From Bifidobacterium lemurum (GTDB lineage Bacteria; Actinomycetota; Actinomycetes; Actinomycetales; Bifidobacteriaceae): a stretch of DNA of 64,000 nucleotides. The position numbers and the translations under genes were made by a program. This document shows positions 1 to 64,000 of the stretch, piece after piece (position 1 is the stretch's first letter; each line of letters begins with the position of its first letter). The notes under the pieces were generated by a model that was given only the letters and a program-made list of their open reading frames with translations, made no database searches and was not told the DNA's origin. The stretch spans positions 1,674,001-1,738,000 of the forward strand of contig NZ_CP062948.1 in the NCBI RefSeq assembly GCF_014898175.1, in the 5' to 3' direction.

Positions 1-1991
1 CCGGCTCCGCCGGTCCGACCGCGACCTTCGGCATCGCCAACGGCAAGGTGTTCACCCATAAAGGACTGGACGACAAGAACCCCACCAATCTGGCCGATGC
101 GGCGAACGGCGGCAACTGGATCGACGTCAAGGGCGTGTACGACACGGAGACCAACGCCTGGGAGGTGTTCGTCGACGGCGAATCGAAATTCCAAGGGGTT
201 GGCCGAACCGCGGTGGAAACGCTCGACCGTCTCCTGTTCTTCATCAACGGCACCAACGTCGGCGACCTGCTGGTGGATTCCTTCAAGGTGACCCAAGGCG
301 TGGCGCTGGCCGAGAACGACGCCACGCTCGCCACACTCGACGTGACCTCCGCCGCAGGCGACTCCGTGGCGCTCTCCCGCAGCGGCGACTCCTTCACCGG
401 CACTGTGGACACCTTCGACGAGAAGGTGGTCCTGTCGGCGGGCGCGCTGAGCGGCGCCGCCACGGTGGCGATCAACGGCCAGAGCGTTGCGGCCGACGGC
501 ACCGTCGAGGTCGCGCTCGCCGCGCCGTCCAACAGCGACGCCGCGACGGTCGAGACCACGATTCCCGTGACCGTCACCGCCGCGGACGGGGCGACCACGC
601 GTGAATACACGGTCGTCGTCTCCCGCACCAACCCCAGCCAGACCACCTATCTGAAGAGTCTGGCCGTGGAAGGCCACGAGTTCACCGCCACCTTCGACCG
701 CACCAAGCAGGGTGAGGATCATCCGAACGTGGTGAACGGTGAGGTCGCGTCCGACGTGGAATCCGTCACCGTGACGTTCGAGCGCGGATGGACGACCGAT
801 CCCGGGCAAGGAATCAAGGTGAACGGCGAACTCGTCGCCGCCGACGTCAACGCCGTGGTCGTGCCGCTCGTCGAAGGCGAGAACACCATCACGGTGAACG
901 CCGACTCCTACACCGGTGAGGCCAGCGACTACATCATCACCCTCACCCGCGCCTCCGCGCCGCCGACCGCTCCGGAAGGTTGGACGACCGTCGAGGATCT
1001 CGGCGAAACGCTCGGCTTCACTGAGTATGCGAGCGCGGAAAACGGTACGCTCACGCTTGGCGAGGGTATGGGAGCCTATAAGCACGCCAAAGCCACGCTG
1101 CCTGAATCGGTAAGCGCCGTGACGAAGGCCATAGTGGAATTCGATTGGAGCGCGACGATCAACAACAAGGGCGGCTTTGAGTTCCGCGATGCCGACGGAA
1201 CGCTGGTGTTCGCCATCGGAGGCAAGAAAACCGAGGAACTTCGGTGGGCCACCGAAGCCAAGGGCGACGTGCTGTACGAGACTCTCGGTTCCGTGACGGA
1301 TTCGGTGCTCACGCAATACGAGCCGCGGTGGAGCAGCGCCAAGCGGAGTGCCGCCGAAACGGTCCATGTGGCGCTGGAAGTGGACTTTGCCGCCGAGACG
1401 CCGGCGGCGGACGATACGAAGGCGACGAATGCGGGCACGGTGACGTATACCATCACCGACAAGCGGTCCGGTGCGGTCATCGCTTCCGAATCCGTCTCCA
1501 CCACAGCCACATCGCTGGACCGCCTGTACGCGGTGAACTACTACAACACCGCCATCCAGACGGTCAGGAACTTCACGGTGTTCACTCCCATCGCCGACCC
1601 GGAGCCGGAACCCGAGCCCGAACCCGAGCCGGTCGACAAGGCCGCATTGGACGAGGCGATCGCTCGGATGGACGCCGCGGGCCTGGTCGAATCGGAGTAC
1701 ACGGCCGAATCGTGGGCGGTGTTCACCGAGGCGTTGGCCGACGCGAAGACGGCGTCCGCGGACGGTTCCGCCACCCAGGAGGCTGTGGACGCCGCCCTCG
1801 CCGCGCTGAACGAGGCATATGGGGCGTTGGAATCCGCTCCCGAACCCGAACCAGCTCCCGAACCCGAGCCTGAGCCCGAGCCGGAACCCTCTCCCGAACC
1901 CGAACCGGACGGCAACGGCGGATCCTGGCTGCAGTCGCTGCGCCAGTGGTGGTCGGCCTTGTGGAAGTCGCTCCTGTGGTGGCTGGGCTGA
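1..1991 (+). CDS. cell-surface protein with cadherin-like and FIVAR domains (5' partial)
   Basis: The frame is open from the window edge, so the start and any signal peptide or catalytic domain lie upstream. What remains is an adhesion or carbohydrate-binding tail. It holds the end of a lectin-like sandwich (to about nt 300), two cadherin-like beta-sandwich repeats ending in the typical YTVVVSR and YIITLTR strands (about nt 330-640 and 650-950), a second lectin-like module (about nt 970-1590), a Pro-Glu spacer, a FIVAR helical module (about nt 1632-1845) and a second Pro-Glu spacer. The C-terminus is a short Trp-rich segment (about nt 1922-1988) instead of an LPXTG sorting signal. FIVAR and cadherin-like modules are common in extracellular bifidobacterial glycan enzymes. 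The enzyme type cannot be told from this part. Confidence 0.8.
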   Translation, partial: GSAGPTATFGIANGKVFTHKGLDDKNPTNLADAANGGNWIDVKGVYDTETNAWEVFVDGESKFQGVGRTAVETLDRLLFFINGTNVGDLLVDSFKVTQGVALAENDATLATLDVTSAAGDSVALSRSGDSFTGTVDTFDEKVVLSAGALSGAATVAINGQSVAADGTVEVALAAPSNSDAATVETTIPVTVTAADGATTREYTVVVSRTNPSQTTYLKSLAVEGHEFTATFDRTKQGEDHPNVVNGEVASDVESVTVTFERGWTTDPGQGIKVNGELVAADVNAVVVPLVEGENTITVNADSYTGEASDYIITLTRASAPPTAPEGWTTVEDLGETLGFTEYASAENGTLTLGEGMGAYKHAKATLPESVSAVTKAIVEFDWSATINNKGGFEFRDADGTLVFAIGGKKTEELRWATEAKGDVLYETLGSVTDSVLTQYEPRWSSAKRSAAETVHVALEVDFAAETPAADDTKATNAGTVTYTITDKRSGAVIASESVSTTATSLDRLYAVNYYNTAIQTVRNFTVFTPIADPEPEPEPEPEPVDKAALDEAIARMDAAGLVESEYTAESWAVFTEALADAKTASADGSATQEAVDAALAALNEAYGALESAPEPEPAPEPEPEPEPEPSPEPEPDGNGGSWLQSLRQWWSALWKSLLWWLG

Positions 1992-2000
1992 TGGCGATGT

Positions 2001-2029
2001 CCGAACCCAGACGGATGGATCTGGTTCGG
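2001..2029. terminator. bidirectional hairpin between convergent genes
   Basis: CCGAACCCAG (2001-2010) pairs with CTGGTTCGG (2021-2029) with one bulged base. It lies between the stop codons of the surface-protein gene and the convergent ROK gene. There is no strong U-tract, so intrinsic termination is inferred. Confidence 0.5.
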
Positions 2030-2046
2030 CGGCATGCCCGGCGAGC

Positions 2047-3177
2047 CTACTCGCCGCAGATCTCGTCGATGTAGGTTTGGACGAAGCGTAGGGCTGCGCC
2101 GATGATGTTCTGGTCATCGGCGCAGCTGCTTTTGCGCAGCTCGAAACGCTCCGAGGCGAAGGGGCTGAGCGCGTCCACACGGCGTTTGAGGTCGATGATG
2201 TCCGCGTCGTCGAGATAGCGCGCCGCCTCGCCGCCGATGATGATGTCGCCGGCGAGCACGGTGCGGATGTTCGCCACCGCCTGCGCCACATTGCCCAACC
2301 ATTCGTCGAAGCGTTCGCGATGATCGCGTTCGCCCTGTTCCAGCACGCTGAAGAAGCCCGGCAGGCTTTCGCCGTCCTCCATCAGCGTCTCCGGCGAGCA
2401 GTAGACATCCATGCATCCGCGCTGCCCGCAACAGCATTCCGCGCCGCCGGGCACGAGGCGCATATGCTCGATGGTGCCGTTGCATTGGTTCGGCCCCTGG
2501 TAGAGCTGCCCGCCCACGATCACCGCGCCGCCCGGCCGGCGTTCCAGATACACGCAGACCGCGTCGGTGATGGTGGAATCGAACCATAGCTCGGCCATGG
2601 CGGAGGCGTCCGAGTCGTGGATCATCAGCGCGGGATAGTCGACGCCCTGCGCCAGCGTTTCCAGCGTCAGTCCGGTGTTTCCCACGATATTGCCGAAGGT
2701 GATGGTCCGCCCGTCGGGAGAGACGATGCCTTGGATGGAGAAGGCGACGCCGAGGATGGCGCTGCCCTGTTTGGCCACGGCGTCGGCGAATTCGGTGACC
2801 ATCGCGCCGAGTTTGCGATAGTAGGCGTCGCTGTCGCGGTATTGGGTGGTTTTGTGCCTGCGGGCGATGACGCTGCCGCGCAGGTCCACGGCGCACATGG
2901 TGATGCCTCCGGCGCAGGCGGCCACACCGATGGCGGCGTGGGATGCGGGGGAGAACTCGTAGGTCTGCGCCTTGCGTCCGCCGGTGGATTCCTGCGGCGC
3001 GCCGCGGACGATCAGTCCCTCCTGCTCCAAGGCCCGCAGGTTGGCGGTGATGGTCGGCAGACTGAGTTCCAGCTCGCGTTCCAGCGTCTGTTTGGTGACG
3101 TCATGGTGCCGGTAGAGGTAGTCGGTGATGGCGCGGCGGTTCTGTTCCTTCAGCGCGGTGACGGATGCTGTCTTCAT
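2047..3177 (-). CDS. ROK-family transcriptional regulator
   Basis: 376 aa, the usual ROK repressor length. The first ~70 residues form a winged helix-turn-helix (KQTLERELELSLPTITANLR). A ROK sugar-kinase-like domain follows, with the zinc-binding cysteine cluster ECCCGQRGCMD near residues 240-255. The N-terminal ATP-binding strand is degenerate (IGVAACAGG instead of DxGGT), as expected for a regulator and not a kinase. ROK repressors bind a sugar or sugar phosphate. The likely target is the neighbouring surface/glycan gene or a locus outside the window. The gene is transcribed away from the AT-rich adhE control region. Confidence 0.9.
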   Translation of the reverse strand: MKTASVTALKEQNRRAITDYLYRHHDVTKQTLERELELSLPTITANLRALEQEGLIVRGAPQESTGGRKAQTYEFSPASHAAIGVAACAGGITMCAVDLRGSVIARRHKTTQYRDSDAYYRKLGAMVTEFADAVAKQGSAILGVAFSIQGIVSPDGRTITFGNIVGNTGLTLETLAQGVDYPALMIHDSDASAMAELWFDSTITDAVCVYLERRPGGAVIVGGQLYQGPNQCNGTIEHMRLVPGGAECCCGQRGCMDVYCSPETLMEDGESLPGFFSVLEQGERDHRERFDEWLGNVAQAVANIRTVLAGDIIIGGEAARYLDDADIIDLKRRVDALSPFASERFELRKSSCADDQNIIGAALRFVQTYIDEICGE

Positions 3178-3657
3178 TGTCGGCTCCTTGACCCCTAGGC
3201 CGTATTCGACGATATCTCACATCACTTTATCAAAAGTGGTTGCCGAATGTGGGGATGAATCGACTGGCTTTGTCGCGTTGGCGATTGTGGATGAGGCATG
3301 AAAATGGCGTAATGGCAATGGTTTCTCGGGGAGAGGCGTTCAACTTTTATAAAATGATTTTAAAGAATGGTTTTGTGTGGAAAAACTTATAGAAAATATA
3401 TTTCACAAAGTTTGTCCGAAGTGATGTTCGGTTTTGCACATTGAAACGGACAAAACCACTCAAATGTTCGAAAATAGCTGAATAAATTGCAAATATGAAC
3501 AGAAATAGAACGTGAAACACACATAATATGATATCAAGTGTGCAACACGGCAAATGTGCAAAAGGGGCCATTCTCCGGTAATCTGTGACTTGGGTCACAG
3601 ATAGATTCTGCGACAACAACCACCCTTTGCGACATCCTAGATCGAGGAGGACCGAAA
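3178..3657 (+). promoter_or_regulatory. AT-rich control region upstream of adhE
   Basis: This 480-bp gap is much richer in A+T than the rest of the window, particularly 3220-3560. It has an 8-bp inverted repeat, TTTGTCCG (3411-3418) with CGGACAAA (3447-3454), with a smaller CCGAA/TTCGG dyad starting inside the left arm. GTGTGCAA and ATGTGCAA recur near 3540-3562, followed by the perfect palindrome described separately. The divergent ROK and adhE promoters must both lie here. I could not fix a single -35/-10 pair among the many AT-rich candidates. Confidence 0.6.
3583..3600. promoter_or_regulatory. CRP/FNR-type palindrome upstream of adhE
   Basis: CTGTGACTTGGGTCACAG is a perfect inverted repeat with 7-bp arms and a 4-bp spacer. 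Its core is TGTGA-N6-TCACA, the consensus bound by many CRP/FNR-superfamily regulators, including GlxR in other actinobacteria. The regulator acting here is not known from the sequence. The site lies about 58 bp before the adhE start codon, where a bound protein would affect transcription. Confidence 0.55.
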
Positions 3658-6387
3658 GTGGCAGAAGCAAAGAAGAACATCGAGGCTACCAAGCCGAGCC
3701 CCGAAGAGAAGCAGGCCGCGGCCGAGGCCGAGGTCGACGCTCTCGTCAAGAAGGGCCTGAAGGCCCTTGAGGAGTTCGAGAAGCTGGATCAGGAGCAGGT
3801 CGACCGCATCGTCGCCAAGGCTTCGATCGCCGCTTTGAACAAGCACCTCGTGCTGGCGAAGATGGCCGTCGACGAGACCGGCCGCGGTCTCGTGGAAGAC
3901 AAGGCCACCAAGAACATCTTCGCGTGCGAGCACGTCACCAATTACCTGGCCGGGCAGAAGACCGTCGGCATCATCCGCGAGGACGACGTCATGGGCATCG
4001 ACGAGATCGCCGAGCCCGTGGGTGTGGTCGCGGGCGTGACCCCGGTCACCAACCCGACCTCCACCGCGATCTTCAAGTCGCTGATCGCCCTGAAGACCCG
4101 CTGCCCGATCGTGTTCGGCTTCCACCCGTTCGCCCAGAAGTGCTCCTCTGAGGCCGCGCGCATCGTGCGCGACGCGGCCGTCGAGGCCGGCGCTCCCGCG
4201 GACTGCATCCAGTGGATCGAGCATCCCTCCATCGAGGCGACCGGCGCGCTGATGAAGCACCCCGGCATCGCCACCATCCTGGCCACCGGCGGCCCGGGCA
4301 TGGTCAAGGCCGCGTACTCCTCCGGCAAGCCCGCCCTCGGCGTGGGCGCCGGCAACGCCCCGGCCTACGTCGACTCGGACGTGGACATCGTGCGCGCCGC
4401 GAACGATCTGATCCTCTCCAAGCATTTCGACTACGGCATGATCTGCGCCACCGAACAGGCCATCATCGCCCACAAGGACGTCTACGCGCCGCTGGTCAAG
4501 GAACTCAAGCGCCGCAAGGCCTACTTCGTGAACGACGAGGAGAAGGCCAAGCTCGAGCAGTTCATGTTCGGCTGCACCGCCTTCTCGGGCAACAAGCCGG
4601 TCCTCAACTCCAAGGTGCCGGGCAAGTCCCCGCAGTGGATCGCCCGCCAGTCCGGCTTCGAGATCCCGGCCGACGCGACCATCCTGGCCGCCGAATGCAA
4701 GGAGGTCGGCGAGAACGAGCCCCTGACCATGGAGAAGCTCGGCCCCGTGCAGGCCGTGCTCAAGGCCAAGGACAAGGACGAGGCCTTCGTGATGTGCGAG
4801 CAGATGCTCGTGCACGGCGCGGGCCACACCGCCGCCATCCACACCAACAACCAGGATCTGGTGCGTGAGTACGGCCTCAGGATGCACGCCTGCCGCATCA
4901 TCTGGAACTCCCCGAGCTCCCTGGGCGGCGTGGGCGACATCTACAACGCGGTCGCCCCGTCCCTGACCCTGGGCTGCGGCTCCTACGGCGGCAACAGCGT
5001 GTCCGGCAACGTGCAGGCCGTGAATCTCATCAACGTCAAGCGCATCGCCCGGAGGAACAACAACATGCAGTGGTTCAAGATCCCGCCGAAGACCTACTTC
5101 GAGCCGAACTCCGTCAAGTACCTGCGCGACATGTACGGCATCGAGAAGGCCGTCATCGTGTGCGACAAGGTGATGGAGCAGCTCGGCATCGTCGATAAGA
5201 TCATCGACCAGCTGCGCGCCCGCGCCAACCGCGTCACCTTCCGCATCATCGACTACGTCGAGCCGGAGCCCTCGGTCGAGACCGTCGAGAAGGGCGCCGA
5301 GATGATGCGCGAGGAGTTCGAGCCCGACACGATCATCGCGGTCGGCGGCGGCTCCCCGATGGACGCGGCCAAGATCATGTGGCTGCTCTACGAGCACCCG
5401 GAAATCTCCTTCTCCGACGTGCGCGAGAAGTTCTTCGACATCCGCAAGCGCGCGTTCAAGATCCCGCCGCTGGGCAAGAAGGCCAAGCTCGTGTGCATCC
5501 CGACCTCGTCGGGCACCGGCTCCGAGGTGACCCCGTTCGCCGTGATCTCCGACCACAAGACCGGCTACAAGTACCCGATCACCGATTACGCGCTGACCCC
5601 GTCGGTCGCCATCGTCGATCCGGTGCTGGCCCGCACCCAGCCGCGCCGTCTCGCCTCCGACGCCGGCTTCGACGCCCTGACCCACTCGATGGAAGCCTAC
5701 GTGTCCGTGTACGCGAACGACTTCACCGACGGCATGGCGCTGCACGCGGCCAAGCTCATCTGGGACAACCTGGCCGAATCCGTCAACGGCGAGCCCGGTG
5801 AGGACAAGACCCGCGCCCAGGAGAAGATGCACAACGCCGCCACCATGGCCGGCATGGCCTTCGGCTCCGCGTTCCTCGGCATGTGCCACGGCATGAGCCA
5901 CACCATCGGCGCGCTGTGCCACATCGCCCACGGCCGCACCAACTCCATCCTGCTGCCGTACGTGATCCGCTACAACGGATCCGTTCCGGAGGAGCCCACC
6001 TCCTGGCCGAAGTACAACAAGTACATCGCCCCGGAGCGCTACCAGGACATCGCCCGCAACCTCGGCATCGACCCGGGCAAGACCCCGGCCGAAGCCGTCG
6101 AGAACCTGGCGAAGGCGGTCGAGGACTACCGCGACAACAAGCTCGGTATGAACAAGAGCTTCCAGGACTGCGGTGTGGACGAGGACTACTTCTGGAGCGT
6201 GCTCGACCAGATCGGCATGCGCGCCTACGAGGACCAGTGCGCCCCCGCGAACCCGCGCATCCCGCAGATCGAGGACATGAAGGACATCGCCATCGCCGCC
6301 TACTACGGCGTCAGCCAGGCCGAAGGCCACAAGCTGCGCGTCGAGCGCGAAGGCGAAGCCGCCACGGAGGAAGCCTCCGAGCGCTGA
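3658..6387 (+). CDS. adhE: bifunctional acetaldehyde-CoA/alcohol dehydrogenase
   Basis: 909 aa, full-length AdhE. The N-terminal aldehyde dehydrogenase half reduces acetyl-CoA to acetaldehyde; its catalytic cysteine is Cys263 in GMICATEQ. The C-terminal iron-dependent alcohol dehydrogenase half reduces acetaldehyde to ethanol; it shows GGGSPMDAAK and the iron-binding His run HGMSHTIGALCHIAHG. The enzyme oxidises two NADH per acetyl-CoA and usually forms cytoplasmic spirosome filaments. The start is GTG at 3658, preceded by a strong GAGGAGG ribosome-binding site near 3645. The gene is monocistronic, with its own AT-rich control region and a terminator. Confidence 0.97.
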   Translation: MAEAKKNIEATKPSPEEKQAAAEAEVDALVKKGLKALEEFEKLDQEQVDRIVAKASIAALNKHLVLAKMAVDETGRGLVEDKATKNIFACEHVTNYLAGQKTVGIIREDDVMGIDEIAEPVGVVAGVTPVTNPTSTAIFKSLIALKTRCPIVFGFHPFAQKCSSEAARIVRDAAVEAGAPADCIQWIEHPSIEATGALMKHPGIATILATGGPGMVKAAYSSGKPALGVGAGNAPAYVDSDVDIVRAANDLILSKHFDYGMICATEQAIIAHKDVYAPLVKELKRRKAYFVNDEEKAKLEQFMFGCTAFSGNKPVLNSKVPGKSPQWIARQSGFEIPADATILAAECKEVGENEPLTMEKLGPVQAVLKAKDKDEAFVMCEQMLVHGAGHTAAIHTNNQDLVREYGLRMHACRIIWNSPSSLGGVGDIYNAVAPSLTLGCGSYGGNSVSGNVQAVNLINVKRIARRNNNMQWFKIPPKTYFEPNSVKYLRDMYGIEKAVIVCDKVMEQLGIVDKIIDQLRARANRVTFRIIDYVEPEPSVETVEKGAEMMREEFEPDTIIAVGGGSPMDAAKIMWLLYEHPEISFSDVREKFFDIRKRAFKIPPLGKKAKLVCIPTSSGTGSEVTPFAVISDHKTGYKYPITDYALTPSVAIVDPVLARTQPRRLASDAGFDALTHSMEAYVSVYANDFTDGMALHAAKLIWDNLAESVNGEPGEDKTRAQEKMHNAATMAGMAFGSAFLGMCHGMSHTIGALCHIAHGRTNSILLPYVIRYNGSVPEEPTSWPKYNKYIAPERYQDIARNLGIDPGKTPAEAVENLAKAVEDYRDNKLGMNKSFQDCGVDEDYFWSVLDQIGMRAYEDQCAPANPRIPQIEDMKDIAIAAYYGVSQAEGHKLRVEREGEAATEEASER

Positions 6388-6412
6388 TAACGCCTTGGCA
6401 TTGAACTGACTG

Positions 6413-6446
6413 AAGGACCCGGCTCCATTCGGAGTCGGGTCCTTTT
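6413..6446 (+). terminator. adhE: adhE terminator
   Basis: AAGGACCCGGCTCC (6413-6426) pairs with GGAGTCGGGTCCTT (6431-6444) with one G-U pair and runs into TTTT. It lies 25 bp after the adhE stop and is a standard intrinsic terminator. Confidence 0.9.
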
Positions 6447-6509
6447 GCGTATGTGTGTGTGTATATATATAGGTATGGGCAGCATTGCGTAATGAGGTGG
6501 AACAGTTTT

Positions 6510-6612
6510 GTTATAAGGATGGCTCCGGCGGGTGAAAGCCCCACTGGGGCTTTCACTGATCCGCCTCGCGCAGTCTGCTTGTGCATTTCTTCGAAATGCG
6601 GCAGACTGCGCG
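6510..6612 (+). repeat. dispersed hairpin element, copy 1
   Basis: The element begins with an 18-bp block (6510-6527) found again, inverted, at 18028-18045. Next comes hairpin GTGAAAGCCCC/GGGGCTTTCAC (6532-6556), a CTCGCG link, and a long second hairpin: 12-bp outer arms 6567-6578 and 6601-6612, with a 7-bp inner stem GCATTTC/GAAATGC. The order block-hairpin-CTCGCG-hairpin is shared with copy 2. No reading frame or poly-U tail is associated. It occupies the adhE-rpsJ gap (6388-6860), which otherwise holds the adhE terminator, a short GT/AT microsatellite at about 6450-6475 and the rpsJ leader. Confidence 0.7.
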
Positions 6613-6701
6613 GCGACACGCCCATATTCCTTAATCCGTACCTGATGCTTTAATTGAGAAGTTGCCTGTTTTGGGCTCGCATATTGGAATCAAAAAAGCG
6701 A

Positions 6702-6744
6702 GCGCGGACCAAGAATAACCACCAGTGGTTCTTGGAGGCCGCGC
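6702..6744 (+). promoter_or_regulatory. leader hairpin upstream of the S10 operon
   Basis: GCGCGG (6702-6707) pairs with CCGCGC (6739-6744), enclosing CCAAGAA/TTCTTGG and a small AACCAC/GTGGTT apical stem. It lies in the roughly 200-nt untranslated region before rpsJ. S10 operons are often autoregulated through leader structure (by L4 in E. coli), so this is a candidate regulatory structure. No terminator-like U-run follows. Confidence 0.5.
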
Positions 6745-6860
6745 ACTGATGACGGATGACCGCCAGTGGACGTATGTCCAAGGGAGGCCATGCGCGCCGG
6801 TGCCCTTAACGAAGCAGGATTGGTAAACAGTACACGAATCGCTAGAAAGGGCGGACGGCA

Positions 6861-7169
6861 ATGGCGGGACAGAAAATCCGCATCAGGCTTAAGTCCTATG
6901 ACCACGAGGTCATCGACCAATCGGCGAAGAAGATCGTCGAAACGGTGACGAACGCGGGCGCAACTGTTGTTGGCCCCGTTCCGCTGCCGACCGAGAAGAA
7001 CGTTTTCTGTGTTATCCGTTCTCCTCACAAGTACAAGGATTCTCGCGAGCATTTCGAGATGCGCACGCACAAGCGTCTCATCGACATCGTGGACCCGACC
7101 CCCAAGGCCGTGGATTCCCTGATGCACATTGATCTGCCCGCGGACGTCAACATCGAGATCAAGCTGTAA
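6861..7169 (+). CDS. rpsJ: 30S ribosomal protein S10
   Basis: 102 aa, the usual S10 length, beginning [15 protein letters not shown] with the conserved [12 protein letters not shown] helix. S10 sits in the head of the small subunit. As NusE, together with NusB, it also takes part in transcription antitermination. First gene of the S10 operon, 17 bp before rplC, with an AGAAAGG ribosome-binding site and a long structured leader. Confidence 0.98.
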
Positions 7170-7186
7170 GGGGAGGAGGAACCGCT

Positions 7187-7837
7187 ATGTCGCAACGAGC
7201 AGATCGCAAGGCGCTGCTGGGCAAGAAGCTCGGCATGTCCCAGGTGTGGGATGAGAACGGCTTCTTCGTTCCCGTCACCCTGATCGACGTGTCCACCAAC
7301 GTGGTCACCGCCATCAAGACCGATGAGACCGACGGTTACACCGCGGTGCAGATCGGCTATGGCGCGATCGACCCGACCAAGGTGACCAAGCCGCTGGCCG
7401 GCCACTTCGCCAAGGCCGGCGTCACCCCTCGCCGCCACCTCGTTGAGGTGCGCGAGGACAACGCCACCGAGTATGAGGTGGGCCAGGAGCTGACCGCCGA
7501 GGTGTTCGACGAGGGCACCGAGGTCGATATCACCGGCACCACCAAGGGCAAGGGCTTCGCCGGCACCATCAAGCGCTGGGGCTTCAAGTCCTACCGCCGT
7601 ACCCACGGTTCGCACAAGAACGAACGTCGTCCCGGCTCCGTCGGCGCCTGCGCCACCCCGGGTCGCATTCTCAAGGGCAAGAAGATGGCCGGCCGTATGG
7701 GCCACGTCACTTCCACCGTGCAGAACCTCACCATCGTTTCCGCGGATGTTGAGAACGGTGTTATCGCCGTCAAGGGCGCCGTTCCCGGCCCCAAGGGCGG
7801 TATCGTTCTCGTCCGTTCGGCAGTGAAGGGAGCCTGA
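7187..7837 (+). CDS. rplC: 50S ribosomal protein L3
   Basis: 216 aa. L3 is one of the first proteins to bind 23S rRNA and its central loop reaches towards the peptidyl-transferase centre. The conserved signature [15 protein letters not shown]...[14 protein letters not shown] is visible at about residues 130-165, and the N-terminus [15 protein letters not shown] is typical. The start ATG at 7187 has GGGGAGGAGG before it. It is 6 bp from rplD. Confidence 0.98.
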
Positions 7838-7843
7838 TAGATC

Positions 7844-8500
7844 ATGGCAAACGTTACTCTGAACGTCACCGACGCCAAGGGCAAGGCCTCCGGCACCGTC
7901 GAGGCGCCGGCCGAACTGTTCGGCATCTCCGCCGAGGACATCCAGTCCCACGTGCCGCTGGTGCACCAGGTCGTCGTGGCCCAGCTGGCCGCGGCCCGTC
8001 AGGGCACCCACTCCACCAAGACCCGCGCCAACGTTTCCGGCGGCGGCAAGAAGCCGTGGAAGCAGAAGGGCACCGGCCGCGCCCGTCAGGGCTCGACCCG
8101 CGCTCCGCAGTGGTACCACGGTGGCGTCGTGTTCGGCCCGCATCCGCGCAAGTACGACCAGCGCACCCCGAAGAAGATGAAGGCCGCGGCCCTGCGCTAC
8201 GTCCTCTCCGATCGCGCCAACGCCGGTCGCATCGCCGTCGTGGACTTCGGCATCACCGAGCCGTCCACCAAGGCCGCCGTCGCCGCGCTGACCCCGATCA
8301 CCGAGAACAAGTTCACCACGGTGGTCTTCACTCGTGACAACATCAACGAGTGGCTGTCCGTGCGCAACATCCCGACCGTTCACCCGATTTTCGTTGATCA
8401 GCTCAATACGTACGACGTGGTCACCGCGCAGTACGTGGTCTTCACGAAGGAAGCCCTCGAGGCTTTCGTCGCCGCCAAGACCGAGCCGAAGGAGGCCTGA
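7844..8500 (+). CDS. rplD: 50S ribosomal protein L4
   Basis: 218 aa. It has the conserved L4/L1e core with the extended loop [19 protein letters not shown], which lines the peptide exit tunnel. In E. coli L4 also represses its own S10 operon by binding the leader RNA. Whether this happens here is unknown, although a structured leader lies before rpsJ. It lies between rplC and rplW with short spacers. Confidence 0.98.
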
Positions 8501-8505
8501 TTTAG

Positions 8506-8802
8506 ATGGTCGCTATTCACAAGCCCGCACACGACGTGATTCTCAAGCCCGTCGTCTCCGAGAAGAGCTACGCCGCTTCCGACCAGGGACAGTACACCTT
8601 CGTGGTGGCCCCTGACGCGAACAAGGTGCAGATCAAGCAGGCAATCGAAGAGATCTTCAAGGTCAAGGTGACGAAGGTCAACACCCTCAACCGCGCCGGC
8701 AAGCGTCAGCGCACCCGCACCGGTTTCGGCCAGCGTGTTTCCCAGAAGCGCGCGATCGTGACCGTCGCCGAGGGCCAGACCATCGACATCTTTGGTAACT
8801 GA
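8506..8802 (+). CDS. rplW: 50S ribosomal protein L23
   Basis: 98 aa. The N-terminus [18 protein letters not shown] and the conserved [19 protein letters not shown] extension identify L23. It sits at the tunnel exit and provides the docking site for trigger factor and the signal recognition particle. It follows rplD by 5 bp and is 35 bp from rplB. Confidence 0.98.
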
Positions 8803-8837
8803 AGGCTAGCCGAGAAAGTCAAAGGAAGAACTACATT

Positions 8838-9668
8838 ATGGCTATCCGCGTTTATAAGCCGACGACTGCAGGCCGCCGCAACGCGTCCGTCTCGGATTTC
8901 TCCGAGATCACGCGCTCCACGCCTGAGAAGTCGCTGGTTCGCAAGCTGTCCAAGACCGGCGGTCGCAACTCCTACGGCCGTATGACCTCCCGCCATCGCG
9001 GCGGCGGTCACAAGCGCCAGTACCGTCTCATCGACTTCAAGCGTTGGGACAAGGACGGCGTGCCCGCCAAGGTCGCCGAGATCGAGTACGATCCGAACCG
9101 CTCCGCCCGCATCGCCCTCCTGCACTACGCCGATGGCGAGAAGCGCTACATCATCGCGCCGAAGGGCGTCAAGCAGGGCGACGTCATCGAGACCGGCGCC
9201 CAGGCCGACATCAAGCCGGGCAACAACCTGCCGCTGCGCAACATCCCGACCGGTACCGTCGTGCACGCGATCGAGCTCCGCCCGCTGGGCGGCGCCAAGA
9301 TCGCCCGCTCCGCCGGCACCTCGGTGCAGCTCGTCGCCAAGGACGGAAACCTCGCCCAGCTGCGTATGCCGTCCGGCGAAATCCGCAACGTCGACGCGCG
9401 CTGCCGCGCCACCGTCGGCGAGGTCGGCAACGAAGAGCACGCCAACGTGCAGCTCGGCAAGGCCGGTCGCGCCCGTTGGATGGGCAAGCGCCCGATCACC
9501 CGTGGTGAGTCCATGAACCCGGTCGACCACCCGCACGGCGGTCGTACCCGCGGCGGCAAGCCGCCGGTCTCCCCGTGGGGCAAGGGCGAAGTCCGTACTC
9601 GTCGTCCGAAGAAGGCTTCGAACAAGATGATTGTTCGTCGTCGTCCGAATGGCAAGAACCGCAAGTAA
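8838..9668 (+). CDS. rplB: 50S ribosomal protein L2
   Basis: 276 aa, full length. L2 is needed for subunit association and peptidyl-transferase activity. The C-terminal signature [20 protein letters not shown] contains the conserved His of the peptidyl-transferase-associated loop. The N-terminal half carries the RNA-binding SH3-like domains and the [12 protein letters not shown] motif. An AAAGGAAG ribosome-binding site precedes the ATG. Confidence 0.98.
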
Positions 9669-9683
9669 GGGAGTATCGAGAAG

Positions 9684-9962
9684 ATGACTCGTAGCATCAA
9701 GAAGGGCCCCTTCGTCGACGCCCACTTGCAGAAGAAAGTCGACGATCAGAACGAGAAGGGCACGCACAACGTCATCAAGACGTGGTCGCGCCGTTCGATG
9801 ATCACCCCGGACTTCATCGGACACACCTTCGCTGTTCATGACGGCCGCAAGCATGTTCCGGTGTTCGTCACCGAATCCATGGTCGGCCACAAGCTCGGTG
9901 AGTTCGCCCCCACGAAGACCTTCAAGGGTCACGTGAAGGACGACAAGAAGTCCCGCCGCTAA
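9684..9962 (+). CDS. rpsS: 30S ribosomal protein S19
   Basis: 92 aa, beginning [15 protein letters not shown] with the conserved [23 protein letters not shown] signature region. S19 binds the 3' domain of 16S rRNA with S13 in the subunit head, near the A site. It lies 15 bp after rplB and 15 bp before rplV. Confidence 0.98.
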
Positions 9963-9977
9963 AGGAGAGAATGACAC

Positions 9978-10337
9978 ATGGAAGCTAAAGCAATTGCTCG
10001 TCACGTCCGCGTGACGCCGCGCAAGGCTCGCCGCATGGTCGACCTCATCCGAGGCAAGCAGGCGACCGAAGCCGTTACCATCCTCAAGTTCGCCCCCCAG
10101 TCCGCGGCCCTGCCGGTCCGCAAGGTTCTGGAGAGCGCCATCGCCAACGCCCGCGTCAAGGCCGAAAGGGCCGGCGAGCCGTTCCGCGAGAACGATCTGG
10201 TCATCAAGGAGACCTACGTCGATGAGGGCGTGACCATGAAGCGCTTCCGCGCTCGCGCCCAGGGCCGTGCCGCTCGTATCAACAAGCGCACCTCCCACAT
10301 CACGGTCGTCGTCGCTAACAAGGAAGGAGCCCGCTAA
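9978..10337 (+). CDS. rplV: 50S ribosomal protein L22
   Basis: 119 aa. It has the conserved start [19 protein letters not shown] and the long hairpin loop that reaches into the exit tunnel, ending [19 protein letters not shown]. Changes in this loop give macrolide resistance in other bacteria; nothing unusual is seen here. An AAAGGAGAG ribosome-binding site precedes it, and rpsC begins 2 bp after its stop. Confidence 0.98.
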
Positions 10338-10339
10338 AG

Positions 10340-11146
10340 ATGGGTCAGAAGATCAATCCGTTTGGCTACCGTCTGGGCATCACCGAAAACCACCGTTCCA
10401 AGTGGTTCTCTGATTCCAACAAGGTCGGCGAACGTTACCGCGACTTCGTCCTTGAAGACGATCAGATCCGCAAGGAGATGAGCAAGGACCTCGAGCGTGC
10501 GGGTGTGTCCCGTATCGTCATCGAGCGTACCCGTGACCGCGTCCGCGTCGACATCCACACCGCCCGTCCGGGCATCGTGATCGGCCGCCGCGGCGCCGAG
10601 GCCGAGCGCGTGCGCGCGAAGCTGGAGAAGATCACCGGCAAGCAGGTCCAGCTCAACATCTTCGAGGTGAAGAACGCCGCCCTCGACGCCCAGCTCGTCG
10701 CCCAGGGCATCGCCGAGCAGCTCGCCAACCGCGTGACCTTCCGTCGCGCGATGCGCAAGGCTCAGCAGGATGCCATGCACGCCGGCGCCAAGGGTATCCG
10801 CATCAAGCTCTCCGGCCGTCTCGGCGGCGCGGAAATGAGCCGTTCCGAGTTCTACCGCGAAGGCCGTGTCCCGCTGCAGACCCTCCGCGCCCTGATCGAC
10901 TATGGCTTCTTCGAGGCCAAGACCACCTACGGCCGCATCGGCGTGAAGGTGTGGATTTACAAGGGCGACATGACCGAGGCCGAGTTCGAGGAGCAGCAGG
11001 CCCAGCAGAACAACCGTCCCGGCCGTCGCGGCGATCGCCGTCCGCGCCGTGGCAACCGTCCCGCCGCCCAGCAGCAGGCCGGCGCCGAGGCCCCCAAGGC
11101 CGAGGCCGCCGCCGAAGCTCCCCAGGCAGCAGAAACGAAGGAGTGA
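10340..11146 (+). CDS. rpsC: 30S ribosomal protein S3
   Basis: 268 aa, longer than the common 210-230. The KH domain ([16 protein letters not shown], about residues 70-85) and the C-terminal S3 domain ([14 protein letters not shown]) are intact; S3 lines the mRNA entry channel. The excess is a low-complexity tail after about residue 215, first Arg/Gly/Asn-rich and then Ala/Glu/Pro-rich. Actinobacterial S3 often has such tails. The tail is presumably flexible and solvent-exposed. Confidence 0.98.
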
Positions 11147-11152
11147 GCAAGA

Positions 11153-11572
11153 ATGCTTATCCCAAAGAGGACTAAGTACCGCAAGCAGCATCGCCCCACC
11201 CGTTTTGGCATGTCCAAGGGTGGCAACGAGATCAATTTCGGTGATTTCGGTATCCAGGCGCTCGCCCCGGCTTACGTGACGAACCGCCAGATCGAGGCCG
11301 CCCGTATCGCCATGACCCGCTACATCAAGCGTGGTGGCCGCGTGTGGATCACGGTCTTCCCGGATCGCCCGTTGACCAAGAAGCCGCTCGGCACCCGAAT
11401 GGGTTCCGGTAAGGGCACGCCCGAATTCTGGATCGCCAACGTCCGTCCCGGTCGCGTCATGTTCGAGATCGGCGGCGTGTCCGAGGAAGTCGCTCGCGAG
11501 GCCCTGCGCCGCGCCATCGACAAGCTCCCCATGAAGTGCCGTGTTATTGCGCGTGAAGGTGGTGACATCTGA
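11153..11572 (+). CDS. rplP: 50S ribosomal protein L16
   Basis: 139 aa, begins [15 protein letters not shown] and contains the conserved [17 protein letters not shown] and RMGSGKG motifs. L16 helps position A-site tRNA and is needed late in 50S assembly. Its stop shares one base with the rplQ-unrelated rpmC start (TGATG), which implies translational coupling. Confidence 0.98.
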
Positions 11573-11823
11573 TGGCAGTCGGAACCGCTGAATACTCCAT
11601 CAAGAATCTCAACGAGAAGACCAACGAGGAGATCGAGGGCTTCCTGAAGAAGTCCAAGGAAGAGCTGTTCAACCTGCGCTTCCAGCATGCGACCGGTCAG
11701 CTCGAGAACACCGCTCGTCTCAAGGCCGTCAAGCACGATATCGCCCGCATGTACACCGTGCTGCGCGAACGCGAGCTTGGCATCAGCCAGGAGCCGGCCG
11801 CAACGGAAACTAAGGAGAAGTGA
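11572..11823 (+). CDS. rpmC: 50S ribosomal protein L29
   Basis: 83 aa with the L29 signature [25 protein letters not shown]. It has a short N-terminal lead and an Ala/Glu/Thr-rich C-terminal extension relative to the ~65-residue norm. L29 forms part of the tunnel-exit docking site with L23. It overlaps rplP by one base, and its stop lies just before the rpsQ start. Confidence 0.97.
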
Positions 11824-11825
11824 TC

Positions 11826-12086
11826 ATGGCGCAAGAGCGTAACTTCCGCAAGGTTCGTCGCGGCTACGTCGTGTCCGACGCTATGGACAAGACGATCGCT
11901 GTCGAGCTCGAAAAGCGTTCGACCCACCCCCTGTACGGCAAGGTCGTCCGCACCACCAAGAAGGTCAAGGTCCATGATGAACACAACGAGGCGAAAATTG
12001 GCGACCTCGTGAGTATTATGGAGACTCGGCCTCTGAGCAAGACCAAGCGCTGGCGTCTCGAAAGCATCATCGAGCGCGCCAAGTAA
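11826..12086 (+). CDS. rpsQ: 30S ribosomal protein S17
   Basis: 86 aa with the S17 OB-fold signature [21 protein letters not shown] and [21 protein letters not shown] chose the ATG at 11826, which has AAGGAG 8 bp upstream, over the in-frame GTG at 11820 that overlaps the rpmC stop. S17 is a primary 16S rRNA binder. It is the last gene of the S10 block; a large hairpin follows. Confidence 0.97.
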
Positions 12087-12107
12087 CATAAGTTCGGCAA
12101 GGCTCCG

Positions 12108-12158
12108 CGCACACCGGGCACGGCGGTTCCCTTACGGGAGCGCCGTTCCCGGTGTGCG
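12108..12158 (+). promoter_or_regulatory. large hairpin at the S10/spc operon boundary
   Basis: CGCACACCGGG (12108-12118) pairs with CCCGGTGTGCG (12148-12158), with further GGCG/CGCC pairing inside. It fills the 101-bp gap between rpsQ and rplN, the classical boundary of the S10 and spc operons. There is no U-tract. Terminator, attenuator or RNA-processing site are all possible. Confidence 0.6.
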
Positions 12159-12187
12159 GGGAGAACCAGCTCGGCTAAGGAGAATCA

Positions 12188-12556
12188 ATGATTCAGCAGG
12201 AAACGCGGCTTCATGTCGCCGACAACACGGGTGCCAAGGAGATCCTGGCCATCCGAGTGCTCGGCGGATCGAAGCGACGCTATGCCGGCATCGGCGACAT
12301 CATCGTCGCCTCCGTCAAGGACGCCATTCCTGGCGGGTCGGTCAAGAAGGGCGACGTGGTCAAGGCCGTCGTCGTCCGTACCGTCAAGGAGCACCGTCGT
12401 GCCGACGGCTCCTACATCAAGTTCGACGAGAACGCCGCCGTCATTCTCGGCTCCGGCCGTGAACCGAAGGGCACTCGTATCTTCGGACCGGTTGGTCGTG
12501 AACTGCGCGATAAGCGCTTCATGAAGATCGTGTCCCTCGCCCCGGAGGTGATCTGA
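12188..12556 (+). CDS. rplN: 50S ribosomal protein L14
   Basis: 122 aa, begins [19 protein letters not shown], the L14 N-terminal signature, and ends [10 protein letters not shown]. It sits at the subunit interface and forms bridges to 16S rRNA; in other bacteria the silencing factor RsfS binds it. First gene of the spc block, with a TAAGGAG ribosome-binding site. Confidence 0.98.
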
Positions 12557-12557
12557 C

Positions 12558-12893
12558 ATGGTAGCCAAGATCAAGAGCGGCGACCTGGTGAAGGTCATCC
12601 GCGGTAAGGACCGCGGCAAGGAAGGCACCGTGACCCGTGTGCTCTCCAACGACCGACTGATCGTCGAAGGCGTGCAGATCGTCAAGAAGCACGTGCGCGC
12701 CACCCAGCAGGGCCAGCAGTCCGGCATCGTCTCCACCGAGGCGCCGATCCATCGCTCCAACGTGATGGTCATCGACCCGGAGACCAAGCAGCCGACCCGC
12801 GTGGGCGTGAACGTCAAGGAAGAGGCGCGTGACGGCAAGGTCAAGACCGTGCGCGTGCGCGTCGCCAAGAAGTCCGGAAAGGAGCTGGCATGA
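12558..12893 (+). CDS. rplX: 50S ribosomal protein L24
   Basis: 111 aa with the KOW motif [21 protein letters not shown] at residues 4-24. L24 initiates 50S assembly. It begins one base after rplN stops, and its own stop overlaps the rplE start (ATGA), so the three are likely translationally coupled. Confidence 0.98.
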
Positions 12894-13465
12894 CCGATAC
12901 CACCGCTATCGAAGCGCCGGCAACTCCGCGCTTGAAGGTGCAGTACCAGGAAGAGATCGCCCCCGCGCTCATCAAGGAGTTCAACCACTCCAACCCGATG
13001 CAGGTGGCCCGTGTCGAGAAGGTCGTCGTCTCCATGGGCGTCGGCGCCGCGGCTCGTGACTCCAAGCTCATCGAGGGCGCCGTCAAGGACCTCACCCTGA
13101 TCACCGGCCAGAAGCCGAAGATCACCAAGGCCAAGAAGTCCGTCGCGCAGTTCCACCTGCGTGAGGGCCAGGCCATCGGCGCGTACGTCACCCTGCGTGG
13201 CGACCGCATGTGGGAGTTCCTCGACCGTCTGCTGACCCTCGCGCTGCCCCGCATCCGCGATTTCCGCGGCATCAACGGCCATCAGTTCGATGGTCAGGGC
13301 AACTACAACTTTGGTCTCACCGAGCAGTCCATGTTCCACGAGATCGATCCCGATTCGATCGATCACCAGCGCGGTATGGACATCACCGTGGTGACCTCCA
13401 CCAAGGACGACAAGGAAGCTTACTCGCTGCTCAAGCACCTTGGCTTCCCCTTCAAGGAGAACTGA
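12890..13465 (+). CDS. rplE: 50S ribosomal protein L5
   Basis: 191 aa. L5 binds 5S rRNA and touches P-site tRNA. The signature [18 protein letters not shown] and the C-terminal [15 protein letters not shown] strand ([16 protein letters not shown]) are present. About 12 extra N-terminal residues precede the conserved core. It overlaps rplX by 4 bp. Confidence 0.98.
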
Positions 13466-13466
13466 T

Positions 13467-13652
13467 ATGGCAAAAACCGCTCTGAAGAACAAGGCGGCCG
13501 CTAAGCCGAAGTTCGCTGTGCGCGCCTACACGCGCTGCCAGGTCTGCGGTCGTCCCCACTCCGTCTACCGCAAGTTCGGCCTGTGCCGCATCTGCCTTCG
13601 TGAGAAGGCCCACCGCGGCGAGCTGCCCGGAGTTACGAAGTCCAGTTGGTAA
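13467..13652 (+). CDS. rpsZ: 30S ribosomal protein S14, zinc-binding short type
   Basis: 61 aa. The ATG at 13467 gives the canonical short S14, [16 protein letters not shown], with AAGGAG upstream; a longer frame from 13440 would overlap rplE and is not needed. Two CxxC pairs (CQVC and CRIC) form the zinc ribbon of the type Z protein. Many actinobacteria also have a zinc-free paralogue elsewhere for zinc limitation; none is in this window. Confidence 0.96.
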
Positions 13653-13737
13653 ACATCGACGCTGAAGGTCCGTGGCCCGGCTCTCATACGAGGGCGGGGC
13701 GGCGGAAACCACGGCGAGAAAGGGCGTGAAGCCCACA

Positions 13738-14136
13738 ATGACAATGACAGATCCGATTGCAGACATGCTTACGCGTCTGCGTAACGCGAGCGCGGCGAAG
13801 CACGAGACCGTGGATATGCCGTACTCCAAGTTCAAGGCGAACATCGCCGAGATCCTCAAGCGCGAAGGCTTCATCAAGGACTTCGCCGCCAAGGAGGCCA
13901 AGGTCGGCCAGACTCTTGAGGTCACCCTCAAGTACGGTCCGAACGGCGAGCGTTCCATCCAGGGCATCAAGCGCATCTCGAAGCCGGGCCTCCGCCGCTA
14001 CGCGAAGTCCGACTCCCTGCCGATGCCGCTCGGTGGCCTTGGCATCGCCATCATCTCGACTTCCTCGGGATTGCTGACTCAGAAGGAATGCCTCGACCGG
14101 GGCATTGGCGGCGAAATCGTCGCCTACGTGTGGTGA
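13738..14136 (+). CDS. rpsH: 30S ribosomal protein S8
   Basis: 132 aa, exactly the usual S8 length, from ATG 13738 ([17 protein letters not shown]). An in-frame upstream start at 13672 would add 22 non-conserved residues. The C-terminal signature [12 protein letters not shown] is present. S8 binds central-domain 16S rRNA, and in E. coli it represses the spc operon. An 85-bp gap separates it from rpsZ. Confidence 0.96.
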
Positions 14137-14153
14137 GAAAGGAGAGCTAGATC

Positions 14154-14693
14154 ATGGCATCGCATATTGGTAAGCTCCCCGTCGCCATCCCGGCCGGCGT
14201 GGAAGTCAAGATCGACGGACAGAACTTCGAGGCCAAGGGCCCGAAGGGCACCGCCACCTACGAGATTCCCGAAGGCATCACCGCCTCCGTCGAAGGCACC
14301 GACATCGTGCTGACCCCCGCCGATGACCTGCGTCCGACCCGTGCCAAGCACGGTCTGGCCCGTTCCATCATGGCCGGCATGGTCAAGGGCGTGCACGAAG
14401 GCTACGCCAAGACCCTCGACATCGTCGGCACCGGTTACCGCGCCGTCGTCAAGGGCAAGGGCATCGAGTTCTTCCTCGGCTACTCCCACACCATCACGGT
14501 GAACCCGCCGGAAGGCATCGAGTTCGAAGTGCCGAACCCCAACCAGGTGATCGTCAAGGGCACCGACAAGCAGGCCGTTGGCCAGGTGGCTGCGAACATC
14601 CGCAAGCTGCGCGCTCCCGAACCCTACAAGGGCAAGGGCGTCAAGTACGCCGACGAGCGTATCCTGCGCAAGGCTGGAAAGGCTGGTAAGTGA
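14154..14693 (+). CDS. rplF: 50S ribosomal protein L6
   Basis: 179 aa, beginning [20 protein letters not shown]. It has two L6 alpha-beta repeats and the C-terminal signature [15 protein letters not shown]6 sits near the factor-binding site at the base of the L7/L12 stalk. An AAAGGAGAG ribosome-binding site precedes it, and it is 1 bp from rplR. Confidence 0.98.
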
Positions 14694-14694
14694 T

Positions 14695-15066
14695 ATGAGC
14701 GTCACGATTTTCGGAAAAGGCAAGAAGGTTGCGCGTCTGCGCCGCCACGCCCGCATCAGGAAGCACATCACTGGCACCCCGGAGCGTCCGCGCCTGGTGG
14801 TCACCCGCTCCAACCGTCATATGGTCGCCCAGGTCGTCGACGACACCAAGGGCATCACTCTGGTGAGCGCCTCCACTCTGACCGCCGACTTCCAGGGCTT
14901 CGAAGGCACCAAGGTCGAGGCCGCCAAGAAGGTCGGCGAGCTCATCGCTGACAAGGCCAAGGCCGCCGGCATCACCGAGGTCGTCTTCGACCGCGGTGGC
15001 AACAAGTACACCGGTCGCGTCGCAGCTGTCGCTGAAGGCGCCCGCGAGGGAGGTCTGGCACTGTGA
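14695..15066 (+). CDS. rplR: 50S ribosomal protein L18
   Basis: 123 aa from ATG 14695 ([18 protein letters not shown]), which follows the rplF stop by one base. Longer starts would run inside rplF. L18 binds 5S rRNA with L5 and L25; the [20 protein letters not shown] and [20 protein letters not shown] motifs are clear. Its stop overlaps the GTG start of rpsE. Confidence 0.97.
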
Positions 15067-15797
15067 GCGACATCGAAACCCAGAAGGAAACCCAAGTGGC
15101 TGAAGAAACTCAGAACACTGCGGCTCCCGAGTCCAACAACGCGGATCGCAAGTCCCGCCGCGGCCAGCGCGGCGAAGGCCGTCGCGGCGAGCGTCGCAAC
15201 CGTCGCGAGGAGAACCGCGGCGACGAGCTGCTCGATCGCGTGGTGACCATCAACCGTGTGTCCAAGACCCACAAGGGCGGCCGTACCTTCAGCTTCGCCG
15301 CTCTCGTGGTGGTGGGCGACGGCAACGGCACCGTGGGCGTCGGCTACGGCAAGTCCCGTGAGGTCCCCGCGGCCATCGCCAAGGGCCAGCTGGACGCCAA
15401 GAAGCACATGTTCAGCGTGCCGCGCATCCGTGGCACCGTCACCCACCCGGTGATCGGTCATGACGCCGCGGGCACCGTCCTGCTGCGTCCGGCCGCCCCC
15501 GGTACCGGCGTTATCGCCGGCGGCCCGGTGCGCGCCGTCATGGAGTGCGCCGGTATCACCGACGTGCTGACCAAGTCGATGGGTTCGGCCACCGCCGTGA
15601 ACATGGTCCGTGCGACCGTCGCCGCCCTCAAGCAGCTCGAAGAGCCCGAGGAGATCGCCGCCCGTCGTGGCCTCTCCCTCGAGGAGGTCGCCCCCGACGC
15701 CCTGCTGCGCGCCCGCGCCACCGGCATCGCCGAGGCCCGCAAGGCTCGCGAAGAGGCTCAGGCCAAGGCCGCCCAGGCTGAAAAGGATGGTGAGTGA
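15063..15797 (+). CDS. rpsE: 30S ribosomal protein S5
   Basis: 244 aa, well above the ~165 of E. coli S5. The core has the S5 double-stranded RNA-binding domain ([19 protein letters not shown]) and C-terminal domain; S5 controls decoding accuracy and mRNA helicase activity at the entry channel. The extra length is an N-terminal Glu/Gln/Asn-rich then Arg/Gly-rich extension (residues 1-55) and an Ala/Glu/Lys-rich C-terminal helix. The start is GTG, overlapping the rplR stop. Confidence 0.97.
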
Positions 15798-15799
15798 GC

Positions 15800-15982
15800 A
15801 TGGCTAACCTGAAGATTACGCTGCATCACGGTCTCGTGAACCGCACGCCCAAGCAGCGCGCCACCGCGCACACGCTGGGCCTGCGCAAGATCGGCCAGAC
15901 CGTGGTCCGCCCGGACACCCCGGCCAACCGTGGCCTGGTGAACGTGGTTCGCCACCTGGTTACCGTCGAGGAGGTTGACTGA
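15800..15982 (+). CDS. rpmD: 50S ribosomal protein L30
   Basis: 60 aa, [20 protein letters not shown], with the L30 signature from [13 protein letters not shown] to [15 protein letters not shown] 15800 lies 2 bp after the rpsE stop; an alternative start at 15794 adds two residues and overlaps rpsE. It is a small 50S protein between rpsE and rplO, as is standard. Confidence 0.96.
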
Positions 15983-15984
15983 TT

Positions 15985-16437
15985 ATGGCAGATAACGAAA
16001 TCCTGCAGATGCACGACCTCAGGCCCGCCCCGGGTGCCAAGAAGTCCCGTACCCGCGTGGGTCGAGGCGAAGGCTCCAAGGGTAAGACCTCCGGTCGCGG
16101 CTTCAAGGGCCAGACCAAGCGCACCCATGTGCGTCCCGGCTTCGAAGGCGGCCAGCTGCCGCTGTACATGCGCCTGCCGAAGCTGCGCGGCTTCAAGAGC
16201 CCCTTCAAGACCGAGTATCAGGTCGTCAACATCTCCAAGCTCGCCGAGCTGTATCCGGCCGGCGGCGAGGTGACCGCTGAGGATCTGGTGGCCAAGGGCG
16301 CCGTGCGCGGCGGCCATCCGGTCAAGGTTCTGGGCGACGGCGAGACCACCGTGGCGTTCACCCTCAAGGGTGTGAAGGCTTCGGCTTCCGCCAAGTCCAA
16401 GATCGAAGCCGCCGGCGGTTCCATCGTCGAGGGCTGA
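15985..16437 (+). CDS. rplO: 50S ribosomal protein L15
   Basis: 150 aa, with the N-terminal Gly/Arg-rich rRNA-binding extension [16 protein letters not shown] and the C-terminal core ending in [12 protein letters not shown]15 acts late in 50S assembly. It begins 2 bp after rpmD. A 201-bp gap with a long hairpin then separates it from secY. Confidence 0.98.
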
Positions 16438-16469
16438 GGCCTTTGACGGAACCCGCTGAAAAGGCATGA

Positions 16470-16519
16470 ATATGAGATGACCCTCTTCCGCCTTGGCGCG
16501 GATGAGGGTCATCTCATAT
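16470..16519 (+). terminator. 16-bp perfect hairpin between rplO and secY
   Basis: The 16-bp arms ATATGAGATGACCCTC (16470-16485) and GAGGGTCATCTCATAT (16504-16519) are exact complements with an 18-nt loop. There is no poly-U after it, so it may terminate, attenuate or protect the spc message. The remaining gap (16520-16638) presumably holds a secY promoter, but I could not fix a clear one. Confidence 0.6.
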
Positions 16520-16638
16520 GCGGCACGTATACGACAGAACTTGCCCAGTCTGTTTTCAGGTAGATACTCTAGGTTACACTCGTGCGTTAGAGTTTGATTT
16601 TTCATGCATGCTTCGGCATGCGATAGGGAGGAACCCAG

Positions 16639-17970
16639 GTGAGGACGCTAATCCAGGCCCTAAAGACCAAGGAGTTGAGGAAGAAGATCCTCTTCGTCCT
16701 GTTCATCATCATTATCTACCGCATTGGCTCCTTCATCCCGACGCCGGGTGTGGACTACGGTGTGGTGCAGGAATGCGTGGGGGACATGAGCACGACCTCC
16801 GAGAACTTCATCGGACTGGTGAACCTGTTCTCCGGCGGCGCCATGCTCCAGCTGTCCATCTTCGCGCTGGGCGTGATGCCCTATATCACCGCCTCCATCG
16901 TGGTGCAGCTGCTGCGCGTGGTCATCCCGCGCTTCGAGGCGCTGCATAAGGAGGGCCAGTCAGGCGAGGCCAAGCTCACCCAGTACACCCGATACCTCAC
17001 CATCGGTCTGGCCGTGCTGCAGTCCACCACCATTCTGGTGACCGCCCGCTCCGGCGCGCTGTTCAACTACCAGTGCTCGCAGGTCATCCCCGACGGCTCC
17101 GTGTGGAACCTCGTCGTGATGGTGCTCATCATGACCGGCGGCACCGGCCTGATCATGTGGATGGCCGAGCTCGTCACCGAAAAGGGCATCGGACAGGGCA
17201 TGTCCGTGCTCATCTTCATGTCCATCTGCTCCGGCTTCCTGCCGCAGCTGTGGGAGATCGGCTGGGGCACCGACGGCACGGACGGCGATTGGACCAAGTT
17301 CGCCATCGTCGTGGCCGTGCTGCTCGTCATTCTCGTCTTCGTCGACTACGTGGAGCTGTGCCAGCGCCGCATCCCGGTGCAGTACACCCGCCGCATGATC
17401 GGCCGCAAGATGTACGGCGGCTCCTCCACCTACCTGCCGCTGAAGGTGAACATGTCCGGCGTCATCCCGCCGATCTTCGCCTCCTCCATCCTCGCGATCC
17501 CGACCCTGATCGCGCAGTTCGACTCCGACGCCGACTGGGCTGAGTGGATCAACAACAACCTCGCCGACACCACCTCCGTGTGGTACATCGCGCTGTACGC
17601 GGTGATGATCGTGTTCTTCTGCTTCTTCTACACCTCGATCACGTTCAACCCGGACGAGACCGCGGACAACATGAAGCAGTACGGCGGCTTCATCCCCGGC
17701 ATCCGCGCCGGCAACGCCACCAGCCGCTACCTGAGCTACGTGATGAACCGACTCAACACCGTCGGCGCCATCTACCTGCTTTTCGTGGCGCTGATCCCGA
17801 CCGTGCTCATCATGGCGCTGGGACTCAACACCCAGCTGCCCTTCGGCGGCACCACCATTCTGATCATCGCGGGCGTCGGCCTCGACACCCTGCGTCAGGC
17901 CAAGGCCCAGACCGAACAGTACCAGTACACCGGCTTCCTGTTCGAGAACACGGATAAGGTCGAAGCGTGA
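16639..17970 (+). CDS. secY: preprotein translocase subunit SecY
   Basis: 443 aa. This is the ten-helix channel of the Sec translocon: it begins LIQALKTKELRKKILFVLFI and contains the family motifs NLFSGGAMLQLSIFALGVMPYI and GMSVLIFMSI. The start is GTG 16639 after AGGGAGG. A few Trp/Asp-rich residues in a periplasmic loop near residue 205 (GWGTDGTDGDW) look lineage-specific. It is followed by dispersed hairpin element copy 2 and then adk. Confidence 0.98.
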   Translation: MRTLIQALKTKELRKKILFVLFIIIIYRIGSFIPTPGVDYGVVQECVGDMSTTSENFIGLVNLFSGGAMLQLSIFALGVMPYITASIVVQLLRVVIPRFEALHKEGQSGEAKLTQYTRYLTIGLAVLQSTTILVTARSGALFNYQCSQVIPDGSVWNLVVMVLIMTGGTGLIMWMAELVTEKGIGQGMSVLIFMSICSGFLPQLWEIGWGTDGTDGDWTKFAIVVAVLLVILVFVDYVELCQRRIPVQYTRRMIGRKMYGGSSTYLPLKVNMSGVIPPIFASSILAIPTLIAQFDSDADWAEWINNNLADTTSVWYIALYAVMIVFFCFFYTSITFNPDETADNMKQYGGFIPGIRAGNATSRYLSYVMNRLNTVGAIYLLFVALIPTVLIMALGLNTQLPFGGTTILIIAGVGLDTLRQAKAQTEQYQYTGFLFENTDKVEA

Positions 17971-18045
17971 TGCCGCTAAGCAGCATCGCGCGCGAGGAGT
18001 CGGAAAGCCCAGTGGGCTTTCCGACGACGGAGCCATCCTTATAAC
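17970..18045 (-). repeat. dispersed hairpin element, copy 2 (inverted)
   Basis: Read on the minus strand it matches copy 1. It has the same 18-bp block (18045-18028), a hairpin GTCGGAAAGCCC/GGGCTTTCCGAC (17999-18024), the CTCGCG link and a distal GATGC/GCATC hairpin (17970-17988). It fills most of the secY-adk gap. The hairpin stems differ from copy 1 by paired changes, which suggests selection for the fold. Confidence 0.7.
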
Positions 18046-18086
18046 AGAACGTAACCATCAACCCAACCATCGCATAAGGAACCAAC

Positions 18087-18659
18087 ATGCGTCTGCTGAT
18101 CATGGGCCCGCAGGGTGTGGGCAAAGGCACCCAGGCTGCCAAGCTCGCCGAGCACTACGGAATCCCCGCCATCTCCACCGGCGACATCTTCCGCTACAAC
18201 ATCAAGAACAAGACCGAACTGGGTCTTGAGGCCATGAGCTACACCGACAAGGGCGAATTGGTGCCGGACGAGCTGACCAACAAGATCGTCAAGGACCGTC
18301 TGGCCATGGACGACGCCAAGAACGGGTGGATCCTCGACGGATACCCGCGCAACGCCTCCCAGGTCGAGGCGCTGGACGCCATGCTGGCCGAGCTTGACAC
18401 GCCGCTCGACGCCGTGGTCGCGCTCGACGCCGACCGGGACGTGCTGATGGAGCGTATGGCCAAGCGCGCCGCCGAGCAGGGGCGCGCCGACGACACCCCC
18501 GAGGTGATCGCCAAGCGTCTGGAGACCTACGCCCAGGAGACCGCTCCGCTGCTGGACACCTATGGTGAGCGCGGCCTGCTGGTCGCCATCGACGGCGTGG
18601 GCGAGATCGACGCCATTCAGGCCGATATCGTGGCCGCTTTGGACGCCAAGGTCGCCTGA
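18087..18659 (+). CDS. adk: adenylate kinase
   Basis: 190 aa, the short-LID form without a zinc ribbon. The P-loop GPQGVGKGTQ is at residues 6-15; the signature DGYPRNASQVEALD and the Arg residues of the LID are present. It interconverts ATP+AMP with 2 ADP in the cytoplasm. Its place between secY and infA is the standard actinobacterial order, and a TAAGGA ribosome-binding site precedes it. Confidence 0.98.
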   Translation: MRLLIMGPQGVGKGTQAAKLAEHYGIPAISTGDIFRYNIKNKTELGLEAMSYTDKGELVPDELTNKIVKDRLAMDDAKNGWILDGYPRNASQVEALDAMLAELDTPLDAVVALDADRDVLMERMAKRAAEQGRADDTPEVIAKRLETYAQETAPLLDTYGERGLLVAIDGVGEIDAIQADIVAALDAKVA

Positions 18660-18690
18660 CCCTTACCATCGTCACTTCAAAAGGCTGGGA

Positions 18691-18717
18691 AACGACACGC
18701 TACGGCGTGTCGTTTTT
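18691..18717 (+). terminator. adk: adk terminator
   Basis: AACGACACGC (18691-18700) pairs with GCGTGTCGTT (18705-18714) across a TACG tetraloop and is followed by TTT. It ends the secY-adk unit, so infA needs its own promoter in 18718-18796. Confidence 0.9.
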
Positions 18718-18796
18718 CTATTTCGGCTAGTCTTGCAATTTGGTGTGTCTTCGGATGCGCCGTAGTAATCATCCAAAGGACAGGAACTGCAGACAC

Positions 18797-19015
18797 ATGG
18801 CAAAAGACGGTGTGATTGAAGTCGAAGGACAGGTGGTGGAAGCGCTGCCGAACGCGATGTTCCGCGTTGAACTCGAGAACAAGCACATCGTGCTCGCCAC
18901 GATCTCCGGCAAAATGCGCAAGAACTATATCCGCATCCTGCCGCAGGATCGTGTCGTGCTTGAGATGAGCCCGTACGACCTGAACCGCGGACGTATTACG
19001 TACCGCTACAAGTAA
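18797..19015 (+). CDS. infA: translation initiation factor IF-1
   Basis: 72 aa, exactly the usual length ([26 protein letters not shown]). It is a single OB-fold protein that binds the 30S A site and assists IF-2 and IF-3. The start ATG 18797 is the conserved one, although the frame is open further upstream. An AAAGGACAGGA ribosome-binding region precedes it. First gene of the infA-rpmJ-rpsM-rpsK-rpoA-rplQ set. Confidence 0.98.
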
Positions 19016-19036
19016 AGGTACAAGTAAAGGAAAACC

Positions 19037-19150
19037 ATGAAGGTCAGCCCTAGTGTGAAGAGGATCTGCGAGAACTGCCGCGTGATCCGTCGTCACGGCC
19101 GCGTCATGGTGATCTGCATCAACCCGCGCCACAAGCAGCGTCAGGGCTGA
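19037..19150 (+). CDS. rpmJ: 50S ribosomal protein L36
   Basis: 37 aa, [19 protein letters not shown] then [18 protein letters not shown]. The zinc ligands Cys11, Cys14, Cys27 and His32 are all present, so this is the zinc-type L36. It is small and easily missed. It lies 21 bp after infA with TAAAGGA upstream, and before rpsM, as expected. Confidence 0.96.
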
Positions 19151-19283
19151 GAGCAGATTCCAGCGGCATAAGAGAATAAGGCACTGAATCACAGTCCTTC
19201 GGGACTGAACCCCGGGTACGCAGGCCCGGGCCGGGAATCCGGACGATTTGGTGCAAGACCTGCGGAGCACAGAAGGAATCGCA

Positions 19284-19661
19284 ATGGCACGTCTTGCCGG
19301 AGTCGACATCCCCAATGAGAAGCGCATCGAGATCGCCCTCACCTACATTTTCGGTGTGGGTCGCACTCGTGCCAAGGAAACGCTTGCCGCGACCGGTATC
19401 AATCCGGATATCCGCGTCAAGGATCTTACCGATGAGCAGCTGATCACGCTGCGTGACTACCTCGAGGCCAACTACAAGATCGAGGGCGATCTGCGTCGTG
19501 AGATCGACGCGGACATCCGTCGTAAGATTCAGATCAACTGCTACCAAGGCCAGCGTCACCGTAAGGGACTTCCCGTGCGCGGTCAGCGCACCAAGACCAA
19601 CGCCCGCACCCGCAAGGGCCCGAAGCGCACGGTCGCCGGAAAGAAGAAGGCCACCAAGTAG
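19284..19661 (+). CDS. rpsM: 30S ribosomal protein S13
   Basis: 125 aa from ATG 19284 ([26 protein letters not shown]), with an AGAAGGA ribosome-binding site. The helix-two-turn-helix and the C-terminal tail [16 protein letters not shown] that contacts tRNAs are intact. S13 bridges the 30S head to the 50S. The 133-bp gap before it holds small GC hairpins (for example AGTCC/GGACT at about 19194) of unknown role. Confidence 0.97.
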
Positions 19662-19747
19662 TCGGTGGCACGCTCCAGGCCACGGGATGAGCTCATTCCA
19701 TCGTCTGGACATCATCAAATAAGTTCGTTACTAGGAAACGAGGGTCA

Positions 19748-20146
19748 ATGGCAGCTCCCAAGCAGGCCGCGCGCAAGCCTCGTCGCCGGGACCGCAAGTC
19801 GGTGCCGGTCGGGCAGGCGCATATCAAGTCCACTTTCAACAACACGATCATCTCGATCACCGATCCGTCCGGCGCCGTGGTGTCCTGGGCGTCCGGTGGC
19901 GATGTCGGATTCAAGGGCTCCCGTAAGTCCACGCCGTTCGCCGCTGGTCTGGCCGCCGAGTCCGCCGCCCGCAAGGCGATGGAGCACGGCGTCAAGAAGG
20001 TCGACGTGTTCGTCAAGGGCCCGGGTTCCGGCCGTGAAACCGCCATCCGCTCCCTGCAGTCCGCGGGTCTCGAGGTCGGTTCCATCACCGATGTGACCCC
20101 GCAAGCACACAACGGCGTTCGTCCTCCGAAGCGCCGCCGCGTCTGA
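19748..20146 (+). CDS. rpsK: 30S ribosomal protein S11
   Basis: 132 aa, with an Arg/Lys-rich N-terminus and the signature [18 protein letters not shown] at the end. S11 forms part of the platform where mRNA leaves and meets the Shine-Dalgarno helix. It lies between rpsM (86 bp) and rpoA (77 bp). rpsD is not here, unlike in the E. coli alpha operon. Confidence 0.98.
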
Positions 20147-20223
20147 GCACTCAGAATATCAATCCATCCAACCCGCTTTGACCGGTGAGTGCACCGCCGA
20201 CCAAAAGCTGAAAGGATACCATA

Positions 20224-21219
20224 GTGCTTATTGCACAGCGTCCGACACTGACCGAGGAGTCCCTGAACCCGCAGCGTTCGCGTTTCATCATCGAGCCGCT
20301 CGAGCCTGGCTTCGGCTACACGCTCGGCAACTCGCTTCGTCGTACGCTCCTGAGCTCCATTCCGGGTGCCGCGGTGACCTCTGTGCGCGTTTCCGGCGCA
20401 CTGCACGAGTTCACCACGCTGCCTGGCGTGCAGGAGGATGTGACCGAGATTCTGCTCAACATCAAGGGCATCGTGCTCACCAGCGAATACGATGAGCCGG
20501 TGGTCATGTATCTGCGCAAGAGCGGCAAGGGCGAGGCCACCGCGGGGGACATCACCCCTCCGGCCGGCGTGACCATCGCCAACCCCGATCTGCACATCGC
20601 CACCCTCGCCGAGGACGGCGAACTCGAGATCGAGTTCACCGTCGAGCGCGGCCGCGGCTATGTGCCGGCTCAGATGAACAAGCAGGACAGCGATGAGATC
20701 GGCCGCATCCCGGTCGATTCCATCTACTCCCCGGTGCTCAAGGTGAGCTACAAGGTCGAGGCCACCCGTGTGGAACAGCGCACGGACTTCGACAAGCTCA
20801 TTCTGGACGTGGAGACCAAGCCCGCCATCTCCCCGCGTGACGCGGTGGCTTCCGCCGGCTCGACCCTGGTGGAGCTCTTCGGCCTGTGCCGCGAGCTCAA
20901 CATCCAGGCCGAGGGCGTCGAGGTCGGTCCGGCTCCCGTGGCCGAAGAGACCAACCCCGAGATGGCCGTGCCGATCGAGGACCTCAACCTCACCCAGCGC
21001 AGCTACAACTGCCTCAAGCGTGAGGGCATCCACACCATCGGCGAGCTCGTCTCCCACACCGAGCAGGACCTGCTCGACATCCGCAATTTCGGTATGAAGT
21101 CCATCGATGAGGTCAAGGACAAGCTGCAGACCCTGGGTCTGGCGCTGAAGACCTCGCCGATTGCCTTCGACACCACCAACCTCGAAGGCGGCACCTTCTT
21201 CTCCCCGGAAGACGAGTGA
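20224..21219 (+). CDS. rpoA: RNA polymerase alpha subunit
   Basis: 331 aa. The N-terminal dimerisation domain begins [29 protein letters not shown] (the alpha signature), and the C-terminal domain (about residues 250-310) carries the helix-hairpin-helix that binds UP elements and activators ([16 protein letters not shown]). The start is GTG 20224 after AAAGGA. It ends with an acidic FSPEDE tail. Confidence 0.98.
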
Positions 21220-21314
21220 GAACAGCCGCTTTTGCATAACCGTTCGGAAGACGGGTCGCGGACGTTCGGGCATATGCCCACCTGCGACCCGGCCGGACAA
21301 TAAGGAGAAAACCC

Positions 21315-21869
21315 ATGCCTACACCGAAGAAGGGCCCGCGCCTGGCGTCCAGCCCCGCGCATGAGCGCCTCATGCTGGCGAACATGGCCACCAGCCTGTT
21401 CCAGAACGGCCGCATCGTCACCACGCTGCCGAAGGCCAAGCGCCTCCGTCCGCTGGCCGAGCGCCTGATCACCTTCGCCAAGCGCGGTGATCTGCACTCC
21501 CGCCGTCGTGTGATGCGCGTCATCCGCAACAAGTCCGTGGTGCACATCCTGTTCACCCAGATCGCCGAGCAGATGGAGCAGCGCGAAGGCGGCTACACCC
21601 GCATCGTGAAGATCGCCCCGCGCGTCGGCGACAACGCCCCCGCCGCGATCATCGAGCTCGTCACCGAGCCGGTGAGCGCGAAGAAGGCCGTGGTCAAGGA
21701 AGCCGAAGCCGCCGTCAAGGTCGCCGAGGAAGCCCCGGTCGAGGTCGAGGAGACCAAGGTCGAAGCCGAAGCCACCGAGGTTGCTGAGGCTGTTGAGACC
21801 GAGGCCGTTGAGGCCGCCGAGGTGGAGAACACCGAGGCCGCCGCTGATGAGGCCGAGAAGGCCGAGTGA
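21315..21869 (+). CDS. rplQ: 50S ribosomal protein L17 with long acidic tail
   Basis: 184 aa against about 120 for most bacteria. Residues 1-117 are a normal L17 ([20 protein letters not shown]...ANMATSLF). The rest is a Glu/Ala/Val-rich acidic tail built of repeats such as [17 protein letters not shown]. Tails of this kind occur in other actinobacteria; the role is unknown. It is the last gene of the ribosomal cluster, with a terminator behind it. Confidence 0.97.
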
Positions 21870-21891
21870 GCTAGCTTCACAACGCATTGAC

Positions 21892-21928
21892 AAGGGTCGG
21901 AAATCCGTAAAGGGTTTCCGGCCCTTTT
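21892..21928 (+). terminator. rplQ: terminator of the ribosomal-protein cluster
   Basis: AAGGGTCGGAAATCC (21892-21906) pairs imperfectly with GGTTTCCGGCCCTT (21913-21926) and continues into TT. It lies 23 bp after rplQ and separates it from truA. Confidence 0.85.
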
Positions 21929-21989
21929 CGCATCGTATCGCGTGCCTCGCACCGTGTTCGGTGTCGGGCGTCGGCGGCGTGGCCGTAGT

Positions 21990-22901
21990 ATGGAAGCCAT
22001 GACACGACTTCGCATTGACTTGGCGTACGACGGCGGCGGATTCTACGGTTGGGCGACGCAGCCGGCATTGCGCACCGTGCAGGGCACCATCGAGTCGGCG
22101 TTGCACACCGTGCTGCGCGTCCCGCAAGACGATCCCGACCAACGGCTGCGTCTGACCGTGGCGGGCCGGACCGACACCGGCGTGCACGCCAGCCATCAGG
22201 TGTGCCATATCGATCTCGACGAGGCGCTGCTGGAGCGCGCGGTCGGGCATATGAACGTCTCCGGCGTCGAGGCGTTGCATCGCAGGCTCTCCCGCATGCT
22301 GCCCGACGACATCACCCTCCACCGCGTCGGCCGCGCTCCCAACGGCTTCGACGCGCGCTTCTCCGCGCTGGAACGCACCTACGTCTATCGCATCGCCGAC
22401 CGGGGGAGCGAAGTCGACCCCAGACTGCGCGGTTTCGTGCTGCGGATCGACGACCGGCTCGATCTGGACGCCATGAACGAGGCCGCGGCGATGACCATCG
22501 GCCTGCATGATTTCGGATCCTTCGCCACACCGAATCCGGGCGGCACCACCATTCGCGAGGTGAAATACGCGCGATGGGAGCGCGTGCCCGTCCGTCCTCT
22601 GATCGACAAGACCGGTCTGGCCTACGAAACCCCCGCCGTGGAGTCCGGCCTGGCGTGCCTCACCATCGTGGCCGACGCCTTCGCGCGCAATATGGTGCGC
22701 TCCCTGGTCAACGGATGCGTGCAAGTGGGCCTCGGCAAACGCGACCTCGATTGGTTCGCCGGCAAAATGGCCGTGCCCCTGCGCGAGGGATCCACCGGCC
22801 CCATCGCCCCCCAGGGCCTGACGCTGGAACATATCGCCTATCCGGCCGACGACCAGCTCGCCGCCCGCGCCGAAGCCATCCGTGCCGTGCGCACGCTGTA
22901 G
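21990..22901 (+). CDS. truA: tRNA pseudouridine(38-40) synthase
   Basis: 303 aa from ATG 21990; ATG 21999 (MTRLRIDLAYDGGGFYGWA) is an equally good start. The catalytic Asp is in AGRTDTGVHA (about residue 63). The enzyme isomerises uridines 38-40 in the anticodon arm of tRNAs. Pairing with rplQ is common in actinobacteria. It is separated from rplQ by a terminator, so it has its own promoter. Confidence 0.96.
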   Translation: MEAMTRLRIDLAYDGGGFYGWATQPALRTVQGTIESALHTVLRVPQDDPDQRLRLTVAGRTDTGVHASHQVCHIDLDEALLERAVGHMNVSGVEALHRRLSRMLPDDITLHRVGRAPNGFDARFSALERTYVYRIADRGSEVDPRLRGFVLRIDDRLDLDAMNEAAAMTIGLHDFGSFATPNPGGTTIREVKYARWERVPVRPLIDKTGLAYETPAVESGLACLTIVADAFARNMVRSLVNGCVQVGLGKRDLDWFAGKMAVPLREGSTGPIAPQGLTLEHIAYPADDQLAARAEAIRAVRTL

Positions 22902-23175
22902 CGGGTCCTGGACTCCCGCCCGTTTCGCTTGGGTCGGGACGCGTGCCGTCCGCGCGTCGCGGCGAATGCGGCGGGTGGAAGATGCGGCATGGAGGAACGC
23001 CTCGGCGAAGCGTATGCGCCCGCTTCGTCCACCCGACTTATTATCGCGCCCGTAACATAATCGCACGCTGGCGGAAACCGCACCGTTCTAGGCTGATCGG
23101 CATGCCCGGCATCATACGTTCCAAACGGGGCGACGCCGGGCCGACCCACAGGCATCCACCCAGGGAGCGGAGACG

Positions 23176-25362
23176 ATGATTGAACGTGCGGCGCGTACAC
23201 TCGCGAACGAGCTGATCAACCGACGCGAGGACATCAACCGGGAGCTCAGCCGCAACGGCGTGCGCTTCGGCGTGACCAGCGGCGGCGAATATCACGACCG
23301 GCTGTTCCCCTACGATCCGATTCCGCGGATCATCGAATCCGACGAATACGACCGGCTGGAGGCGGGCCTGAAGCAGCGCGTCAACGCGTTGAACGCCTAC
23401 CTTGCCGACATCTACTCCGACAAGCGCATCATCCATGACGGCGTGATACCTGAGGAATTCGTCTACACCTCCGCCGGCTATTTTCCGCAGGTCAACGGCG
23501 TGACGCCGCCGGGCGGGGTGTTCGCGCACATCGCGGGCGAGGATCTGGTGCAGGGCGAGGACGGCCGCTGGTGGGTGCTGGAGGACAATCTGCGCATTCC
23601 CTCCGGCGCCAGTTATCCGCTGTTCGCGCGCGATATCGAACGGCGCATCAACCCCAAACTGTTCCGCGAGGTGCGCGTGCGCGACAACCGCGACTATCCG
23701 CGGCTGCTGCGCAAGGCCATGGATTTCGTCTCCACCGAGGGCATCGCCGTGGTGCTCACGCCCGGACGATACAACTCCGCGTTCTTCGAACACGCCTATC
23801 TGGCGGAGAAAACCGGCGCGACGCTCGCCTTCCCCGAAGACCTCGAGGTGATGAACAACCAGCTGTTCTTCCTCGACTACGCGGGCAACAGGCATCGCGT
23901 GGGCGTGGTCTACCGCAGGCTCTCCGACGAATACCTCGACCCCTTCGCCTTCAATCCCGATTCCGTGATCGGCGTGCCGGGGCTGCTTTCCGCCTACCGC
24001 GCCGGCAATGTGGCGATCGTCAACGCGCCGGGCAACGGCGCGGCCGACGACAAGGCGATCTACTATTTCGTGCCGCGGATGATCCGGTACTACCTCGGCG
24101 AGGAGCCGTTGCTGAACAACGCCCCCACCTACATGCCGATGTTCGAGGACGACCGCGCCGTCGTGCTCGACAGGCTCGGCGAGCTCGTGATCAAGGACGT
24201 GGCCGAGGCGGGCGGCTACGGCGTGGTGTTCGGACGCGACCTCGACCGCGCGGCCCGCGCCGAGCTGGCCGAACGCATCGCCGCCGAGCCGCGCCGCTTC
24301 ATCGCCCAGGAGGTGATCCAGTTCAAGGACCTCGACGTGGTCGATCCGCTCACCGGCAGGGAAACCCCGCGCAAGGCCGACCTGCGCGCGTTCGTCGTCA
24401 CCGGGCAGAACACGCACGTATGGTATTCGGGACTCACCCGCTACTCCTCGGTGCCGGGGCAGATGATCGTCAATTCATCGCAGGGAGGCGGATTCAAAGA
24501 CACGTGGGTGCTCGCGCCCGACGATCCCAACCACAAGCCCATCCGACGCGACGAGCATATCGAATCGGTGAACCTGATGCCGCATTCTCGCTCGCACGCG
24601 CTGGCCTTGGTCACCGCCTCGAAGGCCGACAACCTGTTCTGGCTGGGGCGGTACACCGAACGCGCGTTCACCACGTTGGTCCAGTTCCTGCCCTTCTATG
24701 ACCGCGTGATGGACACGGACGTGGACGCGTTCCGTCCCTTCGCCCGGGCGCTCGACCTGCCGCAGGATTTCGAGGATTTCGACGCGTTCATCCGCAGCTT
24801 CCTGTACGACGGCGACCAGCCCGATTCGGTGCGCAGCGCCATCGTCGCCGCGTTCAACAACGCGGTGATCCTGCGGCCGGAACTCAGTTCGCGCCTGCTG
24901 CAATACATCGAACTGGCGGTGACGAACATCACCGACGCTGCCAGCCGCTTCGCCAACGCGGAGGACATCTACAAGCAGCGCGACATCGCCGACAACATAC
25001 TCGCCTTCTGGGGAGGCGTCGAGAACTCGACGGTCGATCCCAGCCTCAAGGCCTTCATCTTCATCGGCAAATACGTCGAACGCATCGACCTGTACACGCG
25101 GCTGAACCTACCGGCCAGTGAGATGGCGGCGCCGATGGGCAAACTCGAGACCTACTCGCGCACGTTGGACGGCATGCCGCTGCCGCAATGCTTCGCGGAC
25201 GGCGTGCGCTGGCTGCTCGCCCAGCTTCCCGAACGCGGATACCCCGAACTGGTGGAGCGGCTGCGGATGTTCCTCGACGACTTCGGCGGGCGGTCCATCG
25301 CTTCCGAAGCCAAGGATATGGGACAGCTCAACGCCATGAACATGGACGCGGAACGGCCCTGA
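23176..25362 (+). CDS. circularly permuted ATP-grasp / alpha-E fusion protein
   Basis: 728 aa. Residues ~1-460 are a circularly permuted type-2 ATP-grasp domain (formerly DUF404/407): GGEYHDRLFPYDPIPRI, WWVLEDNLRIPSGASY and the hallmark NSSQGGGFKDTWVL near residue 435-448. Residues ~480-728 are the all-helical alpha-E domain (formerly DUF403), marked by NLFWLGRYTERAF. In most bacteria these are separate neighbouring genes; here they form one chain. Comparative genomics has proposed an amide- or peptide-bond-forming role, but no substrate is established. A transglutaminase-like gene follows 249 bp downstream on the same strand, the recurrent partner. The start ATG 23176 follows GGGAGCGGAG. Confidence 0.93.
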   Translation: MIERAARTLANELINRREDINRELSRNGVRFGVTSGGEYHDRLFPYDPIPRIIESDEYDRLEAGLKQRVNALNAYLADIYSDKRIIHDGVIPEEFVYTSAGYFPQVNGVTPPGGVFAHIAGEDLVQGEDGRWWVLEDNLRIPSGASYPLFARDIERRINPKLFREVRVRDNRDYPRLLRKAMDFVSTEGIAVVLTPGRYNSAFFEHAYLAEKTGATLAFPEDLEVMNNQLFFLDYAGNRHRVGVVYRRLSDEYLDPFAFNPDSVIGVPGLLSAYRAGNVAIVNAPGNGAADDKAIYYFVPRMIRYYLGEEPLLNNAPTYMPMFEDDRAVVLDRLGELVIKDVAEAGGYGVVFGRDLDRAARAELAERIAAEPRRFIAQEVIQFKDLDVVDPLTGRETPRKADLRAFVVTGQNTHVWYSGLTRYSSVPGQMIVNSSQGGGFKDTWVLAPDDPNHKPIRRDEHIESVNLMPHSRSHALALVTASKADNLFWLGRYTERAFTTLVQFLPFYDRVMDTDVDAFRPFARALDLPQDFEDFDAFIRSFLYDGDQPDSVRSAIVAAFNNAVILRPELSSRLLQYIELAVTNITDAASRFANAEDIYKQRDIADNILAFWGGVENSTVDPSLKAFIFIGKYVERIDLYTRLNLPASEMAAPMGKLETYSRTLDGMPLPQCFADGVRWLLAQLPERGYPELVERLRMFLDDFGGRSIASEAKDMGQLNAMNMDAERP

Positions 25363-25460
25363 GCGGGCTGGACAGGTCCGGTCGAGCCGGTCCGGCCGCG
25401 AGTCCGCGGGGTTTGGACTGGCTCGACCGGGACCGGGCCTGCCCGGCCGCTTCCGGATCC

Positions 25461-25496
25461 GGTTTGGCCGGTTTGGTCGGTTTGGCCGGTTTGGGA
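25461..25496 (+). repeat. four 9-bp tandem repeats
   Basis: GGTTTGGCC, GGTTTGGTC, GGTTTGGCC and GGTTTGGGA follow one another. They lie within a GC/GT-rich, low-complexity 249-bp spacer between the ATP-grasp/alpha-E gene and the transglutaminase gene. The repeats are in phase with no gene. Confidence 0.85.
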
Positions 25497-25611
25497 CGGG
25501 CCCGGCGCGGCGAAACGGGTGAGATCGGTAAGACGTCCCCGTCCTGTGGGCCGGCGGAGCTGGTAAGGTGGACGGGACGTTTCGCGCATCCTTTGAGGAG
25601 TTCGATATTCC

Positions 25612-26412
25612 ATGAAGAAACTGGTGTTTGACTATGAGATGAGGCTCAGCTTCAGCTCGCCGGTCACCGACCACCGTTTCCAGCTGCGTTGCGTTCCCGC
25701 GACGGGTCCGCGCCAGCAGATTGTGGACGTGCAGATCGCGATGGAGCCCGACGTGGAGTTGGAGACCACCGTCGATTCGTTCGGTTCGGTGGTCAACACG
25801 GGGTATATTCCGCAGGCGCACACGGTGTTCAACTACCGGGTGACGGGCATCGCCTTCGTGGACAACGCCCATATCAAGCCGGAGATCGACAAGCCGCTGT
25901 ACCGTTTCGATTCCGCGCTGACCATCCCCGGCCCCGCCGTCACGGCACTGATCGAGGTGTGCCGCGCGCGGGTGGAGGCGCTGCCGTCCGACGCGACGCC
26001 GATCGAACGCGCCCGCGAGGTGATGGACGAGGTGTACCGCGCCTTCGTCTACACGCCCGGCGCCACCACCATCCGCACCACGGCCGAAGAGGCGTTCACG
26101 CAGCGCAAAGGCGTCTGCCAGGACTACGCCCACGTCATGCTCGCCGTCTGCCGTCATCTGGGACTGGGGGCGCGCTATATCGCCGGACTGCTCGGCGGCG
26201 AGGGCGCCACCCACGCATGGGTCGAGGTCTACCACGACCGGCGTTGGATCGGACTCGACCCCACGCACAACCGCATGGTCGACGACAACTACATCACCAT
26301 CGCCCATGGGCGAGACTACCGCGACTGCATGCTCGACATCGGCATATTCTCCGGCGACGACGTGCGCCAGACCCAATGGGTGAACGCCTCCGTGCACGAA
26401 CAGGAGCTGTGA
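25612..26412 (+). CDS. transglutaminase-like cysteine protease/transferase family protein
   Basis: 266 aa. The N-terminal ~85 residues form the bacterial-transglutaminase beta domain (Bact_transglu_N type). The core follows with the Cys-His-Asp triad: Cys in KGVCQDYAHVML, His in GATHAWVEVY and Asp in WIGLDPTHN. There is no signal peptide, so it is cytoplasmic. Proteins of this type repeatedly occur beside ATP-grasp/alpha-E proteins. They could cut or transfer an isopeptide bond made by the ligase, but this is inference. The start ATG 25612 has GAGGAG upstream. Confidence 0.92.
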   Translation: MKKLVFDYEMRLSFSSPVTDHRFQLRCVPATGPRQQIVDVQIAMEPDVELETTVDSFGSVVNTGYIPQAHTVFNYRVTGIAFVDNAHIKPEIDKPLYRFDSALTIPGPAVTALIEVCRARVEALPSDATPIERAREVMDEVYRAFVYTPGATTIRTTAEEAFTQRKGVCQDYAHVMLAVCRHLGLGARYIAGLLGGEGATHAWVEVYHDRRWIGLDPTHNRMVDDNYITIAHGRDYRDCMLDIGIFSGDDVRQTQWVNASVHEQEL

Positions 26413-26442
26413 TCGCGCGGGCGGCCCGGCGCGGCACGCCGG

Positions 26443-26470
26443 TTGCACGGGCGAAAAAATGTGGCATAAT
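26443..26470 (+). promoter_or_regulatory. promoter of tRNA-Ser(CGA)
   Basis: -35 TTGCAC (26443-26448), a 16-bp spacer, then -10 CATAAT (26465-26470). The predicted start is about 20 bp before the mature tRNA 5' end. Confidence 0.7.
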
Positions 26471-26496
26471 GGACAAGTTGCTTTTCGAAGCAGCAT

Positions 26497-26585
26497 GGAT
26501 GAGTGTCCGAGCGGTCTAAGGAGCACGCCTCGAAAGCGTGTGAGGGCGAACCCCTCCGCGAGTTCGAATCTCGCCTCATCCGCCA
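26497..26585 (+). tRNA. tRNA-Ser (anticodon CGA)
   Basis: Class II tRNA with a 7-bp acceptor stem GGATGAG/CTCATCC, an anticodon stem CACGC/GCGTG enclosing CTCGAAA, a long variable arm, the T-loop GTTCGAATC and an encoded CCA end (26583-26585). It reads UCG codons. A promoter lies upstream and a terminator immediately downstream, so it is a single-gene unit. Confidence 0.97.
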
Positions 26586-26587
26586 CC

Positions 26588-26620
26588 AAGGGTTTTGGGT
26601 TCCGCCCAAAACCCTTTTTC
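26588..26620 (+). terminator. tRNA-Ser(CGA) terminator
   Basis: AAGGGTTTTGGG and the complementary GCCCAAAACCCTT around a TTCC loop, ending in TTTTT. It begins 3 bp after the tRNA CCA. Confidence 0.92.
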
Positions 26621-26806
26621 ATGCCGAATTCCGGTGCTTTTACGTTTTGCCCATTTCGACGCACGGTATGCATCACGCCTACGGAACGGTCCCGTCATAC
26701 GGGTCACACGGCGGTCTTGATGTTGCTATCGCTGATACTCGATGCCGTCACATGCGGCATCCTCGTTGATATGACGGGCCGTTTACCGGCGTGAGCCGAT
26801 AAGCAA

Positions 26807-26837
26807 AAGGCCCGGCACTAGCAATACCGGGCCTTCT
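26807..26837. terminator. hairpin AAGGCCCGG/CCGGGCCTT in a gene-free stretch
   Basis: AAGGCCCGG (26807-26815) pairs with CCGGGCCTT (26827-26835) and runs into TCT. It is terminator-like in both directions, but no recognised gene lies directly upstream. I see nothing in 26621-26806. The hairpin and the repeats after it divide the 500-bp gap between tRNA-Ser and the lipoprotein gene. Confidence 0.55.
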
Positions 26838-26912
26838 GTGTGATTGTCGGCTTACGTCGGCTTATCACTAAGGTTGCGATATGAAGCATATCACGATGCA
26901 CGGAAGCCTGAC

Positions 26913-27137
26913 CGTGGACGAATCGCTACATACCGTCGAGTCATCCACACTGAGCGCACTAAGCGTGGATGATTGGTCACTATCTGCCAACTCAACCACG
27001 TTGGCGTGGCCATCATCGTGGATGAATCGTCAATATGTGTCAGTTCATCCACGCTGACGAAGATGGCACCGTGGATGACTGGTTATTATCCGTCAATCCG
27101 CCCACGCCGACGGAGACATCGCCGTGGATTATTCGAA
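26913..27137. repeat. degenerate ~53-bp tandem repeat with internal dyads
   Basis: Four units begin CGTGGACGA or CGTGGATGA at 26913, 26964, 27017 and 27070, spaced 51, 53 and 53 bp. A partial fifth begins at 27123 (CGTGGATT) and runs into the 3' end of the lipoprotein gene. About 30 bp into each unit is a near-complement such as TCATCCAC(G), so each unit can fold into a CGTGGATGAA/TTCATCCACG-type hairpin. The rest of each unit is diverged. There is no open protein frame and no cas gene nearby. Confidence 0.8.
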
Positions 27138-27980
27138 GAGGGCGGCGTCGCTGGTGGGGTAGCCGAGTCGGAAGGCCTGATAGGCGTGTTGGGCCACCAG
27201 ATCCGCCAGTATGGCCGCGCTTTCGGCATCCGTGCCGGACCAGGACGCGGCTTCGGCGCGCGCGCAATCCATTTCGATCGCGGCGACCATTTGGACCCTC
27301 AGGCCGGTGGCGGTGTCCGTCACGGTGTCGGCATCTGCGATCAGCGTGTCGACGGCATACACTTTCTGCCGGGGATCGTCTTCGGAATCCGGCTCCACGC
27401 CCGCCAAGGACACCAACTGCTGCGCCGTGGCCTTATGGTCGTCGCCGGTGTCGAGATCCGCATACGGCACGCCACGCGCGGCGAGCACCTCGATGGCGAA
27501 TCCGGCGCGGTCCTCCGCCAGCGCCATGTCGAGCAGCGCCTGCGGATCCGCATCCAAGGACTCCACGCCGTCAAGGCGGGCGTACCGCGTCCGCTGCGCG
27601 GCGCTCTGCCCCAGCTTCGCGGCCAGAGACGCTTGGACCAGTTCGGCGCGCGCGCTCGACAGCGCGCCCTCGCCGAATCGTTCCGAGCATTGCGCGGCCA
27701 CCTCAAGCCAGTCGTCGGGCTGGGAGAGCGAGGCGATATAGCGCACCAACAGGGGCTCGCCGCTGTCCGCGGCCATCATCGAGGAGCGTGAACGCGCGTC
27801 CACGTACGCGCTTTCGCACGCGCTCATCTCCCGTTCCGCTTCGGCCCGGCCCGCAAGGCGCGGCGCATCGCACGCGGCGAGCGACACCGTCAATCCCGCG
27901 GCCGCCAGCAGCGCGAGGGCGCGCGTGGCCCAAGTCGCGCGAGGGGAGTGGGCATGCTGGAACCGATGACGTGTCTGCAT
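27129..27980 (-). CDS. predicted lipoprotein of unknown function
   Basis: 283 aa. It has an N-terminal signal with twin Arg (ATRALALLAAAGLTVSLAAC) and a lipobox LAAC near residue 37, so it is predicted to be a membrane-anchored exported lipoprotein. The mature part is acidic, helical and Ala-rich, with no family I recognise. It contains two Cys besides the lipid anchor (CESAY, CSERF) and one more (MDCARAEA). It is divergent from nusA with a 74-bp shared promoter region, and its 3' end abuts the 53-bp tandem repeats. Confidence 0.8.
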   Translation of the reverse strand: MQTRHRFQHAHSPRATWATRALALLAAAGLTVSLAACDAPRLAGRAEAEREMSACESAYVDARSRSSMMAADSGEPLLVRYIASLSQPDDWLEVAAQCSERFGEGALSSARAELVQASLAAKLGQSAAQRTRYARLDGVESLDADPQALLDMALAEDRAGFAIEVLAARGVPYADLDTGDDHKATAQQLVSLAGVEPDSEDDPRQKVYAVDTLIADADTVTDTATGLRVQMVAAIEMDCARAEAASWSGTDAESAAILADLVAQHAYQAFRLGYPTSDAALFE

Positions 27981-28054
27981 ACGAAACTACACTAATAGTT
28001 GACTGTGACCATATGGGCCAAGCGCTCGGAAATAACTTCATAGGAGGTCGGACG

Positions 28055-29101
28055 ATGGAACTGGATCTGACTGGAATGCACAAGCTCGCCGCCGAGCAGG
28101 GGATCGATCCCGAGACGCTGGATGACGCACTGGCCGAGGCCTTGCGTCTCGCCTATCTGAAAACCCCACACGCCGCCAAGCACGCCCGCGTCGAGCTGGA
28201 CGAGCGTTCGGGCAGCTTCACCGTATGGGCCGTGGACGAGATCCGTCAGGAGCCCACCGAGGACGATCCGCACCCCGCGCCCACGTTCAGCGAGGAATAT
28301 GACGACACTCCGCACGATTTCGGCCGTCTCGCCGCCGCCACCGCGCGCCAGGTCATCAGCCAGCTGTTCCGCAAGGCCGAGGACGACAAGGTGTTCGGCG
28401 CGTTCTCCGGCCAGAAGGGCAAGCTCATCACCGGCATCATCCAGCAGGACGTCTCCGATCCGACGAACGTGCACGTGGCCATCGGCGATGTCGAGGCCAT
28501 TCTGCCGCGTCGTGAGCAGGTGCCGGGCGAACGCTACCGCCACGGCGAGCGTCTGCGCGTGTATGTGGTGAACGTGGCCCGCGGATTGAAGGGCCCGGAG
28601 ATCGTCGTCTCCCGTTCCCATCCCGAATTGGTGCGCAGGCTGTTCGAGCGCGAGGTGCCGGAGCTGGTGTCGGGCGCGGTGTCGATTATGGCCATCGCCC
28701 GCGAGGCCGGCGCGCGCACGAAGCTCGCGGTGAAGGCCAACACCGAAGGCGTGAACCCCAAGGGCGCGCTGATCGGTCCCGGCGGCGCGCGCGTGCGTGC
28801 GGTGATGGAGAATCTGGGGCCGGAGAAGATCGATATCGTCGACTGGTCCGAGGACCCCGCCAAGTTCGTGGCCGCCGCGCTCAGCCCGGCCGTGGCGACC
28901 GGCGTGCAGGTGATCAGCGAGAAGAACAAGACCGCCATCGCGTTCATCCACGACGACCAGCTGTCGCTGGCCATCGGCAAGGAGGGACAGAACGCTCGTC
29001 TGGCCGCCAAGCTCACCGGCTGGAAGATCGGCATCGAATCCGCCGAAGCCCATGCGCTCAAGACCGCGGAGAACACCGAAGCGGCGTCGAGCGCGGAATG
29101 A
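28055..29101 (+). CDS. nusA: transcription termination/antitermination factor NusA
   Basis: 348 aa from ATG 28055 ([18 protein letters not shown]) with TAGGAGG 8 bp upstream; the frame is open further upstream but is not conserved. Domain order: N-terminal polymerase-binding domain (1-~130), S1 (~135-200), then two KH domains ([24 protein letters not shown] and [21 protein letters not shown]). There is no C-terminal acidic repeat domain, as is usual in actinobacteria. It controls pausing, termination and rRNA antitermination. Confidence 0.97.
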
Positions 29102-29115
29102 CCGACAACTGACAT

Positions 29116-29168
29116 CGTGCCGCTGGATGGCGCGCGGCTCGCTTCGAGCGGCGACATCCAGCGGCACG
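29116..29168 (+). promoter_or_regulatory. 14-bp perfect hairpin between nusA and infB
   Basis: CGTGCCGCTGGATG (29116-29129) and CATCCAGCGGCACG (29155-29168) are exact complements. A TTGATTTT stretch follows 6 bp later. Terminator or RNA-processing site; the nusA-infB gap (228 bp) holds no credible gene. Confidence 0.6.
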
Positions 29169-29329
29169 AGTATGCTTGATTTTCGATGCGGGCAGGCGCA
29201 CGACGCGCCGTCATGCCCCGCGAAGAGACGAGGTAACACGATCATGGTCGCACGATGAGACAGGGTAGGCTTGCCATCATCACAGACTGACCACGCCCAA
29301 TCACGCGTGGTCTCAGATAGGAGTAATTA

Positions 29330-32158
29330 GTGGCGAAACCACGCGTATACGAATTGGCCAAGGATTTGAACGTCGACAGCAAGGCCGTTCTCGAAAAGCT
29401 CAAGGACATGGGCGAGTTCGTGAAATCCGCTTCCTCGACGGTGGAGCCCCCGGTGGCCCGCCGTCTTCGGGCCGCATTCGCCAAGTCCGAATCCGGCGAG
29501 GCCAAGGCCGCGCCGAAGACCCAGGCGCCCGCCCCGGCCGCCAAGCCGGTGGCGAAGCCGGCCGCACCCGCTCCGGCGGCGCCTAAGCCCGCGGCGCAGT
29601 CTCCGACTCCGTCCGCTCCGGCTCCGAGCCCGGCGGCTCCGGCCAAGCCCGCCGCCAAACCGCAGCAGGATCCCGCGCAGCCGCGCGCCGCGCGTCCGGC
29701 GCAGCCTCGCAACGGCGGCGCTCCCAACGCCCGTCCGCAAAATCCCGCCGCCCGCCCCACGCCCAATGCCGGTGCCGCAGGCGCTAACGGCGCTGCCGGC
29801 GCGGCGGGTTCCGCCGCGCGTCCCCACACCCCCGGTCCTCGTCCGGGCAACAATCCGTTCAGCCGCAAGCAGGGCATGCGCACGCCGACCCCCGGCGATA
29901 TTCCGCGCCCGCATCCGATGGCCCGACCGAATGTCGAGGGCGGCCGTGGCGGCCGTCCGGGTCGTCCCGGTCAGGGAGGCCAGCAGGGCGGCGGCGCTCG
30001 CGGAGGCTTCCGCGGCGGTCGTCCCGGTCAGGGAGGCGCGCAGGGCGCGCGTCCGGGCCAGTGGGGCCACAACCGTCCCGGTCAGGGAGGCCAGCAGGGC
30101 GGCGCCCAAGGCGGCTTCCGCGGCGGTCGTCCCGGTCAGGGAGGCGGCGCCCAGGGCGGTAACAATTTCCAAGGCGGCGGCGCGCCGAGCAACGGTCCCG
30201 CACGTGGCGGCGGCCGCGGTCGCGGCGGTGCCGCGGGCGCGTTCGGCCGTCAGGGCGGCAAGTCCTCGAAGGCGCGTAAGAACCGTCTGGCGAAGCGTCA
30301 GGAGTTCGAGGAGCTGAAAGCGCCGACCATCGGCGGCGTGCGCATCCCCAACGGCGGCGGTCAGACCGTGCGTCTGCGTCAGGGCGCCACGTTGGCCGAT
30401 CTGGCCGAGAAGATCAACGTCAATCAGGCCGCGCTGGTGACCGTGCTCTTCCACCTGGGCGAGATGGCCACGGCCACGCAGTCCCTCGACGAGGCGACCT
30501 TCCAGATTCTGGGCGACGAGATCGGCTGGAACATCAAGCTCGTCTCCGCCGAGGAGGAGGACAAGGAGCTGCTCCAGCAGTTCGACATCAACCTCGACGA
30601 GGAAGAACTGCAGGACGACGAGGATCTTCAGCCCCGTCCGCCGGTCGTCACCGTCATGGGCCATGTCGACCACGGTAAGACCCGACTACTCGACACCATC
30701 CGCAGCACCAACGTCATCGCACGCGAGGCCGGCGGCATCACCCAGCGCATCGGCGCCTACCAGGTGACGGTGGAGCTGGAGGGCGAGCCGCGCAAGATCA
30801 CCTTCCTCGACACCCCGGGCCACGAGGCGTTCACCGCCATGCGTGCCCGCGGCGCCGAGCTCACCGACGTCGCGATCCTCGTGGTCGCCGCCGACGACGG
30901 CGTGATGCCCCAGACCGTGGAGGCCATCAACCACGCGCAGGCGGCCCATGTGCCGATCGTCGTGGCCGTCAACAAGATCGACAAGGAAGGCGCCAACCCC
31001 GACAAGGTGCGCGGCCAGCTCACCGAATTCGGCCTCGTGCCGGAGGAGTACGGCGGCGACACCATGTTCGTCGACATCTCCGCCAAGCAGGGGCTGAACG
31101 TCGACAAGCTGCTCGAAGCGGTGCTGCTCACCGCCGACGCCGAACTCGACCTGAGGGCCAACCCGGATATGGACGCCCGCGGCGCCACCGTGGAGGCCCG
31201 CCTCGACAAGGGCCGCGGTGCCGTGGCCACCGTGCTCGTGCAGTCCGGAACGCTCCACGTGGGCGACGCCATCGTGGCTGGCACCTCGTATGGCCGCGTG
31301 CGCGCCATGCTCGACGAGAACGGCAACCCGATGAAGGAGGCCGTGCCCTCCAGCCCGGTGCAGGTGCTCGGTCTGACCTCCGTGCCGACCGCGGGCGACC
31401 TGTTCCTCGTGGCTTCGGACGACCGCGCCGCCCGCCAGATCGCCGAGAAGCGTCAGGCCACCGAGCGCGCCGCCCAGCTGGCCAAGCGCCGCAAGGTCGT
31501 CTCGCTCGAGGACTTCAAGAAGAAGCTCGCCGAGTCCGAGGTCGATATGCTCAACATCGTCATCAAGGGCGATTCCTCCGGCTCCGTTGAGGCGCTCGAG
31601 GACTCCCTGATGAAGATCGAGGTGTCCGACGAGGTCGGCATCCAGGTCATCCACCGCGGCGTCGGCGCGATCACCCAGAACGACGTCAACCTCGCCACGG
31701 TCGACAAGGCCGTCATCATCGGCTTCAACGTGCGCCCGAACCGTCAGGTCGCCGACCTGGCCGAGCGCGAGGGCGTGGAGATCAAGTACTACTCGATCAT
31801 CTACAAGGCCATCGAAGACATCGAAGCCTCCCTCAAGGGCATGCTCAAGCCGGAATACGAAGAGGTCACTACCTCGCACTCCGAGATCCGCGAGATCTTC
31901 CGCTCCTCCAAGTTCGGCAACATCGCCGGCGTGCTGGTGCAGGACGGCGAGGTCAAGCGCGGAACGAAGTGCCGCATCCTGCGCAACGGCGTGGCCACGG
32001 TCAACGATCTGGAGATCTCCTCGCTGCGCCGTTTCAAGGACGACGTCACCTCCGTCAAGGAAGGTTACGAGGCCGGCATCAACCTCGGCTCCTTCAACGA
32101 CATCGAAATCGGCGACATCATCGAGACCTTCGAGATGCGCGAGGTCGAACGCAAGTAG
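29330..32158 (+). CDS. infB: translation initiation factor IF-2
   Basis: 942 aa, start GTG 29330 with TAGGAG upstream. Residues ~1-60 are the IF2-N fold, followed by an Ala/Pro/Lys-rich linker. A Gly/Arg/Gln-rich region (about 200-310) has repeated GGRPGQGG units. A second IF2-N module precedes the GTPase: G1 GHVDHGKT (~444-451), G3 DTPGHE, G4 NKID. The rest is the standard C-terminal part that binds fMet-tRNA. IF-2 delivers initiator tRNA and promotes subunit joining. The repeat linker may vary between strains. Confidence 0.98.
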
Positions 32159-32186
32159 CGCGACCGACCACGTGGGATATGACGCC

Positions 32187-32219
32187 AACGCCCGCCACCG
32201 GCTTTCGGAGGCGGGCGTT
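32187..32219 (+). terminator. infB: hairpin after infB
   Basis: AACGCCCGCC (32187-32196) pairs with GGCGGGCGTT (32210-32219). It lies 28 bp after the infB stop. No U-tract follows. Confidence 0.6.
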
Positions 32220-32375
32220 CCCGCGTCTATGGCACAATAACGGATAGCAACGGATAGTGACGCGGACACCTTCCACCACGGAACGGACCGTCGTATGCGA
32301 ACCTCCGCGACTCAGCGGCGGACATGCGTCTCCGGGAACGCCCCGCGACACGAACAAGACCCAAGGAATGGACTT

Positions 32376-32945
32376 ATGGCAGGAACGAACCCCCGCGCGG
32401 CGCGCATCGCCGCCCTGATCCAGCGCGTGATCGCCTCGTCGATGGAGGCGCAGCTGCACGACAAGCGTCTGGCGAACGTCACCATCACCGAAGTGCGCGT
32501 CACCAACGATCTGCAGATCGCCAAAGTGTATTGGACCCAACTCGGCCACGCCGGCAAAGAGGAGGGCGAGCGCAAACGCGCCCAGCAGGCCCTCAACCAG
32601 GCCAGCGGCCGTCTGCGCTCGCTGGTCGGCGTCAAGGCAGGCCTGCGTCTGACCCCGCAGCTGCAGTTCGTCTACGACGAGGTGCCCGGCGAGGCGCATG
32701 AGATCGAGGACATCCTCGCCATCGCGCGCAAGCGCGACGAGGAGCTCGCCAAGGCGCGTGCCACCGCCCAGTACGCCGGCGACGCCGATCCGTACAAGCA
32801 TGCGGATGAATCTGAGGACGACGACGCGGAATACGCCGACGACGATGACGATTGGGACGACGAGGAGGATTTCGAGGTCGAGGACTTCGACGCGGACGAC
32901 TCCGATGACGCGGACGACTCCGGTCTCTCAGACCGTGCCGAGTGA
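32376..32945 (+). CDS. rbfA: ribosome-binding factor A with acidic tail
   Basis: 189 aa from ATG 32376 (MAGTNPRAARIAALIQRVIASSM), with AAGGAATGG upstream. Residues 1-125 are a normal RbfA KH fold that matures the 5' end of 16S rRNA in cold-sensitive 30S assembly. The last ~55 residues are almost wholly Asp/Glu, an unusual tail for this family. Its stop shares a base with the truB start (TGATG). Confidence 0.95.
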   Translation: MAGTNPRAARIAALIQRVIASSMEAQLHDKRLANVTITEVRVTNDLQIAKVYWTQLGHAGKEEGERKRAQQALNQASGRLRSLVGVKAGLRLTPQLQFVYDEVPGEAHEIEDILAIARKRDEELAKARATAQYAGDADPYKHADESEDDDAEYADDDDDWDDEEDFEVEDFDADDSDDADDSGLSDRAE

Positions 32946-34024
32946 TGCCGATGGCAACGAGTGACGCCCGCACCACGGCCGGCGGCCTGCTCATCATCGA
33001 CAAGCCGCAAGGCGTGACCAGCTTCGACGCGGTCGCCGCCGTGCGCGCCGCCCTGCATACCAAGAAAGTCGGCCATGCGGGCACGCTTGATCCGATGGCC
33101 ACCGGCATGCTCGTCATCGGATTCGGCAACGCCACCAGACTGCTGACTGCGATCGTCGAACACGACAAAAGCTATGAGGCCACGATCCGCCTCGGACAGC
33201 GCACCACCACCGACGACGCCGAAGGCGAACTCATCGCGCCGGAGAGTGGCACGACGGGAGTGGTCGACGCGGCGAGTCGAGTTGACCGACTGACCCGAGA
33301 GCTGGTCGAGGGGGCCATCCGCGAGTATTTCACCGGTGACATCGAACAGGTGCCCAACAGTTTCTCCGCCATCAAAATCAATGGCCAACGCGCCTACGAT
33401 CTGGCCCGCGAAGGCAAGACGGTCGAGCTCAAAGCCCGTCCCGTCACCATCGGCGAATTCACCGTGCTCGACATGCGTCGCACCGCCGCCGACGGAGGCT
33501 CCGACGCTTCGATGCCCGTGGCCGATGTGGACGTGCGCGTGAGCTGCTCGTCCGGCACCTATATCCGCGCGTTGGCCCGCGACCTCGGGGAACGGCTCGG
33601 CGTGGGAGGCCATCTGACCCGTTTGCGGCGCACCCGCGTCGGGCGTTTCGATTTCGCCGACGAGGCCGTCGCACGGCGCGCCATCGGCGCGCATGCCGAA
33701 TCGTACAGCTTCACCAACCGTGAGGGCGAAACCATCACGCGGAACAAGTGCATGCTCGACACGTCCGGACTCTCCGGTGACCAACGCCGCGAATGGCTGC
33801 TGCATCACGCGCTGAGCATGGTCGAGGCCGTGCGCGGTGCCATGCCGGTGGTCGAGGTCAGCGTCGAAGAAGCCGCCGAACTGCGTTTCGGCCGTCGTAT
33901 CGTCCGCCGTCTCGAGGTGGACCAGGCCGCCGCAGTGGTGGCCGACACCCAGGACGTGGTCGCGTTGGTCGCCCCGGCCAACGGCTCCCAGATCAAACCC
34001 GTCACCGTATTCGCCGCCGCCTAG
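32945..34024 (+). CDS. truB: tRNA pseudouridine(55) synthase
   Basis: 359 aa from ATG 32945, which overlaps the rbfA stop; ATG 32951 is an alternative. The signature GHAGTLDPMATGMLVIGFG holds the catalytic Asp. The second half carries the RNA-grasping domain and a C-terminal PUA-like region. It makes pseudouridine 55 in the T-loop of tRNAs. The nusA-infB-rbfA-truB-ribF order is classical. Confidence 0.97.
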   Translation: MPMATSDARTTAGGLLIIDKPQGVTSFDAVAAVRAALHTKKVGHAGTLDPMATGMLVIGFGNATRLLTAIVEHDKSYEATIRLGQRTTTDDAEGELIAPESGTTGVVDAASRVDRLTRELVEGAIREYFTGDIEQVPNSFSAIKINGQRAYDLAREGKTVELKARPVTIGEFTVLDMRRTAADGGSDASMPVADVDVRVSCSSGTYIRALARDLGERLGVGGHLTRLRRTRVGRFDFADEAVARRAIGAHAESYSFTNREGETITRNKCMLDTSGLSGDQRREWLLHHALSMVEAVRGAMPVVEVSVEEAAELRFGRRIVRRLEVDQAAAVVADTQDVVALVAPANGSQIKPVTVFAAA

Positions 34025-34086
34025 CGCCGGGTATGAGGCGCGATGCCGACCCTTGAAATCCATGTCGATATCCGTTGGCACCTGGG

Positions 34087-34202
34087 CCTCCAGTTGGCAC
34101 ACCCCTTGCGGACGCTCTTCGAAGGAATGGCGAAATACCGCCAATGGATTTTCGTATAGCGGTTGCCGCAGTGCCAACTGGAGGGCACAAGTGCCAACTG
34201 GA
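34087..34202. repeat. inverted and direct repeats between truB and ribF
   Basis: CCTCCAGTTGGCAC (34087-34100) has its exact complement GTGCCAACTGGAGG at 34171-34184, 70 bp apart. GTGCCAACTGGA is repeated directly at 34191-34202, and a partial copy CCGTTGGCACC lies at 34072-34082. The 308-bp gap (34025-34332) contains nothing else that I recognise. There is no FMN-riboswitch core. Confidence 0.7.
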
Positions 34203-34332
34203 TTGCGGTGACCATGACGAAAGCGGGTGATCGGCCTGTATCCGATTCCCCGCCGATGTCGATAGCCGGCTGCTGCTACAGTGGACGGCGGTTTTGTGAG
34301 ACGGTAGAACACGCACGACACGAGGAAACGTT

Positions 34333-35457
34333 ATGAATATCACCAGATTGACGCCGGATGAGCAGGGCATGGTCGAATGGCCCACCTTAAGCGAGGACCG
34401 CAAGGCCGTGGTCAGCGTCGGTGTGTTCGACGGCTTCCACCTCGGCCACCGTGCCGTCATCTCGCGCGTGGTGGAACTGGCCCGGCAGAACGACGCCTTC
34501 GCCGTGGTGGTGATGTTCGATCCGCGACCCGGCCTGGTGCACCGCTACGCCAAAACCCATAATGGCGAGGAACCCGCCGCCGACGTTCCCGACGTTGAAG
34601 CATTGACCGATGCGGACGAACGGCTGCGTTTCATGGAGGAACTCGGCGTCGACCATGCGATGGTCGTGCGCTACACGTTGGCCTTCGCCTCGAAATCCTA
34701 TCGTTTCTTCCTCGGCCAGATGGTCGGCAAGCTCGGCATGCGCGCGCTGGTGCTCGGCTCCGACGCCGCCATGGGCAACAACCGCGAAGGCGACGTGCGG
34801 GCGATCGCCAATCTCGCGGCCGCCACCGGAGTGTTCGAACTGGAGGTGGTGGACGACCGCGGACCGGGCGAGACCCGCGTGCCGCCGAACGCCCGGCCGA
34901 TTGCCCCCGAAGGTTGGGGAGAGCCCGCCGATCCGTTCGAGGCCATGAGCAAGGCCGAACGCCGCGCATGGAGCAAAAAGCACCAGGCCAAGGCCGTGCG
35001 TGTGTGGAGTTCCACCAACGTGCGGTATCTGCTCTCGCAGGGGCGAATCAAGGACGCCAACGCGATTCTGGGGCATGCGCACGCCGTCGAAGGCACCGTG
35101 GTGCATGGCGAGGAGCGTGGACGCTCCATAGGATTCCCCACCGCGAATCTGGGCGATGACGTGACGGGCTATCTGCCGGTGGACGGCGTGTACGCCGGAT
35201 GGCTGGTGGACGGGGACCGTCGTTGGCCCGCTGCCATCTCCATCGGTACCAAGCCCACCTTCAGTGAGAAAACCGGATTGCATGAGCGTGTGGTCGAAGC
35301 CTATGCGCTCGCCGACGAGTGGCTGGACCTCTACGGGCACCATGTGCGCGTGGAATTCGTGGGATTCCTGCGCCCTCAGGTCAGATTCGACGGACCGGAC
35401 GAGCTGGCCGCCGAGTTGAAGCGCAACGTCGAGGAGACCAGACGTCTCACCGCATGA
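34333..35457 (+). CDS. ribF: bifunctional riboflavin kinase/FAD synthetase
   Basis: 374 aa. The N-terminal nucleotidyltransferase domain makes FAD from FMN and ATP (GVFDGFHLGHRAVI at residues ~36-49). The C-terminal flavokinase domain makes FMN from riboflavin (ERGRSIGFPTANLGDD, about 257-272). A 30-residue insert around residues 180-215 joins them. It is the last gene of the nusA-ribF region, with its own terminator. The start ATG 34333 follows GAGGAAA. Confidence 0.97.
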   Translation: MNITRLTPDEQGMVEWPTLSEDRKAVVSVGVFDGFHLGHRAVISRVVELARQNDAFAVVVMFDPRPGLVHRYAKTHNGEEPAADVPDVEALTDADERLRFMEELGVDHAMVVRYTLAFASKSYRFFLGQMVGKLGMRALVLGSDAAMGNNREGDVRAIANLAAATGVFELEVVDDRGPGETRVPPNARPIAPEGWGEPADPFEAMSKAERRAWSKKHQAKAVRVWSSTNVRYLLSQGRIKDANAILGHAHAVEGTVVHGEERGRSIGFPTANLGDDVTGYLPVDGVYAGWLVDGDRRWPAAISIGTKPTFSEKTGLHERVVEAYALADEWLDLYGHHVRVEFVGFLRPQVRFDGPDELAAELKRNVEETRRLTA

Positions 35458-35473
35458 TTCGCGAACGACGTTG

Positions 35474-35520
35474 AACGTAAAGGGCCGTCATCCGATATTG
35501 AGATGACGGCCCTTTTACGT
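35474..35520 (+). terminator. ribF: ribF terminator
   Basis: ACGTAAAGGGCCGTCAT pairs with ATGACGGCCCTTTTACGT with one bulge. It lies 17 bp after the ribF stop. Confidence 0.85.
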
Positions 35521-35530
35521 GTTGCTGAGT

Positions 35531-35705
35531 GGAGATCCCTCGACTGCGCTGCGCTTCGCTCGGGATGACGGAGGAGGCATTGCGCTCGCGATGATGGAAG
35601 GAACACCACGCTTGGGATGACGAGGGGAGGTTCCGTTCGGGATGAGTTTCCCGTCATGCTGAGCGCAGCGGAGCGCAGACGCAAGCATCTCTGCCCAGCA
35701 TGACG
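35531..35705. repeat. dispersed intergenic repeat, copy 1 (degenerate)
   Basis: It contains GGAGATCCCTCGACTGCGCT, then a duplicated GCGCTTCGCT, CGGGATGACG, several CGGGATGA-type remnants, and inverted GTCATGCTGAGCGCAGCGGAG. The same core occurs at 38163, 41302, 42881 and 44109. It occupies the gap between ribF and the ABC transporter. Confidence 0.75.
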
Positions 35706-35724
35706 AGGATGATATCGGAAGATA

Positions 35725-36531
35725 TCAGTGGCGGAAGTGGGAGAAGAACTCCTTGGTCTGCGGATCCTGCGATTCGTCCATCACCTCGCGCGGAGTGCCG
35801 TTTTCGGCGATGACGCCGCCGCGCAGCAGCACCACCCTGTCGGCCGCGTCATGGGCGAAGCTCATTTCGTGCGTGGCCATCAGAATCGTGGTGCCTTGGC
35901 TTTTGAGTTCGGCCACCATGGTGAGCACCTCGCCCACGAGCATCGGGTCGAGCGCCGAGGTGATCTCGTCAAGCAGCAGCAGCTCGGGATCGGTCATCAG
36001 CGCGCGGGCGATGGCCACACGCTGCTGCTGTCCGCCGGAGAGCTGGTCGGGGTAGGCTCCGGCCTTGGCGCGCATGCCGATGCGGTCGAGCAGTTCCAGC
36101 GCGCGGGATTCGGCGCGGTCTTTGCTCCAATGGTGCACTTTGCGCGCGGCCAACGTCACGTTCTTGATCACCGACATATGCGGGAACAGGTTGAACTGCT
36201 GGAACACCACGCCGATGCGCGCGCGCAGCTTGTCCTGGTCGGCGCGGGGATCGGTGATGTCGGTGTCGCCCAGCCAGATCTGGCCGTCGTCGACGCGCTC
36301 CAGCAGATTCACGCATTTCATCAGCGTGGATTTGCCCGAACCCGAAGGGCCGAGCAACGCCACGACCTCATGCCGGCGCACCTCGAAGGAGATGCCCTTG
36401 AGCACCTGCGTGGCGCCGAAGGACTTGCGGATGCCGTCCAAACGCAGCACCGCGGGGGCGTCGGTCTGTTCGGACTCGGACGCGCTTGAGACGGGACGAT
36501 CGGTCGTTATGGAATTCATGGTCTCGCTCAT
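35725..36531 (-). CDS. amino-acid ABC transporter ATP-binding protein
   Basis: 268 aa with Walker A GPSGSGKST, signature LSGGQQQRVAIARAL and Walker B LLLLDEITSALDP. It belongs to the polar-amino-acid (GlnQ/GltL-like) importer family. The ~25 N-terminal residues are Ser/Thr-rich and not conserved. Its start overlaps the permease stop by 4 bp. It should energise uptake through the permease encoded before it; no substrate-binding protein gene is adjacent. Confidence 0.93.
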   Translation of the reverse strand: MSETMNSITTDRPVSSASESEQTDAPAVLRLDGIRKSFGATQVLKGISFEVRRHEVVALLGPSGSGKSTLMKCVNLLERVDDGQIWLGDTDITDPRADQDKLRARIGVVFQQFNLFPHMSVIKNVTLAARKVHHWSKDRAESRALELLDRIGMRAKAGAYPDQLSGGQQQRVAIARALMTDPELLLLDEITSALDPMLVGEVLTMVAELKSQGTTILMATHEMSFAHDAADRVVLLRGGVIAENGTPREVMDESQDPQTKEFFSHFRH

Positions 36532-37424
36532 ACCGTGCCTCCACTCAGCTCACGTTTGCGCAGTCGCGCCGCATACCAGTCGTTGAGCAGGATGAACGGC
36601 ACGCTCATCAGAATGAACAGCAGGCTTGCCACCACATACGGGGTGAAGTTGTAGCTGCTGGCCACCTCGATCTGGGCGGCGCGCACCGCATCCACCGCGC
36701 CGAGCACGGAGATGAGGCCGACATCCTTCTGCATGGAGATGAAGTCGTTCATCAGCGCGGGTGCGACCTTGCGCAGCGCCTGCGGGATGACGATCATACG
36801 CGTGGTCTGCCCGGCGGTCAGACCCAGGGAACGCGCGGAGGCGCGCTGCGAGGGATGCACGTCGTTGAAGCCGGCGCGCAACACCTCGGCCACATAGGCG
36901 GAGTACCCCATGACCACGGCGATGGTGCCGAGGATCGAGGGGTCGATGCGTCCGAACAGGCCGAGTCCGGGGATGCCGAAGCCGATGAGGTAGAGGATCA
37001 CGATCATCGGGATGCCGCGCATCACGGTGGTGTAGACGGCGGCCAGCACACGCAGCGGGAACAGCACCGGATTGGTGCTGGTGCGCACCAACGCGATCAG
37101 GGTGGCGAAGATGGCCACGCCGATCACCGCGACGACCAGCACTCTGATGTTGAGCCACAGGCCGTCCAGAATCTCGGGGAACGACGAGGCGAAGTATTCG
37201 GCGGAGAAGAAGGTCTGCTTGACGCGAGGCCAGCCGGGGGAGAGCTTGAGTCCCGCGACCACGATGGCCGCCAGCACGATGGTGCTGACGAGACTGGTGG
37301 CCACCGATTTGAGCTGTTGCTTGCGCCGCCAGTCGCGGCGGGAAAGCTCGACCTCGCTGACGGCCGCGGAATCGTGGGCGGGGCCGTCGGAATTGGTGAT
37401 GGTTGGCTGAGTGTTCATCGGCAT
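36528..37424 (-). CDS. amino-acid ABC transporter permease
   Basis: 298 aa, His/Glu/Gln/Arg/opine-family permease. About 45 residues are cytoplasmic and polar, then comes a set of about five to six membrane helices starting VATSLVSTIVLAAIVVAGL. The permease-coupling loop is YVAEVLRAGFNDVHPSQRASARSLGLTAGQT. No good ribosome-binding site precedes the ATG at 37424 or the one at 37418. Instead a small frame with a strong one ends 7 bp upstream, so translational coupling is likely. Confidence 0.92.
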   Translation of the reverse strand: MPMNTQPTITNSDGPAHDSAAVSEVELSRRDWRRKQQLKSVATSLVSTIVLAAIVVAGLKLSPGWPRVKQTFFSAEYFASSFPEILDGLWLNIRVLVVAVIGVAIFATLIALVRTSTNPVLFPLRVLAAVYTTVMRGIPMIVILYLIGFGIPGLGLFGRIDPSILGTIAVVMGYSAYVAEVLRAGFNDVHPSQRASARSLGLTAGQTTRMIVIPQALRKVAPALMNDFISMQKDVGLISVLGAVDAVRAAQIEVASSYNFTPYVVASLLFILMSVPFILLNDWYAARLRKRELSGGTV

Positions 37425-37431
37425 CGGTGGG

Positions 37432-37500
37432 TCAGGCGGGTTCGTTCAGATCGGCGGCATGCGCGACCGGTGTGCGCGGCGGGAAGTGGTGCTGTGTCAT
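37432..37500 (-). CDS. 22-residue open frame upstream of the permease
   Basis: It reads MTQHHFPPRTPVAHAA then DLNEPA and stops. AGGAAGAGAAG precedes its ATG at a proper distance, and a TATAAT box lies about 57 bp upstream. It has three His and four Pro in 22 residues. It could be a leader peptide that couples or attenuates the ABC transporter, or a remnant of a lost gene. I do not recognise the sequence. Confidence 0.4.
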   Translation of the reverse strand: MTQHHFPPRTPVAHAADLNEPA

Positions 37501-37556
37501 ATCTTCTCTTCCTGGGTCAAAGCGGATGATGCGTGTGGTCGGCTGACACGGGTGAT

Positions 37557-37588
37557 TATAACGCTGTGACATCGCGGATGCGTCACGA
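37557..37588 (-). promoter_or_regulatory. promoter of the ABC transporter operon with overlapping dyad
   Basis: On the minus strand TATAAT lies at 37562-37557. Just upstream, the imperfect palindrome GTGAC-N11-GTCAC (37568-37588) overlaps the -35 zone and could be an operator. The best -35 hexamer (TGACGC) is 19 bp away. Confidence 0.55.
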
Positions 37589-37643
37589 TGCCCATCGCCG
37601 TGGCCGCCGGTGTGGGGGTCGGCTTGTGGTCCGGTTCGCCGGA

Positions 37644-38135
37644 TTATTCGAGGGTGAATCCGTCAAAGGTGAAGCCGGGGCTGACCACGCAGGAGACCAG
37701 CGCGTCGCCCGGGCCCGGCACGGTGCGCTGCCATACGCCGGCGGGCACCACCGCATGTCCCACGACGGGAGTTTTGGAATCGGCCTCGCCGTTGACGCCC
37801 GAGCCCAGCGTGAATCGCTCGCGCTTGGCCTCTTCTGGTTCGGGGGCGTCGCCGTCGCCGCCGAATTCCAGCGTCACCGGCGCGGGGCCGTGCCACAGCC
37901 AGATCTCGTCCGCATCCACTTTATGCCAGGCGCTCACGTCGCCCTGCGGAAGCAGGAAGTAGATCAGCGAGGCCAGCGGACGGCCGTGCAGACCGTCTTC
38001 CGGGTCGTCGGCGCGGTAGTCGAGCGGCGACTGCCAGTCGCGCGTGTACCAGCCGCCTTCGGGATGCGCCTCGAGTCCCAGCCTCTCCACGACGGAACGG
38101 GCGTAGGGGCTCATGTCCTCCAATGCGATGCTCAT
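37644..38135 (-). CDS. cupin-fold protein, DUF985 family
   Basis: 163 aa. The cupin barrel of the DUF985/Cupin_5 group is recognised by HPEGGWYTRDWQS, SLIYFLLPQGDVSAWHKVDADEIWLWHGPAPV and VPAGVWQRTVPGPGDALVSCVVSPGF. The His/Glu residues would form a metal or small-ligand site. The biochemical function is not established for most members. The gene stands alone between intergenic repeats. Confidence 0.85.
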   Translation of the reverse strand: MSIALEDMSPYARSVVERLGLEAHPEGGWYTRDWQSPLDYRADDPEDGLHGRPLASLIYFLLPQGDVSAWHKVDADEIWLWHGPAPVTLEFGGDGDAPEPEEAKRERFTLGSGVNGEADSKTPVVGHAVVPAGVWQRTVPGPGDALVSCVVSPGFTFDGFTLE

Positions 38136-38162
38136 TATTGATTCCTTTCGATTGTGGCGGAT

Positions 38163-38322
38163 GGAGATCCCTCGACTGCGCTCGGGATGACGAGGGTGTT
38201 TCGCTCGGGATGGCGAGGGTGTTTCGTTCGGGATGGCGAGGATGTTTCGTTCGGGATGACGGAAAATATTCTTGTCATCCTGAGCGCAGGGCGAAGCCCG
38301 GAGTCGAAGGATCCCATACGCA
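38163..38322. repeat. dispersed intergenic repeat, copy 2
   Basis: It begins GGAGATCCCTCGACTGCGCT then CGGGATGAC. Three short direct repeats of GTTTCG(C/T)TCGGGATG follow (38199-38258), then the inverted form GTCATCCTGAGCGCAGGGCG with GGAGTCGAAGGATCCC. The two orientations can pair into a long hairpin. Confidence 0.8.
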
Positions 38323-38336
38323 ACACACCCGTACTC

Positions 38337-39725
38337 TCAGAACGCGCCGTCGTTGTAGACCACGCGGCCGGAGATCACCGTGGCCCGGTTCGTGCCGGCG
38401 CCGTGGCGCACCAACGTCTCCAACGTGTCTTCGATGCCGCGCGGCGTGGCCACATACACCGGCACGTCGAAGAACGCGAGGTCTGCGGTCGCGCCCGCGT
38501 TGATCTGGCCGATGCGGCCCGCGCCCACATGCATGCCCAGCACCTCGGCGCCGCCGATCGTCATCATGCGGATCAGCCGGTGGGTCAGGTCGTCGCCCGC
38601 ATAGCCCTGCTCGCGCGCCAGATCGTAGAGCATGGCCACATCCTCCAGCACGTCGAGGCTGGGGGAGCTGGACAGCGAGTCGGTGCCCACGGCCAGAAGG
38701 TTGCCCTCCTCGAGATATTCGCGGATCGGCGCGTCGCGGCCGGTCACCGTGATGCGGTTCGAACGCGGGCACAAGGCCACGCCCACGCCGCGCTGGCGCA
38801 GGATGCGGCGGTCCTCCTTGTCGGCCCACACGCCGTGCGCGATATGCACGTCGGGGCCGAGCGAGCCGAGCTGGTCGAGGAACTGGATGGCCGACGCGCC
38901 CTTGCCCGCTTCCTTGAGCTCCTGATAGCTCGTCCAATTCTCATCGCGCCATTCGGCCGCCGAATACGTGGACAGGATCGTGTCGCGCCTTCCGGCCTCC
39001 ATCGGCGTCTCCGCCAGATGGATGTGCAGGCGCATGTCGAGCTGGCGGGCGATGTCGGGCAGATCAACGAAGGGCGCGGTCTCCAACGTGTAGGGCGCGT
39101 GCGGGCTGATGCCGATGCTGGGCAGCCCCTCTTGGCGCATACGCCCCAGATGGGTCACCAGTTCGGCGATGCCCTCGGTTTTCCAATCGCTGTTGCGCCA
39201 GTTCATCACCTCCCAATAGGCCACGCCGTGCATGCCCTGCGAGGCGAGCGCGCCGACCGCCTCCGGATCGGTGACGATGTCGGCGGCGGCCGTGGTGCCG
39301 TGACGCACCAGCATGCGCGCGCCCTCCTCGGCGGAGTCCTTCCACGAGCCCGTTTCGCACAGGCGCTCGTACACGGGGTCGAACGCCCGCTCCCACGCTT
39401 GGAAACTGTCGTAGTCGCCGCGGCCCACCTCGGCCATATTCGTGTACTGCAGATGTGTGTGCGCGTCGATCAGACCGGGCATGATCACGCCATGCCAGTG
39501 ACGCTCCTCGAAACGCGCACCGGCGGCCATATCCTGTTTGAGAGCCTCCAGCACCCAGCGTCGGGTGCCGGCGTGCACCACGCGGCTGCCGCTGACCGCC
39601 ACGGCGCCGTCGAGCAGCACCGGTCCGGTGACGGGGATGATCAACGGCGCGCTGTACAGCGTCACCTCATTCAGGGGCGCGGGATGCGCGGCCGCGTACA
39701 GCTGGTCGAACGAGTCGGTGGTCAT
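38337..39725 (-). CDS. amidohydrolase, SAH/MTA-deaminase-like
   Basis: 462 aa from ATG 39725, chosen because AAGGAGG precedes it and it overlaps the upstream stop as ATGA. Metal ligands of the deaminase-type amidohydrolase barrel are visible: His89 and His91 in DAHTH, His in HIHLAET, His in AHGVWA, and Asp in GTDSLSSSP. This group deaminates adenine moieties of S-adenosylhomocysteine, methylthioadenosine or similar nucleosides, though chlorohydrolase relatives exist. Tight coupling with an SAH-hydrolase-like gene favours S-adenosylhomocysteine as substrate. Confidence 0.85.
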   Translation of the reverse strand: MTTDSFDQLYAAAHPAPLNEVTLYSAPLIIPVTGPVLLDGAVAVSGSRVVHAGTRRWVLEALKQDMAAGARFEERHWHGVIMPGLIDAHTHLQYTNMAEVGRGDYDSFQAWERAFDPVYERLCETGSWKDSAEEGARMLVRHGTTAAADIVTDPEAVGALASQGMHGVAYWEVMNWRNSDWKTEGIAELVTHLGRMRQEGLPSIGISPHAPYTLETAPFVDLPDIARQLDMRLHIHLAETPMEAGRRDTILSTYSAAEWRDENWTSYQELKEAGKGASAIQFLDQLGSLGPDVHIAHGVWADKEDRRILRQRGVGVALCPRSNRITVTGRDAPIREYLEEGNLLAVGTDSLSSSPSLDVLEDVAMLYDLAREQGYAGDDLTHRLIRMMTIGGAEVLGMHVGAGRIGQINAGATADLAFFDVPVYVATPRGIEDTLETLVRHGAGTNRATVISGRVVYNDGAF

Positions 39726-41200
39726 CGCGCCTCCTTGAATCTGGTGAGCGTCCAATCGTAGCCGTTGTCGTCCACGGCATGGCTGGTCCGGTATCCGCGT
39801 GTCTCGAGCGCGGCGGCGGCGATGCGCCGGTCGGTCGCCTTATCCAGCCGGTGCAGGCCGGGGGCGAGCGTGCCGCGGTGGGTCAGCAGGTGGGCCACCG
39901 CGCTCGCCTGCACGGCGAAGCTTAAGTCCATGATTTCGATTGGGTTGCCGCCGCCGGCCGTGTAGTTCACGCCGTCGCCCTGGGCGAGCAGGGTGAGCGT
40001 GGGGCCGTCGGGCACGGCCAGTTCGCACCGGTCGAGGCCGGTTCGCGGACGGAAGCCGGGGATTCGGTCGAGGGCGATTTCGTTGGCGATGCCGCCGATC
40101 ACCGCCAATACGGTCCCGTCACGCATGCGGCGCATATGCTCCACGGTGATGGTGTGGCGCACGCCGGTGGCGGAGACGACCATATCGGCGTATTCCAGCG
40201 CCTCGTCGATGTCGTGGGCGGCGAATCCGTCGAACACCGCCTGCAGCGCGGCCACCGGATCCGTGTCGCATACCGTGACCCGCGCGCCCAACGCCCGCAC
40301 GCGCAGCGCGAAGCCTTTGCCGACCGGTCCGTAGCCGACCACGGCGACCCGCGCGCCGTCGAAGGCGTGGCTGCCGAGGAGCTCCTGCATGGTCGTCACG
40401 CAGCTTTCGCCGGTGCCGTGGGCGTTGTCGAATCCGGTTTTGAGGATACTGTCGTTCACGGCGATGACGGGGAAATCCAGCGCGCCGGCGTCCTGCATCG
40501 CCTGGAAGGCGCGCACGCCGCTGGTGGTCTCCTCGGCCACGCCGATCAGGTCGGCCATGAGTTCGGGGCGTTCCGTGGCGGCCAGCCGGGCGAAGCTTGC
40601 GCCGTCGTCGATGATGATCTGCGGGCGGATTTCGTCCAGCAGCCGCAGCGCGCCCCGATGCGTCTGCTCGGCGGTCCATGCCACGTCGGCTTCGACGATG
40701 ACGCCTTCGGCGGCAAGCTGGTCGGCCACGCGTTGGTCGGTGTCGGAAGGCTCGGCGAACACGCCCACGATGGCGCCGGCCGCTTTGAGCTCGCGCAGCA
40801 GCACCGCGGTTTTCGGCTCCAGAATCAGGCATACGGCGATCCTCACGCCGGTGAAATCCACGCCGTCGGCGATGATCCGACGCATCAGCTCGCGCAGCAC
40901 AGGCATATGGCGGTGCGCGTGCTCCATCGCCTCCAGCCCGGTCAGCTCGCGTGCGTCGGGGATGCTCCGCGGATCCGTGATGCCGGGGAACTCCGTATAC
41001 GAGGTTTGTCCGCCGTGATTTGCGGGCAGTCCGGGCGCATCGTCATCGGGAACCATGCCCCATTGGCTGGCCTGTGCGGCGAATCCGGAATCGGCGTCTT
41101 TCGGCGGCGTGAAACGCGCGCCCGCCAGCGAACGGTTCGTGCGTTGCGAATACGCGCGCGCCCATGAGGCGAAATCGTATGCTGTCTGCTGCTCGGTCAT
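39722..41200 (-). CDS. divergent S-adenosylhomocysteine hydrolase-like protein
   Basis: 492 aa from ATG 41200. The NAD-binding part is clear: GYGPVGKG at 289-296. Catalytic Lys254 and Asp258 are kept in NDSILKTGFDN, as is GVAEETTSGV (221-230). The N-terminal substrate region of canonical enzymes (SCNxxSTQDHAAAA) is replaced by GVFAEPSDTDQRVADQ (146-161). The C-terminal Lys-x-x-x-Tyr tail is missing; the protein ends LTRFKEAR. So it may act on a different ribosyl-homocysteine, for example S-inosylhomocysteine. It is the first gene of a two-gene operon with the amidohydrolase. Confidence 0.85.
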   Translation of the reverse strand: MTEQQTAYDFASWARAYSQRTNRSLAGARFTPPKDADSGFAAQASQWGMVPDDDAPGLPANHGGQTSYTEFPGITDPRSIPDARELTGLEAMEHAHRHMPVLRELMRRIIADGVDFTGVRIAVCLILEPKTAVLLRELKAAGAIVGVFAEPSDTDQRVADQLAAEGVIVEADVAWTAEQTHRGALRLLDEIRPQIIIDDGASFARLAATERPELMADLIGVAEETTSGVRAFQAMQDAGALDFPVIAVNDSILKTGFDNAHGTGESCVTTMQELLGSHAFDGARVAVVGYGPVGKGFALRVRALGARVTVCDTDPVAALQAVFDGFAAHDIDEALEYADMVVSATGVRHTITVEHMRRMRDGTVLAVIGGIANEIALDRIPGFRPRTGLDRCELAVPDGPTLTLLAQGDGVNYTAGGGNPIEIMDLSFAVQASAVAHLLTHRGTLAPGLHRLDKATDRRIAAAALETRGYRTSHAVDDNGYDWTLTRFKEAR

Positions 41201-41244
41201 ACGCCCATCATAAGCCGTGCATGTCAACCCATAGCGTCAAGCGT

Positions 41245-41395
41245 TCCCGTCATGCCTGGGCGCAGGCGCGGACGGAGTCGAAGCGTCCCATTCGTGACAT
41301 TGGAGATCCCTCGACTTCGCTCGGGATGACGGGAGGGGAGCTCTGGATGACGGGTGGGACGCTCGGGATGACGGGGTGCTCGGGATGGCGTTGAT
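41245..41395. repeat. dispersed intergenic repeat, copy 3
   Basis: An inverted arm, CCCGTCATGCCTGGGCGCAG with GGAGTCGAAGCGTCCC, precedes the core GGAGATCCCTCGACTTCGCT-CGGGATGAC (41302-41330). Further GGATGACGGG and CTCGGGATG units follow. It fills the gap between the SAH-hydrolase-like gene and the 3' end of radA. Confidence 0.8.
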
Positions 41396-41408
41396 AGTGC
41401 TTGGGAGA

Positions 41409-42836
41409 TCAGCGGCGCGACAGGCCCAGGGCGGTGAGGGCTTCGGCCAGGGATCGCACCTCGATCAGGGTCAGGCCGGGTATTTCGATCGGCTTGCGGG
41501 GCGTGGGCACCACGGCGATGGTGAATCCCAGCCGCGCGGCCTCGCGCAGACGGTGCTCCAGACGCGGGGCGGGACGCACCTGGCCGGTCAGGGAGATCTC
41601 GCCGATGGCGCAGGTGGCGCGCGCGATCGGCGTGCGGTGTGCGGCGCTCGCCAGCGCGGCCACGATGGCCAGATCGCAGGCCGGCTCCTTGGCAAGACCT
41701 CCGGCGATGGTGGAGACGTACAGGTCGTTGGCCAGCAGATTGATATGGCCGTGGCGGTAGAGCACCGCGGTGAGCATGGCGATGCGGTTCGAGTCCACGC
41801 CGTTCACCGCGCGTCTGGGCGTGGGCAGCACGGAATTGGTGACCAGCGCCTGCACCTCGATGGGCAGGCTGCGGTGCCCGTCCAGCGTGAAGGTCACGCA
41901 GGTGCCCTCCACCGGCGCCTCCTGCCCATCGCCCGCGGACAGGAACAGGCCGGCCGGGTCGCGCACCTCCTCGATGCCTTCGCCGCTCATGTCGAAACAG
42001 CCAACCTCGTCGGTCGGTCCGAAACGGTTCTTCACCGCGCGCAGCATGCGCAGCGCGGTTTCGCTGTCGCCCTCGAACTGGCAGACCACGTCGACCAGAT
42101 GCTCCAGCGTGCGCGGGCCCGCGATCGAACCGTCCTTGGTCACATGCCCCACCAGCAGCACCGGAATATCCAGGGTTTTCGCCGTGTCGATCAGCGCGCT
42201 CGCCACCTCGCGCACCTGCGTGGAGCCGCCGGAGATGCCATCGACCTCCTGCGAGACGATGGTCTGCGCGGAATCGACGATGGCAAGCGTGGGCCGCTCC
42301 TGTTCGATCAGGCCCAGTACGGTGGCCAGATCGGTGGTGGAGGCCAGCAGCAGATTCGGCTCCACCGCGTTGATGCGGGTGGCGCGAAGACGCACCTGCG
42401 CTTGCGATTCCTCGCCGGAGACGTACAGCACCGATCCGTCGCCGGCATGGCTTCGGGCGATGTTGCCCGCGGTCTCCAGCAGAAGGGTGGACTTGCCCAC
42501 GCCGGGCTCGCCGGCGATCAGCACCACGGATCCGGGCACGATGCCGCCGCCGAGCACGCGGTCGAATTCGCCGAATCCGGTGGGCACGCGGGTGACCTGT
42601 TCCGTGCCGACCTGGGTGATGGGCGTGGCCGAACCTTTGCTTCCCGCGGGGGAGGGCGCGGCCGGTTGGGTGCGCGAGGTGCGTCCGGGCGCGGCGGTGC
42701 GGGTTCCCGCGGCCGCGCGGGCCTCATGGAACTCCCCGACGGTGCCCCATTGTCCGCATTCGGGACATTTTCCGAACCATTTCGCGCCATTCCAGCCGCA
42801 TTCGGAACACACATACTGCACGGACGACTTTGCCAT
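41409..42836 (-). CDS. radA: DNA repair protein RadA
   Basis: 475 aa from ATG 42836 (MAKSSVQYVCSECGWNGAKW). An N-terminal four-Cys zinc finger (CSEC...CPEC), a 55-residue linker, then the RecA-like ATPase with Walker A GEPGVGKSTLL and the RadA motif KNRFG, and a C-terminal Lon-protease-like domain. RadA is a branch-migration helicase acting in recombinational repair. Dispersed repeat copies flank it on both sides. Confidence 0.97.
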   Translation of the reverse strand: MAKSSVQYVCSECGWNGAKWFGKCPECGQWGTVGEFHEARAAAGTRTAAPGRTSRTQPAAPSPAGSKGSATPITQVGTEQVTRVPTGFGEFDRVLGGGIVPGSVVLIAGEPGVGKSTLLLETAGNIARSHAGDGSVLYVSGEESQAQVRLRATRINAVEPNLLLASTTDLATVLGLIEQERPTLAIVDSAQTIVSQEVDGISGGSTQVREVASALIDTAKTLDIPVLLVGHVTKDGSIAGPRTLEHLVDVVCQFEGDSETALRMLRAVKNRFGPTDEVGCFDMSGEGIEEVRDPAGLFLSAGDGQEAPVEGTCVTFTLDGHRSLPIEVQALVTNSVLPTPRRAVNGVDSNRIAMLTAVLYRHGHINLLANDLYVSTIAGGLAKEPACDLAIVAALASAAHRTPIARATCAIGEISLTGQVRPAPRLEHRLREAARLGFTIAVVPTPRKPIEIPGLTLIEVRSLAEALTALGLSRR

Positions 42837-42880
42837 GATGCCGACGCTATCGGTGTTCGCCGACAAGACGCGGCCGTTGG

Positions 42881-43040
42881 GGAGATCCCTCGACTTCGCT
42901 CGGGATGACGGGAGGGAGGCTCGGGATGACGTTGATAATGATTATTCGTCATGCTGAGCGGAGTGCAACGAAGTCGAAGCATCTCCATGGGATGACGAGA
43001 GAGGGTGGGCGAAAGAGGAACGTTTGGGATGGTGGGAGGG
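42881..43040. repeat. dispersed intergenic repeat, copy 4
   Basis: Core GGAGATCCCTCGACTTCGCT-CGGGATGAC (42881-42909), a second CTCGGGATGACG, then inverted CGTCATGCTGAGCGGAGTGC with GAAGTCGAAGCATCTCC. It lies between divergent radA and the 202-aa exported-protein gene. Confidence 0.8.
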
Positions 43041-43084
43041 CGGCGATTCCGTGAAGCGTCGGGTTGGTGTGAGAGAATCGGGGC

Positions 43085-43693
43085 ATGCCGAATACTCAAC
43101 AGACATCCTCTTCGCATGGCAAGCTTATCGCCGTGGTGGTCGCCGCCGCGCTCGTGATCATTCTGGCGGTGCTGTCCGCCTTCGTCTGGCCCGGCTGGGC
43201 GATCAAAAGCGCCGACGAGCCGACTCAGTCCGAACAGCAGACGGAGGAGCCCACCACACCCAGCATCGACGCGGTCGCGCTTCCCGAAGACGCCACCGAA
43301 CTGCTCAAGGCGATGCCCGACAGCGTGCTCAACTACGCGCGCGTCAACGCCGAAGCCTCCACGAACTGGAGCTCGGCCTCGCCGCTGGAGGAATACACCG
43401 TGACCTATGCGGTGTCCGAGGACTCCCAGGATCTGACGATGATCACCGCGCAGTGGTCGTCCGCCGATTCCGCGAAGACGCAGTACGACGCCCTCGCCGC
43501 CACACTGACCGGTGAGGAGCTCGCCTCCGGCAACGTGAAGGTCTCCGGCGACACCACCGGCAGCTATGTGGTGAAAACCGACGCGTCGGACGAGACCAAG
43601 GCCGTGGCTCTGTGGCAGAACGACACCGTGGTGTTCCAGGTCACCGGATCGAAGGACGCCGTGATGCGTTTCTACCAGGAGTTCCCGCTGTAA
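43085..43693 (+). CDS. small membrane-anchored exported protein, unknown function
   Basis: 202 aa. One hydrophobic segment, KLIAVVVAAALVIILAVLSAFVW (residues 13-35), follows a short polar N-terminus and acts as a signal anchor. Then comes a Ser/Glu/Thr/Pro linker, and a ~140-residue extracellular domain with alternating beta-strand pattern (EEYTVTYAVSEDSQDLTMITAQW). I do not recognise the domain. There is no lipobox Cys. It is monocistronic, just upstream of the bS22 gene. Confidence 0.8.
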   Translation: MPNTQQTSSSHGKLIAVVVAAALVIILAVLSAFVWPGWAIKSADEPTQSEQQTEEPTTPSIDAVALPEDATELLKAMPDSVLNYARVNAEASTNWSSASPLEEYTVTYAVSEDSQDLTMITAQWSSADSAKTQYDALAATLTGEELASGNVKVSGDTTGSYVVKTDASDETKAVALWQNDTVVFQVTGSKDAVMRFYQEFPL

Positions 43694-43827
43694 ACCCAAG
43701 CCGACACCGACTGCCGGGCGGAAACGCAAGGTCGAGCGGGCGCATGGAGTTCCCGCCGAAAACCCTGCCGACACCGGCTCGCGGCGCGGGCGCGACCCGC
43801 AGAACGGGTGGCATGGTGTCGTCGGTC

Positions 43828-43850
43828 GCCCAATGCGTGTACTATTGGGC
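43828..43850 (+). promoter_or_regulatory. promoter/dyad upstream of the bS22 gene
   Basis: GCCCAAT (43828-43834) and ATTGGGC (43844-43850) form a perfect 7-bp inverted repeat enclosing the -10-like TACTAT (43840-43845). No convincing -35 is seen. Position suggests an operator-controlled promoter for the tiny gene 40 bp downstream. Confidence 0.45.
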
Positions 43851-43890
43851 AAGTTGCAACTTTCACGATTAATCGGAATGGAGGCTTCAG

Positions 43891-43980
43891 ATGGGTTCCG
43901 TCATCAAGAAGCGCCGCAAGCGGATGAGCAAGAAGAAGCACCGCAAACTGCTGCGTAAGACCCGCCACCAGCGCAAGTAG
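43891..43980 (+). CDS. bS22-type small ribosomal protein (AURKAIP1/COX24 family)
   Basis: 29 aa, MGSVIKKRRKRMSKKKHRK followed by LLRKTRHQRK. It closely matches the short Lys/Arg-only proteins of actinobacteria that were found on the 30S subunit of mycobacteria and named bS22. They are related to the mitochondrial AURKAIP1/COX24 domain. Sixteen of 29 residues are Lys or Arg. A GGAGGC ribosome-binding site precedes the ATG, and a strong terminator follows. Very small and easily overlooked. Confidence 0.9.
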   Translation: MGSVIKKRRKRMSKKKHRKLLRKTRHQRK

Positions 43981-44004
43981 TCTTACCTGCAATCAAGGCA
44001 TGAA

Positions 44005-44038
44005 GAAACCCCGGTCAGTCAAGCTGGCCGGGGTTTCG
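44005..44038 (+). terminator. bS22 gene terminator
   Basis: GAAACCCCGGTCAG (44005-44018) pairs with CTGGCCGGGGTTTC (44024-44037), 14 bp with one G-U pair and a 5-nt loop. Confidence 0.85.
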
Positions 44039-44051
44039 TGTATCCGTTCCC

Positions 44052-44160
44052 TCGTCATTCCGAGCGGAGCGCAAGCGGAGTCGAGGAATCTCGTTGCCGC
44101 CAGAGGCTGGGATCCCTCGACTTCGCTCGGGATGACGAGAGGGTGTCGTTCGGAATGACA
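44052..44160. repeat. dispersed intergenic repeat, copy 5
   Basis: The inverted arm GTCATTCCGAGCGGAGCG with GGAGTCGAGGAATC is followed by the direct core GGGATCCCTCGACTTCGCTC then GGGATGAC (44109-44136) and GTTCGGAATGACA. It lies between the bS22 gene and rpiA. Confidence 0.8.
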
Positions 44161-44188
44161 GATGGCCTCGGTGCGCCGAGGCCAACAA

Positions 44189-44887
44189 TCACTTGTTGGA
44201 GTTGGTCATCACGCGCGGGCCGTTCGGGTCGCCCACAATCACCGTGTCGACCATGTTGAGGAACAGGCCGTGCTCCACCACGCCCACGGTGGTGATGAGA
44301 TCCTCGGCCAACGCCTGCGGATGCTCGATCTTCTCCAAATGCAGGTCCACCACATAGTTGTTCTCGTCGGTGCGCACCGGCTGTCCCTCGGCGTCGAGAC
44401 GCAGCACGGGCTTGTATCCGCGGGCTTCGAACTTCTTGACGACCTGGCCCGCGCCGAAGGGGATCACCTCGACCGGCAGCGGGAACTTGCCGATGGTGTC
44501 GACCACCTTGGATTCGTCTACGATCCACACGATCCTGTCGGAGTTGGTCGCCACGATCTTCTCCCACAGCAGGGCGGCGCCGCCGCCTTTGATGCCGTCG
44601 AAGTTCTTGTCCACCTCGTCCGCGCCGTCGATGGTCACGTCGATATGGTCCACCTCGTCGACGTCCACGATGGTGATGCCGTAGCTTTCGGCCTGCTCCT
44701 GCGTGCGGCGGGAGGTGGTCACGCCGGTGAACTTCAGTCCCTCCTCCTGCACTCGACGGCCGAGCTCGTCGACGAGGAAGCGGACGGTCGAGCCGGTTCC
44801 GAGGCCCGCGACCATGCCGTCTTCGATCAGCTTGGCGGCTTCGATGCCGGCCGCCTTCTTCAGAGCGTCCTGTTGCGCCTTATCCAT
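44189..44887 (-). CDS. rpiA: ribose-5-phosphate isomerase A
   Basis: 232 aa. Interconverts ribose-5-phosphate and ribulose-5-phosphate, a step of the bifid shunt and pentose metabolism. Motifs of type [20 protein letters not shown] (phosphate binding), DGADEVD with catalytic Asp, [13 protein letters not shown], and the C-terminal [15 protein letters not shown]. The ATG at 44887 follows AAGGAGAG. It is monocistronic. Confidence 0.97.
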
Positions 44888-45127
44888 GGGTTCTCTCCTT
44901 GTTCTGTTCCCGAAGGAACGCGTATTGCCAATGGTTGGAGACCTCTCCTATCCTAACGCGTATCCCGGCGCGATCGCGCGGTGGCGCGACGTCGTGTCCG
45001 TAGCGCGCGGATGCGTGATACTCGGCTCCACTTGCGTCGGTGGCGTGGCGGCGTCCGTCGCGTGTGCGGATGCGTGCGTTCGCGCACACGCGCATGGCTC
45101 GCGATGTATGCCTCCATGTCTTGCGGC

Positions 45128-46330
45128 TTACGATGCGCCGCCCGGGTTCTCGCGCAGGAAGGGGGCGTTGGTGATGACGAGATTGCCGTCGCCGTCCACC
45201 AGTCCTTCGATTTCGATCACGCCGCGCACCGGCAGGGGGCGGCCGGTGAAGAAGGGGCTGGTTTTGGGCGCGGGGGAGAAGCGGAGGGCTCCCGACACCA
45301 TCAGTCCGGTCGGCAGGAGGCGCGGCTGCGCCGGTGCCCCGGTCACGGCGGCCTCCTGAGACGCGGTGGCCTCCTCGGATGCGTTCGCGTCCGTGCTCGC
45401 GTCGGTATCTTCGGATGGAATGGACGCTTCCTCGCCATTGGCTTCGCCTTCCGCGCCCGCCGTTGATTCGGCATGGTCGCCGGTCGGTTCCCCGTCGTTT
45501 CCGATTGAGGGCTCGCCGGTGCGCGGTTCCTCGGCGAACCCGTCGGGTCCGGTGCCAAAGGCGTCCGTCGGAGATGCGTCGTTCTCCTTGTCTTCCTTCG
45601 ACCGCCCGTAATCCGGCAGATCCGGCACGCCTTCGGGCTCCGGCTCGAGGATCGCGCGGGGATGGCGTTCGGCGGATTCGCCGCCGTTCGGGGAATCGCT
45701 TTCGCCCGGGGAGTCGGCGCCGCGGCCCAGATGGTAGTCCTCGGGCGTGATCGCGCCGTCGAGCAGCATCCGCGCGTCGGAGGGGATGTCCAAGCCTTTG
45801 GAATATTCCGAGGCGATCAGCGACTGCCATCCCTCGCGCGGCAGATAGCCGTCACGCACGCCGGAGCGGCAGTCCTCGGCGAAGGTGCGCGCCAATTCGT
45901 CGACCTTCTCATTGCCGGCGTTGCCCGCGTGGCCCTTCACCCATACGAAGCGCACCGAACCCTCGCGCGCGCCGATCTCCTCGTCGATGGCCTTGATGAT
46001 CTGAGCGTTCTTCACCGGCTTCTTCTGCGAGTTCTTCCAGCCGTTCTTCTTCCAGCCTTTGACCCAGGTGGTCGAACAGTTGATCGCGTACTGCGAATCC
46101 GTTTCGATCACCAGCGGCTCCGCGCCCGGATGCGCGCGCAGCGCCTCCAGCACCGCGCATAATTCGCCGATCTGATTCGTGCCGTTGGTGGCGCCGCCCG
46201 CGTCGCAGTCGCCCGGATGCTCATGCCCGGGCGTGCCGCCCGCATGAGGCGTGTGGTCGGCCCATGCCCATCCCATGGGGCCGTTGGGGTTGGCGAGCGC
46301 CGAACCGTCTGTGGATACCGTGATAGTCAT
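45128..46330 (-). CDS. rnhA: ribonuclease HI with long C-terminal extension
   Basis: 400 aa, far above the ~155 of E. coli RNase HI. Residues 1-155 are the enzyme, which cuts RNA in RNA-DNA hybrids; the metal ligands Asp8, Glu56, Asp78 and Asp144 and the loop His134 (VKGHAGNAGN) are all present. Residues ~155-340 are acidic, Ser/Glu/Asp/Ala-rich and probably disordered. The last ~60 residues (LPTGLMVSGALRFSPAPKTSPF to the end) look folded and distinct. The gene symbol is by domain; the extension's role is unknown. Confidence 0.9.
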   Translation of the reverse strand: MTITVSTDGSALANPNGPMGWAWADHTPHAGGTPGHEHPGDCDAGGATNGTNQIGELCAVLEALRAHPGAEPLVIETDSQYAINCSTTWVKGWKKNGWKNSQKKPVKNAQIIKAIDEEIGAREGSVRFVWVKGHAGNAGNEKVDELARTFAEDCRSGVRDGYLPREGWQSLIASEYSKGLDIPSDARMLLDGAITPEDYHLGRGADSPGESDSPNGGESAERHPRAILEPEPEGVPDLPDYGRSKEDKENDASPTDAFGTGPDGFAEEPRTGEPSIGNDGEPTGDHAESTAGAEGEANGEEASIPSEDTDASTDANASEEATASQEAAVTGAPAQPRLLPTGLMVSGALRFSPAPKTSPFFTGRPLPVRGVIEIEGLVDGDGNLVITNAPFLRENPGGAS

Positions 46331-46384
46331 GCGCTCCAGCCTACGGACGGGGTGCGAAATCGGCCGTGGCCGGCTTCCGGGACG

Positions 46385-47410
46385 TCACCGACACGGATGC
46401 GCGGGGCCGATGCTGACGCGTTCGACGAATGCGGAGGGCAGCATCACCGGCTCGAGGTTCGGGTGGAGCACGGTGTGGTGCAACCGCCCGATCAACGCGT
46501 CCACGGCATGCTGGGCCAATTGTTTGCGGGGCAGACGCACGGAGCTGAGCCGCGGATCGACCAGCAGGCTGACGGGCAGGTCGTCGACGCCGATCACCGA
46601 AACGTCGTCGGGCACGCTATATCCGCGGGCCCGCAACGCCGCCATGAACCCGATGGCGACGACGTCGTTGTAGGCGATGACGGCGGTGGTCGGATTGCCG
46701 AGGAACTTGGCGGCGACTCCGTATCCGCCGGCGTAGGTGGGCTCGGCGCCGGGAATGCGCTTCAGGGTGATGTGACGCCGCGCGCACAGTTCGCTGATCG
46801 TCCGCCAGCGGATGCCGTCCTGCCAGGAGGCCACGGGGCCGGAGAGATACGTCAGTGAATCATGGCCCAAGGCGATCAGCCGTTCGATCGCGTCGGTCAG
46901 GCCGGGAGTGGGGTCTCCGCTGATGGATTGCAGTCCGCGCACCGGTCGGTTGATGGTCACCGCCGGTTTGATTTCGGCGATTTTGCGGATGGTGACGTCC
47001 GAGGCCCGCGATGAGGCGAGGATGAAGCCGTCCACATGCGCGTGGGCCAGTTGCAGCGCGTTGCGTTCGATGGCGCCGGTCTCCTCCGCGTCGATGACCA
47101 TCAGCCCGAACCCTTTGCGCATGCATTGATGCTGCGCGCTTTTCACATAGTCGGCGAACACCGGATTGGCGATATCCGCCACGCTGATCGCCAATATGCC
47201 ATGCAGCCGCCCGCCGTCGGCGGGGGCGGGGGTGTCGACGGCACGCGCGCGGTACCCCAAGGCGTCGGCCGCGGCGAACACCCGTTTGGCGGTGCTCGCG
47301 CTCACCCGGCCGGGCCTCGCGAAAGCCCGCGACACCGTGGATATGGACACGCCGGCGGCTTCGGCCACGTCGCGGATGGTGACGGTGCTCTCGGGATCTG
47401 GTGCGCTCAT
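46385..47410 (-). CDS. LacI-family transcriptional regulator (likely hexuronate genes)
   Basis: 341 aa from ATG 47410. The N-terminal LacI helix-turn-helix VTIRDVAEAAGVSISTVSRAFARPGRVS is at residues 9-36, followed by a periplasmic-binding-protein-like effector domain ending SFVERVSIGPAHPCR-like. It is divergent from uxuB with 118 bp between starts. By position it probably represses the uxu/kdg genes and is released by a pathway intermediate. Confidence 0.9.
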   Translation of the reverse strand: MSAPDPESTVTIRDVAEAAGVSISTVSRAFARPGRVSASTAKRVFAAADALGYRARAVDTPAPADGGRLHGILAISVADIANPVFADYVKSAQHQCMRKGFGLMVIDAEETGAIERNALQLAHAHVDGFILASSRASDVTIRKIAEIKPAVTINRPVRGLQSISGDPTPGLTDAIERLIALGHDSLTYLSGPVASWQDGIRWRTISELCARRHITLKRIPGAEPTYAGGYGVAAKFLGNPTTAVIAYNDVVAIGFMAALRARGYSVPDDVSVIGVDDLPVSLLVDPRLSSVRLPRKQLAQHAVDALIGRLHHTVLHPNLEPVMLPSAFVERVSIGPAHPCR

Positions 47411-47528
47411 ACCGCCCAGCCTACACCGCGGACGGCGTAAGGCGAGGAAAACCATGGCAAAGCCACACGGCGGGCATCGCGAAAACCACATAATAAAGCC
47501 ATCGCTTATTCTTTGAAAGAAGGATCCA
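47411..47528. promoter_or_regulatory. divergent promoter region lacI-type/uxuB
   Basis: The 118-bp gap holds a weak dyad AATAA-N9-TTATT (47492-47510) just before the uxuB ribosome-binding site GAAAGAAGGATCC. A CATAAT hexamer (47489-47494) could be a -10 box. No perfect LacI-type palindrome with a central CG was found, so the operator is not fixed. Confidence 0.35.
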
Positions 47529-49169
47529 ATGGTGCATCTCAACGATGATTTCACGCTTCACGCGGATCAGTGGCGGCAGGCCGGAATCGCGGTTCCCTCA
47601 TTCGACGTCGACGCGATGCGCGAGACGACGGCCGCCCATCCCTACTGGCTGCATTTCGGCGCGGGCAACCTGTTCCGTGCGGTGCACGCGCCGATCGCCC
47701 AGACGCTGATCGAGACGGGGGAGACCGGCTCCGGCGTGCTCGCGGCCGAAACCTTCGACCCCGACATCATCGACAAGGCGTATCATCCCTTCGCCGACCG
47801 CTGCCTGCAGGTGGTGCTGAAGGCCGACGGCTCCGTGGAATCCACGCTGATCGCCTCGGTGGCCGGCGCCTTCGGCGTGCGCGCGCATGACGAGCAGTGG
47901 AACGCGCTGGAGCAGGTGTTCACGCATCCCGAACTGCAGTTCGTCACCGTCACCATCACGGAGAAGGGCTATGCGGTCGAAGGCGCGGACGGCAAGCCCC
48001 TGCCGTGGATCGCGCCGGAGGTCGAGAACGGGCCCGATGCGGCGGTGAGCGCGATGGGCGCGATGACCGCGCTGCTGTTCGCCCGATTCAACGCGGGCGG
48101 CACGCCGATCGCGATGGTGAGCACGGACAACTTCTCGCAGAACGGCGACCGGTTCGGCGCGTCTATCCGCCGCTTCGCCGAGCTGTGGCGCGAGCGCGGA
48201 TTCGTCGGCCAGGACTTCGTCGACTGGCTGTCCGACCCCGCCAAGGTGAGCTTCCCGCTGTCCATGATCGACCGCATCACCCCCAATCCGGCCGCGTCGG
48301 TGGCCGCGATGCTTCAGGAGCGCGGCTTCGAGGACACCCAGCTGATCCGCGGCGAACGCGGCACGAATATCGCGCCCTTCGCCAACGCGGAGGAGACCTG
48401 GTATCTGGTCGTGGAGGACGCGTTCCCGAACGGGCGTCCCGCGCTGGAGAAGGCGGGCGTGTACGTGGCCGACCGCGACACGGTGAACCTGGCCGACGAG
48501 ATGAAGGTGACCACCTGCCTGAATCCCCTGCACACGGCGGTGGCGACCTTCGGCATGCTGCTGGGCTACGAATCCATGTCCCAGGCGATCGCCGACCCCT
48601 CGCTCACGGCCCTGGCGGAGCGTCTCGGCTACGACGAGGGACTGCCGGTGGTGGCCGATCCGGGCATCTTCTCGCCGCGCGAGTTCCTGCGCCAAGTGGT
48701 CGAGGTGCGCATCCCGAATCCGAACATCCCCGACACCCCGGCGCGCATCAGCACCGACACCTCGCAGAAGATCCCGGTCCGATACGGCGAGACCATCAAG
48801 AAATACCTCGCCGATTCCGACCTCGACGTGTCCGATCTGATCGCGATCCCGCTGGCCATCGCAGGCTGGCTGCGCCTGCTCATCGGCGCCGATGGCAAGG
48901 GCACGCGCGACGACGGCACCCCGGTGGCCATCAGCCCCGATCCCCGTCTGGGCGAACTGCAGCGCGACCTGGCCGGGCTGAGCGTCGGCGAACGCCACAG
49001 CCATGAGGCCGTGTCCTCGGCCATCGCGCCCATCCTCGAGGACGCGAGCCTGTTCGGCGCCGACCTGACCGACACCGCCTTGGCCCCCGCGATCACGGAC
49101 TATCTCGTCCGGTTCGCGGCCGGCACCAACACCGTCCACACCGTCATCAACGAAGCGCTGGGACTCTAA
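47529..49169 (+). CDS. uxuB: fructuronate reductase-like, mannitol dehydrogenase family
   Basis: 546 aa, somewhat longer than the ~490 norm. The N-terminal NAD-binding fold has FGAGNLFRAVHAP, and the catalytic region has TSQKIPVRYGETIK with the conserved Lys. The family reduces D-fructuronate to D-mannonate (UxuB), D-tagaturonate or fructose. Being directly upstream of mannonate dehydratase makes fructuronate by far the likeliest. First gene of the hexuronate operon, divergent from the LacI regulator. Confidence 0.9.
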   Translation: MVHLNDDFTLHADQWRQAGIAVPSFDVDAMRETTAAHPYWLHFGAGNLFRAVHAPIAQTLIETGETGSGVLAAETFDPDIIDKAYHPFADRCLQVVLKADGSVESTLIASVAGAFGVRAHDEQWNALEQVFTHPELQFVTVTITEKGYAVEGADGKPLPWIAPEVENGPDAAVSAMGAMTALLFARFNAGGTPIAMVSTDNFSQNGDRFGASIRRFAELWRERGFVGQDFVDWLSDPAKVSFPLSMIDRITPNPAASVAAMLQERGFEDTQLIRGERGTNIAPFANAEETWYLVVEDAFPNGRPALEKAGVYVADRDTVNLADEMKVTTCLNPLHTAVATFGMLLGYESMSQAIADPSLTALAERLGYDEGLPVVADPGIFSPREFLRQVVEVRIPNPNIPDTPARISTDTSQKIPVRYGETIKKYLADSDLDVSDLIAIPLAIAGWLRLLIGADGKGTRDDGTPVAISPDPRLGELQRDLAGLSVGERHSHEAVSSAIAPILEDASLFGADLTDTALAPAITDYLVRFAAGTNTVHTVINEALGL

Positions 49170-49208
49170 GAGCCCCGAACCCGATCTTTAACGAAAGGAA
49201 CCACACCC

Positions 49209-50345
49209 ATGCATATGTCATTCCGCTGGTACGGCGAGGGCAACGACACCGTCTCGCTGAACGATATCCGCCAGATCCCCGGCGTGGAGACCATCGTATG
49301 GTCCCTGCACCACAAGCAGGCCGGCGAATTGTGGGAGCCGGAGGAGATCGAGCGCGAGATGGCGCTCATCACCGGCCTGTCCGAAGCCGAGCGCAAGGCC
49401 GGCGTGACCAAAACCTTCAACGCGGACGTGGTCGAATCCGTCAACGTGCACGAATCCATCAAAACCGGCACCACCCTGCTGGGCATGAGCCGCGACGAGG
49501 CGCTCGACAACTACATCAAGACGATCGAGAACCTCGGCCGCGCCGGCGTGAAGGTCGTGACCTACAACTTCATGCCCGTGTTCGACTGGCTGCGCACGGA
49601 GATGTTCCACCCCTGCCCGGACGGCTCCACCGCCCTGTACTACGACGCGAACGTGGTGGCCCAGCTCACCGATCCGCAGGCCCTGGTCGACGAGACGCTG
49701 AACGGCGCCGGCGACCTGACCATGCCCGGCTGGGAGCCCGAACGTCTCGCCCACCTGCCCGAATTCATCGAGGCGTACCAGGGCATCGGACACGACGAAT
49801 ACTACGAGAACTACAAGGTCTTCCTCGACGCGGTGATCCCCACCTGCGAGAAGTACGACGTCAAACTCGCCGTGCATCCCGACGATCCGGCCTTCGACCT
49901 GTTCGGCTGGCCGCGCGTGGTCAGCTCCAAGGAAGGCATCCAGCGCGTGCTCGACCTGAACCCCAGCCCCTACAACGGCCTGTGCCTGTGCCTGGGATCC
50001 TTCTCCTCGCGCCGCGGCAACGATCCGGTCGACGCCGTGAAGACCTTCATGGACCGCATCCACTTCTCGCATGTGCGCAACATCAAATTCCTCGACGCGG
50101 CCGGTTCGTTCAGCGAGGTCGGCCACCGCGCCTCGGAGGGCGACGTGGACACCGTGGGCATTATGAAGGCCTACGCCGAAGCCGGCTATGAGGGCTACAT
50201 CCGCCCCGACCACGGCCGCCACCTGTGGGGCGAGAACACCGAAGAGGGGCGTCCCCGCCCCGGATACGGCCTGTACGACCGCGCGCTGGGCATCCAGTAT
50301 CTGCTCGGCGTGTGGGATTCCTTCACCTACGGAGACGAACGATGA
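49209..50345 (+). CDS. uxuA: mannonate dehydratase
   Basis: 378 aa, TIM-barrel enzyme converting D-mannonate to 2-keto-3-deoxygluconate. It begins MHMSFRWYGEGNDTVSLNDIRQIPGV and shows the family run LAVHPDDPAFDLFGWPRVV and the Mn-binding CLGSFSSRRGNDP...IHFSHVRNI. The start is the ATG at 49209, with AAAGGA upstream. Its stop overlaps the kinase start (ATGA). Confidence 0.96.
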   Translation: MHMSFRWYGEGNDTVSLNDIRQIPGVETIVWSLHHKQAGELWEPEEIEREMALITGLSEAERKAGVTKTFNADVVESVNVHESIKTGTTLLGMSRDEALDNYIKTIENLGRAGVKVVTYNFMPVFDWLRTEMFHPCPDGSTALYYDANVVAQLTDPQALVDETLNGAGDLTMPGWEPERLAHLPEFIEAYQGIGHDEYYENYKVFLDAVIPTCEKYDVKLAVHPDDPAFDLFGWPRVVSSKEGIQRVLDLNPSPYNGLCLCLGSFSSRRGNDPVDAVKTFMDRIHFSHVRNIKFLDAAGSFSEVGHRASEGDVDTVGIMKAYAEAGYEGYIRPDHGRHLWGENTEEGRPRPGYGLYDRALGIQYLLGVWDSFTYGDER

Positions 50346-51322
50346 GCTGGCTGGTGAACGACATCCGCCCGGGCAAGGTGCTGCTCGTCGGCGAGGCGAT
50401 GGGATTGTTCACCGCCGGCGAGGAAGGTCCGTGCAGCCAGGTGGGCGCGTTCGGCGCGTCCGTGGCCGGCGCCGAGCTGAACGTGGCGATCGGTTTGCGC
50501 CGTCTGGGGCAGGATCCGCTGTATATGACCAAAATCGGCGACGATCCGCTGGGCGAACGCATCCGCCTGTTCATGGAGGCCAACCAGCTGGACACCTCGC
50601 TGGTCGAGCTGAGCCGCGAACGCCACACCGGCTTCATGATGAAGACGAAGGAAAGCGCGGGAGATCCGAAAACCTATTACTTCCGCAAGGATTCCGCGGC
50701 CTCGACCATCGGCGCGGGCGACGTGCGCGCCCTGGACCTGACCGGGGTGAGCGTGCTGCATCTGACCGGCATCCTGCCGCCGCTGTCGGACTCCTGCCTG
50801 GCGGCGAGCAAGGAGCTGCTGTGCGCGGCCCGCGCGAACCACATGTTCATCTCCTTCGACCCGAATCTGCGCCCCGTCCTGTGGCGTGACCCCGAGACGA
50901 TGCGCTCCACCCTGCGCTCCCTCGCCTCGCACGCCGACCTCGTGCTGCCCGGCATCGGCGAAGGCGTCGAACTGTTCGGCGTGGAACGCGTGGAGGACAT
51001 CGCCCAGGCCTTCCTCGACAACGGATCGCGCGTCGTGGTCGTCAAGGACGGCCCGCGCGGCGCCTACGTCAGCGACGGCAACCAGAGCGCGTACGTGCCG
51101 GGCTTCGTGGTCGACCATGTGGTCGACACCGTCGGCTGCGGCGACGGCTTCGCGGCCGGCGTGCTGTCCGGCCTGCTCGAGGGACTGACCGTCGAGGCCG
51201 CCGTGGAGCGCGGCTGCGCGTTGGGCGCCATCCAAACGCAGCACATCTCGGACAACGAGGGGCTGCCGAACCCGCAGGAGCTCGCCGAATTCACCGCCTC
51301 CCACACGCGGGTCGCCCTGTAG
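50342..51322 (+). CDS. kdgK: 2-keto-3-deoxygluconate kinase, PfkB family
   Basis: 326 aa from ATG 50342, in a 4-bp overlap with uxuA. PfkB/ribokinase fold: GEAMGLFTAGEEGP near the start, GAELNVAIGLRRLG for sugar binding, and the C-terminal DTVGCGDGFAAGVLSGLLEG with the anion hole and catalytic Asp. By operon context it phosphorylates 2-keto-3-deoxygluconate to KDPG. The substrate is inferred from neighbours; the fold alone would allow other sugars. Confidence 0.9.
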   Translation: MSWLVNDIRPGKVLLVGEAMGLFTAGEEGPCSQVGAFGASVAGAELNVAIGLRRLGQDPLYMTKIGDDPLGERIRLFMEANQLDTSLVELSRERHTGFMMKTKESAGDPKTYYFRKDSAASTIGAGDVRALDLTGVSVLHLTGILPPLSDSCLAASKELLCAARANHMFISFDPNLRPVLWRDPETMRSTLRSLASHADLVLPGIGEGVELFGVERVEDIAQAFLDNGSRVVVVKDGPRGAYVSDGNQSAYVPGFVVDHVVDTVGCGDGFAAGVLSGLLEGLTVEAAVERGCALGAIQTQHISDNEGLPNPQELAEFTASHTRVAL

Positions 51323-51418
51323 GCCCGTCCCGCGCGGGCTGCGGCCGCACGGCAAGCGCATAACCATCCATACGACAATCCCCATGACAATCCCCATATG
51401 GGGAAGAAAAGAACACCG

Positions 51419-52084
51419 ATGAGCACAACACACAACACCGAAATCATCGCGCAGCTGGCGCGGCTGGGCATCGTTCCGCTGGTCACTCTGAACACCGTGG
51501 ACGAGGCCGTTCCGCTGGCCGAGGCCTTGGAACGCGGAGGCGTTCCGGTGGCCGAGGTCACTTTCCGCTCGGAATGCGCCATCGAGGGCATGAAGCGCAT
51601 CCGCGACCATGTGCCCGGCGTGACGCTGGTCGCCGGCACCGTGCACACCGTGGACCAGGCGAAGGCCGCGGTCGACGCCGGCTGCGTGGGACTGGTGACG
51701 CCCAGCTTCGACGAGCCCGTGGTCGACTGGGCGCTGGAGCACGACGTGCTGATCCTTCCCGGCACCGCCGTCCCCTCGGATGTGGAGAAGGCCTACGACC
51801 GTGGTCTGCGCCACGCGAAGTTCTTCCCCGCCGAAGCCTATGGCGGCGTGAAGACGCTCAAAGCCCTCGCCGGCCCGTTCTCCGAGATGAGCTTCCTGCC
51901 CACCGGCGGCGTGAGCCTGAAGAACGCGCAGGAATACATCGCGCTGAAGAACGTGTTCGCCATCGGCGGCTCGTTCCCCGTGCCCGCGGCCGCGCAGGCC
52001 GCCGGCGACTGGGACGCGATCGCCCAGGCCTGTCGCGACAGCCGCGCCATCGTCGACCCCATCATCGCGGGCAAAACCAACTGA
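51419..52084 (+). CDS. eda: KDPG aldolase
   Basis: 221 aa from ATG 51419, with GGGGAAGAAAAG upstream; an in-frame ATG at 51398 adds seven residues. Class I aldolase barrel with GVPVAEVTFRS (Glu), TLVAGTVHTVDQA, and the Schiff-base Lys in HAKFFPAEAYGG. It splits KDPG into pyruvate and glyceraldehyde-3-phosphate, the lower Entner-Doudoroff step. It completes the uronate route with uxuB, uxuA and kdgK. Confidence 0.94.
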   Translation: MSTTHNTEIIAQLARLGIVPLVTLNTVDEAVPLAEALERGGVPVAEVTFRSECAIEGMKRIRDHVPGVTLVAGTVHTVDQAKAAVDAGCVGLVTPSFDEPVVDWALEHDVLILPGTAVPSDVEKAYDRGLRHAKFFPAEAYGGVKTLKALAGPFSEMSFLPTGGVSLKNAQEYIALKNVFAIGGSFPVPAAAQAAGDWDAIAQACRDSRAIVDPIIAGKTN

Positions 52085-52096
52085 TTCCCGACGTGC

Positions 52097-52144
52097 GTCG
52101 GGCCGTCCGCCAACGTCAATCGCGCCATCGGCGGACGGCCCGAC
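52097..52144 (+). terminator. 15-bp perfect hairpin between eda and uxaC
   Basis: GTCGGGCCGTCCGCC (52097-52111) and GGCGGACGGCCCGAC (52130-52144) are exact complements with an 18-nt loop. There is no U-tract. It may attenuate uxaC relative to the upstream genes or stabilise the message. Confidence 0.65.
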
Positions 52145-52201
52145 CATCCCGCCACCGGTGGCCCATCCCCACCCATCCGAACGAGCCGAAGAGGATCCAT
52201 C

Positions 52202-53611
52202 ATGCAGACCCTGAACCCCGACCGCCTGTTTCCTGCCGAGCCGACGCAGCGGCGCATCGCGCGCGACCTGTACGACTCGGTGAAGGACATGCCGATCATC
52301 TCGCCCCACGGGCATGTGCCCATCGAATGGTTCGCCACGGATTACCACTTCAGGAACCCGACCGAACTGTTCATCACCCCGGACCATTACGTCACCCGCC
52401 TTATGCACGCGCATGGCGTGGAACTCGCCGACCTGGGCGTGAACCAGAGCGATTTCAGCGAAAGCCAGGCCCGTGAGGCCTTCCTGACGTTCGGCCGCTG
52501 CTGGCGTCGCTACGCCGGCACGCCGATGCGCTACTGGTTCGAGGATTCGCTGGAGCGCGTGTTCTCCATCACCGAGCCTTTCGGTCCGGACAGCGCCGGC
52601 CGCATCTACGACCAGGTCAACGAGATGCTCGCCTCGCCGGAATTCTCCACCAGAGCGTTGGTGCGCCGCTTCAACATCGAATCCATCTCCACCACGGACG
52701 ACCCGGTGGACGACCTGCGTCTGCACGACCAGGTGATCGCCGATCCCGACTTCGGCGCCCTGCTCGCCCCGGCCTTCCGCCCCGACCGCTATCTGGAACC
52801 GGCCGCGCCCGAATGGGCCTCGCTGGTCGACGCGCTGGGCCGATCCGCCGGCGTGGACGCCTCCGGCTACGAGGGCTTCCATGAGGCGATGCGCCGTCGC
52901 CGCCGCTTCTTCAAGGAGCATGGCGCGGTGCTTTCCGACCATTCGCATATGGACGTGTCCTGCGAACGTCTCGCCGACGACGAGGCCGCCCGTCTGTTCG
53001 CCCTCGCGTATGCGGGGAGCATCACGGCGGCCGACGCCGCCCGTCTGCGCGCGCATCTGTTCAACGACCAGGCGCGGCTGGCCCAGGAGGACGGGCTGAT
53101 CATGACGCTGCACCCCGCCGTGCACCGCAGCTACGACCAATACGGCCTGGAGACCTACGGGCGCGACATCGGCGCGGACATCCCCGCCCGGTCGGAGTTC
53201 ACCCGCGCGCTCAAGCCCATCCTGAACGCCTATGGCAACGATTCCAAGTTCCGTCTGGTGCTGTTCACCATGGACGAGACGGTGTTCTCGCGCTCGCTGG
53301 CACCGCTGGCCGGCTACTATCCGTCCGTGTTCGTGGGCGCGCCGTGGTGGTTCCTCGACCAGCCGGAGGCGATGCTGCGCTACTTCGAAGACACGGTGCC
53401 GATCTGCGGTTTCGGCAAACTGTCCGGCTTCATCGACGACACCCGCGCGCTGTGCTCGATCCCCTCAAGGCACGACACCAACCGCCGCGTCACGGCGCGT
53501 TATGTGTCCTCCCTGGTGGCCGACCACCGTCTGTCTTTGGACGAGGGATACGAGGTGATGCGCGGCATGATCCAAACGCAGCCGCGCGAGGTGTTCCGCC
53601 TCAATCCCTGA
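52202..53611 (+). CDS. uxaC: glucuronate isomerase
   Basis: 469 aa. Converts D-glucuronate to D-fructuronate (or galacturonate to tagaturonate), the entry step of the route. Amidohydrolase-superfamily barrel with ISPHGHVPIEWFA (metal His pair), FRNPTELFITPDHYVTR, and VGAPWWFLDQPEAMLRYFEDTVPICGFGKLSGFIDDTRA. The ATG 52202 follows GAGGATCC. It is last in the cluster and convergent with pgm. Confidence 0.96.
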   Translation: MQTLNPDRLFPAEPTQRRIARDLYDSVKDMPIISPHGHVPIEWFATDYHFRNPTELFITPDHYVTRLMHAHGVELADLGVNQSDFSESQAREAFLTFGRCWRRYAGTPMRYWFEDSLERVFSITEPFGPDSAGRIYDQVNEMLASPEFSTRALVRRFNIESISTTDDPVDDLRLHDQVIADPDFGALLAPAFRPDRYLEPAAPEWASLVDALGRSAGVDASGYEGFHEAMRRRRRFFKEHGAVLSDHSHMDVSCERLADDEAARLFALAYAGSITAADAARLRAHLFNDQARLAQEDGLIMTLHPAVHRSYDQYGLETYGRDIGADIPARSEFTRALKPILNAYGNDSKFRLVLFTMDETVFSRSLAPLAGYYPSVFVGAPWWFLDQPEAMLRYFEDTVPICGFGKLSGFIDDTRALCSIPSRHDTNRRVTARYVSSLVADHRLSLDEGYEVMRGMIQTQPREVFRLNP

Positions 53612-53649
53612 CGGATTCCACTACTCTTTGCTGGTTATTATGGTTCAAC

Positions 53650-53695
53650 GGCGAGGGGCGGATGGCTTGGAGATCCAAGCCATCCGCCCCTCGCC
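53650..53695. terminator. 21-bp perfect bidirectional hairpin between uxaC and pgm
   Basis: A 21-bp arm at 53650-53670 is exactly complementary to 53675-53695, with a 4-nt AGAT loop. It lies between the convergent stops of uxaC and pgm and can serve both strands, although U-tracts are short (TTAT on one side). Confidence 0.85.
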
Positions 53696-53728
53696 TTATC
53701 GTGCGTCGCGTGTCGCGTCAGGTCCGCG

Positions 53729-55405
53729 TCACTCGCCCAAGGCCTTGTCGACGACGACCGTGGCCTCGTCGAGCACCTTGTCCAACGCCTCGGGGGAGAC
53801 GAAGGATTCGGCGTACACCTTGTAGATGTTCTCGGTGCCGGAGGGACGCGCCGCGAACCAGTTGTTCTCGGTGGTGACCTTCAGGCCGCCGATCTTCGCG
53901 CCGTTGCCCGGCGCCTCGGTGAGCTTGGCGGTGATGTCCTCGCCGGCCAGCGTGGCGGCGGTCACATCCTCGCCGGAGAGGGCGGCGAACTTCTGCTTCT
54001 GCTCCAGCGTGGTGGGGGTGTCGACGCGCTTGTACCAGCTTTCGCCGAAACGCTCCACCTGCTCGACATGCAGCTGGGCCGGGTTCTTGCCCGTCTTGGC
54101 GGTGATCTCGGCGGCGAGCAGGTCGGGGATCAGACCGTCCTTGTCGGTGGTCCACACGCGGCCGTCCTTGCGCAGGAAGCTCATGCCGGAGCTCTCCTCG
54201 CCGCCGAAGGCCACCTCGCCCTTGAACAGCGGGTCGACGAACCACTTGAATCCCACCGGCACCTCGATCAGCTTGGCGCCGATGGAGGCGGCCACGCGGT
54301 CGATCAGCGAGGAGCTCACCAGCGTCTTGCCGATGCCCGCGCCGGCCGGCCAGTCGGGACGCGCGCCGCCGAACAGATACTCCACGCACACGGCGATGTA
54401 GTGGTTCGGGTTCATCACGCCCCAGTCCGGGCATACGATGCCGTGGCGGTCGGCGTCCGGATCGGTGCCGCCCACCAGATCGTACTTGTCCCACGCGCCG
54501 GCGTTGAGCTGGTCCACCAGACCCTTCATCGCATGCGGCGAGCTCGGATCCATACGGATCTTGCCGTCGTGGTCGAGGGTCATGAAACGCCAGGTCGGAT
54601 CGACCTCGGGACGCACCACGCCGATGTCGGTGCCGTACTTCTCGTTCATCAGCGGCCAGTAGTTCACCGACGCGCCGCCGAGCGGGTCGATGCCCAGACG
54701 CACGCCGGAGGAGCGGATCAGGTCGAAGTCGATCACATTGGCCAGATCGGACACGTAGTGGTCGCGGAAGTCGAAGCCCTCCACGAACTCGGACTTGATG
54801 GCCTGCTCGTAGGGCACGCGCTTGATGGACTTGTAGTCGCCGAGCAGTTCGTTGGCACGCGCGGCGATGGCGTTCGTCACCTCGGCAGGCGCGGGGCCGC
54901 CGGTGACCGGGTCGTATTTGAAGCCGCCGTCGGTGGGGGGATTGTGGCTCGGGGTGACCACGATGCCGTCGGCCAGGCCTTCGCCTTCGAAGCGCTGGGT
55001 GCCGTCGGCGGCGCGGTTGTGGGTCAGGATCGCCTGGGAGACGACCGGCGTGGGCACGAAGTCGCCGCGGGAGTCGACGCGCACATGCACGCCGTTGGCG
55101 ACCAGCACCTCGATGGCGGTTTTCTCGGCCGGCTCGCTCAGCGCGTGCGTGTCGCGGCCGATGTACAGCGGGCCGGTCACGCCCGCGGCCTTGCGGTATT
55201 CCGCGATGGCCTGGGTGATGGCGACGATGTGGGCCTCGTTGAACGAGGTCTTCAGGGACGATCCGCGGTGGCCGGAGGTGCCGAAGATGACGCGCTGCTC
55301 GGGAACCGCTGGGTCGGGGACGACGTCGTAGTACTTGCCAATGACCTCGTCGACATTGATCAGATCTGCTGGGGTGGCGGGCATGCCCGCGTTGTTTGCT
55401 ACCAT
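53729..55405 (-). CDS. pgm: phosphoglucomutase (alpha-D-glucose phosphate-specific)
   Basis: 558 aa from ATG 55405 (MVANNAGMPATPADLINVDEVIGKYYD); a TTG two codons earlier is less likely. Domains of the phosphohexomutase family: GTSGHRGSSLKTSFNE, the catalytic phospho-Ser loop VTPSHNPPTDGGFKY, the Mg-binding DPDADRHG and sugar-binding GGEESSGMSFLR. It interconverts glucose-1-phosphate and glucose-6-phosphate for glycogen and nucleotide-sugar metabolism. It lies downstream of the lipid-kinase-like gene on the same strand. Confidence 0.97.
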   Translation of the reverse strand: MVANNAGMPATPADLINVDEVIGKYYDVVPDPAVPEQRVIFGTSGHRGSSLKTSFNEAHIVAITQAIAEYRKAAGVTGPLYIGRDTHALSEPAEKTAIEVLVANGVHVRVDSRGDFVPTPVVSQAILTHNRAADGTQRFEGEGLADGIVVTPSHNPPTDGGFKYDPVTGGPAPAEVTNAIAARANELLGDYKSIKRVPYEQAIKSEFVEGFDFRDHYVSDLANVIDFDLIRSSGVRLGIDPLGGASVNYWPLMNEKYGTDIGVVRPEVDPTWRFMTLDHDGKIRMDPSSPHAMKGLVDQLNAGAWDKYDLVGGTDPDADRHGIVCPDWGVMNPNHYIAVCVEYLFGGARPDWPAGAGIGKTLVSSSLIDRVAASIGAKLIEVPVGFKWFVDPLFKGEVAFGGEESSGMSFLRKDGRVWTTDKDGLIPDLLAAEITAKTGKNPAQLHVEQVERFGESWYKRVDTPTTLEQKQKFAALSGEDVTAATLAGEDITAKLTEAPGNGAKIGGLKVTTENNWFAARPSGTENIYKVYAESFVSPEALDKVLDEATVVVDKALGE

Positions 55406-55498
55406 ACCCAACGATTGTACGCGAGGATGAGCGCCGGAACGCGTCGGAGTCCGGTCTGTGTCGTGTCCGTCCCGCGGACGGCGCGCGCCGGACCAGTC

Positions 55499-56683
55499 CT
55501 AATCCCGGATGGGCCTGATCGTGCCGGTCATCTCCGCGAACGGGGCGGTGGCGTTCGCCTGCGCGTTCTGCGCGGTTTTGTCCGCCGCCGCGCTTTCGGG
55601 CACGCGCACGATCAGCGACTGATGCTCCACGGAGAATCGGATGTGCGCGGTCTCGCCGAGCATATCGCCGTCCACCTGCGCCAACGCCGGCTTCTCCAAT
55701 ACGACCTCGGCGCTGACGCCCTGGATCTGGTCGACCGTGGAGTTGGTCGACAGCGGATTCTGCTCCGCGCGCCCGGTGATGGTCTGGTGCAGCACGTCGC
55801 CGAACAGGTTCGCCCATCCGAGGATGCCGCCCGTGGTGTCGATGAGTTCGAAATCCAGCAGGCCGTCGTCGAAGGAGGCGTTCGGCATCAGCGAGAAGAC
55901 GGGGATCTGCCCGCAGTTGCCCGCCATCAGGGTGCGGAAGGTGAGCTCGCGCGTCGTATGGCTGGAGCCGTCGGCGCGGGTGATGGTCACGCTGCCGCGG
56001 TATTTCGGCGCGAACAGGTTCTTCACGCCGCCCACGAAGTAGGCGAGCCAACTGATGTTCTTCTTCAGCTCCGGATCGGTGTCGTCGATCATCGCGGCGT
56101 CGAACCCCATTCCCGCGATGATGAGGAAGGCGTGGCCGTGGTCCTCGCCGGGACGGTCCAGAAGCATGGCGCGCCCCATATCCACCAGACGGGAGCCGTG
56201 CGAGGTGGCCACGGTGAGGGCCGCGTCGATGTCGTCGATCGGAATTCCCATATTGCGGGCGAACAGGTTGCCCGTGCCGATCGGCACGATGCCCAGCGCG
56301 TGCCCGGTGCCCGAGACGGCGCTCGCCACCGTGCGCACGGTGCCGTCCCCGCCGACCGCCACCACCACGTCGGCGCCGTTGTCCAACGCCTCCAACGCGC
56401 AGGCGCGGCCGTCCTTGTCGAGCTGCGTTTCGATGAACTGCACCTGCGTCAGGCCCTTCGCCTGGCAGAAGCGTTCGATATGCGCGCGCCGGGCCTCGGC
56501 CTGCGGCTTCGAGGGGTTGATGATGAACGCGTAGTGCACTTCGTCGTCCCGGCGTTTGTCCAGGGAGGCGGCGAGGACGCGCCTGCGGTGCAGCCGCACG
56601 CCGACGACGCCGATGGCGGCGACGACGATGCAGACGGCGATGACGACGAGTGTGATGTGCAGTGCGGAAGGCATGCTGTCCAT
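55499..56683 (-). CDS. diacylglycerol-kinase-like lipid kinase with N-terminal membrane helix
   Basis: 394 aa from ATG 56683; in-frame TTG 56734 would add 17 unlikely residues. One membrane helix (HITLVVIAVCIVVAAIGVVGV, about 7-27), then the DAGK/sphingosine-kinase catalytic domain with NPSK and GGDGTVRTV and PIGTGNLFARNMGI. It ends in an Ala/Gln-rich tail. Such enzymes phosphorylate diacylglycerol or related lipids at the membrane. The exact lipid is not readable from the sequence. Confidence 0.9.
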   Translation of the reverse strand: MDSMPSALHITLVVIAVCIVVAAIGVVGVRLHRRRVLAASLDKRRDDEVHYAFIINPSKPQAEARRAHIERFCQAKGLTQVQFIETQLDKDGRACALEALDNGADVVVAVGGDGTVRTVASAVSGTGHALGIVPIGTGNLFARNMGIPIDDIDAALTVATSHGSRLVDMGRAMLLDRPGEDHGHAFLIIAGMGFDAAMIDDTDPELKKNISWLAYFVGGVKNLFAPKYRGSVTITRADGSSHTTRELTFRTLMAGNCGQIPVFSLMPNASFDDGLLDFELIDTTGGILGWANLFGDVLHQTITGRAEQNPLSTNSTVDQIQGVSAEVVLEKPALAQVDGDMLGETAHIRFSVEHQSLIVRVPESAAADKTAQNAQANATAPFAEMTGTIRPIRD

Positions 56684-56813
56684 TCTTGCCTGCGCGAAGC
56701 GTCCGTCCGTGCGAGGCGCGTCGAATTCCTCCAATTCTGCACGAAGCCTGAACGTGTGGCGTGGGCGGCGCGGTCCGCCGCGACGCGTCGCCCACGCCTC
56801 CGCTCCCGCCTCT

Positions 56814-56839
56814 CGCCAACACGCCGGCGTGTCTTGGCG
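56814..56839. promoter_or_regulatory. palindromic operator candidate upstream of the sugar transport operon
   Basis: CGCCAA (56814-56819) and TTGGCG (56834-56839) flank the 12-bp palindrome CACGCCGGCGTG (56820-56831). It ends 11 bp before the -10 box, across the -35 zone. Three copies of GCGTGGGCG surround it (56759-56767, an inverted one at 56789-56797, and 56837-56845). This resembles a repressor-binding array; the protein is unknown. Confidence 0.5.
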
Positions 56840-56850
56840 TGGGCGGCGCT

Positions 56851-56856
56851 TATACT
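56851..56856 (+). promoter_or_regulatory. -10 box TATACT of the sugar transport operon
   Basis: TATACT at 56851-56856 fits a start near 56863, about 20 nt before the RAT site. The -35 is weak (TGTCTT at 56830-56835, 15-bp spacer), in keeping with regulation. Confidence 0.6.
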
Positions 56857-56880
56857 TATCCGCTAGTTACTTGATTAGCA

Positions 56881-56910
56881 GGGTTGCTACTCGACAACGA
56901 GGCAAGACCT
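56881..56910 (+). promoter_or_regulatory. RAT ribonucleic antiterminator site
   Basis: GGGTTGCTACTCG, then ACAA, then CGAGGCAAGACCT. It matches the conserved pattern of RNA targets of BglG/LicT-type proteins (GG-TTG-TACT ... AGGCAA-ACCT) almost base for base. CTCG/CGAG closes an ACAA loop, with a lower stem from GGGTTG and CAAGACC. Its 3' end overlaps the first arm of the following terminator, so protein binding to the RAT would block the terminator. The matching antiterminator gene is in the same operon. Confidence 0.88.
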
Positions 56911-56947
56911 GAGACCTGGCGGAAGCCATGTCTCAGGTCTTTTTTTT
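56904..56947 (+). terminator. leader terminator controlled by the RAT site
   Basis: AAGACCTGAGAC (56904-56915) pairs perfectly with GTCTCAGGTCTT (56930-56941), with inner TGGC/GCCA, and is followed by a run of eight or nine T. No gene ends before it on this strand, so it terminates the leader of the downstream operon. Confidence 0.92.
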
Positions 56948-57063
56948 GTTGTTCGGGGAAGGGCATCGCCCGGGCGGCCCGGCGTCAGGAAACGAACGAA
57001 GACGAGAATCCCGACGCCTGGCACAGCGGGTGCCCGGCGGCCACACGAGACAAAGGAGTACCG

Positions 57064-58446
57064 GTGCGATTCCCCTTGAACAACACGTTCATCTTCCTCT
57101 TCGGCGCGCTTGGCGGCATGCTGTTCGGCTTCGACACGGGCATCATCTCCGGCGCGTCGCCGCTGATCGAAAGCGACTTCCAACTCAACGCCGCGCAGAC
57201 CGGATTCATCACCTCGTCGGTGCTGATCGGTTCGATGATCGGCGCGCTCACCATCGGCGGCCTGTCCGATAAATACGGGCGCAAGAAGCTGCTGATCGTA
57301 TCGTCCCTGCTCTTCCTGGCGGGGTCCGCGTTATCCGCCACCGCCACGGGCTTCGTGTGGATGGTCGCGGCCCGCATCCTGCTCGGCCTCGCCGTCGGCG
57401 CCGCCTCCGCGCTCACCCCGGCCTATCTGGCGGAATTGGCGCCCAAGGAGCGCCGCGGATCGCTGTCCACGCTGTTCCAGCTTATGGTGACGCTCGGCAT
57501 TCTGCTGGCGTACCTGTCCAATCTCGGATTCCTCGACCGCGATCTGCTGGGGTGGGACGACTGGCGGTGGATGCTGGCCTCCGCGCTGATCCCGTCCTCG
57601 CTGCTGTTCCTCGGCGGCCTGCTGCTGCCCGAATCGCCGCGCTACCTGGTCAAGCAGGGCGATATGCGCAACGCGTTCAAGGTGCTGCAGCTGATCCGCA
57701 AGGATATGGACGCCGCCGAAGTCACGGTCGAACTCGACGAGATCGAGCGCGTCGCCTCATCCGAGCGCGCGCAGCGCCAGGGCGGCGTCAAGGAGCTGTT
57801 CACCACCGCGCGTCCGGCCATCGTCGCGGCCGTCGGCATCATGCTGTTCCAGCAGCTTGTGGGCATCAACTCGGTGATCTACTTCCTGCCGCAGGTGTTC
57901 ATCAAGGGCTTCGGCTTCCCGGAGGATCAGGCGATCTGGGTGTCCGTCGGCATCGGCGTGGTCAACTTCCTCTCCACCATCGTCGCCACGCTGTTCATGG
58001 ACCGTTTCAACCGCAAAACCGTGCTGGTGTTCGGCTCCGTGGTGATGGCCGTCTCGCTGGTCGCGCTCGCGCTGCTGAACCTCCTCGGCGATGTGAGCGC
58101 CGCCGCCGTGCCCACCATGGTGCTGATCGCCGTGTATATCCTCGGCTTCGCCGTCTCGTGGGGTCCGCTGGCCTGGGTGATGATCGGCGAGATCTTCCCT
58201 CTGTCGGTGCGCGGCATCGGCACGTCGATCGGTTCGGCGGCCAACTGGATCGGAAACTTCGTCGTCTCTCAGTTCTTCCTGATGCTGCTGGCCGCGTTCG
58301 GCAACAACGTGGGCGGCCCGTTCGCGATCTTCGCGGTGTTCGCGGTGCTGTCCATCCCGTTCGTGCTCAGGTTCGTCCCCGAGACCAAAGGCAAGTCGCT
58401 GGAGCAGATCGAGGCGGAATTGGTGGGGCGCGGCGCGTCGAAGTGA
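57064..58446 (+). CDS. sugar:proton symporter, MFS sugar-porter family (GlcP-like)
   Basis: 460 aa from GTG 57064, with AAAGGAG upstream. Twelve membrane helices of the sugar-porter family: GGMLFGFDTGIISGA (helix 1), the loop motif GGLSDKYGRKKLL, LAPKERRGSLSTLFQL, QQLVGINSVIYFLPQVF, and the C-terminal PETKGKSLEQIEAEL. To my knowledge bifidobacterial GlcP, a glucose transporter, is of this type and sits beside the same PTS. Glucose is therefore likely; arabinose or xylose are possible. First gene behind the antitermination leader. Confidence 0.88.
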   Translation: MRFPLNNTFIFLFGALGGMLFGFDTGIISGASPLIESDFQLNAAQTGFITSSVLIGSMIGALTIGGLSDKYGRKKLLIVSSLLFLAGSALSATATGFVWMVAARILLGLAVGAASALTPAYLAELAPKERRGSLSTLFQLMVTLGILLAYLSNLGFLDRDLLGWDDWRWMLASALIPSSLLFLGGLLLPESPRYLVKQGDMRNAFKVLQLIRKDMDAAEVTVELDEIERVASSERAQRQGGVKELFTTARPAIVAAVGIMLFQQLVGINSVIYFLPQVFIKGFGFPEDQAIWVSVGIGVVNFLSTIVATLFMDRFNRKTVLVFGSVVMAVSLVALALLNLLGDVSAAAVPTMVLIAVYILGFAVSWGPLAWVMIGEIFPLSVRGIGTSIGSAANWIGNFVVSQFFLMLLAAFGNNVGGPFAIFAVFAVLSIPFVLRFVPETKGKSLEQIEAELVGRGASK

Positions 58447-58532
58447 CGCGGGTCCGATCGGATGCCACGCCTGGGCTTGCGCGGGCGGTGTTCGTCGGAC
58501 ACTATGGAACCAACCCGGAGGAAGGAGCGCGG

Positions 58533-60701
58533 ATGTCCGCAAACGGCGAGGTCGCCGCCGCCATCGTCGCGGCCGTCGGCGGCGGGGCGAATGTGCGCGG
58601 ACTGTCGCACTGCGCCATGCGGCTGCGTTTCGAACTCAACGACGGCGGCAAAGTCGACCTGGCCGGGCTTGAGGCCATCGAGTCGGTGCTGGTCGCCCTT
58701 CCCCAAAGCGGCGACCGTTGCCAGGTGGTGGTCGGCGGCGGCGTGGAGGCTTTGTACGAGGCCTGTCTGGCATTGCCGGATATGCGCGGCGTGCGTGCCC
58801 ACGACGCCGCCGACGCCATCGCGGACGCCACGCACGCCGCCCGACGCGGCAAGACGGAAGCCGGGGTGGGCGGTTCCTCTCCGGAGTCCAAGTCGGCGAC
58901 GCGCGTGAACATCGCCTGGCTGGACGCCTTCTTCGACTATCTGGCCGACTCGTTCCGCCCGATTCTGGGCGTGCTGCTGGCGGCCTCGATCATCATCGCC
59001 ACCGTCAACCTGCTGATTTCGCTGGGGCTTGTCGCGGATGACGAAGCGAGCGCCGGACTGATGTTCGTCAAGGCGCTGTGGGAGGGCGTGTTCTACTTCA
59101 TGCCGATTATGGTGGCCTACAACGCCGCCAGAAAACTCGCCGTGGACCCATGGGTGGGCGGGGCGATCATGGCGGCGCTGATGACCCCGCAGTTCGCGTC
59201 GCTCGCCGACTCCTCGCGCTGGGGCGACGCCGTGGCCTGCGTAGACAACGCGGCGTTGGGCACCGCGTCCTGCTCCGTGAGCGTGTTCGGACTGCCCATG
59301 CAGCTGAACGACTACTCCGGCAATGTGTGCGTGCCGCTGATGATGGCCGCCGTGCTGGGGCTGGTCTACCGCGGCCTGCGGCGCGTGGTACCGCCCTCGA
59401 TGCGGCTGGTGTTCGTGCCGTTTCTTTCGCTGATCGTCGTGGGCTCGCTGACGGCGTTCGTCATCGGCCCCTTGGGCGTATGGGTCGGCAACGGACTGGG
59501 CGTGGCGTTCGCCTGGCTGAACGGCCACGCGCCGTTCGTCTTCGCGCTGCTGGTGCCGCTGATGTATCCGTTCCTGGTGCCGCTTGGCCTGCATTGGCCC
59601 GTGAACGCCCTGATACTGCTGAACATCCAATCGCTGGGCTACGACTTCATCCAGGGGCCGATGGGCGTGTGGAATTTCGCCTGCTTCGGCGCCACCGCCG
59701 GCGTTCTGGTGCTCGCGTTGCGCGAACATGACACGCAGATGCGCCAGACATGCGTGAGCGCGCTTGCGGCCGGACTGCTCGGCGGCGTGTCCGAACCGAG
59801 TCTGTACGGCATCCATCTGCGGTACAGGCGCATCTACCCGCGTATGCTCGCCGGCTGCGCTGTGGGCGGCCTCACCATCGCCGTGCTGGGATGGCTGTTC
59901 CCCTCCGCCGTCTCCGGCGGATCCGTGCCCGGGGTCACCACCACGGCGTTCGCCTTCACCTCGCTGCTGACCATTCCGGCGTTCCAGCGCATGTGGGTGT
60001 ACGGCGTATCCATCGCGGTGGCGTTCGTTCTGCCCATGGTGTTGATCGTCATGCTCGACTATCGCGAGCCGGAGACGGGCGGGAGTCGCGATGTCGACGG
60101 GGAGCGGGCGACGCCGTCGCGTGACGGCTCTCCGACGGCGCTTGCGTCGATATTCCATCCCCATGGTGGTGCGGAAGTACCGGGCGATGCGGGAGTCTTG
60201 GATGATGCGGAATCCTCAGGCGATGCGGCCGCCGCCGGCCCGCAGCCGACCGAGTCCGTGCTCGCACCGGTCTCGGGCCATGTGATCGCCCTCGACGACG
60301 CCGGCGACAAGGTGTTCGCATCCCGGGCCCTCGGTGAAGGCGTGGGGGTGGAACCCGCCGAATCGCGTGTGGTGGCGCCGGTCGACGGCGTGCTCACCAC
60401 CGTGGCCGCGACCGGTCACGTGTTCGGCATCAAAACGGATGACGGCGTCGAGGTGCTGGTGCATGTCGGCCTTGACACCGTGAGGATGGGCGGGGAGGGA
60501 TTCGCCGTGGCCGTGGCCAAAAAACAGCGCGTCCACGCCGGCGACCTGCTCGTCACGGTCGATGAGAACCGGATTCGCGCGGCCGGGCATGCCGCCACCG
60601 TTATGATGACGGTGATCAACACCGCGAAATTCGCCGCCGTCGTGCCGCGCGTGGGCATCGACGTGCGGGCCGGCGACCCGGTGATCGACGTGCGGCGCTA
60701 A
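58533..60701 (+). CDS. PTS EIIBCA component, beta-glucoside/glucose type
   Basis: 722 aa from ATG 58533, with GGAGGAAGGAG upstream. Domain order B-C-A: EIIB (1-~90) with phospho-Cys27 in LSHCAMRLRF; a Ser/Lys linker; EIIC (~130-510, about ten helices, FGLPMQLNDYSGN and GGVSEPSLYGIHLRYR); a charged linker; EIIA (~560-722) with phospho-His644 in VLVHVGLDTVRMGG. It takes up and phosphorylates a sugar at the membrane and, via EIIB, would control the antiterminator. The B-C-A order is that of BglP-type permeases; glucose is the substrate reported for the B. longum counterpart as I recall. Confidence 0.93.
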   Translation: MSANGEVAAAIVAAVGGGANVRGLSHCAMRLRFELNDGGKVDLAGLEAIESVLVALPQSGDRCQVVVGGGVEALYEACLALPDMRGVRAHDAADAIADATHAARRGKTEAGVGGSSPESKSATRVNIAWLDAFFDYLADSFRPILGVLLAASIIIATVNLLISLGLVADDEASAGLMFVKALWEGVFYFMPIMVAYNAARKLAVDPWVGGAIMAALMTPQFASLADSSRWGDAVACVDNAALGTASCSVSVFGLPMQLNDYSGNVCVPLMMAAVLGLVYRGLRRVVPPSMRLVFVPFLSLIVVGSLTAFVIGPLGVWVGNGLGVAFAWLNGHAPFVFALLVPLMYPFLVPLGLHWPVNALILLNIQSLGYDFIQGPMGVWNFACFGATAGVLVLALREHDTQMRQTCVSALAAGLLGGVSEPSLYGIHLRYRRIYPRMLAGCAVGGLTIAVLGWLFPSAVSGGSVPGVTTTAFAFTSLLTIPAFQRMWVYGVSIAVAFVLPMVLIVMLDYREPETGGSRDVDGERATPSRDGSPTALASIFHPHGGAEVPGDAGVLDDAESSGDAAAAGPQPTESVLAPVSGHVIALDDAGDKVFASRALGEGVGVEPAESRVVAPVDGVLTTVAATGHVFGIKTDDGVEVLVHVGLDTVRMGGEGFAVAVAKKQRVHAGDLLVTVDENRIRAAGHAATVMMTVINTAKFAAVVPRVGIDVRAGDPVIDVRR

Positions 60702-60725
60702 AGTGTGGCCGACGAAAGGAACTCC

Positions 60726-61589
60726 ATGAAAATCCTGCGCGTGTTCAACAACAACGTGGTGTTGGCCCAGGGGCGCGACGGCGAGGTGATCCTCACCGGT
60801 CGGGGCATCGGATTCCAAGCCAGGCCCGGCATGCGCGTCGATGAGAGCAAAGTGGTGCGCACCTTCGTGCCGGCGGACGGACGCGACCCCGACCATATGG
60901 CGCAATTGCTGTCCGATATCCGCCCGGAGACGATCCGCGCGGTCTGCGAGGCGATGGGGGAGGCCGGACTGGACGCCGACATGCAGGGCAGCGCCACGCT
61001 GGTGATGGCGGTCGCCGACCATGTGGACAACGCGCTGTTGCGGCTGGAGCGCGGCATCGAGGTCGACTATCCGCTGGTGGGCGAGGTGTCCAACCTCTAT
61101 CCGAAGGAATACGAACAAGGTCGTCTGCTGGTGCGGGCGTTGAACCGGAGGCTGGACCGCGCGCTGCCGCAAGGGGAGGCCATCGCCCTGGCTCTGCATC
61201 TGGTGAACGCCGGATTCTCCACGGGAGACCTGACCTATACCTATCAGATGACCGGCGTGATCCAACAGATCATCACCATCATCGAAGAGACATACGAGGT
61301 CGAGCTGGACCGTTCGTCGGTGAACGTGGGGCGTTTCATCACGCATCTGCGCTACCTGTTCGTGCGCATCAACCAGCATCGGCAGCTCGTCGACGAACCC
61401 GAATCGATCGTCGGCGCGATCCGCGATTCCTACGCGAAGGCGGTGCGCTGCGCCTCGTATATCGCGACGGTGCTGGAGCTGCGTTTCGACGCGGACATCA
61501 CCGAGGACGAGATCGCCTATCTGGCGCTGCACGTCGCCCGCGTCGCGGATAACGGACGACACGGCCGGAGTGTCGGCTTGCAGGACTAG
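60726..61589 (+). CDS. BglG/LicT-family transcriptional antiterminator
   Basis: 287 aa from ATG 60726 (MKILRVFNNNVVLAQGRDGEVILTGRGIGFQ), the CAT RNA-binding domain, residues 1-~55. PRD1 (~65-165) and PRD2 (~170-287) follow, each with the His residues used for PTS phosphorylation (IALALHLVNAG, LALHVARVADN). The protein binds the RAT at 56881 and lets transcription pass when its sugar is transported. It starts 24 bp after the EIIBCA stop, and serS begins 11 bp after its own stop. Confidence 0.95.
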   Translation: MKILRVFNNNVVLAQGRDGEVILTGRGIGFQARPGMRVDESKVVRTFVPADGRDPDHMAQLLSDIRPETIRAVCEAMGEAGLDADMQGSATLVMAVADHVDNALLRLERGIEVDYPLVGEVSNLYPKEYEQGRLLVRALNRRLDRALPQGEAIALALHLVNAGFSTGDLTYTYQMTGVIQQIITIIEETYEVELDRSSVNVGRFITHLRYLFVRINQHRQLVDEPESIVGAIRDSYAKAVRCASYIATVLELRFDADITEDEIAYLALHVARVADNGRHGRSVGLQD

Positions 61590-61600
61590 GCTTAGGGCTC

Positions 61601-62884
61601 ATGCTTGATATTCAATTCATTCGCGAACACGCCGACATCGTCAAGGAATCGCAGCGCAAGCGCGGCGAATCCGTGGAGCTGGTGGACGAGGTGCTCTCCT
61701 CCGACGAGGCGCGCCGTGACGCCCTCAAGGAATTCGAGGCCGCCCGCGCCCAGCAGAAGGAGATCGGCAAGAAGGTCGCCGCCGCCTCGGCCGACGAGAA
61801 GGCCGCGCTGATCGCGCAGACCAAGGAGCTGTCCAACAAGGTGGCAGAGTTCAAGGCCGCTGCCGACTCCGCCTCCGAGGAGTACACCACCGCGATGTGG
61901 AAGCTTTCCAACATCGTCGAGGACGAGGCCCCCGCCGGCGGCGAGGACGATTACGTCGTCGTCAAGAAGGTCGGCCAGATCCGCGACTTCGCGGCCGAGG
62001 GCTTCGAGCCGAAGGACCATATGACCCTGGGCACCGGCGTGGCCGGCATCGACACGCGCCGCGGCGCGAAGGTCGGAGGCTCCCGCTTCTACTTCCTGCG
62101 CGGCGCCGTGGCCCGCATGCAGATCGCGATGCTCACCATGGCCGTCGACCAGGCCGAGGCGAACGGCTTCACGCTCGCCATCACCCCCACGCTGGTGCGT
62201 CCCGAGGTCATGCGCGGCACCGGTTTCCTCAACTCCCACGCCGACGAGATCTACCGTCTGCGCGAACCCGACGACCAGTATCTCGTCGGCACCTCCGAAG
62301 TGGCGCTCGCCGGCATGCACGAGGACGAGATCCTCGACCTGTCGGGCGGTCCGCTGCGCTACTGCGGCTGGTCCTCCTGCTACCGCCGCGAGGCCGGCGC
62401 CGCCGGCAAGGACACCTCCGGCATCATCCGCGTGCACCAGTTCGACAAGGTGGAGATGTTCGTCTACGCCCAGCAGGAGAACGCCCGCGAGGAGCACAAG
62501 CATCTGCTCGCCATGGAGGAGGAGATGCTCGGCAAGGTCGAACTGCCGTACCGCGTGATCGACACCGCCGCCGGCGATTTGGGATCCTCGGCCGCCCGCA
62601 AGTTCGACTGCGAGGCTTGGGTGCCCACCCAGGGCAAGTACCGCGAGCTGACCTCCACCTCGAACTGCACCGAATACCAGGCCCGTCGTCTGAACATCCG
62701 CGAACGCGTCGAGGGCGGCACCCGTCCGGTCTCCACGTTGAACGGCACGCTGGCCACCACCCGCTGGCTGGTCGCGATCCTCGAGAACCACCAGCAGGCC
62801 GACGGCTCCATCGTCATTCCCAAGGCCATGCGTCCGTATATGGGCGGCAAGGAAGTGATCGAGCCCACCGCGTGGGAGGCCTGA
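61601..62884 (+). CDS. serS: seryl-tRNA synthetase
   Basis: 427 aa, class II synthetase. The N-terminal antiparallel coiled-coil arm (~25-105) recognises the long variable arm of tRNA-Ser. The catalytic core has motif 2 (YCGWSSCYRREAGAAGKDTSGIIRVHQFDKVE) and motif 3 (NGTLATTRWLVAILENHQQADGSI). It begins 11 bp after the antiterminator gene, so it is partly read from the sugar operon, unless a promoter lies inside the antiterminator gene. A terminator and tRNA-Ser(TGA) follow. Confidence 0.98.
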   Translation: MLDIQFIREHADIVKESQRKRGESVELVDEVLSSDEARRDALKEFEAARAQQKEIGKKVAAASADEKAALIAQTKELSNKVAEFKAAADSASEEYTTAMWKLSNIVEDEAPAGGEDDYVVVKKVGQIRDFAAEGFEPKDHMTLGTGVAGIDTRRGAKVGGSRFYFLRGAVARMQIAMLTMAVDQAEANGFTLAITPTLVRPEVMRGTGFLNSHADEIYRLREPDDQYLVGTSEVALAGMHEDEILDLSGGPLRYCGWSSCYRREAGAAGKDTSGIIRVHQFDKVEMFVYAQQENAREEHKHLLAMEEEMLGKVELPYRVIDTAAGDLGSSAARKFDCEAWVPTQGKYRELTSTSNCTEYQARRLNIRERVEGGTRPVSTLNGTLATTRWLVAILENHQQADGSIVIPKAMRPYMGGKEVIEPTAWEA

Positions 62885-62902
62885 CCAGCCGACGTTTGCA
62901 AC

Positions 62903-62947
62903 GCGTAATGCCGCCGCCCATGTCCGGGCGACGGCATTACGCCTTTT
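62903..62947 (+). terminator. serS: serS terminator
   Basis: GCGTAATGCCG (62903-62913) pairs with CGGCATTACGC (62932-62942), with extra CGCCC/GGGCG pairing in the loop, and ends in TTTTT. Confidence 0.92.
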
Positions 62948-62996
62948 TGCCGGGACGCATGCTGATCGAGGGGTGCGGTTAGCATAATGAACCCGA

Positions 62997-63084
62997 GGAT
63001 AGGTGTCCGAGCGGTCTAAGGAGACGGTCTTGAAAACCGTTGAGGGGCGACCCTCCGCGAGTTCGAATCTCGCCCTATCCGCCA
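62997..63084 (+). tRNA. tRNA-Ser (anticodon TGA)
   Basis: Acceptor GGATAGG/CCTATCC, anticodon stem ACGGT/ACCGT around CTTGAAA, long variable arm, T-loop GTTCGAATC and encoded CCA (63082-63084). It reads UCA, and by wobble other UCN codons. A CATAAT -10 box lies at 62983-62988. It sits directly downstream of its own synthetase gene. Confidence 0.97.
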
Positions 63085-63090
63085 TCAAGG

Positions 63091-63127
63091 CCCGGTGATC
63101 GTTGGAATCCAACGGTCGCCGGGTTTT
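63091..63127 (+). terminator. tRNA-Ser(TGA) terminator
   Basis: CCCGGTGATCGTTGG (63091-63105) pairs with CCAACGGTCGCCGGG (63109-63123) with two G-U pairs and a 3-nt loop, then TTTT. From here to 63366 I see only short GGTTGCG repeats near 63233-63264 and no gene. Confidence 0.88.
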
Positions 63128-63366
63128 CGTATGCCGATGCGGGCCCGGGCCCGGACCCGTTCCCGTGGGGGTCGGGGGTTCCACGCGGGCGAGGCAAGTA
63201 ACCAACCATTAATACTCGGCCCGTTCTTTTTACGGTTGCGTAACAGCCGTAGGGCGGTTGCGCAAACCGCATGCGCCAGAATCGAAGCCATACGCGACGG
63301 CGCGATGGCCTCCCCGGTCGTCGCGCCGTCGCCATCGGATAACGCAAGGCGACGATTGGAGCTGAG

Positions 63367-64000
63367 ATGGCACTGCAATTGGCAAGTCTGCTCGACGATC
63401 CCGTCCAGACGGTGAGTCTGGACACCTTCAGCGGATTGAACAAAGGCGATCCGGCACCGTTCTGGCTGTTTCAGGGCGTCTGCGGAGCGTGGGGCATCAA
63501 CCACGAACGCGCCGAGCTCAACCTCATCACCGTCTCGGAGAACGCCACATTCGTGCTGCTGCTCGACGGCGTGGCCGAAGGCGTGGTGCGCGTCTCGCAA
63601 CCGGGATATGTCGGCGGTCCCGAAGCGGTGGCCTCGGAGATCAGCTGGCTCAATGCGCTGCATGATATCGACGGCGTCACCCTCATCAATCCCGTGCCTA
63701 CCGTGCGCGGCACGTTCATCACCACGATCCGCGATCTGAACGGCGTGGGTTGGACGGTGATCTCCACCAAATTCGTCGAGGGCACCGTTCTGGAGGACCT
63801 CGACAATCCCGCTCCCTACTACCGCACCATCGGAAGCTGGGCGGCCCGGTTCCACGAGCAGTCCCGCCGGTGGGACCCGCCGTACGGCTTCGTCCGTTTC
63901 AATTGGGACATCTCCAATATGGTCGGTCCCTCGCCGCGATGGGGACGATGGGAGACCGCGCCGCTGGAACCGGCCGAACGGGAGCTGTGCGACAAGGCGT
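63367..64000 (+). CDS. APH-type phosphotransferase family protein (3' partial)
   Basis: The frame is open to the window edge; 211 codons are visible from ATG 63367 (MALQLASLLDDPVQTVSLD). The N-terminal kinase lobe (ENATFVLLLDGVAEGVVRVSQPGYVGG, then EISWLNALH) and the start of the C-lobe (STKFVEGTVLEDLDN, ARFHEQSRRW) resemble aminoglycoside-phosphotransferase/homoserine-kinase-type proteins. The catalytic loop may be FNWDISNM or lie beyond the edge. The substrate is unknown. The start is the only good in-frame ATG here and has a weak GGAGCTGAG before it. Confidence 0.75.
   Translation, partial: MALQLASLLDDPVQTVSLDTFSGLNKGDPAPFWLFQGVCGAWGINHERAELNLITVSENATFVLLLDGVAEGVVRVSQPGYVGGPEAVASEISWLNALHDIDGVTLINPVPTVRGTFITTIRDLNGVGWTVISTKFVEGTVLEDLDNPAPYYRTIGSWAARFHEQSRRWDPPYGFVRFNWDISNMVGPSPRWGRWETAPLEPAERELCDKA

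Follow-up and report, generated by a model that had tools for sequence, protein, structure and literature searches.

In Escherichia coli, the glutathionylspermidine synthetase/amidase Gss unites an ATP-grasp ligase with a cysteine amidase of the papain-like kind, a different family from the transglutaminase-fold proteins. A module of ATP-grasp, alpha-E and transglutaminase proteins is also already known, as kin of the 'Anbu operon'; in the Anbu operons of Yersinia and Pseudomonas the three families occur in that order. The Yersinia bercovieri relative of the ATP-grasp protein frees phosphate from ATP, with no stimulation by glutamine or glutamate (PMC6376114), and this release could be plain ATP hydrolysis. 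Anbu is cited as being expressed in nitrogen starvation in Pseudomonas putida (PMC6376114, PMC5666114), and a homologous cluster in Burkholderia cenocepacia belongs to the NtrC/sigma54 regulon (PMC5491218). An initial annotation of the locus described here had called substrate and product not established, which agrees with the available portions of PMC6376114 and PMC5666114. In the literature searched, no paper joined Bifidobacterium with ATP-grasp and transglutaminase.

The window analysed is a 64 kb stretch of Bifidobacterium lemurum (NZ_CP062948.1, 1,674,001-1,738,000, forward strand). It contains a two-gene form of this module, with the following features (positions are those within the window).

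23052..23078, + strand: GlnR-type box, GTAAC-N17-GAAAC, 5' of the fused gene
23089..23094, + strand: -10-like hexamer TAGGCT, 10 nt past the GlnR-type box
23176..25362, + strand: fused circularly permuted ATP-grasp/alpha-E protein, 728 aa, single ORF
23323..24444, + strand: ATP-grasp domain, residues 50-423, from profile match and conserved residues
23542-23544, 23581-23583 and 23587-23589, + strand: conserved ATP-grasp residues D123, E136 and N138
24625..25104, + strand: shortened alpha-E domain, residues 484-643, with the ER motif at 24631-24666
25612..26412, + strand: transglutaminase-fold protein, 266 aa, from ORF and profile matches
26116-26118, 26212-26214 and 26257-26259, + strand: triad codons Cys169, His201 and Asp216 of the transglutaminase-fold protein
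26497-26585: tRNA-Ser gene, followed on its 3' side by the hairpin below
26597..26614, + strand: terminator-like hairpin, weak (3 such sites against a shuffle mean of 2.2)

In our preferred reading, to which we assign a probability of roughly 0.55, the two genes would form an amide-bond module induced by nitrogen limitation, in which an amide ligase is paired with a thiol amidase or acyltransferase. Profile searches matched the fused protein to CP_ATPgrasp_1 on residues 50-378 (484 bits), to CP_ATPgrasp_2 on residues 50-423 (464 bits) and to Alpha-E on residues 484-643 (64 bits, cut-off 20.8). As the Alpha-E match spans only positions 6-164 of the 294 in the profile, this domain is regarded as shortened. 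The neighbouring protein matched Transglut_core on residues 127-217 (79 bits) and Bact_transglu_N on residues 8-80 (45 bits). These matches, together with the uninterrupted ORF and the invariant triad described below, bear out the initial annotation of a 728-aa ATP-grasp/alpha-E fusion beside a transglutaminase fold with a Cys-His-Asp triad.

The fused protein was matched in 63 of 112 congeneric genomes, in 58 of them at close to full length and in five as a remnant, and the transglutaminase-fold protein in 61 (58 and three remnants), and the pair is therefore not a chance one. The intact pair occupies an identical set of 58 genomes, the two genes being adjacent, and the conserved linkage on which the initial annotation had staked its proposal is thus upheld. 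Both genes lie on the same strand in 58/58 loci, with a gap of at most about 300 bp, and in 57 of them a single reading frame of 690 aa or more encodes the fused protein. Outside this set, remnants of both genes persist in three genomes, where they sit between truA and the nusA region, and of the ligase alone in two. D123, E136 and N138 of the ATP-grasp domain are invariant in the 57/57 readable bifidobacterial copies, and also in 103/103 aligned rows other than the B-type fusions considered below; the loss of ATP-binding residues in close homologues that would have spoken against the initial annotation was not seen at the ATP-grasp residues examined. In the alpha-E domain, W489, G491, R492, E495 and R496 are present in 57/57 copies and N486 in 54/57. 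Cys169, His201 and Asp216 are invariant in 33 aligned rows including the window, and in 57/57 readable bifidobacterial copies. That the pair is a dispensable relic, an acquired cluster held by inertia and now decaying, would fit the 54/112 genomes in which the intact copy is absent or reduced to a remnant, as well as the stop in the fused gene of one genome (G049) and the frame break in the transglutaminase-fold gene of another (G048). However, the tested residues are invariant in both proteins, with the exception of N486, and a promoter box is kept in most loci (54/58), and we regard decay as very improbable.

This box, at 23052..23078, is the sole match to GTAAC-N17-GWAAY within the window. 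Across the genus, a GTAAC-N16-18-GWAAY box was found 5' of the fused gene at all but four of the 58 loci (L013, L121, L127 and L129), against a shuffle mean of 0.07, and in 52 of the 54 loci having it a TAnnnT hexamer follows exactly 10 nt downstream. At glnA of the same genus the box was found in 25/27 anchored loci, and 21 of these 25 have the hexamer 9 nt past it. Transcription of the fused gene would start at a putative GlnR-type promoter resembling that of glnA. The box upstream of the fused gene is new here, and the same switch-like site at both genes suggests that the pair acts in nitrogen shortage. A 27-bp weight matrix made from the glnA sites scored the fused-gene sites poorly and failed to recover them, with a median of -5.0 (1/45 at 10 or above) against medians of -9.2 to -17.3 on controls and -11.6 on shuffles. 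Kinship may have shaped the inner part of the glnA sites, and boxes were therefore counted by half-sites and spacing. Over the whole genome the exact box shows no enrichment (4 matches against 4 in a backward control), and its N17 form was not found at the organism's own amtB, a usual GlnR target.

Bifidobacterium has GlnR homologues (PMC4977719), and we infer that GlnR binds the box. Binding of MtrA to the GlnR boxes of Streptomyces, in competition with GlnR, is reported (PMC10704036), so the box might be read by this or another OmpR-family regulator, leaving the pair with no role in nitrogen metabolism. This is unlikely, since the same box and hexamer recur at glnA within the genus (25/27), and the glnA promoter of Bifidobacterium longum contains GlnR sites according to the same review. 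A nitrogen-type promoter upstream of the fused gene would also suit a scavenging role, in which the main activity of the transglutaminase-fold protein is deamidation or transamidation of protein glutamines, with release of ammonia, and the ligase acts separately; ammonia release by transglutaminase in nitrogen starvation has been raised in PMC6376114. Such a role would leave the strict co-inheritance with an ATP-grasp ligase unexplained, and we give it a low probability. Riboswitch control was rejected, as tRNAs alone reached the gathering score in 10 gut loci and tRNA-Ser alone did so in window positions 21000-32000. Anti-phage defence was likewise set aside, with no PADLOC match to either protein.

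In trees the ATP-grasp domain of the pair groups with a gut-anaerobe subfamily, and on this placement the bifidobacterial form is a member of it, which is new here. The gut-anaerobe relatives have a five-gene operon (L152-L176), in which the ATP-grasp proteins are mostly 56-61% identical to the bifidobacterial form and make up one clade with it, the alpha-E is likewise short and the transglutaminase is related. The operon differs in that its ATP-grasp and alpha-E are unfused and in that two AspA/AstE-type amidohydrolase genes come next in 18/20 complete loci, one member of this pair being without its two histidine ligands. The GlnR-type box is also lacking, being absent at 27/27 gut and Campylobacterota loci, and it was not found at the two fused loci outside Bifidobacterium. 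The AspA/AstE family (PF24827) was found in 0/112 congeneric genomes, and, in the literature searched, no paper named succinylglutamate desuccinylase along with at least two of transglutaminase, ATP-grasp and alpha-E. The initial annotation contained neither this operon nor the GlnR-type promoter site, nor the literature on the Anbu operon.

Upstream of the gut and Campylobacterota operons, consensus patterns for Firmicute TnrA/GlnR, NtrC, NtcA and sigma54 sites gave 0/27 each. The sigma54-type pattern was slightly stricter in that test than in the count for other phyla, where a site lay 5' of the ATP-grasp gene in 8/45 loci (shuffles mean 0.07). As the Burkholderia relative is under NtrC/sigma54 control, nitrogen control may recur via unrelated regulators, GlnR-type here and NtrC/sigma54 there.

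Two other groups share parts of this architecture. An unfused actinomycete operon (L132-L151) has the same gene order and an ATP-grasp of 38-46% identity, but it falls on a different tree branch, comprises three genes, has a glutamine-rich tail on its ATP-grasp and carries the GlnR-type box in 0/20 loci; vertical descent from it is disfavoured by the trees. Fusions of ~850 aa (B-type), widespread in Actinomycetales, have the same domain order within one chain and transglutaminases nearby. Kinship with these was rejected, as they form a separate branch and have lost the equivalents of E136 and N138 (kept in 0/13 tested, whereas 57/57 bifidobacterial copies keep both). This loss in the fusions tested is likewise new here. 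The initial annotation had held that fusion removes doubt that the two domains cooperate. The fusion itself stands, but the argument is weaker than stated, because the ~850-aa fusions are widespread as a separate branch and the unfused domains adjoin anyway, being encoded by neighbouring genes in 20/20 unfused actinomycete loci examined.

Relative to the Anbu operon, the bifidobacterial form differs in its fused ATP-grasp/alpha-E, its shortened alpha-E and its GlnR-type promoter site. For the four-gene Anbu operon it has been hypothesised (PMC6376114) that the ligase tags proteins with an amino acid or peptide, which the transglutaminase-fold protein strips off again, in the manner of ubiquitin or Pup, and an amide ligase adjoins an amide-attacking thiol enzyme here too. 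However, no Anbu partner was found for the pair within the window, where four Anbu-like queries gave only matches of 24-28 residues (E 0.02-0.04), and PF00227 was unmatched in the organism's own genome, although this model missed most Anbu-like neighbours at the usual threshold. Moreover, the gut-anaerobe partners are AspA/AstE-type proteins, and the substrates of the named members of that family are small N-acyl amino acids. Protein tagging is accordingly an improbable role for the pair.

If the pair is a nitrogen-limitation-induced amide-bond module, transcription would proceed from the GlnR-type promoter, which resembles the glnA promoter in layout. The ATP-grasp half would convert a carboxylate to an acyl phosphate and couple this to an amine, while the covalently joined alpha-E half would be an obligatory non-catalytic partner, acting as a scaffold or in docking of a substrate or partner. 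The transglutaminase-fold protein would attack an amide through a Cys169 acyl-enzyme, followed by hydrolysis or transfer; we infer that the two enzymes share a substrate, the amide attacked probably being the one that the ligase makes, or one closely similar to it. The earlier proposal that the ligase builds and the transglutaminase trims or transfers is plausible. The genes, their domains, the conserved residues, the joint inheritance and the box are seen in the sequences themselves, while ligation and the direction of the transglutaminase-fold reaction are predictions. Overall, the module would work like glutathionylspermidine synthetase/amidase with a different substrate; Gss also pairs an ATP-grasp ligase with a cysteine amidase, but it has no detectable profile similarity to the ATP-grasp of the pair (hhalign probability 0.5%). 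Most likely a glutamyl-type acid would be joined to an amino acid or a small amine. Glutamyl chemistry is hinted at by a separate paralogue (L104), in which GCS2 (glutamate-cysteine ligase 2) lies ahead of this ATP-grasp type. GCS2 is present in 55/58 carriers of the pair against 36/54 non-carriers (Fisher p 0.0002), a count kept out of the main evidence because kinship and genome size confound it.

A bolder reading, tentative and on balance doubtful, is that gut bifidobacteria have a minimal live module wired to GlnR, which makes and re-opens an undescribed amide metabolite under nitrogen limitation, and that Proteobacteria have independently wired theirs to NtrC/sigma54. The metabolite, of glutamyl type, would then serve to carry or store nitrogen. 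The two-gene version in gut commensals, with its apparent promoter switch, is a small and candidate inducible system, and the 54 of 112 species without an intact copy offer a natural comparison to the carriers. The ATP-grasp/alpha-E/transglutaminase module spans many phyla and, if this bolder reading is true, would be a general part of how bacteria respond to nitrogen starvation that has so far gone unrecognised.

ORF calling placed two genes on the same strand of the window, encoding a 728-aa protein (23176-25362) and a 266-aa protein (25612-26412). The pair is flanked by a truA-like pseudouridine synthase gene on one side and the nusA/infB region on the other; truA, rplQ and nusA were named from Pfam and the remaining neighbours were recognised from their ORFs. 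Pfam assigned residues 50-423 of the larger protein to the circularly permuted ATP-grasp family (464-484 bits) and residues 484-643 to alpha-E, spanning only positions 6-164 of the 294 in that profile, and found Bact_transglu_N and a transglutaminase core in the 266-aa neighbour. Among solved structures, the ATP-grasp part was closest to 3n6x (over residues 12-446), deposited as a 'putative glutathionylspermidine synthase', and the neighbour to 3isr. Profile comparison of the ATP-grasp with E. coli glutathionylspermidine synthetase/amidase (Gss) found no similarity. The gap between the genes contains four copies of the 9-bp repeat CCGGTTTGG (25459-25494), with GC-rich inverted repeats close by; it measures 249 bp here vs ~62 bp in the sister genome G031.

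The ligase was matched in 63 of 112 congeneric genomes, near full length in 58 and as remnants in five (G006, G007, G019, G020, G060). The transglutaminase-fold protein was matched in 61, namely the identical 58 and three of the remnant genomes; in G019, G020 and G060 remnants of both genes lie side by side in the truA to nusA region. All 58 near-full-length loci were retrieved for residue, ORF and promoter counts, and truA fell inside the retrieved stretch in 53. Both genes are co-oriented in 58/58, with 33 to 297 bp between the aligned end of the first and the start of the second. The fused gene is a single ORF of at least 690 aa in 57/58 loci, the exception (G049) having an in-frame stop, and one neighbour copy (G048) is frame-broken. 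D123, E136, D137, N138, K293, K340, Q378, D402, R404, K441 and D442 of the fused protein, its alpha-E residues W489/G491/R492/E495/R496 and the neighbour's C169/H201/D216 were each identical in 57/57 copies. In G059 the locus is present twice, inverted, on one contig (C1 114381-122060), possibly an assembly artefact, the genome having 8% contamination.

Residues were compared across 116 rows that included the ~850-aa ATP-grasp/alpha-E fusions of other Actinomycetales (B-type). The set excluded L109, L110, L218 and L226 beforehand, as well as loci with an incompletely recovered ligase ORF (L160, L176, L200, L201, L206, L213, L221, L227). E136, N138, K293 and D402 were kept in 103/103 non-B rows and 0/13 B-type rows; D123 was kept in all 116. 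We take D123/E136/N138 to be the magnesium site of ATP-grasp ligases. The B-type fusions (L092-L103 and L111, 13 rows) may be inactive ligases, missing residues conserved across the other groups tested; the bifidobacterial protein, unlike them, is a predicted live fusion.

Comparison of 300-bp upstream regions first exposed a GlnR-type box, GTAAC...G(A/T)AAC, ahead of the fused gene, followed by a TAnnnT hexamer. Their positions in the window are:

23052-23078, box, upstream of the fused gene
23089-23094, hexamer, downstream of the box

With a spacing of 16-18 the box was found at 54 of the 58 fused-gene loci (exactly 17 in 48), compared with a mean of 0.07 and a maximum of 2 in 200 shuffles, a control that overstates independence because the loci are related by descent. 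It was absent from the control regions (0/58 neighbour gene, 0/48 truA, 0/13 nusA, 0/11 infB, 0/22 rpoA), and TAnnnT lies exactly 10 nt past it in 52 of the 54. A better argument than the shuffles is the poor conservation of the flanks: among 48 box-aligned rows the hexamer and a GTgAC-like half-site 11 nt upstream, neither used in selecting those rows, stand out against flanks of 0.2-0.4 bits. This upstream half-site is not present in B. lemurum.

An extract of PMC10704036 gives the GlnR consensus as gTnAc-n6-GaAAc-n6-GtnAC-n6-GAAAc and states that the glnA promoter of Bifidobacterium longum contains GlnR sites. The B. lemurum genome has four exact GTAAC-N17-GWAAC matches, a number equal to the backward control, and two of them are at the fused gene and glnA. 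Congeneric glnA promoters carry the box at 25/27 anchored loci (30 retrieved, 3 could not be anchored), with TAnnnT 9 nt past it in 21/25. The box also occurs at three amtB loci of other Actinomycetales (L240, L243, L246); amtB of B. lemurum has closer-spaced half-sites only. Searches of 20 unfused actinomycete loci and of 27 gut/Campylobacterota loci did not find the box. At L115 (G006), where only the first ~116 residues of the ligase were detected, the box is still in place ahead of the gene.

A nitrogen link has been reported for related operons elsewhere. Burkholderia cenocepacia I35_5080-5083, comprising DUF404/407, DUF403 and two transglutaminase-like genes, is listed with values of -6.0 to -9.4 when ntrC is mutated (extract of PMC5491218), and the same domains are linked to urea metabolism in marine metagenomes (extract of PMC3597751). 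Raised expression of Anbu, which marks a known four-gene relative, in nitrogen-limited Pseudomonas putida is cited in passages of PMC6376114 and PMC5666114. Among 45 other-phylum loci, 8 have a sigma54-type site ahead of the ATP-grasp, compared with a shuffle mean of 0.07. Anbu-like genes were found in 10/120 loci tested, none of the carriers being actinomycete, B-type or gut. A table in the review PMC7764037 annotates an antinematode metagenome clone as ATP-grasp/alpha-E/transglutaminase/protease, a hint that the module's product may be bioactive.

CP_ATPgrasp_2 was found in 123 and Alpha-E in 110 of 248 sampled Actinomycetales genomes. Twenty high-scoring loci (L132-L151) were chosen for wider flanks, and in all 20 three adjacent genes encode, in this order, an ATP-grasp, an alpha-E protein and a transglutaminase. 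Their ligases have a glutamine-rich tail (QQQ or longer in 19/20, a terminal cysteine in 14/20), which could serve as substrate for the adjacent transglutaminase; the other-phylum loci inspected showed no such tail. The second, B-type set has at least one transglutaminase close by (two scanned with Pfam), and a third set of five loci gave no match to alpha-E or transglutaminase. The one of these five scanned with Pfam, L104 (4596-7154), has GCS2 (glutamate-cysteine ligase family 2) fused before the ATP-grasp, a possible two-step peptide synthetase. The Actinomycetales groups are separate from the bifidobacterial group in the tree (L110 omitted).

Among the best 80 of 594 candidates from named genomes, the nearest kin outside the genus were unfused ATP-grasps, mostly of 56-61% identity, from Lachnospiraceae, Ruminococcus, Bacteroidales, Treponema and others; those of Campylobacterota had 52-55%. 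A 106-row tree, limited to loci with a completely recovered ligase ORF (L160 and L176, for example, are not in it), grouped the bifidobacterial rows with the gut rows in a single clade (SH-aLRT 99) and placed the actinomycete operon outside it. Widening the sample to the phylum (296 genomes, E 1e-60) added two full-length fused copies at 72% from one family (G434, G445), whose transglutaminase-fold neighbours have 70-75%. Since the fused copies form one clade (100/100) nested in the gut clade (99/99), the fused form is shared among members of the gut Actinomycetota, its most likely origin being a gut-anaerobe operon; its closest sister rows have weak support (91/77). Truncated ligase pieces of 76-77% identity to the bifidobacterial ligase in Thermophilibacter (L201 5689-6795) and another Actinomycetota genome (L300 6265-6873) are apparently decayed transfers.

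The gut operon itself is longer. Five of its 25 loci (L152-L176) are clipped by contig ends (L158, L161, L165, L173, L174), and 18 of the remaining 20 have two extra genes 3' of the transglutaminase, both of the AspA/AstE family (PF24827); the pair is not present at L169 and L171. At L177-L179 it follows alpha-E with no transglutaminase in between. An HGDE motif and, further on, HSSN/HASN are intact in 8/8 aligned rows of the first protein; the second has lost both histidines in 8/8, the glutamate being kept in most. We presume these residues to be metal ligands, and the two proteins (L152-L179) are likely an active/inactive pair. The pair had no match in 51 loci outside the gut group, and PF24827 was found in 0/112 congeneric genomes.

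Extracts of PMC6376114 report that a relative turns over ATP to phosphate, the acceptor not being identified there, and that pull-downs gave no specific interactions among the operon proteins. We therefore give a probability of about 0.55, slightly better than even, to the reading that the two genes encode a predicted nitrogen-limitation-induced amide ligase and a thiol amidase or acyltransferase partner; the regulatory inference for the bifidobacterial pair is firmer than the chemical one.
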